From Bacillota bacterium (GTDB taxonomy: Bacteria; Bacillota; Clostridia; Oscillospirales; CAG-272): a stretch of DNA of 38,813 nucleotides. The notes below the pieces were generated by a model. It made no database searches. It saw only the letters and a list, made by a program, of their open reading frames with translations, and was not told where the DNA came from. The translations under genes and the position numbers were made by a program. Shown here in pieces: positions 1-38,813 of this stretch. Within the stretch, counting starts at the first letter, position 1, and each line of letters begins with the position of its first letter. The DNA lies in contig JAQXSY010000036.1 of NCBI GenBank assembly GCA_029219205.1, positions 1-38,813 on the forward strand, written 5' to 3'.

Positions 1-470
1 ATTTCTTATAACTCTATAATAACATATATATAGTAGGTTTTCAAGAGAGAGGGGCAAAAAATTCATTCGCCGTACGGTTATTTTTTTATAAATTGATTTG
101 TAATCACATATCAATTTTAAACAGCAGAGCTTTCGTCTTACGTTCAGTAGATTTTTTTAGATTAAATGTCCGAATAAAACGTATTAAGGTCAGGCAAATA
201 TTTTGTTTCAATCATTTTCTAAGAAAAAAATAATTGTTTAAAACCGGGAGCTGTGATATCCTATAATCGTAAAAGAAATAATTATGAAAAAGCTGCCAAA
301 ATTCAGATTATTCTGATTTTTGCACGCAAAAATCATAAAAAGAAAAAAGCGCCAAAATGTTATTTTTTAAAAAATGATTCAGCATTAAAAAAAAACACCT
401 ATCCAATAAAATTTTAAAGCACTATAAGGGTGTAATCATGATTACCGCTTTAATGAAAGGAGTATAGGAG
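1..470. other. AT-rich intergenic region upstream of the sigma-like gene
   Basis: No convincing gene is seen. The stretch is strongly AT-rich. A near-perfect inverted repeat lies at 314-335 (arms TGATTTTTGC and GCAAAAATCA around a 2-nt centre). A TATAAT hexamer lies at 262-267 with only a poor -35 match upstream, so it is a possible but weak promoter for the gene starting at 471. A ribosome binding site (GAAAGGAG, 455-462) closes the region. Confidence 0.5.
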
Positions 471-2078
471 TTGGACGAAAACAGAATTATCCCATATATT
501 GAACCGATATATCGTTTTTGCTGTAAAAGGCTGAGCAGCCGGCAAGACGCCGAGGATCTTTCGAGCGAAATTATCTGTCATATTCTTGACGGGATGAAAA
601 AATACAAAATTGAATCTTTTGACGCCTGGGTTTGGCGTGTTGCTCATAATCGCTATGCAAGATTTATTGACGCACAAAAGAAAAAGCAGGTGCTTTTGAC
701 AGAGGACGATACAATTTTCAATGTTTGCGGCAGCGATTACTGCTATGTTGAAAAAGAATCGACAGAGCAAGAATTCGAGACTGTTTTCCGTTACCTTCAC
801 ACCCTTTCATCCGAGTACAGGAATATTTTTATTGACTACTATATCGGAGAAATGACGATTCGGATGTTGTCAAAGAAATATTCACTCCCGGAAACCACAA
901 TCAAGTGGCGTTTGAATGTAGGACGCAAAAAAATCAGAGAACGGATAGGAGAAAATTGTATGAATCAGGTTTATAAAAGAATCAACTGGAATACCAACTG
1001 CTGCAACGGATATATGGATTCCGATAAGTATCTGCAAACACAAATATCGCGGGCGATTTGTCAGGCTGCCTATGAAAAACCGCTGACTGTTGAAGAAATC
1101 AGCATAAGCACGGGAATACCGGCAATGTACATTGAGGACGAGCTGCCTCGTCTCGAATACGGTGATGCCGTATGCAAAATCAAAAACAAATATGCGACAA
1201 ATTTTATTATCTTCAGTTTACAGGATAAAAAAGAAACCGAGAGACTTTCCGAACCGTTGATAAAGGAGATTGCCGACAGATTTGACACACTGCTGAAAAA
1301 CGGAACCGATTTTGTAAAAAGCCTCGGCTTCTATGGGTGTGATTTTGGCATGAACCGGCTGGGATATATTCTGGTTCCCTTTATTATGAGACAAAAAATC
1401 AAAACATTGAAGAGCAGCCGTCTGAAGCTGGAAGACGGACCGTATCCGCCGCGCAAAGACGGAGGATACGGCTGGTATATCGTTGAAGAAACCGCCGACG
1501 GAAACGAGGACTGTGAAGAATATAGCTCCGGATGCAATATTGCATGGAATCCCGACGAGAGCGAGAATGAAGTATTGTTACATGTCTATTACTATTGGAT
1601 TTCCAAGTATTTTGACAACAACGTTTATAATAACAACGGGACAAGGTGGCTGTGTAAAAATGGTATTCTGCAAGGCAGTAAGAACGGAATTGTTAAAAAA
1701 AGCGCTTTGTCGGATGAAGACTCCGCAAAACTGATTGAAAACAATCTTATTGTTAAATCGGGCGATGAATATAAACTGAATTTTTCTTACTTCACCCGTG
1801 AACAGTTTGAAAAGTTTATTTCATTGTTTGATATAAACGATGAACATCTTGATGATTTGCTGGTTGAATGGATTACTTCCGTCAGAAAAAGCTTTGCGAA
1901 ATTTGTTCCTGCACGTCTTGACGATCAGATAAATCAATGGGTTTCCGGATATTTGTATCGAATTAATTGCCATATAATCGACGAACTGATCGACCGGGGT
2001 ACGTTGAGAAAGCCGGATCCCGTCAAACCGCTGACAGACGGAGTCTTTTGTGTGGAAGGTCGGTATATCGACCTGTGA
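471..2078 (+). CDS. sigma-70 family RNA polymerase sigma factor with long C-terminal extension
   Basis: The first ~160 of 535 residues look like an ECF-type sigma-70 protein. A region-2-like segment (about residues 8-75, including QDAEDLSSEI and FDAWVWRVAHNRYARF) is followed by a region-4 helix-turn-helix (about 105-155, including LSSEYRNIF and LPETTIKWRLNVGRKKIRERI). A further ~370 residues follow that are not part of a normal ECF sigma factor. They contain a likely second winged-helix segment near residues 200-235 (PLTVEEISISTGIPAMYIEDELPRL). The rest resembles nothing I recognise and may sense a signal or regulate the sigma part. The TTG start is supported by GAAAGGAG 8 nt upstream. No anti-sigma gene is adjacent, and a terminator lies downstream, so the gene is monocistronic. 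The sigma fold is fairly secure; promoter targets and signal are unknown. Confidence 0.75.
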   Translation: MDENRIIPYIEPIYRFCCKRLSSRQDAEDLSSEIICHILDGMKKYKIESFDAWVWRVAHNRYARFIDAQKKKQVLLTEDDTIFNVCGSDYCYVEKESTEQEFETVFRYLHTLSSEYRNIFIDYYIGEMTIRMLSKKYSLPETTIKWRLNVGRKKIRERIGENCMNQVYKRINWNTNCCNGYMDSDKYLQTQISRAICQAAYEKPLTVEEISISTGIPAMYIEDELPRLEYGDAVCKIKNKYATNFIIFSLQDKKETERLSEPLIKEIADRFDTLLKNGTDFVKSLGFYGCDFGMNRLGYILVPFIMRQKIKTLKSSRLKLEDGPYPPRKDGGYGWYIVEETADGNEDCEEYSSGCNIAWNPDESENEVLLHVYYYWISKYFDNNVYNNNGTRWLCKNGILQGSKNGIVKKSALSDEDSAKLIENNLIVKSGDEYKLNFSYFTREQFEKFISLFDINDEHLDDLLVEWITSVRKSFAKFVPARLDDQINQWVSGYLYRINCHIIDELIDRGTLRKPDPVKPLTDGVFCVEGRYIDL

Positions 2079-2559
2079 TTTGAATAGGAAATCCCGTTTT
2101 GTCCCGCAAAATGATTTGATGTGTCAGGTCAAGTCTTTGTTTGAATTATCGGCTAAAACCTTTTGCGCCGTCACATAAAAATCAGTATAAATCCGAATCC
2201 CCGCCCTCAGAACCGGGATTCGGATTTTTGTTTTTCTCAAGAATTCTAAAATCGTCCGGCAAAATCAGACCTGCCCGATCCGTTACCTGCGGTTGCGTCT
2301 CCGGTTCAGAAAAACCTCCTCAGACTTAATGCAACCGGAGTTTGACAGCAAGTCCGCGAAGCATAAACGGCTTTTCAATGTTTTCACATCTCAAAACCAC
2401 AGTTTTATATGTTGCATTTTCTTTTTCGGACGCATATACTTAAAGTGCAGACAATCCAGCAACCTTTGGTTGCATATCTGTTCCGCGTTCTGTTGGTGGA
2501 AATATCGGTTTACATACATATAATTAAAATATGAGAAAATTTCTGAAAGGAATACGAAT
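2079..2559. other. intergenic region between the sigma-like gene and the glmM fusion
   Basis: About 480 bases. The left part holds a terminator (described separately). I see no convincing gene in the rest: the short open frames have no ribosome binding site or recognisable protein. A TATAAT at 2519-2524 with a poorly spaced -35 could serve the gene at 2560, whose ribosome binding site is GAAAGG at 2545-2550. Confidence 0.4.
2188..2235 (+). terminator. Rho-independent terminator after the sigma-like gene
   Basis: A 13-bp perfect stem (AAATCCGAATCCC at 2189-2201 with GGGATTCGGATTT at 2214-2226) is followed by a T-rich run. It lies about 110 nt after the stop of the sigma-like gene. Confidence 0.85.
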
Positions 2560-4203
2560 ATGACTCTTGGAAAAAAGATCTCGAACCTGCGCACCGCAGC
2601 GCATATCTCTCAGGAAACGCTGGCGGAAAAGCTTAATGTTTCAAGACAATCCGTGTCAAAATGGGAAATCGATCAGGCGCTTCCGCAGATAGACAAAGTT
2701 CTTCTTTTATGCGAGATTTTTTCCGTATCCTGCGACAGCCTTCTGCGAGAAGATATAAATATTTTCGGCGATATTCCCGGAAAAAGATCCGCGATAAATC
2801 AGCCTGACGAAGGAAACAAATATTTCGGAACAGACGGATTCAGGGGCGAGGCGAACGTAACGCTCACTTCCGATCAGGCATACCGTGTCGGAAGATTCCT
2901 CGGATGGTACTTTACCTCTCCGCTTTCCGGCTTTCATTCTCTTTCGTACAAACCGCGCATACTCATCGGAAAAGATACGAGAAGATCGAGTTACATGCTT
3001 GAGTATTCGCTCGCAGCCGGGATAACCGCGTCCGGCGCCGACGCGTATATGCTCCATGTAACGACAACGCCGAGCGTTTCGTACGTTACGCGCCAGGACG
3101 GCTTTGACTGCGGAATAATGATAACCGCTTCGCACAACCCATTCTATGATAACGGAATTAAAGTGCTTAACGGCTACGGCGAAAAAATGGACGACCGCAC
3201 CGTTTCGCTTATCGAAGCGTATCTCGACGGAAATCTTGAAAAACTGGGCGTTGAAGGAAGCGACCTGCCGCTCGCAAAGCGGGATAAGATCGGCTGCATA
3301 GTGGATTACGTGGCGGGAAGAAACCGTTACGTCGGATATCTTATCTCTCTCGCATCTCATTCATACAAGGAGCTTAAAATCGGCTTGGACTGCGCAAACG
3401 GCGCGTCTTGGATGATAGCAAGAGCGGTATTTGACGCGCTCGGAGCCAAAACATATGTCATAGGCGCGTCGCCCGACGGCACAAATGTAAACGAAAACTG
3501 CGGTTCGACTCATATTGACGCGCTGAGAAAGCTTGTCAGCGACAATCATCTCGACGTCGGCTTCGCATTCGACGGCGACGCAGACAGATGTATCGCCGTC
3601 GATGAAAACGGAAATGTGGTAGACGGCGACGGCATACTGTACATAATCGGCAGCCGTCTGAAATCAAGAGGTATGCTCGACGGAAACAAGGTCGTTGCAA
3701 CCGTGATGTCAAACACCGGATTATTCAAAGCGCTTGACGCTGCCAGAATCGGTTATGAAAAGACTGCCGTCGGAGACAGATTCGTTTATGAATGTATGGA
3801 GAAAAACGGTTACCGGCTCGGAGGAGAACAGTCGGGACATATAATCCTGCGTAAATACGCCACCACCGGAGACGGAATACTTACGGCAATAATGATCGCG
3901 GAAGAAATGAGAGACAAAAAATCCCCGCTTTCAAAGCTGACCGAAGCGGTTGTGCTTTACCCTCAGATAACAAAAAGCATACGCGTAACAGATAAAAACG
4001 CTGTTCTCAGAGATGACGAGGTCCTTAAAAAATACAGCGAAATCAGCGATCAGATCGACGGAAACGGACGTGTGCTCTTAAGGGCAAGCGGAACAGAACC
4101 CGTCGTCCGAATAATGATCGAATGCGAAAACATTTCCGACTGTACGGACAGTATTTCAAAAATATATAATGTAATTAAAAAGCGAGGTTATTTGTGTGAA
4201 TAA
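2560..4203 (+). CDS. glmM: XRE-family HTH fused to phosphoglucosamine mutase (GlmM-type)
   Basis: Two modules in one 547-residue frame. Residues 1-65 are a Cro/C1-type helix-turn-helix (ISQETLAEKLNVSRQSVSKW). From about residue 85 on is an alpha-D-phosphohexomutase: KYFGTDGFRGEAN, the phosphoserine loop TASHNP (Ser about 191), the metal loop DGDADR (about 338), the sugar loop GGEQSGHI (about 421) and the phosphate loop RASGTEPVVRI (about 508). GGEQSGHI and the GTDGFRG start favour glucosamine-6-P to glucosamine-1-P isomerisation over phosphomannomutase. All catalytic loops are intact, so activity is expected. ATG 2560 has a GAAAGG site upstream, and no start lies between the modules with a comparable site, so the fusion looks genuine. 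The stop overlaps the start of the next gene by 8 nt. The HTH may let the enzyme regulate transcription; that is inference. Confidence 0.85.
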   Translation: MTLGKKISNLRTAAHISQETLAEKLNVSRQSVSKWEIDQALPQIDKVLLLCEIFSVSCDSLLREDINIFGDIPGKRSAINQPDEGNKYFGTDGFRGEANVTLTSDQAYRVGRFLGWYFTSPLSGFHSLSYKPRILIGKDTRRSSYMLEYSLAAGITASGADAYMLHVTTTPSVSYVTRQDGFDCGIMITASHNPFYDNGIKVLNGYGEKMDDRTVSLIEAYLDGNLEKLGVEGSDLPLAKRDKIGCIVDYVAGRNRYVGYLISLASHSYKELKIGLDCANGASWMIARAVFDALGAKTYVIGASPDGTNVNENCGSTHIDALRKLVSDNHLDVGFAFDGDADRCIAVDENGNVVDGDGILYIIGSRLKSRGMLDGNKVVATVMSNTGLFKALDAARIGYEKTAVGDRFVYECMEKNGYRLGGEQSGHIILRKYATTGDGILTAIMIAEEMRDKKSPLSKLTEAVVLYPQITKSIRVTDKNAVLRDDEVLKKYSEISDQIDGNGRVLLRASGTEPVVRIMIECENISDCTDSISKIYNVIKKRGYLCE

Positions 4204-4870
4204 TCAGAAACTTAAAACCTCCGACCTTTTTGACTGCGCCGTGCCCTACCTTAAAGAGCTGTTTGTCAAAAGCGAGTATCCGTGGGAGATGCTCGAAAAA
4301 ATCGGCTTGCTTGCCCTGCAGTTAGTAAACGAGGGCATCGACGGATTTTCCGAATACATCCCCGGCGTCCTTATCGGAAAAGACGTAAAAATATATGACA
4401 GCATAACGATCGAGCCGCCCGCGGTCATCGGAAACGGCTGCATTATCCGTCCCGGAGCATTTATCCGCGGCAGCGTAATAACCGGAGACAACTGCGTTAT
4501 AGGCAATTCGACAGAGCTGAAAAACTGCATTCTGCTCGTCGGCGTTCAAGCGCCGCATTACAATTACATAGGCGATTCAATACTCGGAAACGGCGCACAT
4601 ATGGGTGCCGGAGCAATCTGTTCAAACCTTAAGGCAGATAAAACTCCGGTTGTTGTCAGGGGGAGCCGGGATTATGTCACGGGGATAAAAAAATTCGGCG
4701 CGATTCTCGCCGATCATACGGAAATCGGCTGCGGAAGCGTCCTCAATCCGGGCACGGTTATCGGCAAAAACTCAAATGTATATCCGCTGGTATCGGTCAG
4801 AGGCTTTATCCCGGAAAACCGCATTGTCAAAAGCGCAAACAAAATCGCATTAAAGGAAGAACGGATTTAG
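4196..4870 (+). CDS. GlmU-like left-handed beta-helix acyltransferase (no uridyltransferase domain)
   Basis: A 224-residue hexapeptide-repeat protein. After an N-terminal helical segment (1-50) come left-handed beta-helix coils (VLIGKDVKIYDS, AVIGNGCIIRPGAFIRGSVI, IGDSILGNGAHMGAGA). The stretch around YIGDSILGNGAHMGAG matches the acetyltransferase half of GlmU, which acetylates glucosamine-1-phosphate. The nucleotidyltransferase half of GlmU is absent. The GTG start lies inside the last codons of the glmM fusion (8-nt overlap), so translation is probably coupled: the mutase would make GlcN-1-P and this protein would acetylate it. A sugar-nucleotidyltransferase partner would be needed from elsewhere. 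A related acyltransferase or pyrophosphorylase-associated regulator is an alternative. Confidence 0.75.
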   Translation: MNNQKLKTSDLFDCAVPYLKELFVKSEYPWEMLEKIGLLALQLVNEGIDGFSEYIPGVLIGKDVKIYDSITIEPPAVIGNGCIIRPGAFIRGSVITGDNCVIGNSTELKNCILLVGVQAPHYNYIGDSILGNGAHMGAGAICSNLKADKTPVVVRGSRDYVTGIKKFGAILADHTEIGCGSVLNPGTVIGKNSNVYPLVSVRGFIPENRIVKSANKIALKEERI

Positions 4871-4882
4871 ATTTCATCTATA

Positions 4883-4930
4883 AAAAACCAAAGCTCATCT
4901 GCGAAATTACGCAGATGAGCTTTGGTTTTT
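4883..4930. terminator. bidirectional terminator between converging genes
   Basis: A ~20-bp perfect stem (AAAACCAAAGCTCATCTGCG, with the complementary arm at 4910-4930) around the loop AAATTA. A-rich and T-rich flanks lie on both sides, so it can stop both the plus-strand glmM unit and the minus-strand ABC operon. Confidence 0.9.
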
Positions 4931-4946
4931 GGGTTTTCAGACGGTT

Positions 4947-6914
4947 TTATTCAAGTTCAAACGCGCCCGTATAAAGCTTATAGTAGCTTCCCTTCTGTTC
5001 AAGAAGCTGCTCGTGACTGCCGCGTTCGATTATTCTTCCATGATCAAGAACCATTATAACGTCGGCGTTGCGTACGGTTGAAAGTCTGTGCGCGATAACA
5101 AATACCGTTCTGCCTTCCATAAGCTTGTCAGTACCGCGCTGAACAAGAAGCTCGGTTCTCGTATCAATCGAGGAGGTGGCTTCGTCCATTATCATAACCG
5201 GCGCGTCAAGCACCGCCGCTCTCGCAATCGATATAAGCTGACGCTGGCCCTGAGAAAGATTTGCGCCGTCGGAGGTCAGCATCGTATTGTATCCCTCGGG
5301 CAAACGGGTTATAAAATCGTCTGCGTTGGCAAGCTTTGCCGCGGCGATGCATTCTTCGTCGGTTGCGTCAAGCCTTCCGTAACGGATGTTGTCCATAACC
5401 GTTCCGGTAAACAGATTCGTATCCTGAAGCACGATTCCGAGCGAACGGCGAAGGTCTTCCTTCCTAATCTTGTTTATGTTTATGCCGTCATAGCGTATCT
5501 TTCCGTCGGAAATATCCTAGAAACGGTTGAGAAGATTCGTAATCGTTGTCTTTCCCGCGCCGGTCGCTCCGACAAACGCAACTTTTTGACCGGGTTCCGC
5601 ATACAGCGATATGTCATGCAGAACAATATGGTCGTCCGAATACCCGAAGTCAACGTCAAACAAACGTATGTCGCCGGCAAGTCTCGTATACGTAACCGTG
5701 CTGTCCGCCGCATGCGGATGACGCCATGCCCAGATATCGGTTCTCTCGGGAACTTCGTAAAGCTCTCCTTTTTCATTTATCTTTGCGTTAACAAGAGTTA
5801 CGTAGCCGTCGTCCGTCTCCGTCTCCTGATCAAGCAGTTCAAATACACGGCTTGCGCCGGCCATAGCCATTACCACGGAATTGATCTGGTTTGATATCTG
5901 TCCCGTCGTATTTGCAAAACGGCGCGCCATGCCGAGAAAAGATACAATTATATTCAGCTCAAGCAGGCTTATCATGGAGCCGCTCGTAAACAGCGACTCA
6001 AAACTTATGTTTATACCGTTTCCATTTGAGAAAATATAAATTCCGCCGCCGATGAACGCGACAAGAACATACAAAATATTTCCTATATTATGGATTATCG
6101 GCATAAGCATATTTGAAAAGGCGTTCGCCTTATCGGAAACTTCAAAGAGATGTCCGTTTATCTCGTCGAAATTCTTCATCGCCTCTTCTTCGTGACAGAA
6201 AACCTTTACGACCTTCTGACCGTTAATCATTTCTTCAATGTAGCCTTCCATCTTGCCGACGGCTTCCTGCTGCGCCATAAAATATTTCGCGCTGTTGCCG
6301 CCGATCTTTTTGGTAACCCACATAATCGCAATCAGTCCGATTATTATCGCGACAAACAGCAAGACGCTGAGATACATCATAACGAAGGACAGCACAATAA
6401 GCGTTACTATTGTTGAAAGAAGCTGCGGTATGCTCTGCGAAACAAGCTGGCGCAGTGCGTCTATATCGTTGGTGTACGTACTCATAATGTCGCCGTGCGT
6501 ATGCGTGTCAAAGTATTTAATCGGAAGCCTCTGCATTTTTGAGAACATCTGAACGCGCAGATCACGCAGGAAACGCTGAGTCAGCGTCGCTCCGACAATG
6601 CTGAACAAAAGCGACGACGACGTGCTTATCAGATAGACGCCTCCGAGAGCGACAAGCGTCGATATAATACTGCTTATCGCCGCGTCGTAGCTCAGCTCGT
6701 TTTTCAGATAATATTCAAGCGCCGAATAAATCTTATTCAGAAACAGCCCGCCGAGCGCGCTTGTGAAGGCGCTTATGAAAATGCCAAGAACAATAAGTAT
6801 CAGCATTCCCTTGTAATTTTTGAACAAAAATCCGAGAAGCCGCTTGATAGTTCCCTTCTGAATGCTCTTGAGCCCAATTTTGCCTCCCGGCTTTCCCGGT
6901 CTCATTTTATTCAT
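4947..6914 (-). pseudogene. ABC exporter (permease-ATPase) interrupted by an in-frame TAG
   Basis: Read as one frame this is a ~655-residue half-transporter: six membrane segments (about residues 30-340), a short insert, then the ATPase. Walker A (GATGAGKTTI) is followed within about ten residues by TAG at 5517-5519, exactly where a Tyr (RFYD) is usual. The same frame continues to 4947 with the Q-loop, signature LSQGQRQL, Walker B MIMDEATSSID and H-loop IAHRLST. No internal start would give a useful protein. The truncated product (465 aa) lacks signature and Walker B. The upstream partner (6920-8659) has a degenerate ATPase site, so this broken gene is the catalytically competent half. It is a recent nonsense mutation, a sequencing error or a readthrough site. 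TAG is an ordinary stop elsewhere here (for example at 4868-4870). Confidence 0.85.
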
Positions 6915-6919
6915 TTAAA

Positions 6920-8659
6920 TCACGCTCCCTTCTCTTCGGTCTGCTTGTTCTGCGAATAATAAACCTCTCGGTAAATTTCGCTTTCCGAAAGCAATTCGCT
7001 GTGCGTTCCGACCGCGCTGATCTTTCCGTTGTCCATAACGACAATCTTGTCCGCGTCCTCAACTGACGCAATACGCTGCGCAACGATTATTTTTGTAATC
7101 TCGGGTATTTCGTTTCTGAACGCGTAGCGAAGCATCGCGTCGGTTTTCATATCGACAGCGGAGGTCGAATCGTCAAGGATAAGCACTTTCGGAGACTTCA
7201 GCAGAGCGCGCGCAATGCAAAGACGCTGCTTCTGTCCGCCGGATACGTTTGTTCCGCCCTGCTCGATATACGTATCGTAGCCGTCAGGGAACTGACGGAT
7301 AAAATCGTCCGCCTGCGCAATTTTGCATGCACGCACCATTTCCTCGTCGGTTGCGTTTTTATTGCCCCAGCGAAGGTTATCCTTTATTGTTCCGGAAAAC
7401 AAAACATTCTTCTGAAGCACAACCGAAACCGCGTCGCGCAGTACGGTCATGTCATATTCACGCACATCGACGCCGCCGACCTTAATACAGCCTGACGATA
7501 CGTCATAAAGACGAGATATAAGATTAACCAAAGTTGTTTTTGAAGAACCCGTGCCGCCGATGATTCCGACCGTTTCGCCGGATTTTATATTCAGGTTGAT
7601 TCCCTCAAGCGCATATTTTTCGGCGTTTTCCGAATAACGGAAATTGACGTTTTCGAACACAATACTTCCGTCCCTTACTTTTTCAACGGGATTATCACGG
7701 TTTGTGAGGCTGCTTTCCTCGTCGAGGACCTCGACAATACGCCGAGCCGACTCGGCGGACATCGTGACCATAACGAATATCATCGAAAGCATCTGAAGCG
7801 ACATAAGTATCTGAAGCGAATAGGTGAGCAGGCTCGTCAGACCGAAAACGGTAAGCCCCTGTTCACCGCGCAGTATAATCCGCGAGCCGAAAAATGCAAT
7901 CGCGAGCAAAGCGCCCTGAAGACAAAGCGACATAAGCGGACCGTTGAATGACATAATCCGCTCTGCGCGCGTGAAATCGCGGCACAGCTCGCCTGAAACG
8001 TCGGTAAACTTCTTCGTCTCGTAATCCTCTCTAACATACGCCTTAACAACCCGCATACCGCGTACGTTTTCCTGGATTGAATTGTTCAGATCGTCGTATC
8101 TTTTGAAAACTCTCTGGAATATCGGCATAGCAAGCTTAATTATAAGAAACATTCCGAACGCAAGCACTGGAATTGTTACAAAGAAGATCGTTGGAAGCGT
8201 CGGACTGATCGCAAAGCTCATAATAATTGAAAATATGAACATAAGCGGGCTTCTGATCGCCGTTCGTATTATCATCATAAACGCCATCTGGACGTTGGAT
8301 ATATCGGTCGTCAGACGCGTAACCAGCGACGAAGTCGAAAATTTATCAATATTTGAAAATGAAAATCCCTGAATGTTTTTATACATATCATGGCGCAGAT
8401 TTTTCGCGAAGCCGGTTGAAGCTTTTGCGCATAGCTTTCCGCCAAGCATACCGGCGACAAGAGAAACGCATGCGGCTCCGATCATCATAAAGCCGTAAAA
8501 AAGCATTCCTTTTCCGTCGCCGTTCTGAAGGCGATCGCCGAACCACGCAACGATAAGCGGAATAAGCACTTCCATTGCAACTTCGAGAATCATCATAAGC
8601 GGAGTAAGTATAGATTCCCGCTTGTATTCTCTTAAACATTTCGCTAATTTTTTTATCAT
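6920..8659 (-). CDS. ABC exporter half-transporter with degenerate ATPase site
   Basis: A 579-residue fused permease-ATPase: six membrane segments in residues ~15-310, then the nucleotide-binding domain with Walker A GGTGSSKTTL, signature VSGGQKQR, Walker B LILDDSTSAVD and the H-loop region VAQRIASV. The catalytic Glu after Walker B is Asp, and the H-loop His is Gln. This is the pattern of the non-catalytic partner in heterodimeric exporters such as Thermotoga TM287 (known family behaviour). Its partner gene starts 5 nt downstream, so the two would form one exporter; that partner carries a nonsense codon. It lies directly after tsaB in the same orientation and may be co-transcribed from fhs. 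Substrate unknown (drugs, lipids or peptides are usual). Confidence 0.88.
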   Translation of the reverse strand: MIKKLAKCLREYKRESILTPLMMILEVAMEVLIPLIVAWFGDRLQNGDGKGMLFYGFMMIGAACVSLVAGMLGGKLCAKASTGFAKNLRHDMYKNIQGFSFSNIDKFSTSSLVTRLTTDISNVQMAFMMIIRTAIRSPLMFIFSIIMSFAISPTLPTIFFVTIPVLAFGMFLIIKLAMPIFQRVFKRYDDLNNSIQENVRGMRVVKAYVREDYETKKFTDVSGELCRDFTRAERIMSFNGPLMSLCLQGALLAIAFFGSRIILRGEQGLTVFGLTSLLTYSLQILMSLQMLSMIFVMVTMSAESARRIVEVLDEESSLTNRDNPVEKVRDGSIVFENVNFRYSENAEKYALEGINLNIKSGETVGIIGGTGSSKTTLVNLISRLYDVSSGCIKVGGVDVREYDMTVLRDAVSVVLQKNVLFSGTIKDNLRWGNKNATDEEMVRACKIAQADDFIRQFPDGYDTYIEQGGTNVSGGQKQRLCIARALLKSPKVLILDDSTSAVDMKTDAMLRYAFRNEIPEITKIIVAQRIASVEDADKIVVMDNGKISAVGTHSELLSESEIYREVYYSQNKQTEEKGA

Positions 8660-8669
8660 AGTTTTTTAT

Positions 8670-9389
8670 TCATACCGTTCCTTCTGATTTTCCGTTTTCC
8701 CTCATCCGTTCTGCCTGAGACAGACGCAAATAAACCGGCGACAGCAATAAATCGCTTGTCGCTGCGGACGGATCAGATTTATATTTTTCAACCGCGCATC
8801 TCGCGACGGAATATGCCCTTTCCGAAGAAAGCGCGGCGGGAGCCGTACATACACATTTCAGCCCGGCTTCCAAAGCCGCTTTTTCCGCCTCGAAAATTCC
8901 GCCTCCGCAAAGCATTATCCTGTAATCGTAAAGAGGAAACATGCGCATAAGCTCGTCCGCCATGATGACGCGGTCAGAACACAGCCTGACGACTTCTCTG
9001 TCCTTTATTCGAAACAGCGCGTTATAAAGCTGTCCGCGTCTGGCGTCCATAACCGGACAGGCTATCCCGTCCATGCCCTGGCAGTTATACGCCAGCGCTT
9101 CAAGTGCCGACACGCCGATGCAGGGCTTATTTCTGCCGAACGCAAGTCCTTTAATGAGAGACACGCCGATTCTTACCCCGGTAAATGAGCCGGGACCGGC
9201 CGAGCAGGCAAAAAGTTCAATGTCCGAAACCGTCAGGTGCGAATTATTAAGCAGACTTTCGACCATCGGAAGCAGCGTTTCGCTGTGAGTGTTGCCGCAG
9301 TCAAGCGTATATTCGCCTATCAGCCGTTCTCCGTCGCAGAGCGCCGCCGACGCGGTCTTTTCTGTCGAGTCGATTGCAAGTACGATCAT
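8670..9389 (-). CDS. tsaB: tRNA threonylcarbamoyladenosine biosynthesis protein TsaB
   Basis: A 239-residue ASKHA-fold protein that partners TsaD and TsaE in making the t6A modification at position 37 of ANN-decoding tRNAs. The N-terminus MIVLAIDSTEKTASAALCD and the block SAGPGSFTGVRIGVSLIKGLA are the family hallmarks; the C-terminus keeps the PVYLRLSQAE motif. Length is normal. It lies 6 nt downstream of tsaE, the usual bacterial pairing, and 10 nt before an ABC exporter gene. The ATG at 9389 is the natural start. Confidence 0.95.
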   Translation of the reverse strand: MIVLAIDSTEKTASAALCDGERLIGEYTLDCGNTHSETLLPMVESLLNNSHLTVSDIELFACSAGPGSFTGVRIGVSLIKGLAFGRNKPCIGVSALEALAYNCQGMDGIACPVMDARRGQLYNALFRIKDREVVRLCSDRVIMADELMRMFPLYDYRIMLCGGGIFEAEKAALEAGLKCVCTAPAALSSERAYSVARCAVEKYKSDPSAATSDLLLSPVYLRLSQAERMRENGKSEGTV

Positions 9390-9395
9390 TTTCCG

Positions 9396-9842
9396 TCAGA
9401 CTCTCCGTATTTCAATAATTCTGCCGCCGTCCTCCGGCGTCTTTGTAATATTTACCCGAACGTAATGTTCCGGAAGCGCATACGGTATATTCTCGCACCA
9501 TTCCGCCACAATGATCACTCCCGTAAGGTCGTAAAATCCGACCGAATACAGATCGTCGTCGCCGGTAATACGGTACATGTCAAAATGACACATACGGAAC
9601 CGTTTTCCTGAGTATTCGTTCATAATCGCATAGGTCGGGCTGGACACTTCTGCGTCCGGAGCGATGTAATCCGCCATGCCGCGTACAAACGCGGTTTTTC
9701 CCGCGCCAAGATCTCCGAACATAGCGACAAAAATGTTTTCTGTGCCGGCAAAAGGATCTTTTACCGAAAGAAGCTCCTCCGCCAGCGCGCGTCCCAGCGC
9801 TTCGGTTTCGCTTTCCGACGACGTACGTGTAACAGCATTCAT
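9396..9842 (-). CDS. tsaE: tRNA threonylcarbamoyladenosine biosynthesis ATPase TsaE
   Basis: A 148-residue P-loop ATPase. Walker A GDLGAGKTAF lies near residue 45, followed by the family motifs SSPTYAIMNEY, CHFDMYRI and VAEWCENI. TsaE binds the TsaB-TsaD complex and drives turnover in t6A synthesis. The gene starts 1 nt after the fhs stop, so it is translationally linked to fhs and then to tsaB. Length is normal. Confidence 0.95.
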   Translation of the reverse strand: MNAVTRTSSESETEALGRALAEELLSVKDPFAGTENIFVAMFGDLGAGKTAFVRGMADYIAPDAEVSSPTYAIMNEYSGKRFRMCHFDMYRITGDDDLYSVGFYDLTGVIIVAEWCENIPYALPEHYVRVNITKTPEDGGRIIEIRRV

Positions 9843-9843
9843 A

Positions 9844-11520
9844 TCAGAACAGCCCCGTTATATTGCCTTCGTCGTCAATATCGATCAGATTTGCAGCCGG
9901 CACCTTGGGAAGACCGGGCATAGTCATTATCGTTCCGGTAAGCGCAACGACAAAATGCGCGCCGGCCGAAAGGCTTATTTCGCGTACCGTAATATTGAAA
10001 TTCTTCGGTCTGCCGAGCTTTTTGGGGTCGTCCGACAGCGAATACTGAGTTTTTGCCATACATACGGGACACTTGCGGAATTTTCCGTCTTCGAGCGTTT
10101 CAATCTGACTAAGCGACGCCAGTGCGGCGGCTTCAAAATCAACTCCGTCCGCGCCGTAAATGTTTTTCGCAATGCATTCGATTTTTTCCTTTATGCTCAG
10201 GCCGTCATTATACAAAAACCGGAAATCCGACGGCTTTTCGCAGGCGGCGACAACCTTTTCTGCAAGATCCCGTCCGCCTTCTCCGCCCTTCGCAAACACT
10301 TCCGACAAAGCCATTTCGGCGCCGCGGAGCCGGCACGCTTCTCTGACAATGTCAATCTCAGCCTCGGTGTCCGTATCAAAACGGTTCAGCGCGACAACAA
10401 CCGGAACGCCGAACTGAGACAGATTGTCGAGATGAGCTTCAAGATTACATATTCCCTTGCGCAGAGCCTCGGTGTTTTCAGCCTTAAGCTCGGTTTTAGG
10501 AACGCCGCCGTTATACTTAAGTGCGCGTACTGTTGCGACAAGTACGATTGCAGACGGCTTTAATCCGCCTATTCTGCACTTAATATCAAGGAATTTTTCC
10601 GCGCCCAGATCCGCACCGAAGCCCGCTTCCGTTATCGTATAGTCGGCAAGCTTGAGCGCAAGCTTTGTTGCACGGATTGAATTGCAGCCGTGCGCAATGT
10701 TTGCAAACGGTCCGCCGTGAATTATTGCCGGCGTGTTTTCGGTCGTCTGAACCAGATTGGGCTGAAGCGCGTCACGCAAAAGCGCTGCCATTGCTCCATG
10801 AACGCCAATCTCGCGGCAGTATACGGGGGTTCCGTCGTACTTATACGCAACAATTATATCTCCGAGTCTCTGCTTCAGATCGCTTATGGATGAAGAAAGG
10901 CACAGAATCGCCATAATCTCGCTCGCAACTGTAATTATGAAATGATCCTGCCTCGGAACACCGTCGGTCTTTGAGCCCAGTCCGACAACTATATTGCGAA
11001 GCGCGCGGTCATTCATATCCATCGCGCGAGGGAAAAGTATCCTGCGCTGATCGATGCCGAGCTGATTTCCCTGCTGCAAATGATTGTCTATTGCAGCGCA
11101 GAGCAGATTGTTCGCAGAGGTTATCGCGTGAAAATCACCGGTAAAATGAAGGTTTATATCCTCCATGGGAAGTACCTGCGAATATCCTCCGCCCGCAGCG
11201 CCGCCCTTTATGCCGAAGACCGGACCGAGCGACGGCTCTCTGAGCGCGATCACCGTTTTTTTACCGATCTTTTCCATGGCCTGTCCGAGTCCGACGGTCG
11301 TTGTGGTTTTTCCTTCTCCGGCGGGAGTCGGGTTGATCGCGGTAACAAGAATCAGCTTGCCGTCCGTAAGGGATGAAGTTTTTCTGATAAATCCGTCGGT
11401 TATCTTTGCCTTATACTTTCCGTAATAATCGATCTCATCCTCCGCAATCCCGAGTTTTGCTGCAATTTCTCCGATCGGAAGAAGCTTCGCCTCGTGCGCA
11501 ATTTCTATATCCGTCTTCAT
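9844..11520 (-). CDS. fhs: formate--tetrahydrofolate ligase
   Basis: A 558-residue enzyme making 10-formyl-THF from formate, THF and ATP. It is the entry point to the methyl branch of the Wood-Ljungdahl pathway and to purine synthesis. The P-loop segment [20 protein letters not shown] (about residue 65) and the block [22 protein letters not shown] are diagnostic, and the C-terminus [15 protein letters not shown] is complete. ATG 11520 has AAAAGGAG about 12 nt upstream. It is the first gene of a run fhs-tsaE-tsaB-ABC-ABC with near-zero spacing. Presence of fhs is common in Clostridia and does not by itself prove acetogenesis. Confidence 0.97.
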
Positions 11521-11629
11521 TTTTTTCGGCCATCTCCTTTTAAAATAATTGTTATTGTAATTTTCCAGCTACTATAATATCATATTTTTTGAAAAATGAA
11601 AAGGAATTTTTAGAATTTTCAAAATATTC

Positions 11630-11659
11630 TTTACAAACCACCAATATCTGTGATATAAT
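11630..11659 (+). promoter_or_regulatory. promoter of tRNA-Arg
   Basis: TTTACA (11630-11635), an 18-nt spacer and TATAAT (11654-11659) preceded by TG one base upstream (extended -10). The predicted start is about 30 nt before the tRNA. Confidence 0.75.
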
Positions 11660-11694
11660 ATTAAAGTCAAAAATGTAATAAGGATATTATATAA

Positions 11695-11771
11695 CCGCTC
11701 TTAGCTCAGCTGGATAGAGTATCAGATTCCGATTCTGAGGGTCGGGGGTTCGAATCCCCCAGAGTGGGCCA
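11695..11771 (+). tRNA. tRNA-Arg (anticodon CCG)
   Basis: A complete cloverleaf: acceptor strands CCGCTCT and AGAGTGG (one G-U pair), D-arm, anticodon stem TCAGA/TCTGA around the loop TTCCGAT (anticodon CCG, reading CGG), 5-nt variable loop, T-arm GGGGG-TTCGAAT-CCCCC, discriminator G and encoded CCA (11769-11771). A terminator follows at once. Confidence 0.95.
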
Positions 11772-11772
11772 T

Positions 11773-11825
11773 AACTGGACACCAATTTTGATACAATAGG
11801 TATCAGGATTGGTGTCCAGTTTTTA
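11773..11825 (+). terminator. strong terminator after tRNA-Arg
   Basis: A 22-bp stem (AACTGGACACCAATTTTGATAC at 11773-11794 with 11800-11821, two G-U pairs) with a 5-nt loop, followed by TTTTT. It starts 1 nt after the tRNA CCA, in an apparently inserted segment. Confidence 0.85.
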
Positions 11826-11849
11826 AGAATTTCAAAAGGAGGTAATCGC

Positions 11850-12784
11850 ATGATTGCAAGCAAACTGAAACCCGGCGATGAAGTTCGAGTTATAGCTCCA
11901 TCCAGGAATCTAACAGAAGTGAGGCAGGATGTGCATCATCATGCGGTTGACTTCTGGCGCAAAGAGGGGTTCAATCTAACCTTTTCCAAGAACAGCCGGG
12001 AGGTTGGCAAGTTCCATTCCTCCAGCATCGCATCACGGGTTGAGGATATCCATGAAGCATTTTCCGACCCGAATGTAAAGATGGTTATTACCTGTTTGGG
12101 CGGTTTTAATTGCAATCAGCTTCTGCGTCATCTTGACTATGATCTGATTGCGAAGAATCCAAAGATCCTTTGCGGATTTTCCGACATCACCGCCCTGAAT
12201 AACGCTATCTATGCCAAAACAGGGCTTGTCACTTACCATGGTCCCCACTACGGTACATTCGCCTTTGACCAGGGAACTGAATACACACGCAAAGCATTTT
12301 TCGATTGCGTGACGATTGATGCTCCATCATGGTTACACCTTCTGAATCAGCGGTAAAATATCACATCATACAAGAATGGACGTGTGAGGGGACAATTATG
12401 GGCGGCAATCTTTGTACGCTAAATCTGCTGCAAGGAACCCCTTATATGCCCGACATCCGCAATAAGGTGTTGTTCCTGGAAGATGACAACATCATGGGAG
12501 ATTATTTCTGCTATGAGTTTGACCGCAATTTGGAATCGCTTTTGCAGATTGAGGGTGCAGACACAATCAAAGGCATTGTCTTTGGACGGTTCGATGATAG
12601 TTGTGGATTGACTTTCGAAACTATCGTAGACATTATCCAGGACAAAGTGCCAACCAACATCCCTGTGATCTTTGGGACAGATTATTTCGGCCATGTTTTC
12701 CCAATGATTACATTTCCAATCGGAGGCACTGCAAGAATTCAGGCAAACAATAATATGGCTGAGATTTATATTGTAAGTCACTGA
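11850..12784 (+). pseudogene. LD-carboxypeptidase / MccF-like (peptidase S66), frameshifted
   Basis: The first frame (11850-12356) encodes the N-terminal S66 half: VRVIAPSRNL, FHSSSIASRVEDIHEAF and the nucleophile region CGFSDITALNNAI. The frame breaks near 12325-12330, where IDAP should run on into MVTPSE. The second frame (from about 12329 to 12784) carries the C-terminal half (EGTIMGGNLCTLNLLQGT, FLEDDNIMGDYF, GTDYFGHVFPMITFPIGG). Against the family (from memory), roughly 25 residues are also missing between PSESA and IIQEW. One frameshift plus an internal deletion points to a decayed gene. Intact homologues cleave LD-peptide bonds in murein or confer microcin C self-immunity. A strong AAAGGAGG site precedes the ATG. 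It sits just behind a tRNA. Confidence 0.85.
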
Positions 12785-13211
12785 ACACAGTGGTATGTGT
12801 ATGGATGGGCACCTTTTAATTATTCCCTAACAATTTATCGAAAGGTCAGTTTAGGTGTTAAGTTGGCATCAAAACAAGTCACTACTTTCAAATAAACGAC
12901 CACACAATAGGCGGTTGTACGTAAAACAGTTAATCCTCCGTATGGCTTAGATCATACGGAGGATTTATTTCTGTCTAATCTTCAAACTTGCTGGCGGCGA
13001 ACGGTTTGTCAAAACCTTTTGGACGCAGCAATTACACAGGGGATAGCCGCTTTAGCGGCGCAATGGGGGTGTAGCAGCCTTGGCGGAACGAAGTGACGCA
13101 GCATTTGAGGTCAAGCAGTTTTCTCCTGCTGACGGAGAATGAAGCTCCGCAGGACGCACTACTCTCGACAGAGAGTCTCGGCAGAGAGTATAGAAGTGCG
13201 CCCTTTAGTTC
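12785..13211. other. structured non-coding stretch with several inverted repeats
   Basis: No gene is seen. From 12930 on it carries a terminator hairpin, a GCCGC-TTTA-GCGGC hairpin (13046-13059), an imperfect fold between CGCACT (about 13154) and AGTGCG (about 13195), and a hairpin at the end of the next gene. Its G-rich, repeat-bearing character differs from neighbouring intergenic DNA and suggests a remnant of a mobile element; that is inference. Confidence 0.4.
12932..12972 (+). terminator. terminator-like hairpin
   Basis: A 13-bp perfect stem (AATCCTCCGTATG at 12932-12944 with CATACGGAGGATT at 12953-12965) with an 8-nt loop, followed by TATTT. It lies about 150 nt after the broken LD-carboxypeptidase. 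Confidence 0.7.
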
Positions 13212-13225
13212 CTAAAGGGATTTTT
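13201..13225 (+). terminator. small terminator-like hairpin overlapping a gene end
   Basis: CCCTTTAG (13201-13208), a TTC loop, CTAAAGGG (13212-13219), then ATTTTT on the plus strand. The right arm includes the stop codon of the minus-strand gene 13212-13688. Confidence 0.5.
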
Positions 13226-13688
13226 GCTCTGGCTCAACTCCCAACAAATCGAAATTGGTCAGTATCTTTTCCGTTTCTGCCATGTCCCTTTCAATCAGCG
13301 GACGCATACTGTCTTTGTATTTGGACAAATCGGCGCTGCGCAGAGCAGACAGAATTTGCGGGATATACTGCGGCCTTGCCAGTCCCACTTGAGCAAGTGC
13401 CTTCACGCATTGTCGGGCGGTGATGGGCTTTTCATCGGTGATGTGTTTCAGATAATCCGGCAGGATGAGATCGAACCGGTTTTCTTCATCCCACTGTGCG
13501 TTTGCCGCAAGGATATACAAAGCTCGATTTCTTACCAATGACTTTGGATGGTCGAGCAACGAAGCAACATCCTCAAAGTATTCATACCATTCATCTGTAT
13601 CATGGCTTTCTGCAACAATTTTATCAGCAAGGGCACAGGCATATTTATCATCTTTTGATGTAAGCTTCTGTACGATGTTTTCTTTCAT
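13212..13688 (-). CDS. HEAT-repeat-like protein (SufBD-type annotation in Clostridia)
   Basis: About 158 residues, all-helical in appearance, with paired-helix motifs (YFEDVASLLDHPKSLVRNRALYILAANAQW, then ITARQCVKALAQVGLARPQYIPQILSAL; both are segments of an apparent HEAT repeat). I recall similar small proteins annotated as SufBD in Faecalibacterium-like genomes, but there is no Fe-S assembly context. The ATG at 13688 is preferred because GAGGCGG lies 6 nt upstream; an upstream GTG at 13703 would place that site inside the gene. It lies in the same accessory-looking segment as the broken LD-carboxypeptidase. Function unknown; probably a protein-interaction module. Confidence 0.65.
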   Translation of the reverse strand: MKENIVQKLTSKDDKYACALADKIVAESHDTDEWYEYFEDVASLLDHPKSLVRNRALYILAANAQWDEENRFDLILPDYLKHITDEKPITARQCVKALAQVGLARPQYIPQILSALRSADLSKYKDSMRPLIERDMAETEKILTNFDLLGVEPEQKSL

Positions 13689-13703
13689 CTCAATCCGCCT
13701 CAC

Positions 13704-13952
13704 AAATTCCGATTTGTCGTTCTTTTTACTTGCGCAAATTATACCATAAAACCTGTGAACAATTCTACCGCAACTTTGGCAAGATATGAGAAAAGTCCGA
13801 ACAGTTTTTCTGCAATGACTTCCTCGCTCTATCGTAAATTGATTCCATTTTCACAATTTCTTCGACCTGTGCCCTGAAAGCATACCCTGCAGTCATTGCT
13901 TTCGCGCTCTCCCCCGGCCGCCTAAGGCGGGATTACTCGTCGGCAAAAGAGC
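13704..13952. other. intergenic region without a recognisable gene
   Basis: About 250 bases between the HEAT-like gene and the folT terminator. I see no gene, RNA or clear promoter. A short inverted repeat (CCGCCTAAGGCGG, about 13918-13930) is the only structure. It probably includes the right boundary of the accessory segment. Confidence 0.35.
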
Positions 13953-13988
13953 CAATAAAACCTGCAGGACGGAAAACGTCCTGCAGGT
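13953..13988 (-). terminator. terminator of the folC-folT operon
   Basis: A 12-bp perfect stem (ACCTGCAGGACG, 13960-13971, with 13977-13988) around a GAAAA loop. On the minus strand it is followed by TTTTATT. It lies about 10 nt past the folT stop. Confidence 0.88.
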
Positions 13989-13996
13989 CATGGATA

Positions 13997-14539
13997 TTAT
14001 AATTTTAAGTTTTTTTCAAGTTTTGAAATCAGCTCAGCCAAGCCGAGTATAACCGCAATCTGTAAAGGAAGCATTACCGCGCATTTAATCAGTCTCGGTA
14101 TTATAAGCACGGAAAAAGCGTTGCCCCAGTACAGATGAAGCCAAAACATATCGAGCGCAAAGGTTATAAATACAACTATCGTAAGAACCGCAGCGGAAAT
14201 CCTAATAATACGCGTGCGCCTCGGAGCCTTATGAACGCCGAAAATGAATACTCCGTAAATGATTCCCATAATCAGCGCCGACACCGTAAATCCGAAGTAC
14301 CAGCCTCCTCCGGACGGAAAAATCAGCATCCCGAGTATATCGGCAACCGCCCATGCAAATCCGGAATAAACCGGCCCGTACAGCATTGCAATGGCTGCGA
14401 TCGGTAAAAAGCCGAAATTAAGCTGCAGTATAGGGGTCTGTATCCCGACAAAACGGTGCAGAACCACCTCAAGCGCAATCATTATGGAAGTTACGGCAAG
14501 CGTCTTTACATACGGTCTGAAAAAATAATTTTTTATCAT
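13997..14539 (-). CDS. folT: folate ECF transporter S component FolT
   Basis: A 180-residue integral membrane protein with about six hydrophobic segments. The pattern MIALEVVLHRFVGIQTPILQLNFGF and the glycine-rich stretch ADILGMLIFPSGGGWYFGFT are typical of the folate-specific S component. This component binds folate and works with the shared ECF ATPases and T protein, which are not in this window. Its start overlaps the folC stop by 4 nt, and both lie downstream of a THF riboswitch, which supports the substrate. The C-terminal KLEKNLKL is normal. Confidence 0.9.
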   Translation of the reverse strand: MIKNYFFRPYVKTLAVTSIMIALEVVLHRFVGIQTPILQLNFGFLPIAAIAMLYGPVYSGFAWAVADILGMLIFPSGGGWYFGFTVSALIMGIIYGVFIFGVHKAPRRTRIIRISAAVLTIVVFITFALDMFWLHLYWGNAFSVLIIPRLIKCAVMLPLQIAVILGLAELISKLEKNLKL

Positions 14540-15900
14540 AAATTATTCCCTCCTGATTCTTCGGACTTATCGAAAATATTTGCGCAGCTCTCCGCGCATG
14601 TCCGGACGTCCGTTTTCGTACTTACTGTTTTGATATATTTGCAAACGGCTTCGGAAGCCTCTGCCGCCATATAAAGAGATCCGAAAATACAAACCGGAAG
14701 CCTGCTTGCAAGCTGCTCGACAAGAGCCGCCCTGACCGCTCCGTCAACAGACTCTCCGTCAAACGCCGCGATTCCCATTTCTTCTGCCATTTCCTTAAGC
14801 CTTACAGACGGCAGTGCGCGGCGGCTGTCGGGCGATGCGGTATACATTTTATAAGTCAGAGGAGCAACCAGCGACAGCATTTCCGTATAGTCCTTGTCGG
14901 CAAGCACGCCGAATACAAATATCCATTTTGGCGCGGTTTTTGAAAGCGTTTCGGCAAGCGCCGAGACTCCGTGCGGATTATGCGAACCATCGAGCACGAT
15001 TAACGGAGCGCGTGAAATCATCTCAAACCTTGCGCGCCAGACGGTTTTTTCAAGTCCGAGTCGAATCGCGCCGTCAGTTATGTCAAAACCGCTTTCCCGA
15101 AGCGCACATGCCGTTTCAACGGCTACCGCGGCATTGTTCAGCTGATATTTTCCGCAAAGCGGTATAAACAGCTCCATGTCCTTATACAGAAAGCGCTGGC
15201 CGCATACACTGTAATCAAGCGGTTTTAAAGCGTCAAAATCCGGTATGCGCAGCCTGGCTCCGGTTTCTTCGCACCTTGACGCGATAACGTCATCCGCTTC
15301 GCGAAGATGTCCGTAGCTGACGGCCCTTCCTCCCTTTATTATCCCCGCTTTTTCAAACGCAATCATCGGTATCGAACCTCCGAGCTCTTTTGTATGGTCA
15401 AGCCCGATCGCGCATATAACCGATACCTCCGGCGACCTGATTATGTTCGTTGCGTCAAGCCGTCCGCCCATGCCAGCTTCAATAACCGCCACCGAGCATC
15501 CGCTTTCGTAAAACCAAAGGAACGCGGCGGCGGTCACAAATTCAAATTCGCTCGGATATTCATACCCGAGTTCCGGAAGCTTTGCAGCAGCTTTTTCAAC
15601 CTTCGACGCCGTTCTCTCAAATTCGTCCGCGTTTATCGGTTCTCCGTTTAGACAAATCCTTTCGTTAAACGAAAATACGCCCGGAGAAGTGTACAAACCG
15701 GTTTTGTATCCCGCTTCCTTCAGTAACGATGCAATCATTGCCGCCGTGCTTCCCTTGCCGTTTGTCCCGGCAATCTGCACAGTTTTTATCCGGTCCTGCG
15801 GATCCTCCAACAGCTTCATAAGCGCTCGCATCCGTTCAAGCCCGGGAAAACTTCCCTGCCTTATATACGGCGATTCAAGCGTATTCTTTCTAATTTTCAC
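14536..15900 (-). CDS. folC: folylpolyglutamate synthase / dihydrofolate synthase
   Basis: A 454-residue Mur-ligase-family enzyme that adds glutamate to folates, trapping them in the cell. The P-loop IAGTNGKGSTAAMIASLL (about 42-60), TSPGVFSFNERI, EAGMGGRLDATNII, GLDHTKELG and the C-terminal LDGSHNPHG motif are all present. The GTG start at 15900 has GGAGGTG about 10 nt upstream. The leader carries a THF riboswitch, and folT overlaps its end by 4 nt, so uptake and retention of folate are made together. Confidence 0.95.
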   Translation of the reverse strand: MKIRKNTLESPYIRQGSFPGLERMRALMKLLEDPQDRIKTVQIAGTNGKGSTAAMIASLLKEAGYKTGLYTSPGVFSFNERICLNGEPINADEFERTASKVEKAAAKLPELGYEYPSEFEFVTAAAFLWFYESGCSVAVIEAGMGGRLDATNIIRSPEVSVICAIGLDHTKELGGSIPMIAFEKAGIIKGGRAVSYGHLREADDVIASRCEETGARLRIPDFDALKPLDYSVCGQRFLYKDMELFIPLCGKYQLNNAAVAVETACALRESGFDITDGAIRLGLEKTVWRARFEMISRAPLIVLDGSHNPHGVSALAETLSKTAPKWIFVFGVLADKDYTEMLSLVAPLTYKMYTASPDSRRALPSVRLKEMAEEMGIAAFDGESVDGAVRAALVEQLASRLPVCIFGSLYMAAEASEAVCKYIKTVSTKTDVRTCAESCANIFDKSEESGGNNL

Positions 15901-15965
15901 AATAAAAAAACACCTCCGACAGAGCTTCTCAAAGCTACATGGAGATGATAACGCCTACCTCTATG

Positions 15966-16090
15966 CATCAGCGGGATGCGGACTATCCACCGCAAAAACC
16001 ATTGTCCAAGACAAAGCTTAAACAAGTTTTTTTCGTCCGCCCGGCAACTCCCCGTCCAAACGGCACTTCACGCAGATTGTCCTACTCTGT
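15966..16090 (-). promoter_or_regulatory. tetrahydrofolate (THF) riboswitch
   Basis: Read on the minus strand, the leader starts with ACAGAGTAGG, continues with TGCGTGAAGTGCC and GGACGGGGAGTTG and ends with CCGCATCCCGCTGA. From memory, this follows the Eubacterium siraeum THF aptamer almost segment by segment. Pairing P2 (GGACAATC with GATAGTCC) and P3 (CCGTTTG with CGGGCGG) can be drawn. The short hairpin found in that aptamer is replaced by a much longer A/T-rich one (about 15993-16033). Aptamers of this class bind reduced folate and usually lower expression of folate genes; folC and folT follow. Confidence 0.88.
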
Positions 16091-16101
16091 TTTTTATTAA
16101 T

Positions 16102-16130
16102 ATGTTATCACATTTTTCCCGTTTTGTCAA
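16102..16130 (-). promoter_or_regulatory. promoter of the riboswitch-folC-folT operon
   Basis: On the minus strand: TTGACA (16125-16130), a 17-nt spacer, TAACAT (16102-16107). The start would fall a few bases before the riboswitch aptamer. Confidence 0.8.
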
Positions 16131-16179
16131 TATAACCGTTGAAGATGTCAGATATAAGTTTTTTTTATCATTATATCTA

Positions 16180-16208
16180 TTGAAATTCTCTGCAAATGAG
16201 TATATAAT
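16180..16208 (+). promoter_or_regulatory. promoter of typA
   Basis: TTGAAA (16180-16185), a 17-nt spacer and TATAAT (16203-16208), giving a leader of about 33 nt before the TTG start at 16248. Confidence 0.75.
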
Positions 16209-16247
16209 TATAAGATGTGATTTTATGAATAATTCGGAGATGGAAGT

Positions 16248-18077
16248 TTGAAAAGAGAAGATTTAAGAAATATCGCCATAATCGCGCACGTTGACCACGG
16301 CAAGACCACGCTCGTTGACGAAATGCTCAAGCAGGGCGGCGTTTACCGTGAAAACCAGGCCACGGAGGACCGCGTAATGGATTCCGGTGACCTTGAACGT
16401 GAACGCGGTATCACGATTCTTGCAAAGAATACGGCGGTTCATTACAAAGATGTAAAGATTAACATAATCGACACTCCCGGACACGCGGACTTTTCAGGCG
16501 AGGTCGAACGTATCCTTAAAATGGTAAACGGCGTTCTTCTGCTTGTCGACGCGGCAGAAGGACCTATGCCTCAGACACGTTTCGTGCTTCAGCGCGCGCT
16601 TGAGCTGAATCACAGAGTTATCGTTGTCATTAACAAAATCGACCGTCCGGACGCACGTATCGAAGAAGTCGAGGAAGAAGTTCTCGAGCTGCTCATGGAG
16701 CTTGACGCAACCGACGAACAGCTTGATTCTCCGATGATCTTCTGTTCCGGACGCGCCGGAACGGCCTCTCTTTCTCCCCTTGAACAGGGAAAAGACCTCA
16801 TTCCGCTGTTCGAAACGATTCTTAACTATATCCCCGCTCCCGAAGGCGACGAAAACGGCGAGCTGCAGCTTCTTGTATCTTCAATAGATTACAGCGATTA
16901 TGTCGGCAGAATGGGCATCGGGCGCATAGACCGCGGCACAATCCATCAGAATCAGGACGTATATATAACAAACTACCATAATCCCGACGCGCCGCCCGTA
17001 AGGACGCGAATAGTAACGATCAATCAATTCGACGGGCTTGTCCGTCGTCCGGTTGAAAGCGCAAAGATCGGAGATATCATATGCTTTTCCGGCGCGGAGA
17101 ATATTACGATCGGAGACACGATAACCTCCCTCAACTGCCCTGAACCGCTTCCGTTTGTAAAAATCAGCGAACCGACCATCGAAATGACGTTTTCGGTCAA
17201 CGACAGTCCGTTTGCCGGAAAAGAGGGCAAGTACGTAACCTCGCGTCATCTCCGCGACCGTCTCTACAAGGAGCTTCTTAAGGACGTTTCGCTGCGCGTA
17301 CGCGACGGAGAAACAACCGAGTCATTCAAGGTTTCCGGACGAGGCGAAATGCATCTCTCCATACTCATTGAAACCATGCGCCGCGAAGGATATGAGCTTG
17401 CGGTAAGCACTCCGCGCGTCCTTTACAAGGAAATCGACGGCGTTAAAAACGAGCCGTTTGAGCGCGTCGTTATCGACGTACCCGAAGGCTATGTCGGAGC
17501 CGTTATGGAAAAACTCGGCGCACGCCACGGCGATCTCCAGCATATGACTCCGAGCGGAGTACGCATGAAGCTTGAATATATCATTCCTTCGCGCGCTCTT
17601 TTCGGCTACCGCAGCGAATTTCTTACCGATACTCACGGCGAAGGCATTATGAACACGATATTTGAGGGCTATTTCCCCTGCCGCGGCGAAATCGCAACGC
17701 GCGTCACCGGATCGCTTGTCGCATCCGAAGCGGGAGAGTCAACTTCATACGGTCTGTTCAACTCTCAGGACAGAGGCATGATGTTTATCGGCGTACAGAC
17801 ACCCGTTTACGAGGGAATGATCGTCGGCGAGAACCCCAAGCGCGGCGACATTGCGGTCAACGTATGCAAACAGAAGCATTTGACCGCGATCCGTTCAACC
17901 GGAGCGGATGAGGCCCTGCGTCTTGTTACTCCGAAGCGAATGAGTCTTGAGGAAGCTATCGAATTCATTGCCGAAGACGAGCTTATCGAGGTAACGCCCA
18001 AAAATATTCGTCTGCGCAAACGCATTCTTGATACGGCAACGCGTCTTAAGGCGGAAGCGAGACTTAAAAAACAGTAA
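16248..18077 (+). CDS. typA: translational GTPase TypA/BipA
   Basis: A 609-residue ribosome-binding GTPase of the EF-G family. The G domain (1-200) has G1 AHVDHGKTT, a switch region RGITI, G3 DTPGHADF and G4 NKIDRPDA. Domain II, the EF-G-like domains ([20 protein letters not shown]) and the BipA-specific C-terminal domain ([18 protein letters not shown]) follow. BipA assists 50S assembly and stress or cold growth in studied bacteria. Length is normal. The TTG start has GGAG upstream at 16236-16239. The gene has its own promoter and terminator, so it is monocistronic. Confidence 0.97.
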
Positions 18078-18084
18078 ACAAAAA

Positions 18085-18126
18085 GCCGGGAAGGACGCCG
18101 CGCAGGCTCCTTCCCGTATCTTTTTA
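18085..18126 (+). terminator. typA terminator
   Basis: A 9-bp stem (CGGGAAGGA, 18087-18095, with TCCTTCCCG, 18108-18116) followed by TATCTTTTT. It overlaps the end of the converging gene. Confidence 0.85.
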
Positions 18127-19014
18127 TTCAAAATCAACCGTTTCTGTCAGCGGCTTGTCAAGTATCTGCGGATGAGTCATTATGTAATCCAGAAGCCGGA
18201 TCGACTTTGAATAATAATAACCGTCCGCTATGCGTTCGTCAAGCGTTATGCCAAGCTCGATTGCATCACGCATCGTTACAGCGCCGTTTTCATCATAAAA
18301 CGGCGTTTTTTTCATTTCTCCAATTGCCAGGAAAAATGAATTCGTACCCCAGTTCGTAAGATGATGATAACCTGCCTGCATCTTTATGCTTCCGAGATTT
18401 GTAATAAAAACCGACGAATGGTACGGATCTACCGACGACAGGGAATACGGCAGAATATTATGATAAAGCAGCCAATTCAGTATGCCGACGACAAACGACA
18501 AAATGGGGCGCGGAAGTTTTGTAAGCACGGATATAATATCGGTCGCTTCGTCGTCTGCGTTTTCTTTTTTGACTTTATAAACGCGGCGGCATATCTCGTC
18601 GTGATAATAGTCCATCGGAGAAAACGTTCCTTCCGGATCCGCGTGTACGAACAGAAGCGATTCATGCGCTTCGTCGCTGAACTGTTTTTTTGCAACGAAT
18701 GCAAAGCTTATATCATTTCGCTGATAGAATCGCTTCCCGCTGTAATACCGGTTAAGCTTTGGGCGGAGCGCAATCGTTTTTGCAAGCGCCGCAGTCACAA
18801 AATGAAAAATCGTGTACTTATGCTCCGGATCGGCGGCGTTTTTTTCTGCAATGTACTGAAGCGCAGCCGTCATATCCACAGTCTTGCTTATAAACGCTTC
18901 GTTATCTGCCCGATTCGGCAGAAGAAAGGGAACAAAAAGATGCATGGAATCGGTATCGCGTATACGTGTTGGCTTTCTGATTCTTCGTGAGTCGTCGCGG
19001 TTTACGTTTGACAT
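18124..19014 (-). CDS. stand-alone 2-oxoacid dehydrogenase E2-like acyltransferase, altered active-site motif
   Basis: A 296-residue protein resembling the catalytic domain of E2 acyltransferases (CAT-like fold), with no lipoyl or E1/E3-binding domain. Recognisable parts are an N-terminal VDMTAALQYI helix, SVFITNLGSI in the middle, and a C-terminal block LGITLDERIADGYYYSKSI. In active E2 enzymes the last motif is HxxxDG; here the His position is Glu (about residue 260), while DG is kept. A hydrophobic segment (ILSFVVGILNWLLYH) may touch the membrane. No E1, E3 or lipoylation gene is near. The protein may acylate by another mechanism or have a structural role; this is inference. The stop lies within the typA terminator region. 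Confidence 0.75.
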   Translation of the reverse strand: MSNVNRDDSRRIRKPTRIRDTDSMHLFVPFLLPNRADNEAFISKTVDMTAALQYIAEKNAADPEHKYTIFHFVTAALAKTIALRPKLNRYYSGKRFYQRNDISFAFVAKKQFSDEAHESLLFVHADPEGTFSPMDYYHDEICRRVYKVKKENADDEATDIISVLTKLPRPILSFVVGILNWLLYHNILPYSLSSVDPYHSSVFITNLGSIKMQAGYHHLTNWGTNSFFLAIGEMKKTPFYDENGAVTMRDAIELGITLDERIADGYYYSKSIRLLDYIMTHPQILDKPLTETVDFE

Positions 19015-19046
19015 GATGTTTCAACCCTTTCTTTTTTCAATTTATT

Positions 19047-19772
19047 TTATTTTAGTACCTTTGACAAAAACTCGATTGTTCTCGGATTCTGCGGATTTGA
19101 AAAGAACTCTTCAGGATTGTTTTCTTCAACAATGACTCCGCCGTCCATAAACATGATTCTTGTTCCGACCTCGTGTGCAAACCCCATTTCATGGGTTACC
19201 ACAATCATGGTCATTCCGTCTGCGGCAAGTTCGCGCATAACATCGAGAACCTCTCCGACCATTTCCGGATCGAGCGCCGAGGTTGGCTCGTCGAAAAGCA
19301 TTACGTCCGGATTCATTGCAAGTGCGCGCACAATGGCAATACGCTGCTTCTGACCGCCGGAAAGCTGTCCGGGATACGCGTCCGCTTTGTCGCTCAGACC
19401 GATACGCGAAAGCAGGCGAAGCGCATTTTCGTTTGCCTCTTCCTTTGACATAAGTTTAAGCTTCACGGGGGCAAGCGTTATGTTTTTTAGTATGGTCAGA
19501 TGCGGAAAAAGATGAAAATGCTGAAAAACCATTCCCATTTTGCGCCTGAGCAAATCAATGTCGCACTTTGGGGCGTTTATCTGTGTGCCCTCAAAAAAGA
19601 TTTTACCGTCAGTAGGCTTTTCAAGCAGATTGAGGCAGCGGAGAAAAGTACTCTTTCCCGAACCGGACGGTCCGATAACCGCAACTTTTTCTCCCTTTTT
19701 GATTTCAGTCGTTATCCCGTTCAGAACACGGTTGGTGCCGAAATCTTTGATCAGGTTTTCAACGTTTATCAC
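19047..19772 (-). CDS. polar amino-acid ABC transporter ATP-binding protein
   Basis: About 241 residues of the GlnQ/ArtP/HisP family. Walker [11 protein letters not shown]-loop [12 protein letters not shown], signature LSGGQKQR, Walker [12 protein letters not shown] and the H-loop VVTHEMGFA are all intact. The GTG at 19772 (VINVENL) is preferred: AGGAGG sits about 10 nt upstream, and the longer frame to 19793 would absorb that site. It overlaps the end of the permease gene by 14 nt, forming a binding protein-permease-ATPase operon. The likely substrate is a polar amino acid, given the family of the binding protein. Confidence 0.92.
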
Positions 19773-20514
19773 TTGCCCTGAGCCTCCTCTCAAGTATTCC
19801 GAAAATCTTTGTCAGGCATATGACCATCACAAGATAAACAAGCGCAACGGCTATCAGCGGCATAAACGGCTGATATGTCAGGCTTCGTATAATATCTCCG
19901 CCTCTGGTCAGGTCGTCAAGACCGATATAGCCGGCGACCGACGTTTCCTTGAGCAGAGTTATAAATTCGTTTGCAAGCGCAGGAAGTATGTTCTTGATCG
20001 CCTGAGGAAGAATTATACTGACCATTGTTTTGCTGTAATTGAGTCCGAGACTTCTTCCGGCCTCCATCTGCCCGATGTCGATGGACATAATTCCCGAGCG
20101 TACGATCTCAGAAACGTATGCGCCCGAGTTTATGCCGAACGCGGCGATGGCAACAACCGTTTTATTTATGTTGACCGTCGCAAAAATTACATAATACATA
20201 ATCATGAGCTGAAGCACCATAGGCGTTCCGCGTATGATCGTCACATACAGCTTCGCTATGGAATCGAGCAACTTCAATTTTCCGGTATGCTCATGTGCGG
20301 AACGTATCACGGCAATTATCACGCCGAGCACGACTCCCATAATAAGCGCTCCCAAGGATATGACTATGGTGTTTGCAAGACCGTCGGTCAGATATTTCCA
20401 TCTGTCGTCCTTTATAAAACAGATATAAAAAACGTTCTTCAGATCTTCAAACCACCCTGCCACCGCGGCAAAAAAAGTATTCATCGGAGCGCATGACATT
20501 AATATATTCTGCAT
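19759..20514 (-). CDS. polar amino-acid ABC transporter permease
   Basis: A 251-residue permease of the HisM/GlnP/ArtQ family. Membrane segments lie at about residues 50-75, 90-115, 125-145, 190-215 and 220-240. The cytoplasmic EAA loop reads [24 protein letters not shown], as in amino-acid importers. A hydrophilic N-terminal stretch with [22 protein letters not shown] precedes the first segment. The ATG at 20514 has GGGAG 6 nt upstream. It follows the binding-protein gene by about 70 nt and overlaps the ATPase gene. Confidence 0.92.
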
Positions 20515-20585
20515 CTTATTCTCCCGATATCATAAGCAGGGGACGAAGATCCCTCCCCGTCCCCATTTTTAATATTGCTTTTTGG

Positions 20586-21389
20586 TTACTTCGCTCTTAC
20601 GATAATAACCTGCGTTGCCTCGATATAGGAATCTGTAAAGTCAACGCTCTCAAGTCTGTCCGGCTTGATTGTAAGTCCGGAAAGACCGATATCAGTCTTG
20701 CCGCTTGCAACGGAAGCGATGACTGAATCAAAGTTCATGCAGTCCCATACGATGTTATAACCGATAATGTCCGCCATAGCCTGAATCATATCTGCGTCAA
20801 AACCGACGACCTTGTCGCCTTCCATGGATTCATACGGCGGGAAGTCAGGAGACGTTGCAATTCTAAGCGTTCCGGCGCTTCTGTCAACATTTTCGGGAGA
20901 TGTGTAAGTATAGGGAACCTTGCTTCCATCTTCCGCACACCAGTTGTCGTAAATCTTCTGGAGCGTGCCGTTTTCCTTTATTGTTTTTAGAGCGCCGTTG
21001 AGAAGCTCAGTAAGCTCCGTATTGCCCTTTTTAACTGCAATTGCGTAAAGCTCGGAAGCAAGTACGTCGTCCAGTATCTTTAAATCGGAATTTGCCGCAA
21101 CAAACGCAGCCGCAGGCTGGTTGTCGATAATAACGCAGTCGATCTTGCCCTGCTTTAAAGCGAGAATTGCGTCGTTAGCTTTTGTGTAGCGCTCAACAGT
21201 TGCGCCCTTTTCCTTGTAGGTATCTGCTATGTCGGCTCCTGTTGTGCCGCTCTGTACGCCTATTTTCTTTCCGGCGAGATCAGCCTCTGAAAAAACCGTG
21301 TTAGCAGGTACACTGCCGCACGCAGCAAACGCTGCAAGAACCATCAGCAATGCGATTGCAACCGCAAAAATCTTAATTGTAAATTTCAT
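20586..21389 (-). CDS. circularly permuted amino-acid solute-binding lipoprotein (SBP_bac_3)
   Basis: A 267-residue lipoprotein (lipobox LAAFAAC, Cys24) that binds the transporter's amino acid outside the membrane. The domain order is reversed. Residues 37-154 correspond to the second half of a normal family member: DLAGKKIGVQSGTT, then ALKTIKENGTLQKIYDNW, which is usually the C-terminal end. Residues 174-264 correspond to the usual mature N-terminus: LRIATSPDFPPYES, VGFDADMIQAMA, SGLTIKPDRLESVDFTDSY, ending with VIIVRAK. The two halves are joined by a ~18-residue linker. Ligand-binding features are all kept (Arg245, SGLT, GTT at 48-50, Asp89), so the fold is probably intact and functional. 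The ATG at 21389 has TGGAGG 5-10 nt upstream; a TTG at 21401 is a weaker alternative. First gene of the importer operon. Confidence 0.9.
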   Translation of the reverse strand: MKFTIKIFAVAIALLMVLAAFAACGSVPANTVFSEADLAGKKIGVQSGTTGADIADTYKEKGATVERYTKANDAILALKQGKIDCVIIDNQPAAAFVAANSDLKILDDVLASELYAIAVKKGNTELTELLNGALKTIKENGTLQKIYDNWCAEDGSKVPYTYTSPENVDRSAGTLRIATSPDFPPYESMEGDKVVGFDADMIQAMADIIGYNIVWDCMNFDSVIASVASGKTDIGLSGLTIKPDRLESVDFTDSYIEATQVIIVRAK

Positions 21390-21485
21390 TTTGTCCTCCA
21401 AAAATTTATAATAATTTTTTTGATTTTTTAATGAATTCCATTTGCTTGAAAATTGTTATTGAATTAATTTTTAAAAACTGCTTTG

Positions 21486-23210
21486 TTAATTCTTGTTACC
21501 AAGCTTTATTTCTATTACTGCCATTCCACCTGCTTCAAGCTTTATTGACATTAATTTATCAGATAAAGCTATATCATGTCCGTCGTAAATATCTTCGGCA
21601 CTGATAACTGAATAGTCACCTGTATATGTAATTTCAAGATCGACAGACTGTGTTTCATAAACAATCTCTGGTTCGTTTATGCTCTTATAAACGCCCCGGT
21701 TGTTGAATACATAAAGATACAGCGCACCGTCTTTTACCTTAACAGTGTATCCGATGTCATCGGAGAATGTAAAAGGCATATATTTTTTATGAAGCTCTTC
21801 AAGAATGGTCTTGAGTCCGCCCAACCGCCAATCGTCAGATGCCTGAATTAAAGTGTAGCCGTATTGATCTTTATACTTATCATAAAGTCCCCCATTACCG
21901 TATATCATGAAAGATCCGTTTCCGTAAGTCAACTCTTTATATGTCTGCTGTTCGAGATCGGGAAAATCAATACCTTTTTTCTCAAATTGTTCAAGATAAG
22001 CCGTGTTGAGCACAAGTGTACCGCCGTTTTTAACGTAATCGGTATACATTTTCAGCTCATCATCGGAAAGGATTATGTTTCCCGTGAATATGAGTACGGG
22101 ATATGTTTCAAGCAGCTCGTATGATGCGTCCTGGAGCAACAAGTCGAATGAATCGCCGTATTTTGTGTTTGCCATAACGCTCGATTCGTTGCTGTATGTG
22201 CCCTCTAAAGCGCCCGGCCATATGTAATCGTTGAAAAAGTTATATGTGAATATGTCGGGCTCTTCACATGGGAATGTTCCGAAAACCTTTTCCGCTCCTA
22301 CCATGTCCATGCCGTGGTATTTATCGAGAATAACGGCATATGGAGTATAAGTTGTTCCGATGTCGTAATACTTACTTGTGAATGCGTAAAGCTTTTGGCA
22401 AAGCTCACCGAAAGGCGTGATATTGCCTTGACTGTCATATGCTATATATTGACCGCCCTCTGCTATTGTCGCATCGGCGCCAGCCATGAATGACAAAAGT
22501 AAACTGCGTTCCATGAGATTGAGCGAATGACCGCCGTTAACGGAGCTGTTTTCACCCCATACAGGATTGCTGTCTCTGTAATCAAGAATGTAACCGCCAT
22601 ACCATTGCGAGAAGTCAACAAACCAAGTTGCGCCGTACTGTTTTGCGGCGCCTCTGTTCATTGCAAGCCTGAGCTGGTACGATGGCATTCCTTCACCGAT
22701 TTCCGTGCCGATATTTTCATATCCCGCCATACCGGCATAGTGATGCCAAGGATAATGACCGTTCATTGAGGTTAGAGGCAAATCTCCGTTTGCCTTTGAT
22801 AAAAACTGTTGATTGAGGTAGTCAAGAATCTTTTCCACTGCTTCTTCACGCGATTTGGGGGCATTTTCACCTGTGAAATTTGTTTCGTGATACACTCCGG
22901 CTCCGTCAGTCTGACCGTCAAGATGTAATATTGCATATCCCCATTCGCCGGCAGATGATTTTTGGTGCATAAAATCTCCGCCAAAATTGTTATAGTTTAC
23001 ACCTAAGGCATCTTCTATTATTTTGTCGGATGTGTATTCGACAATAAACTGAAATCTGTCATCGAGCAAAGCTCTTCCGTTCCATAGCTCTGCATTTTTG
23101 ATAAGCTCGCTTGCGTAAAACGCTTTTTCCTCCGGGGTTGAAGCTGCACTGCATCCGGCTGTGGCAAGCATCAATAGTGTGAGCGCTGCGGAAATAATTT
23201 TTTTTGTCAT
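21486..23210 (-). CDS. secreted lipoprotein of unknown function, glycoside-hydrolase-like
   Basis: A 574-residue lipoprotein (lipobox LATAGCS, Cys at about 20). The middle (residues ~155-300) resembles a barrel-type glycoside hydrolase or sugar-binding fold, with aromatic-rich stretches (YPWHHYAGMAGYENIG, WFVDFSQWYGGY). A Rossmann/trimerisation-like segment follows (VLIFTGNIILSDDELKMYTDYVKNGG), as in GH42-type enzymes. The C-terminus is beta-rich. I do not recognise a precise family, and catalytic residues cannot be assigned. The start has GGAGG 4-5 nt before the ATG, and a promoter lies upstream. It lies about 100 nt before the amino-acid importer and may be co-transcribed. Its codon use is more A/T-rich than its neighbours, which could reflect transfer. 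Confidence 0.55.
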   Translation of the reverse strand: MTKKIISAALTLLMLATAGCSAASTPEEKAFYASELIKNAELWNGRALLDDRFQFIVEYTSDKIIEDALGVNYNNFGGDFMHQKSSAGEWGYAILHLDGQTDGAGVYHETNFTGENAPKSREEAVEKILDYLNQQFLSKANGDLPLTSMNGHYPWHHYAGMAGYENIGTEIGEGMPSYQLRLAMNRGAAKQYGATWFVDFSQWYGGYILDYRDSNPVWGENSSVNGGHSLNLMERSLLLSFMAGADATIAEGGQYIAYDSQGNITPFGELCQKLYAFTSKYYDIGTTYTPYAVILDKYHGMDMVGAEKVFGTFPCEEPDIFTYNFFNDYIWPGALEGTYSNESSVMANTKYGDSFDLLLQDASYELLETYPVLIFTGNIILSDDELKMYTDYVKNGGTLVLNTAYLEQFEKKGIDFPDLEQQTYKELTYGNGSFMIYGNGGLYDKYKDQYGYTLIQASDDWRLGGLKTILEELHKKYMPFTFSDDIGYTVKVKDGALYLYVFNNRGVYKSINEPEIVYETQSVDLEITYTGDYSVISAEDIYDGHDIALSDKLMSIKLEAGGMAVIEIKLGNKN

Positions 23211-23287
23211 AATACCTCCAATATCAAAAGAATTTCTAATTTTATCAGGCAGAAAAAAGTTTATTTTTCTTGTTATTTTATACCTGC

Positions 23288-23316
23288 ATTATACACCTGC
23301 CTGCAAAAAAAATCAA
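23288..23316 (-). promoter_or_regulatory. promoter of the lipoprotein gene
   Basis: On the minus strand: TTGATT (23311-23316), a 17-nt spacer and TATAAT (23288-23293). Leader of about 70 nt. Confidence 0.7.
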
Positions 23317-23470
23317 TAGATAATTCAGAGAAACGTAATAAAATACAAATTTTCGTGAAAAATAACCTAATTTACGTCTATTTATTCACCTTGCAAAAGT
23401 ATATGATTGCATGTTTATTCGTTTATACAGCATTTTCGCGCAATAAAAAACCAAAAAGCTCGTTTTCGGG

Positions 23471-23499
23471 TTGACACTCGGCGCGTTATGAGATATAAT
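23471..23499 (+). promoter_or_regulatory. consensus promoter of the homocysteine methyltransferase gene
   Basis: TTGACA (23471-23476), exactly 17 nt, TATAAT (23494-23499): a full sigma-A consensus. The start of transcription is about 30 nt before the ATG at 23537. The rest of the 326-nt intergenic region (23211-23536) is AT-rich with no gene seen. Confidence 0.9.
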
Positions 23500-23536
23500 T
23501 GAACCATCGAAAATATCATGAAAGCGACAAATATTC

Positions 23537-24712
23537 ATGGATCTGCACTCAATATACAAAAAATTCCCGGCAGAATTTCCTCTGCCCATGGTGCTCGACG
23601 GAGCCACCGGCACTTCCCTTATGAAAAAAGGCATGCCGTCCGGCGCCTGCACGGAAAAATGGGTCGGCGAAAACCCAGATACTCTTATCGGCATACAGCG
23701 CGGCTACCGCGAAGCCGGCAGCGACGCCGTCCTTACGCCAACCTTCGGATGCAGCCGTCCCGCGCTTGAACGCAACGGTATCGGAGACGACGTTTACGGC
23801 TGCACGCTGCGTCTTGCAAAGCTCAGCCGATGCGCAGGACCGGGGCTTATCGGCGGAGATATGTCTCCTTCCGGTCTTTTCCTCGAACCGTACGGAGACA
23901 CGGACTTCGAAACAATGGTAAAAATATTTGCCGAGCAGGCAAAGGCCATAGCCGACGCCGGGGCGGATTTCATATTTACCGAAACAAATATCTCGCTTGC
24001 CGAAACACGCGCGGCGGTCATCGGCGCAAAGGAAGCAACCGGTCTTCCGGTATTTGCCTCGCTTACGCTTACGGAAATCGGAAGAACCCTATCCGGAGAC
24101 ACAGCCGAAGCGTCGCTTCTTACGCTTGCGGACGCCGGAGTCAGCGCTTTCGGTTTCAACTGCTCGTTCGGACCGGGAGAAATGCTTGAAATAATGAATC
24201 CGATAGTACCGCTCGCCGCCGCTCTCGGAGTTCCGCTGATTGCAAAGCCCAACGCCGGTCTTCCTCACGACGGTCCCGACGGCTCAAGATTTTTTGACCT
24301 CGGCGCAGACGAATTTGCCGGATATATGCCTATGTTTCTCAAGGCAGGAATTCCGATTCTCGGAGGCTGCTGCGGAACAGACGCAGAATATATAAGGAAG
24401 ATTCGTGAAGCAGCAGACACGTTCGAACCGTCCGCTCCGCCTTCGTTCGCCGGTAATCCTTCAAAGCTCGTCTGCGACAACAAAACCGTAGTCGAAGCCG
24501 ATACGGAGGGCAAAAATCCGCTTGAATGCAGCGAAGAGCTGTTTGAATCCGGGGACGATTTCCTGTTTGTACGCCTGAACAGCGAAGACGACGCGGCGTT
24601 TCTCCTCGAAAACATGTTCATGTTTCCCGCGCCGCTTGTGCTGTGCGGAGACAGAGCGTCGGCTGAGGCCGTAAAACGCAGATACTGCGGAAAACTTTTA
24701 ATTTTAGATTAA
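23537..24712 (+). CDS. homocysteine S-methyltransferase family protein
   Basis: A 391-residue protein with a betaine-homocysteine methyltransferase / MetH N-terminal-type barrel. Residues ~18-290 carry VLDGATGTSLMKKG, the NCS motif (GFNCSFGPGEML) and GGCCGTDAEYI, which supply the zinc-binding cysteines. About 90 extra residues at the C-terminus are not part of the barrel and look acidic and alpha/beta. Such proteins in Clostridia often work with separate corrinoid proteins and a methyl-THF or methylated-amine donor; none is adjacent here. The ribosome binding site is weak (GAAAGCG), so the start is less certain than the frame. The Gfo/Idh/MocA gene follows 50 nt downstream, perhaps in the same operon. 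Confidence 0.85.
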   Translation: MDLHSIYKKFPAEFPLPMVLDGATGTSLMKKGMPSGACTEKWVGENPDTLIGIQRGYREAGSDAVLTPTFGCSRPALERNGIGDDVYGCTLRLAKLSRCAGPGLIGGDMSPSGLFLEPYGDTDFETMVKIFAEQAKAIADAGADFIFTETNISLAETRAAVIGAKEATGLPVFASLTLTEIGRTLSGDTAEASLLTLADAGVSAFGFNCSFGPGEMLEIMNPIVPLAAALGVPLIAKPNAGLPHDGPDGSRFFDLGADEFAGYMPMFLKAGIPILGGCCGTDAEYIRKIREAADTFEPSAPPSFAGNPSKLVCDNKTVVEADTEGKNPLECSEELFESGDDFLFVRLNSEDDAAFLLENMFMFPAPLVLCGDRASAEAVKRRYCGKLLILD

Positions 24713-24762
24713 CTTTTGAGAAAAAATTTTTACAGATTACTGGACATGAAAGGATGTATATT

Positions 24763-25803
24763 ATGGATGCAAACGGAAAAGTCGGCTATGCGGTAGTCGG
24801 CCTGGGTATCGGAATGGCGCATGTCGCCGCTGTCGATTCGGACGACAACGCACGTCTCGTCGCCGTCTGTGACCTGAAACAGGAAAAACTCGACGAAGTT
24901 GCAAAAAGTCATCCCGACACACTGACTTATACGAGTTTTGACGAAATGCTAAAAAATCCGGATATTGACATAATCTCGATCTGTCTTCCAAGCGGGATGC
25001 ATGCCGAATATTCGATTAAGGCAATGGAAGCCGGAAAAAATGTTCTTATAGAAAAACCGGTTGACATAACCTCAGCAGCTGCGGAAAAAATCATAGAAAC
25101 CCAAAAGCGCACGCATCTGAAAGCCGGCGTTATCCACCAAAACCGTTTTAATCTGAATATGCGTCCGATAAAGGAAGCAATCGATTCAGGCAAACTCGGC
25201 AAAATCTACCTCGGCACGTTTGAAGTCAAATGGTACCGCGCGCAGTCGTATTATGACAACGGCTGGCACGGCACCTGGAGCTTGGACGGAGGAGGTTCTC
25301 TTATAAATCAGGCAGTACACACCGTCGATATAATGCAATGGCTTATGGGAAAACCGGTTTCCGTATTCTCGAAATACGGCATATTCGGACACAACATTGA
25401 AACCGAAGATATGACCGCCTCGATTTTTACCTTTGAAAGCGGCGCCACAGCGACATTCGTAAGCACAACCTGCGCATATCCCGGAATTTGCACCTCAGTT
25501 AAAATTTACGGCACAAACGGTTCGGTCGAAGCGGATTCCGATAAACTCAGCCGCTGGTCGTTTATGGACGCGCCGGAAGACGAGGAAAAAAACATGCTCC
25601 GCAAATACGGACGCGGTAACGGTCCGCTCTGTGCAAAGGATCCCTCTCTGCGCGTCGGACATTCTTATCAGGTGTCCGATATTATTGAATGCGTACGCAC
25701 CGGACGCGAGCCGGTTATTAAGCCGGAGGACGCAATTTGCGCTGTACGCATCATTGAAGCTGTATACCGCTCCGCAAAGACCGGAGAAGTTGTTTATCTT
25801 TAA
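24763..25803 (+). CDS. Gfo/Idh/MocA family oxidoreductase
   Basis: About 346 residues: an N-terminal Rossmann domain (VGYAVVGLGIGMAHVAAV), the conserved EKP motif (GKNVLIEKPVDIT) and a C-terminal mixed alpha/beta substrate domain (GGGSLINQAVHTVDIMQWLMG, with the HxxD motif used in catalysis). Such enzymes oxidise or dehydrogenate sugars, inositol or amino-sugar derivatives with NAD(P). ATG 24763 is preferred: AAAGG lies about 9 nt upstream; the ATG at 24754 lies inside that site. It may be co-transcribed with the preceding methyltransferase. Substrate unknown. Confidence 0.88.
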   Translation: MDANGKVGYAVVGLGIGMAHVAAVDSDDNARLVAVCDLKQEKLDEVAKSHPDTLTYTSFDEMLKNPDIDIISICLPSGMHAEYSIKAMEAGKNVLIEKPVDITSAAAEKIIETQKRTHLKAGVIHQNRFNLNMRPIKEAIDSGKLGKIYLGTFEVKWYRAQSYYDNGWHGTWSLDGGGSLINQAVHTVDIMQWLMGKPVSVFSKYGIFGHNIETEDMTASIFTFESGATATFVSTTCAYPGICTSVKIYGTNGSVEADSDKLSRWSFMDAPEDEEKNMLRKYGRGNGPLCAKDPSLRVGHSYQVSDIIECVRTGREPVIKPEDAICAVRIIEAVYRSAKTGEVVYL

Positions 25804-25828
25804 AAAAACCACATAACAGACTCATTTG

Positions 25829-25863
25829 GCCGCATACCTTAAAACGTATGCGGCTGTTTTTTG
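25829..25863 (+). terminator. terminator after the first oxidoreductase
   Basis: A 9-bp stem (GCCGCATAC, 25829-25837, with GTATGCGGC, 25846-25854) followed by TGTTTTTT. Confidence 0.85.
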
Positions 25864-25879
25864 CTTTGAAACAGAATAT

Positions 25880-25926
25880 CGATATTTTTTTATCGTTTTT
25901 CGATATAATGCTCTTGACAAACGATA
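25880..25926 (+). promoter_or_regulatory. three CGATA direct repeats, 21 bp apart
   Basis: CGATA occurs at 25880-25884, 25901-25905 and 25922-25926, exactly 21 bp apart (two helical turns). The first sits in the palindrome ATATCGATAT; the second forms an inverted pair with TATCG at 25891. The third lies just inside the promoter spacer. The regular phasing suggests binding of a regulator on one DNA face, possibly the HTH protein encoded downstream. Confidence 0.6.
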
Positions 25927-25942
25927 AACAATGTGCTACTAT
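25914..25942 (+). promoter_or_regulatory. promoter of the DUF2975 operon
   Basis: TTGACA (25914-25919), a 17-nt spacer and TACTAT (25937-25942). Transcription from here excludes starts before about 25948 and supports the TTG at 25981. Confidence 0.85.
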
Positions 25943-25980
25943 ATGCATATCTTATAAAAAAAGGAAAAGGAGATGCTTTT

Positions 25981-26430
25981 TTGAAAATCAAACCATTCAA
26001 AGCTTCAGCCGTAATCACGCTCATCATGGCCGCTTTACTCTTTATCATGCTTGTCGCCGCAGTATTCATGATGCCCTGGCTTGTAAAATTCTTTTACCGC
26101 GGGATAGAGTCTTATGAGTACTACCGCCAAATGCTTGTGCTTTTATACTGTACGCTCATACCTGCGTTCGCCGCCGACGCCGCGCTGTTTATGCTGCTTA
26201 TAAATATTAACCTCGGAAAGGTATTCTGCAGTTCAAACATAGTTTTGATTGCAGTTATTTCATGGAGCTGCTATGTCGAATGCCCTCTGTTTATTTTAAT
26301 GGGCGCTCACTTCCGTTTCGCATATCTTGTCGCCTTTGCCTGCGCTTTCATGGGAACCGTGGTCAGAGTCGTCAAAAACGCGTTTGAAGAAGCTGTCGTG
26401 CTCAAAGACGAGAACGACTACACCATATAA
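25981..26430 (+). CDS. DUF2975-type membrane protein
   Basis: A 149-residue protein with four predicted membrane segments (about 8-32, 45-75, 85-105 and 112-130). Family members (YoaS of Bacillus subtilis) are nearly always encoded beside a small YozG-type HTH gene, as here. The TTG start is chosen because AAAAGGAGA lies 8 nt upstream and the promoter -10 overlaps the only earlier start in frame. First gene of a three-gene operon: membrane protein, HTH, larger membrane protein. Function unknown; it may act as a sensor or partner of the regulator. Confidence 0.8.
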   Translation: MKIKPFKASAVITLIMAALLFIMLVAAVFMMPWLVKFFYRGIESYEYYRQMLVLLYCTLIPAFAADAALFMLLININLGKVFCSSNIVLIAVISWSCYVECPLFILMGAHFRFAYLVAFACAFMGTVVRVVKNAFEEAVVLKDENDYTI

Positions 26431-26446
26431 GCCGGAGTGTGACATA

Positions 26447-26653
26447 ATGTCTATTATTGTTAATCTCGATGTAATGATGGCAAAGCGCAAAATCTCGCTC
26501 GGGGAGCTTGCCGAGAGGGTAGGCATAACGCAGGCAAATCTGTCAGTGCTGAAAAACAACAAAGCCAAGGCAATTCGTTTTTCCACGCTTGAAATGATAT
26601 GCCGCGAACTTGACTGCCAGCCCTCCGATATACTTGAATATGTAAAAGATTGA
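26447..26653 (+). CDS. small Cro/C1-type HTH regulator (YozG-like)
   Basis: A 68-residue protein that is almost entirely one helix-turn-helix domain. ISLGELAERVGITQANLSVL is the DNA-reading part, followed by RFSTLEMICRELDCQPSDILEY, the family end motif. The ATG has CCGGAG about 10 nt upstream. It sits between two membrane-protein genes with short gaps. Likely autoregulator of this operon through the CGATA repeats; this link is inference. Confidence 0.9.
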   Translation: MSIIVNLDVMMAKRKISLGELAERVGITQANLSVLKNNKAKAIRFSTLEMICRELDCQPSDILEYVKD

Positions 26654-26668
26654 AAGAGGTGTCTCATT

Positions 26669-28228
26669 ATGGATAATTTAAACGTTCCAACGTCAGGAAA
26701 CGCCGTACAGCCGCAGCTGAAAAAGCCGGAATATCTGACCTATCATTCGGTCATGGCTTGGCTTGCTGCCGTGGCGGGTTTTCTGTTCGTCAAATGGATA
26801 ATGATGTCGGAGATTGGCGCCGGAGCAACCCTTTTCGTTATTTTATTCACAGTAATGTCGGTTATTTGTGCAAAGAAAGCGGGCTGCACCCTGAATGCAG
26901 GTTCGGTCATTCTGATTGTGTCGGCACTCGCATTTGCGCCCGTATTCACGATTTCCGCCAACGGGCTGCTGAAATTTCTGACAATAGTTCTTGAAATTCT
27001 GATTTTTGCATACTGGTATCTGATAACATTCGGTCAGTGCGGCGGTTTTTTGCGCGCTTATACGCCGACAGACATTCTTAAATCGCTGCTTGTCCCGTTC
27101 GGAAGCTTCGGAAACGTTTTCGGAGCCATGACCGCACCATTAAAAAAATCCGCAGCCGGGAAACGTGCGCTTTATATTTTCTTGGGCTGCGTCGCCGCCG
27201 TTATCCCAACGGCATTAGTGTTAATAATGCTGCTTAACGCTGACGACGCGTTTTCTCAGTTTGTCGTTTATCTTTTCTCCGGAATCGGAGAATCGGCGGT
27301 AAGAAATATTTTAATTCTTCTGATTTCCGTTCCGTTCACCATGTACATTTTCGGAATGATATACACTGCATGCACCAACCGCTGCCGCGGCTTCATGACC
27401 GACGCCTCGGTTGAACGCTTCAACTGCGCCGTCAGCATTGCCCCCGCCCCGTTTCTCTGCGCGCTGACAGCTCCGCTCTGCATAGTATATGTTCTGTTCT
27501 TCATTTCGCAGGCAGGCTACTATCTCGACGCTTTTTCCGGAATAATCACAACCGGATTCTCCGCCGCAGAATACGCCAGACAGGGATTTTTCGAGCTTTG
27601 CCGCGTGTCGGTGATAAACGCCGCCGTTATTGCTCTTTCGGCTGTTATATCAAAAAAACAAGACGGAAAAACTCCCGTCCCGGTTCGCATAATGTGTTCC
27701 ATACTGTCTTTATTTACGCTTATGCTCATTGCGACCGCGCTCCGCAAAATGGTTCTCTATATCCAAAATTACGGCCTCACCCTCAAACGTATTTACACAA
27801 GCTGGTTCATGCTGCTTCTGGCCGTAATATTCATTCTGATAATAATCAAACAGGTCACGCGCAGACTGCCTTTTGTAAAAATCGCGGCTGCGGCGTTCGC
27901 CGTTATGTTCGCGCTGCTCGTATACAGCGACGTTGACGCGCTGACGGCGCGCACAAATATAAATATGTACAAAAGCGGTCATCTGGAAACGCTTGACATA
28001 AGCGCCATGAGCGAGCTTTCCGATTCGGCAGTACCGTTTGTCGCGGAGCTTACAAAAGACGAACAGCTGAAAACAGAGGCTTGGACATACTGCTGTGATT
28101 CAAGATATGTGAAGTACAAATATCATGACGCCGGCTTAAGCTCGTTTAATTTTGCAAAACTGCGCGCTGTAAATGCGCTTCGTGACATCGGATTAGAGGT
28201 CAATATCCGTATACGCTTTTGGGATTAA
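26669..28228 (+). CDS. DUF4173/DUF4153-like multi-pass membrane protein
   Basis: A 519-residue membrane protein with about 10-12 hydrophobic segments up to residue ~425, then a ~95-residue extracytoplasmic tail (from DVDALTARTNINMYKSGH on) of mixed character. The TARTNINMYKSGHLETLDIS motif after the last segment is what I associate with the DUF4173 family. It lies 15 nt after the HTH gene with AAAGAGG upstream of the ATG, so it is the last gene of the operon. The DUF2975-HTH-DUF4173 arrangement recurs in Clostridia as I recall it. Function unknown. Confidence 0.75.
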   Translation: MDNLNVPTSGNAVQPQLKKPEYLTYHSVMAWLAAVAGFLFVKWIMMSEIGAGATLFVILFTVMSVICAKKAGCTLNAGSVILIVSALAFAPVFTISANGLLKFLTIVLEILIFAYWYLITFGQCGGFLRAYTPTDILKSLLVPFGSFGNVFGAMTAPLKKSAAGKRALYIFLGCVAAVIPTALVLIMLLNADDAFSQFVVYLFSGIGESAVRNILILLISVPFTMYIFGMIYTACTNRCRGFMTDASVERFNCAVSIAPAPFLCALTAPLCIVYVLFFISQAGYYLDAFSGIITTGFSAAEYARQGFFELCRVSVINAAVIALSAVISKKQDGKTPVPVRIMCSILSLFTLMLIATALRKMVLYIQNYGLTLKRIYTSWFMLLLAVIFILIIIKQVTRRLPFVKIAAAAFAVMFALLVYSDVDALTARTNINMYKSGHLETLDISAMSELSDSAVPFVAELTKDEQLKTEAWTYCCDSRYVKYKYHDAGLSSFNFAKLRAVNALRDIGLEVNIRIRFWD

Positions 28229-28256
28229 GATAATTTTTTTTACCCCGACGGTAAAT

Positions 28257-28303
28257 AAAACATATACGGCGCGGTCAAAAAATGACCGCGCCGTATATGT
28301 TTT
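28257..28303. terminator. long bidirectional terminator
   Basis: A 21-bp perfect stem (28257-28277 with 28283-28303) around a 5-nt A loop, ending in TTTT. It lies between converging genes and serves both strands. Confidence 0.9.
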
Positions 28304-28308
28304 AATAA

Positions 28309-30468
28309 TTATCTTTCGGGATATCGTTTTCCGGGATCGGGTTTGCCGTTTTTCGGCGGCTCTCCTTCTCTGTGCGGCATACCGTTCATCGGGGGCATCC
28401 CTTCCCTGCGCGGCATTCCGTTCATCGGAGGCATTCCTTCTCCGCGCGGCATACCCTCCATCGGCGGCATTCCGCCGGCAGGCTGAGCATCCGATACTTC
28501 TCCGCCGTTTTTTTTAGTTCCGCCCTCTTCGTCGTCGACACTTGACAAATATCTTGACGCCTGGGTTGTGAAGAGCTCATAGTATCTTCCCTTTTCCGCC
28601 ATAAGCTCCCTGTGATTGCCGACTTCAATCATTTGTCCGTATTCCAGCACAATGATTTTTGACGCGACGGTCGCGCTAGACAGTCTGTGTGAAACGAATA
28701 TTGTCGTTTTATCCTTGCGCAGTTTGTCAAACTGACCGTATATCTCCTGCTCGGCAATCGCATCAAGCGATGCGGTCGGCTCATCAAGAATCAGTATGTC
28801 GGAGTCGGAATAGAACGCGCGGGCAACCGCAAGCTTCTGCCACTGTCCGACCGAAAGCTCTGTTCCGTTGTCCTCAAATATACGCATAAGCGGCGTGTCG
28901 TACTTATCCGAAAGCTTATCTATGAATTCGTCTGCGTTCGCCTGCTCAGCAGCCTTTTCGATATCTTCGGGCAAAGGCTCCTTGTCGATATCTCCGAAAG
29001 AAATGTTTTCGTTTACGTTGACTGCATACTTGCCGAAATCCTGGAATATGATTCCGAACAATTTATACAGCTCCGCGGTATCGTAATCCCTGATATCTCT
29101 GCCGTCAAGCAGAATTCTTCCTTCGGTCGGATCGTAAAGACGTGTAAGCAGCTTTATCATTGTTGTTTTTCCGGCGCCGTTAAGCCCGACGAGCACAACC
29201 GATTCGCCCGCTTTTATCGTTACGCTGAGATCCTTTATTACATCGCGCTCCGTTCCGGGGTAGCGGAAGGAAACGTGCTCGAATACAATTTCGTGTCCAA
29301 CGTGACGTTCCGGCTTAACCGGCTCCGCAAGCCTCGGCACAATTGTTTTTTTCTCCGCCATGAATACAATCATGTTGTCGATAAACAGCGTGCCCTCATA
29401 AATCGTGGCGGTTATGGTTATAAGCGACGCAACTCCGCTCGCGATTGAGTTAAGCGCGCCGGTATAAAGCGAATAGTCGCCTATCTGCATGGCTCCTTCC
29501 GCAACGCCCTTGGCAATATATAAAAACAACAAACAGCGCACGACAGACGTAACCGCGGTAATAATTATGTCCCACACGCCTTCTGAGACGAAAAGCTTTT
29601 TAAGTCCCTTGAAATAGTTTTCAAACGTTTTTTTATACCTTCCGATGAAGACGTCTGCAAGTCCGAAAATTCTGATTTCCTTCGCCATGTCCTTATTTGT
29701 AATAAGGTCGGAAAAGTACGACAGCTTACGTCGGTCCTTGGAGCGACGACGTACATACATGAAATTCTTACGTCTGAAAATAAATGTAAGCAGCGCCGAC
29801 GGAACCGCCATTGCGAATACGATAAACGGCGCGACGGGACTGACCGCCCAAAGTATAGTGATAAACGACAGCATACTTATGACCGTGCTGACCAGACTGA
29901 ACGTCGCGTTCATTATCTGTATCGGACGGTTGCCGGCCTCGTTGGACGCGTTCTCGAGCTTTTCGTAGAAATCAGGACGGTCAAAACCGGCAAGATCGAT
30001 GTCCTTTGCCTTGTTCATAATTTTGACCTTGATATGATTGACCACAATTTCTCCGTTAATGCGGGAAATAATGTTGTTTACGCTCGTCACGAGACTGTTA
30101 AAAAAAATGTATGCAAACTGTAAAATCAGACAGAACATTACATTTCCGAACTCGCTCGGCAGTCCATTTACTGCCGCCGTGTACGCGGACGCAAGAGAAT
30201 TAAGCAGCGCGGCGGAAATGTACGCCCCTATGACAGGCATAACACCGTTGAATACCGACATGAACAGCATAAGAAACAGTATCCACGGTTTGGCTTCCCA
30301 AACCAGTTTGAAAATATAAAACAAACGGTAGAAGAAGCCGCCGAAAAGTTTTTTAAGGTATCCCGGAAGCTCCCGAATATTCTTCGGCTTCTCGGGTTTG
30401 AGCTTATCTGTTGTTTTGTTTGAAAACGCTCCGGGGGGCGGTCCGAATCCTCCAGGTCCTGGACCCAT
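28309..30468 (-). CDS. ABC exporter (permease-ATPase) with Met/Pro-rich repeat tail
   Basis: A 719-residue half-transporter. The N-terminus is Gly/Pro-rich (MGPGPGGFGPPPGAF). Six membrane segments lie at about residues 55-360. The ATPase (about 395-635) has Walker A GLNGAGKTTM, signature LSVGQWQKLAVARAF, Walker B LILDEPTASLD and H-loop VSHRLSSA, all canonical. The last ~50 residues are four 12-residue units of the type GMPPMNGMPRRE, the fourth degenerate, rich in Met, Pro and Gly. GAGGTGA precedes the ATG. It has its own promoter at 30580-30608. It probably acts as a homodimer. Substrate unknown; the Met-rich tail might bind metal or a partner. Confidence 0.9.
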   Translation of the reverse strand: MGPGPGGFGPPPGAFSNKTTDKLKPEKPKNIRELPGYLKKLFGGFFYRLFYIFKLVWEAKPWILFLMLFMSVFNGVMPVIGAYISAALLNSLASAYTAAVNGLPSEFGNVMFCLILQFAYIFFNSLVTSVNNIISRINGEIVVNHIKVKIMNKAKDIDLAGFDRPDFYEKLENASNEAGNRPIQIMNATFSLVSTVISMLSFITILWAVSPVAPFIVFAMAVPSALLTFIFRRKNFMYVRRRSKDRRKLSYFSDLITNKDMAKEIRIFGLADVFIGRYKKTFENYFKGLKKLFVSEGVWDIIITAVTSVVRCLLFLYIAKGVAEGAMQIGDYSLYTGALNSIASGVASLITITATIYEGTLFIDNMIVFMAEKKTIVPRLAEPVKPERHVGHEIVFEHVSFRYPGTERDVIKDLSVTIKAGESVVLVGLNGAGKTTMIKLLTRLYDPTEGRILLDGRDIRDYDTAELYKLFGIIFQDFGKYAVNVNENISFGDIDKEPLPEDIEKAAEQANADEFIDKLSDKYDTPLMRIFEDNGTELSVGQWQKLAVARAFYSDSDILILDEPTASLDAIAEQEIYGQFDKLRKDKTTIFVSHRLSSATVASKIIVLEYGQMIEVGNHRELMAEKGRYYELFTTQASRYLSSVDDEEGGTKKNGGEVSDAQPAGGMPPMEGMPRGEGMPPMNGMPRREGMPPMNGMPHREGEPPKNGKPDPGKRYPER

Positions 30469-30579
30469 AATGTTTCACCTCTTTGTTTTTGATTTACCGG
30501 CTGCTCCGCCGTCCGCCTCAAAATAACGGAACCAGACAGAATCCGATGCAGAAAACGCATTGTTTTAGCCTTTTCAAAC

Positions 30580-30608
30580 ATTATACCATACTTATTTTCG
30601 AAATGCAA
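30580..30608 (-). promoter_or_regulatory. promoter of the ABC exporter
   Basis: On the minus strand: TTGCAT (30603-30608), a 17-nt spacer, TATAAT (30580-30585). An inverted repeat ATTAGTT...AACTAAT (30613-30634) sits immediately upstream and could be an operator or a weak terminator of the preceding gene. Confidence 0.7.
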
Positions 30609-30637
30609 TAGAATTAGTTTATTTACTAACTAATTTT

Positions 30638-31273
30638 TTAAGTAAAATAGCTTTCGATGTTTTTCTCATCATCTTCGTTTTCGGGAATTGTCGCAGAATA
30701 ACGGAGTACAAGCTCCTCCTCCTCGCGGCAGCAAACGCTTTCGCAAAGCTCAAGGGGAAAATACGGCAAACCGGTCAGCCGGTCAAGCTCGGCTCTCCTT
30801 CTTCGGCAGGCGGCGCGTGATACGTTGAAGCACCCGAAAAGCGTGTTTTCATCCGCCCTGCTGCCGTTTTTATGCTCAATACATAAGATTAACGGAATCG
30901 GAATCAGAAGATATGAAGCGAAAATGTCCGCTTCCCTTTCTTCCCGCTCCCGGTCCGCGCTGTGTCCCAAAACAACATGCCCCGCTTCGTGGGCAATAGT
31001 CCAGTTCAGGCGGCGCAGGTTTTTCACCGCTCCGTTATAAAGAATCAAAGACATCGAACCGTATTTTACCGTAAGCCCGTCGGGTATATATGAATCCGGA
31101 CGCATAATAGGCTCGCCTGTCCTAGCCTGATAATCGGAATACGTTCCGAGCGCCGCGCTGCCTCCGAGCCTGAGCCGACGCATATCGGCAAGCGACATAC
31201 CGACATAGTCAACAAAATCCTGAGACAGCAAAAGCCGCGCCGCTTCACGGCGTATTGTCACGCAGTCAATCAT
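30638..31273 (-). CDS. ImmA/IrrE-family metallopeptidase
   Basis: A 211-residue zinc peptidase. HEAGH (His95, Glu96, His99) and the downstream glutamate in EREADIFASYLL (about Glu114) complete the metal site. In ICEBs1 (ImmA) and Deinococcus (IrrE) such proteases cut an XRE repressor to turn genes on (known). Here the XRE gene lies just upstream: the ATG at 31273 overlaps its stop region by 8 nt, and GGGAG lies about 10 nt before it. The long frame upstream of 31273 runs through the XRE gene and is not real. The C-terminal ~70 residues (from HKNGSRADENTLFGCFNVSR) follow the family pattern. Likely target: the neighbouring repressor. Confidence 0.88.
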   Translation of the reverse strand: MIDCVTIRREAARLLLSQDFVDYVGMSLADMRRLRLGGSAALGTYSDYQARTGEPIMRPDSYIPDGLTVKYGSMSLILYNGAVKNLRRLNWTIAHEAGHVVLGHSADREREEREADIFASYLLIPIPLILCIEHKNGSRADENTLFGCFNVSRAACRRRRAELDRLTGLPYFPLELCESVCCREEEELVLRYSATIPENEDDEKNIESYFT

Positions 31274-31619
31274 TTTTTTTGCCGGCTCCCTTGATACGCA
31301 GGTAAATATCAAGATTTTTTTTGAAATTTTCAACAAGTTCGTCGTGATCCTTCGGAGATAGGCGCTTTGCTTCACGAAGCATGAGGACGAGTTGTCTTTC
31401 GGATTCGTCAACCTGTTCGCCGGAGTCGTCGCTCCCAAGCAGGTACGCGGGAGACACGCCGAAATAGTCGGAAAGTTTTTTAAGATTTTCAGCGGAAGGG
31501 TCGCGAAGCCCCTGCTTCCACTCGTAAACAATACTTTTAGGTATTCCGAGATCTCTTGCAACACGCAGCGGATTTGTTTTGTTGCTTTGCAGAAGCTGAG
31601 AAAAAATGTCGCTGAACAT
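31266..31619 (-). CDS. XRE-family repressor partnered with ImmA-type protease
   Basis: A 117-residue protein: an HTH domain in residues 1-62 (NPLRVARDLGIPKSIVYEW), then a charged C-terminal helix region (ESERQLVLMLREAKRLSP) typical of phage/ICE repressors cleaved by ImmA-type proteases. It is transcribed leftward from 31729-31757. It probably binds the TTCCGA-N4-TCGGAA sites in the intergenic region, thus controlling both its own promoter and the opposing one. It overlaps the protease gene by 8 nt. Function by analogy with ImmR-ImmA. Confidence 0.85.
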   Translation of the reverse strand: MFSDIFSQLLQSNKTNPLRVARDLGIPKSIVYEWKQGLRDPSAENLKKLSDYFGVSPAYLLGSDDSGEQVDESERQLVLMLREAKRLSPKDHDELVENFKKNLDIYLRIKGAGKKND

Positions 31620-31659
31620 TTATTGCACCTCATAAATTTGAAATTATTGAGAAAATGTA

Positions 31660-31688
31660 TTGACATTTCCGATTTTTCGGAATATAAT
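31660..31688 (+). promoter_or_regulatory. rightward promoter of the sigma-like regulator with operator in the spacer
   Basis: TTGACA (31660-31665), a 17-nt spacer and TATAAT (31683-31688). The spacer contains a perfect inverted repeat TTCCGA-TTTT-TCGGAA (31667-31682), a typical place for repressor binding. The leader to 31798 is about 100 nt. Confidence 0.88.
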
Positions 31689-31728
31689 TAACATCAGAAA
31701 GGCTTTGGTCAGTAAATTCCACCTGTTT

Positions 31729-31757
31729 ATTATATTACATTTTTCAAGTTTTGTCAA
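31729..31757 (-). promoter_or_regulatory. leftward promoter of the XRE-ImmA operon
   Basis: On the minus strand: TTGACA (31752-31757), a 17-nt spacer, TATAAT (31729-31734). It faces the rightward promoter, and the two transcripts overlap by about 30 nt in the leader region. A second operator (31765-31780) lies just upstream. Confidence 0.88.
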
Positions 31758-31764
31758 CAAATAT

Positions 31765-31780
31765 TTCCGAATTATCGGAG
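31765..31780. promoter_or_regulatory. second operator-like inverted repeat
   Basis: TTCCGA-ATTA-TCGGAG: the same half-sites as the spacer repeat at 31667-31682 with one mismatch. It lies behind the leftward -35 and in the leader of the rightward gene, close to its ribosome binding site. Confidence 0.7.
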
Positions 31781-31797
31781 AAAGGTCTCTTAATAGT

Positions 31798-32226
31798 ATG
31801 GACGAAAGAATACAGGCTGCAATCAAAAAACTTAAATCTTCAAAGGCCACAGAAAACGCGGCAAAAAGCGCCGCAGAAGAACTGGCCTCCGCGGACCTGC
31901 TCATACAGGCGCTTGAACGCCGTGCCGGAGATCTTGCGTCCGGCATGGAAACGGAATATATCAAAAAGTTAAAATCCCAGCGGGAAGAGCTATACGCAAG
32001 ATATTTATACTGCTCCGCAAAAAGGCGTTCAATCCAGCGGGCGCTTAACTCGCTTGATGAAGCCGAAAAAACGGTGCTCGAAGTTTTTTACCGGGACAAA
32101 CCGTCGGACGCGCACTGCCTTGACATACTTATGGAACGGCTTGGGTACGAAAAAACTCAGATTTATCGTATCAGAGCCGCCGCGCTCACAAAATTTACTG
32201 AACATTTGTTCGGAATAGCGGACTGA
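31798..32226 (+). CDS. sigma-70 region 4-like / ArpU-like transcriptional regulator
   Basis: A 142-residue protein. Residues ~1-80 form a helical, charged N-terminus (coiled-coil-like), followed by a C-terminal HTH (SLDEAEKTVLEVFYRD, then RLGYEKTQIYRIRAAALTKF) that resembles sigma region 4 and phage ArpU/RinA-type late-gene activators. The ATG at 31798 is preferred; the Shine-Dalgarno match is moderate (AAAGG, ~12 nt upstream) and lies by operator 2. Its promoter carries the XRE operator. No phage structural genes follow, so it is either a remnant or a domesticated regulator. Confidence 0.7.
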   Translation: MDERIQAAIKKLKSSKATENAAKSAAEELASADLLIQALERRAGDLASGMETEYIKKLKSQREELYARYLYCSAKRRSIQRALNSLDEAEKTVLEVFYRDKPSDAHCLDILMERLGYEKTQIYRIRAAALTKFTEHLFGIAD

Positions 32227-32389
32227 TTGTCCGACGAAAAACTTTTTCTGCGGCATTTCGACATATTCTGTCAACTTTCGGAAAATTCCGACATATTTCC
32301 CGATTGTCCGGCAGGATACGTTTTTTTGTTCAATACGAAAAAACCCAAAAATGATTTTTTTCAACTCGGTTTAACTTAAAGAACAACAA
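32227..32389. other. intergenic repeats after the sigma-like regulator
   Basis: No gene is seen. The stretch carries more XRE-type half sites: TCGGAA-AA-TTCCGA (32278-32291), and two near-copies of TTTCGACATATT / TTCCGACATATTT (about 32256 and 32286). GTCCG also recurs (32228, 32305). Confidence 0.45.
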
Positions 32390-32430
32390 AAAATCAGCAA
32401 ATCGGCTAATTTTGCAGATTTGCTGATTTT
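32388..32430 (-). terminator. terminator after tRNA-Glu
   Basis: A 14-bp stem (AAAATCAGCAAATC, 32390-32403, with 32417-32430). On the minus strand it is followed by TTTTTTGTTG. It ends the tRNA-Glu transcript. Confidence 0.8.
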
Positions 32431-32495
32431 GGTGAAACAAGCGCGCCTACGAATCTGAAATTTTATGTGATAACATGAACGCGGCGTCTTGCATC

Positions 32496-32570
32496 TGGTG
32501 ACCCGTAGGGGAATCGAACCCCTGTTTCCGCCGTGAGAGGGCGGCGTCTTAGCCTCTTGACCAACAGGCC
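32496..32570 (-). tRNA. tRNA-Glu (anticodon CTC)
   Basis: A complete cloverleaf on the minus strand: acceptor GGCCTGT with ACGGGTC, anticodon stem CCGCC/GGCGG around the loop CTCTCAC (anticodon CTC, reading GAG), T-arm AGGGG-TTCGATT-CCCCT, discriminator A and encoded CCA (32496-32498). Confidence 0.95.
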
Positions 32571-32595
32571 GTATAATCGCCTTTGAGCGGTAATA

Positions 32596-32624
32596 AGTAT
32601 ATCATATTTTTATTTAAAGTGCAA
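32596..32624 (-). promoter_or_regulatory. promoter of tRNA-Glu
   Basis: On the minus strand: TTGCAC (32619-32624), a 17-nt spacer, TATACT (32596-32601), about 25 nt before the tRNA. Confidence 0.75.
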
Positions 32625-32671
32625 TAGTCTTGCGGAATTTATTTATTAATTTTTTATGAACGCCTTGTTTA

Positions 32672-32700
32672 TTGACAAACATCATAACCGGACTTATAAT
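32672..32700 (+). promoter_or_regulatory. consensus promoter of the second oxidoreductase
   Basis: TTGACA (32672-32677), a 17-nt spacer, TATAAT (32695-32700). Leader of about 45 nt. Confidence 0.9.
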
Positions 32701-32750
32701 TAAAACAAATATAAATTAAATTAAAAATAAGAAAGGTAAGGCGACGAAAA

Positions 32751-33800
32751 ATGAAAAATATCGGAATTCTCGGATTTGCCCATGGTCATGTAATGAGCTT
32801 CGGGAACGTATGGAAAGAGAACCCTTCTTTGGGAATAAAGATTGCTTACGGCTGGGATCATGACGAATCGAGAGCTGCCGGCTGCTGCGAAAAACTCGGC
32901 GCAGTCCCTGCGGCCTCTGTTGAAGAGCTTCTTTCAAAGGACATTGACGCAGTCGTAATTTCATCTGAAACCGCTTACCACGCCGAACTAGTTGAGGCTG
33001 CCGCGAACGCCGGAAAGGCAATTATTTGCTATAAACCTCTTGCGCTGACGCTTAACGAAGCCGACCGTATCGTTGAAGCGGTCAACAAAAACCATGTTCC
33101 CTTCACCGCCGGCTTTCAGATGCGCGTCGATAAACAAAATCTGAAGATAAAAGAACTTGTCGATTCCGGCAAACTCGGAAAATGCTTTTATTTCAGGCGC
33201 CGTCACGGACTTAACACGCACGAATGGGGCGACCTTTCACAGCTCTGGCATTTCAGCAAAGAACTCAACCGCGACATTTTCGCCGACGATTCGTCGCACC
33301 CTCTTGACCTGGTGAATTTTATTTTCGGCGCTCCCGAATCGGTATACGCCGAGCTCTCGTCTCCTTTAAAAGGCATTGAAAACGGAAACGGAGCCGTGAT
33401 TATGCGCTATCCCGACGGTATGCTCGCAGAAGTTTCCTGCTGCTTCTCATGCTGCGCTGCCGAAATCACAACCGAAGCTTATTTTGAAAAAGGCTCCATA
33501 CAGCAGTATTTCGGCGACGCGCCATCCTGCCGCGCCGAACACAACACAGACCGCGGCCTTGTTATATTCAATTCTCAGGACAAGGCATGGACTCCTTTTG
33601 ACATAAAATCTCCCATCAGTCACGGAGAACGAATAATCAATCAGGCGTATGATTTCGCGGATTTTCTTTACGGCAGACGCGGACCGATATGTACGGCCGA
33701 AGAAGCCCGCGTATCGCTCAAAATGGTTCTTGCATGTTATGTTTCGTCAAGAGAAGGCAGACGCGTCTCTCTTTGCGACCCGGCGCTCCGAAACGTGTAA
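32751..33800 (+). CDS. Gfo/Idh/MocA family oxidoreductase
   Basis: A 349-residue NAD(P)-dependent enzyme: an N-terminal Rossmann domain that begins IGILGFAHGHVMSF (the usual GxGxxG is replaced by GFAHGH, as in some family branches), the motif ICYKPLALT in place of the EKP motif, and DDSSHPLDLVNFIFG in the C-terminal substrate domain (HxxD). The Lys of EKP is kept, the Glu is Tyr. Unlike the protein at 24763-25803 it has no linked partner; a promoter lies just upstream. Substrate unknown; sugar or inositol derivatives are typical of the family. Confidence 0.85.
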   Translation: MKNIGILGFAHGHVMSFGNVWKENPSLGIKIAYGWDHDESRAAGCCEKLGAVPAASVEELLSKDIDAVVISSETAYHAELVEAAANAGKAIICYKPLALTLNEADRIVEAVNKNHVPFTAGFQMRVDKQNLKIKELVDSGKLGKCFYFRRRHGLNTHEWGDLSQLWHFSKELNRDIFADDSSHPLDLVNFIFGAPESVYAELSSPLKGIENGNGAVIMRYPDGMLAEVSCCFSCCAAEITTEAYFEKGSIQQYFGDAPSCRAEHNTDRGLVIFNSQDKAWTPFDIKSPISHGERIINQAYDFADFLYGRRGPICTAEEARVSLKMVLACYVSSREGRRVSLCDPALRNV

Positions 33801-33803
33801 AAC

Positions 33804-33832
33804 TTGACAAATAAACACTCCCGTGATAGAAT
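33804..33832 (+). promoter_or_regulatory. promoter of the LRR lipoprotein
   Basis: TTGACA (33804-33809), a 17-nt spacer, TAGAAT (33827-33832). It starts 4 nt after the preceding gene and opens a run of plus-strand genes. Confidence 0.85.
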
Positions 33833-33875
33833 ATACTCCAAATAATTCAATAGGAATTTCCATGAGGTGTTAAAA

Positions 33876-34727
33876 ATGAAAAAACGCGGATTCAGAAAAA
33901 CCATTGCTGCGCTGCTCATTTTTACGGCGATTGTAATGAGCCTTTTTTCATGCGCAGGAGACGAACTGCCCGCGGTTGTCACCAAAGGCTTGCCCGACGA
34001 GGACAGCTCAGGGACAATTACTGCCAATGGCTTCGTATACACGCTTTACAAAACATACGCCGAGCTGACGGCGTATAAAGGCAGTGAAACCGTGCCGGTT
34101 ATTCCGGACCAAATCGAGCTCAAGCCCATCATGTCGATCGGAGCCTCCGCGTTTCAGGGCAATAAAAACATAACCGAGGTAAAGCTTCCCGCCCTGCTCA
34201 GACAAATCAAAAAGCACGCGTTCGACGGCTGCGAAAATCTGACTGTAATAAATCTTCCGGGAACGCTTGAATCCATAGGCGACTACGCCTTCAAAGAATG
34301 CGGATTTTCTTCAATCGATCTTCCAGAAAGTCCTGCGTCGATCGGCAAATATTGTTTTTATGAGAGTAAGCTTGAACACATAGACATTCCTTCGGGCATA
34401 TCGCGCGCCGGAAAATACGCGTTCTACGGATGCCACTATCTCAAATCGTTTACACTCCCCCCGAGAATGACGGAAATTTCGGACAAAATGTTCTATAACT
34501 GCACTTCGCTTGAAGAAGTGACGCTGCCCGACACGGTTACAAAGATCTGCGACTACGCATTCAGCGGATGCTCCTCTCTGAAAACGCTTACAATTTCAAA
34601 CAGCGTAACGTCAATCGGAAACGGAATAATCGTCGGTTGTCCTTCGGCGGTAATAATCGCAAAAGAAGGATCATTCGCGGCAAAATACGCTCAGAACAAC
34701 AACTATTCGCTTGAAACAACAAAATAA
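33876..34727 (+). CDS. BspA-like leucine-rich repeat lipoprotein
   Basis: A 283-residue surface lipoprotein (lipobox LFSC, Cys about 28) with about seven LRR_5/BspA repeats of ~23 residues from about residue 90 on (units such as SIGDYAFKECGFSSIDLPES and ICDYAFSGCSSLKTLTI). Related proteins in gut and oral bacteria mediate adhesion or protein interaction; here the role is unknown. The ATG at 33876 has GAGGTG about 8 nt upstream; a GTG at 33867 lies inside that site and is rejected. No sorting signal or cell-wall domain is seen, so it stays membrane-anchored. Confidence 0.88.
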   Translation: MKKRGFRKTIAALLIFTAIVMSLFSCAGDELPAVVTKGLPDEDSSGTITANGFVYTLYKTYAELTAYKGSETVPVIPDQIELKPIMSIGASAFQGNKNITEVKLPALLRQIKKHAFDGCENLTVINLPGTLESIGDYAFKECGFSSIDLPESPASIGKYCFYESKLEHIDIPSGISRAGKYAFYGCHYLKSFTLPPRMTEISDKMFYNCTSLEEVTLPDTVTKICDYAFSGCSSLKTLTISNSVTSIGNGIIVGCPSAVIIAKEGSFAAKYAQNNNYSLETTK

Positions 34728-34779
34728 CAGTCAACACATACGACTGTCTTTCATATGATAAAACTGAAAGGAACAAAAA

Positions 34780-35520
34780 ATGAAAAAAACAAAAGTATGG
34801 GCACACAGGGGTGCATCGGCATACGCTCCTGAAAACACGCTTGAAGCATTCGCGCTTGCGATAGAAATGAAAGCCGACGGAATTGAAATCGACATTCGTA
34901 AAACCAAGGACGACCTGCTTGTCGTATGTCACAACCATATAATAGACATAACTTCAAACGGCAGCGGAATGATTTCCGAAATGACCTACGCAGAGCTTTG
35001 CGAATACGACTTTTCAAAGGGCCGCGAAGGCAAGTACAACCACAAGGTGCGCATTCCTCTGCTTGCCGAGGTATACGACCTGCTCAGACCGACTTCGCTT
35101 GAGCTCAACACCGAGCTGAAGACATGGGATCCCAAAACGCTCGAACTTCTCGCAAAACTTCACAATGAGAGCGGCATGGCCGAAAGAGAAATGTTTTCAT
35201 GCTTTAATCACGAGGCCTTTATTGAACTCAGAAAGCTGATTCCGGATCTCCGCGACGGACTGCTCTACGAATCGAAAACCGGCGACGAGCTTCCTTGGGA
35301 TCACGCTGCCCGTCTCGGCGCATATGCGCTCCATCCTCACACAAGCGGCGTGTATATGTATGACGATTATGTAACAAAATGCCACGAGAACAATATCGCC
35401 ATAAACGTATGGACTCCCGACGGTGAAGACGAGCTCCGCCGCCTTACCGAAATGGGCGTAGACGGATTGATCACAAACCGTCCTGACGTAGCTCTGAAAA
35501 TCGTTAATAATGTTGCCTGA
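34780..35520 (+). CDS. glycerophosphodiester phosphodiesterase
   Basis: A 246-residue GDPD barrel that hydrolyses glycerophosphodiesters to sn-glycerol-3-phosphate and an alcohol. Catalytic features: His9-Arg10 in AHRGASAYAPENT, metal ligands Glu36 and Asp38 (GIEIDIRKTKDD), His51, and a later NTELK motif and NVWTPDGEDEL. No signal peptide, so it is cytoplasmic. A GAAAGGA site precedes the ATG. Its end overlaps the peptidase U32 gene by 11 nt. Confidence 0.93.
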   Translation: MKKTKVWAHRGASAYAPENTLEAFALAIEMKADGIEIDIRKTKDDLLVVCHNHIIDITSNGSGMISEMTYAELCEYDFSKGREGKYNHKVRIPLLAEVYDLLRPTSLELNTELKTWDPKTLELLAKLHNESGMAEREMFSCFNHEAFIELRKLIPDLRDGLLYESKTGDELPWDHAARLGAYALHPHTSGVYMYDDYVTKCHENNIAINVWTPDGEDELRRLTEMGVDGLITNRPDVALKIVNNVA

Positions 35521-36736
35521 GCTTTTGTGCCCGGCAGGCAATCCGGAAAAACTCGACGCCGCGCTGAGCTACGGAGCCGACGCGGTCTATCTCGCCGGCG
35601 AAGCGTTCGGAATGCGCGCCGCAGCGGACAATTTTTCAACAGAGCAGATTTTTGAGGCGGCAAAAAAAGCGGCTTCGCTCGGCAAAAAAATATATGTAAC
35701 CGTGAACACTATGCCTCACGGCGATGAATACGGTATGCTTGAGGAATACTTCGACTCGCTTCGCGGGAGCGGCATATCGGCTCTCATCGTTGCTGATCTC
35801 GGAGTCATATCTCTTGCCAAAGAAATGCTTCCCGACGTTGAACTTCACGTTTCAACTCAGGCAAGCGTCGTGAGCGCGCGCACCTGCGAGCAGTATCTGA
35901 AACTCGGATGCCGCCGCGTTGTGCTCGCTCGCGAGCTTACTCTGAATGAAATCAGACGTATACGGAGAGAAACCTCGCGAGAGCTTGAGCTTGAAGCGTT
36001 TGTGCACGGCTCCATGTGTATTTCATACAGCGGCCGCTGTCTGCTGTCAAATCACTTCACTGGACGCGACGCAAACCGCGGAAGATGCGCTCAGCCCTGC
36101 CGGTGGGGATACAGACTCTTTGAAATTGAAGAGGAAAAACGTCCGGGAGACCGTTTGGGTCTGGTCGAAACCGACCGCGGCACGTTTATCATGAGTTCGC
36201 GCGATATGTGTATGATCGAACACATACCGGAACTTTGCGAAGCGGGGATAGACAGCCTGAAGATCGAGGGCAGGATGAAGAGCGTCTATTACACCGCAAT
36301 CACGGCCAACGCTTACCGTATTGCGCTCGACTCATATTCGTCGGATCCGGCCGCATACCGTTTCGATCCTATATGGATGCGCGAGCTTGAAAGCGTAAGC
36401 CACCGCGAATACTGCACCGGCTTCTATTTCGACCGTCCGGAAACAGACGCAAAAACAACGACAAACCTCGGTTATGTCAGAGATAAAGCCTACCTGGCAC
36501 GCGTCATCGCCTACGACAGGCTGACCGGACGCGCTGAGTTTGAGCAGCGCAACAAACTTTGTCTTAACGATACGGTTGAGCTGATCTCGCCCGGAAAACC
36601 CGGAAGGGCGTTTGTTGTATCGGATATGAAAAACGCGGACGGCGAACTTATCGAATCCGCTCCGCATCCCCTCATGCACTTTACTCTCCCGGTACCGTTT
36701 GAAGTGCGACCGGGAGATATACTCAGAGGCGGCTGA
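35510..36736 (+). CDS. peptidase U32 family protein
   Basis: A 408-residue protein. LCPAGNPEKLDAALSYGADAVYLAG at the start and the cysteine-rich signature FVHGSMCISYSGRCLLSNH then RGRCAQPCRW are diagnostic of U32. Members studied (TrhP, RlhA, UbiU) use these cysteines for an Fe-S cluster and hydroxylate RNA or quinones; collagenase activity is an older claim. This protein is closest in layout to the TrhP-type tRNA hydroxylation family, which is inference. It overlaps the GDPD gene and precedes ddl by 40 nt. Confidence 0.9.
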   Translation: MLPELLCPAGNPEKLDAALSYGADAVYLAGEAFGMRAAADNFSTEQIFEAAKKAASLGKKIYVTVNTMPHGDEYGMLEEYFDSLRGSGISALIVADLGVISLAKEMLPDVELHVSTQASVVSARTCEQYLKLGCRRVVLARELTLNEIRRIRRETSRELELEAFVHGSMCISYSGRCLLSNHFTGRDANRGRCAQPCRWGYRLFEIEEEKRPGDRLGLVETDRGTFIMSSRDMCMIEHIPELCEAGIDSLKIEGRMKSVYYTAITANAYRIALDSYSSDPAAYRFDPIWMRELESVSHREYCTGFYFDRPETDAKTTTNLGYVRDKAYLARVIAYDRLTGRAEFEQRNKLCLNDTVELISPGKPGRAFVVSDMKNADGELIESAPHPLMHFTLPVPFEVRPGDILRGG

Positions 36737-36776
36737 TTCCGCTTCTCAAATCAACAAAGAAGGAACAAGCCTCAAC

Positions 36777-37805
36777 ATGAATATAGCTGTTATTGCCGGA
36801 GGACTCAGCCCCGAAAGAGACGTTTCGCTTTCCTCCGGAAGTCTTATTGCAAATTCGCTTATGCGTTCGGGCCATAGCGTCGTACTCATCGACATATGCA
36901 AAAAAATCGACCCGGATTCTCCCGACGCAGCGTTTTCCGCGTCCCGTACATATTCGTATACGGTTCCGGAAACCGAACCGGATCTCGAAGCAATACGCCA
37001 TGAAAACAACTGCGGGCGTGCGTTCGTCGGGGACGGAGTCGTTGAAATATGCAGACGCGCCGACCTCGTTTTCGTTGCGCTGCACGGAGCCTGCGGAGAA
37101 AACGGTCAGATTCAGGCGCTCCTTGACGCATACGGCATACGGTACACCGGTTCGCCTTATTCGGGCTGTCTGCTTGCGATGAACAAGCACCTGACAAAAC
37201 GTATTGTCGAAGGAACAGGGGTAAAACTCGCGGAGTCGGCAGCCGTACCTCTTGTAAGGGCGCGCGAAACCGCGATTATGCTCGGCTTTCCGTGCGTCAT
37301 GAAGCCCTGTTCATGCGGTTCAAGCTGCGGAGTTTCAATCATTAACAGTGAAAACGAGCTTGAGGACGCCATTTTGCTCGCAGCAAAATACGAAAAAACC
37401 GTCATGATTGAGCGTTTCATACGCGGACGCGAATTTTCCTGCGGCGTGCTTATGGGAAAAGCGCTTCCGGCTATTGAAATCATTCCCAAAACCGGATTTT
37501 ACGATTATAAAAACAAGTATCAGAAAGGCTGCACGAACGAGATATGCCCCGCCGCGCTGACATCGGCACAGGAAAAAGCCATAGAAGAAGCGGCGCTTAC
37601 TGTACACAACGCGCTCGGGCTTGGGACCTACTCCCGCTCGGATTTTATTCTCGATGAAAAAACCGGCGATTTCTGTTTTCTTGAAGTAAACACTCTTCCG
37701 GGCATGACGCCGACCAGTCTGCTTCCCCAGGAAGCGGCGGCAGCAGGAATATCCTACGACGAGCTTTGCAGCTCAATAGCTGCCGAAGCGCTTAAAAATT
37801 CATAA
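36777..37805 (+). CDS. ddl: D-alanine--D-alanine ligase
   Basis: A 342-residue ATP-grasp enzyme that makes D-Ala-D-Ala for peptidoglycan. The N-terminal AVIAGGLSPERDVSLSSG, the ATP-grasp segment FPCVMKPCSCGSSCGVS, GTYSRSDFIL and the C-terminal FLEVNTLPGMTPTSLLPQ are the family blocks. The glycine-rich ATP loop is unusually cysteine-rich (CSCGSSCG). The ATG at 36777 has AAGGAAC ~13 nt upstream; the frame extends further up but without a better site. It lies in a plus-strand series GDPD-U32-ddl. Confidence 0.92.
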   Translation: MNIAVIAGGLSPERDVSLSSGSLIANSLMRSGHSVVLIDICKKIDPDSPDAAFSASRTYSYTVPETEPDLEAIRHENNCGRAFVGDGVVEICRRADLVFVALHGACGENGQIQALLDAYGIRYTGSPYSGCLLAMNKHLTKRIVEGTGVKLAESAAVPLVRARETAIMLGFPCVMKPCSCGSSCGVSIINSENELEDAILLAAKYEKTVMIERFIRGREFSCGVLMGKALPAIEIIPKTGFYDYKNKYQKGCTNEICPAALTSAQEKAIEEAALTVHNALGLGTYSRSDFILDEKTGDFCFLEVNTLPGMTPTSLLPQEAAAAGISYDELCSSIAAEALKNS

Positions 37806-37891
37806 AATAATCCGGCACGCTGACCGTACGTTTAAAGGACGTAAAGCAAACCGGACACAAAACAAACAGAAAATAAAAAGGTGGGGCATTA

Positions 37892-38476
37892 ATGAAAAAA
37901 CTCAGAATCGGAGCCGCGTTCTTATCTGTATTAATTCTGTTTTCGGTTCTGACCTCATGCGCTTATATCGGAGATATCGCCGGAACGATTATCGACGCTG
38001 CGATTGAAAACGTAAGCACGGACGATAATGCAAACATTCCGGATTCAAAAGAAGACACAAGCGGCGCAGCGGATTCTCAAACAGAATCTCAGTCCGAGCC
38101 TCGTCAAACCGAAGAAGCAGGAAAGCTGCCCGATGAAAACGGCGTATATACGTCAAAAGATGACGTGGCGCTGTATATTCGGACCTTTAACAAGCTTCCG
38201 GGCAACTTCATCACCAAAGAGCAGGCGCGCGCGCTTGGCTGGAGCGGCGGAGGACTCGATAAATACGCAAGCGGAAAATGTATAGGAGGCGACCGTTTCG
38301 GCAATTATGAAGGTCTGCTGCCGAGAAAAAGCGGGCGCATCTATTACGAATGCGACATAGACACGCTCGGAGAGCCGTCGCGGGGCGCAAAACGTATCGT
38401 CTTTTCAAACGACGGGCTGATCTACTATACGGAAGACCATTACCAAACCTTTACTCTGATATACGGTGAAAAATGA
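37892..38476 (+). CDS. lipoprotein barnase-type ribonuclease
   Basis: A 194-residue protein: signal peptide with lipobox LTSC (Cys23), an acidic, Ser/Asp/Glu-rich linker (about 40-85), and a complete barnase (N1/T1-type) domain from about residue 90. FNKLPGNFITK, ALGWSGGGLDKY, GKCIGGDRFGN, and the catalytic set Glu153 (YYECDID), Arg164/Arg168 (RGAKRI) and His183 (EDHYQTF) match barnase Glu73, Arg83/Arg87 and His102. It should cut RNA. The lipobox suggests membrane anchoring on the outside rather than free release. The barstar gene overlaps it by 4 nt. AAGGTGGGG precedes the ATG. Confidence 0.93.
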   Translation: MKKLRIGAAFLSVLILFSVLTSCAYIGDIAGTIIDAAIENVSTDDNANIPDSKEDTSGAADSQTESQSEPRQTEEAGKLPDENGVYTSKDDVALYIRTFNKLPGNFITKEQARALGWSGGGLDKYASGKCIGGDRFGNYEGLLPRKSGRIYYECDIDTLGEPSRGAKRIVFSNDGLIYYTEDHYQTFTLIYGEK

Positions 38477-38745
38477 ACATATTAGAAGTAAAAATCGACG
38501 GACGCAGGATGAAAACAAAGGAACTCGCACATGAGTACTTGTCAAAAAAGCGCTGTTTCCCCAAGCATTACGGAAAAAATCTGGACGCGCTTTACGATGT
38601 TCTGACTTCGCTTCGCGATGTTCGGATAGATATAGTTTTTGCCGGAAGCATAACCGCAAACCTCGGAGATTACGGTCAGGCTATGCTCGACGTATTCCGT
38701 GACGCCGGAGAAAACAACGAATTTCTGTCCGTCAATATAAAATAA
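38473..38745 (+). CDS. barstar family ribonuclease inhibitor
   Basis: A 90-residue barstar. The motif YGKNLDALYDVLTSL carries the acidic residues that plug the ribonuclease active site (Asp35 and Asp39 equivalents), preceded by the short strand ILEVKIDG and followed by VFRDAGENN and the C-terminal strand. Its ATGA start overlaps the barnase stop, so toxin and inhibitor are made together. It has no signal peptide and protects the cytoplasm before export. Confidence 0.95.
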   Translation: MNILEVKIDGRRMKTKELAHEYLSKKRCFPKHYGKNLDALYDVLTSLRDVRIDIVFAGSITANLGDYGQAMLDVFRDAGENNEFLSVNIK

Positions 38746-38756
38746 AAATAACCTTA

Positions 38757-38789
38757 TGAGCGGCTATCAACCAGAGCCGCTCATTTTTT
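38757..38789 (+). terminator. terminator after the barnase-barstar pair
   Basis: A 9-bp stem (TGAGCGGCT, 38757-38765, with AGCCGCTCA, 38775-38783) followed by TTTTTT. Confidence 0.88.
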
Positions 38790-38813
38790 AATTTATTTTT
38801 CGAATTTAATTGA

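Follow-up and report, generated by a model that had tools for sequence, protein, structure and literature searches.

A circularly permuted amino-acid-type solute-binding protein in an ABC importer operon and its recurrence in Clostridia

The importer operon and its binding protein

The window, that is, the whole stretch of 38,813 nucleotides analysed here, carries on its reverse strand a solute-binding protein (SBP) gene in an operon with genes for an amino-acid permease and an ATPase (Table 1). Both partner genes were found to be intact, as the preliminary description had stated. The complete open reading frame of the SBP spans 20586-21401 (-), with a likely ATG start at 21389 that yields a protein of 267 aa. 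Immediately upstream of it lies a gene for a lipoprotein-like protein, and a tetrahydrofolate riboswitch was detected elsewhere in the window. Neither a riboswitch nor a T-box that could give a clue to the ligand was found near the window operon or in the loci of 20 relatives.

The segments of the protein were named after those of a normal SBP, which reads A-B-C, A being the N-terminal part of lobe 1, B lobe 2 and C the C-terminal part of lobe 1. In the window protein, a putative signal peptide and a lipobox-like FAA-C are followed by DLAGKKIGVQSGTTG..., and the C-terminal stretch runs from GTLRIATSPDFPPYES... to VIIVRAK, the first crossover strand, in which segment A terminates.

Table 1. Features of the importer locus and of its surroundings in the window.
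Feature	Position	Strand	Basis
Circularly permuted SBP_bac_3 solute-binding lipoprotein, 267 aa, order B-C-A	20586..21389	-	phmmer, PF00497, AlphaFold2
Putative signal peptide with lipobox FAA-Cys24, residues 1-23	21321..21389	-	read off translation
Segment B, lobe 2, residues 37-108 (DLAGKKIGVQSGTTG ... SDLKIL), with T49/T50 and D89	21066..21281	-	sequence alignment
Segment C, second crossover strand and lobe 1 C-terminal helices, residues 109-155	20925..21065	-	alignment and AlphaFold2
Linker between old C- and N-termini, residues 156-172 (EDGSKVPYTYTSPENVD-RSA)	20874..20924	-	linker comparison
Segment A, lobe 1 N-terminal part, residues 173-267, with T240 and R245	20589..20873	-	alignment and AlphaFold2
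Amino-acid ABC permease (BPD_transp_1 / HEQRo_perm_3TM)	19759..20514	-	profile matches
Amino-acid ABC ATPase (GlnQ/TcyN-like)	19047..19793	-	profile matches
Lipoprotein-like protein, 574 aa, immediately upstream of the SBP	21486..23210	-	no Pfam or NCBIfam family above cut-off
Tetrahydrofolate riboswitch, upstream of an ORF at 14536-15900 (-)	15967..16091	-	77 bits

Segment order, predicted fold and ligand site

As judged from sequence matches, the window gene encodes an SBP of the SBP_bac_3 family and of the lipoprotein type in circularly permuted order. In phmmer searches against PDB sequences, residues 36-157 of the query aligned to residues 109-233 of AncQR (84.6 bits), and residues 176-269 (in the numbering of the 271-aa frame) aligned to AncQR residues 9-103 (71.3 bits). 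The AncQR stretches were therefore matched in reversed order, and other SBPs gave the same reversal. The PF00497 profile matched the protein twice, also in reversed order and within one reading frame (120.5 bits, against a curated cut-off of 26.4), and many NCBIfam SBP models likewise matched it in two reversed stretches; the profile searches of this protein turned up no Pfam or NCBIfam model specific to the permuted order. In place of the ordinary lobe 1 - lobe 2 - lobe 1 order with two crossovers, the chain reads lobe 2 - lobe 1C - lobe 1N, and this reversal of both halves relative to the reference, which marks a natural circular permutation, was also found in independent genomes. These results bear out the permutation that the preliminary description had proposed, together with a break at the inter-lobe crossover (the cut was placed at the first of the two) and a short linker joining the old termini, located at about residues 156-172.

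An assembly error or an adjacent repeat had been named as what might have produced the order. Both were excluded by homologues with the same order in dozens of independent assemblies, including isolates and single-contig genomes, and this recurrence also rules out chance similarity. A second importer of the same genome, whose SBP is cut at the other inter-lobe crossover, likewise argues against an assembly artefact. The genome of the window contains three SBP_bac_3 genes, one of them in normal order (G000:C6). The other paralogue (G000:C64, at 7650-8501 of locus L006) is permuted at the second crossover in the order CAB; it begins with YVILSENFGDEQYAIAFRKG (segment C), continues with A and has lobe 2 last, and it has a permease and an ATPase of its own. 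Since the window SBP has the order BCA, two importers of one genome are cut at two different crossovers.

The structure prediction that had been suggested as a check gave a confident model of the window protein. AlphaFold2, run on the window protein together with 68 relatives (complete BCA proteins, and uninterrupted stretches of other proteins), returned a mean pLDDT of 95.2 and a pTM of 0.88, and the model shows a long strand at both positions where a crossover is expected (model residues 88-97 and 233-242). The CAB paralogue was modelled with a pLDDT of 95.9 and a pTM of 0.90, and its A-B part, which comprises both lobes, superposes on the closed, ligand-bound SBPs ArgBP, AncCDT-1 and an S. 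pneumoniae SBP at 1.4-1.9 Å over about 180 columns. The top Foldseek match of the BCA model was 6h30 (GlnPQ SBD1-SBD2), which ranks first because it reads B-C-A across its tandem junction; other type II folds followed with low TM-scores, as a permutation would predict in a sequential comparison. The whole BCA model is not superposable on a normal SBP by sequential Foldseek, and the canonical two-lobe fold predicted for the window protein rests on model confidence, segment order and the CAB counterpart.

The ligand-contact motifs had been described as kept, and the alignments agree: T240 and R245 in lobe 1, and T49/T50 and D89 in lobe 2, are aligned and are conserved at 89-100% alike in ABC, BCA and CAB genes. 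R245, T49/T50 and D89 correspond to what we take, from established SBP structures, to be the alpha-amino-acid site, and their conservation suggests that the ligand is most likely an amino acid. That it is polar or basic, as the best matches would have it, is only a guess.

Distribution, cut sites and history of the permuted proteins

A profile of the C-linker-A junction served as the survey probe, and matches spanning the whole model were considered. Such matches were found throughout the order to which the window belongs. Of 391 genomes sampled from the class, with that order among them, 67 had one (E<=1e-40), but only 7 of 398 genomes drawn from the phylum did, three of these seven lying outside the class. 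The segment order of each locus was then read with segment-specific HMMs, and about 190 permuted genes were classified in total, from many families of the order and class and with cultured isolates of Blautia, Acetivibrio, Thermoclostridium and Thermobacillus among them. The single non-identical genes comprised 122 CAB, 52 BCA (one of them, L104, on an unreliable contig) and 23 ABC, totals that come from a junction-directed search and are not frequencies. BCA and CAB were each found in a dozen families of the order, including that of the window. The relatives of the window place its source in Bacillota and, very probably, in Clostridia. Among named records, BCA is present in Blautia schinkii MSK.6.26, and CAB in Thermoclostridium caenicola DSM 19027, Acetivibrio straminisolvens, A. 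mesophilus and Faecalicatena contorta and, outside Clostridia, in Thermobacillus xylanilyticus. Almost every permuted SBP has permease and ATPase genes as neighbours or is fused with them. In answer to how widespread the order is in Clostridia, which had been raised with the original observation, the permuted topology is no isolated case: it occurs commonly in the order and class, with several origins, at least three cut positions, and tandem and permease-fused versions.

In the BCA type found in the window, the cut falls right after the crossover-1 strand and leaves a C-terminal tail of 2-6 residues. A long-tailed BCA sub-form (L010, L017 and others) has its cut about 20 residues further on, between the first helix and the first strand of lobe 2, and a tail of 20-27 residues. 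The CAB cut lies at crossover 2, and in one gene (L239, G870:C124) it lies within lobe 2, the protein ending in ...GKKIGVQIGTTGDIAITKLIEGK and starting with the remainder of that lobe. Crossover 1, crossover 2 and the site within lobe 2 make at least three cut positions, or four if the BCA sub-form is counted.

Fusions of single units to the permease were found for BCA (three) and for CAB (two, one of which, L120, is ended by a contig edge). Tandem forms comprised BCAx2-permease (five), BCAx2-permease-ATPase in a single chain of about 1130-1210 aa (five), BCAx3-permease (one) and BCAx4-permease (one array, counted again as a shorter locus), as well as ABCx2-permease (four) and ABCx3-permease (two). 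In L107, L108, L109, L110 and L112, single ORFs of that chain length encode two permuted SBP units, a permease and an ATPase, that is, an entire amino-acid importer as one polypeptide. One operon (L080, G279:C33) contains adjacent CAB and BCA genes, in that order, ahead of the permease and ATPase genes. In L104 (G085:C16), the SBP array continues in frame into an unrelated tail of 480 residues, phage-like by eye, which probably results from contig chimerism or from an insertion.

Phylogenies were computed from segments restored to a common order. The tree of 176 units needed 15 topology changes and that of 103 single genes, obtained with a careful search, needed 16; the well supported branches by themselves required the BCA label to change at least 7 times and the CAB label at least 4 times, and such counts carry no direction. 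A single CAB clade was rejected (p-AU 1e-5), as was a single BCA clade (p-AU 4e-55), and these AU tests rule out one ancestral permutation inherited by all. Permutation has arisen time and again, with different cut sites, among the importers of Clostridia and related bacteria. Nested within CAB is a clade made up of the long-tailed BCA genes.

The ABC gene of Ruminococcus sp. HAN025 (L194) groups with full support with two BCA genes, L061 and L128. Once reordered, the L194 and L128 proteins are 86% identical over 196 residues, and their operons are syntenic, with permeases 81% and ATPases 88% identical and a collinear upstream gene of about 80% DNA identity, indicating that the topology change there was recent and took place at the same operon. 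The main BCA clade has a conserved linker, YIGDD.KG.SPY.SPEG.DRSNG, which is recognisable in the window protein as CAEDGSKVPYTYTSPENVDRSAG; the window linker resembles those of the clade in length and in the motif PY.SPE..DRS. This conservation suggests common descent of the clade and would make L194 a candidate reversion.

Function, origin and relation to known systems

The B-C-A order, the linker, the binding-site residues, the intact permease and ATPase genes and the recurrence are read from sequence, and the two-lobe fold is predicted. On these grounds, the product of the window gene is very probably a working binding protein for amino acids: a type II Venus-flytrap SBP, anchored in the membrane, that serves a type I ABC importer and has its permutation at the first inter-lobe crossover. 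Its cleft would bind a polar or basic amino acid, which would be handed to the homodimeric permease as by ordinary SBPs, in the usual cycle of capture, lobe closing and docking on the permease. With the cut at the crossover, lobe 1 becomes continuous and a single covalent crossover, not two, connects the lobes; the lipid anchor would be shifted to the hinge side of lobe 2. As the preliminary description had suggested, the permutation might alter the closing of the lobes.

Such proteins probably originated by tandem duplication or fusion of the binding domain and subsequent loss of the flanking segments, repeatedly and with different cut points. The ABCABC(-ABC)-permease and (BCA)n-permease arrays of the same order are the precursors that the permutation-by-duplication model requires (PMC3320104), and the linkers between array units are of about the same length as those of the permuted genes. 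Saposin/swaposin and DNA methyltransferases, known cases of permutation by duplication, share the proposed origin via a tandem duplicate but are unrelated proteins (PMC3320104). The duplication model also allows partly duplicated intermediates (e.g., ABCA), and none were seen among the classified genes, which would fit an origin in which lobes encoded separately after a fission were fused again, or a cut-and-paste within the gene, as would the relocation of the A block as a unit in the 86% identical pair. Against these routes stand the tandem arrays that occur within the same order in ABC as well as BCA register and the lack of isolated-lobe genes beside permeases in the loci read, a search-biased sample; we regard them as the less probable origin, although one with an appreciable chance.

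Since each lobe is now a continuous chain with one crossover, lobe swapping is conceivable, in which lobe 2 of one molecule closes on lobe 1 of another, and the (BCA)n arrays especially could be domain-swapped chains. In BCABCA arrays each lobe is flanked by lobes of the other kind, making alternative pairing topologically possible, and ArgBP of T. maritima is a domain-swapped SBP of this kind. However, the AlphaFold2 monomer packs the whole chain confidently (pTM 0.88) and the majority of permuted genes contain just one unit and specify a lipoprotein of the ordinary kind, so that a swapped oligomer appears improbable. The rather long branch of the window protein (0.58-0.78 in both trees) could be that of a rearranged SBP heading to a pseudogene and tolerated alongside another importer; this is very hard to reconcile with an open frame, an intact lipobox, conserved binding residues, an intact operon and a topology maintained over many families of the order. 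Beyond the functional permuted SBP preferred here, it may be, although we consider it doubtful, that chain topology in this family is labile in Clostridia, with cuts at both crossovers and within lobe 2 interconverted via tandem fusions, and that some changes were selected as a single-crossover hinge and a moved anchor alter closing or docking; lobes of (BCA)n arrays might even trade partners.

The closest precedent is TpMglB-2 (Tp0684) of Treponema pallidum, a naturally permuted, lipid-anchored SBP of an ABC importer, described as 'type Ic / cluster Bc', with relatives in treponemes and Gram-positive bacteria (PMC4990184). It retains binding and ligand-induced compaction, and its authors speculated on anchoring (PMC4990184). 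The window SBP resembles it as a natural circular permutation, as a lipid-anchored protein and as part of an ABC importer. However, TpMglB-2 is a type I, cluster B sugar binder in which one lobe is reordered and a fourth crossover added (PMC4990184), whereas the window SBP is of type II and of amino-acid family 3, its cuts lie at inter-lobe crossovers (elsewhere in some relatives) and one crossover is removed. Assignment to the type Ic SBPs was rejected, as the matches obtained, by sequence and by fold alike, were type II SBPs. In GlnPQ (PDB 6h30; PMC8025302), tandem SBP_bac_3 domains fused to the permease show the C-linker-A order across their junction, but each domain is in normal A-B-C order, which makes it a possible precursor architecture and not a permuted protein. 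AncQR, GlnH, T. maritima ArgBP and HisJ share with the window SBP the fold (predicted here), the binding-site residues and a partner permease and ATPase; unlike it, they have the normal order, a discontinuous lobe 1 and two crossovers.

Sequence searches with BCA or CAB queries found no solved permuted homologue, only the tandem 6h30 spanning the junction. In the part of the literature covered, we found no report of natural permutation in a type II (family 3) SBP; TpMglB-2 alone surfaced as a natural permuted SBP, and recent permutation-detection papers make no mention of SBPs. As a class, natural SBP permutation was thus already known once, in a type I protein, and what appears new here is its occurrence in type II, its unusual recurrence and its several cut sites.

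Circularly permuting a binding protein is a step often taken in engineering biosensors, and to our knowledge natural permuted SBPs are hardly documented. The proteins described here form a large natural set that samples several cut positions at the hinge and includes normal and permuted relatives up to 86% identical in the same operon. With them, the mechanics of the hinge, the placement of the anchor, the docking of the lobes and the permutation-by-duplication model can be put to a direct test. This protein-rewiring experiment has been run by nature in many versions, and annotation that is blind to domain order has concealed a widespread structural rearrangement in gut bacteria.
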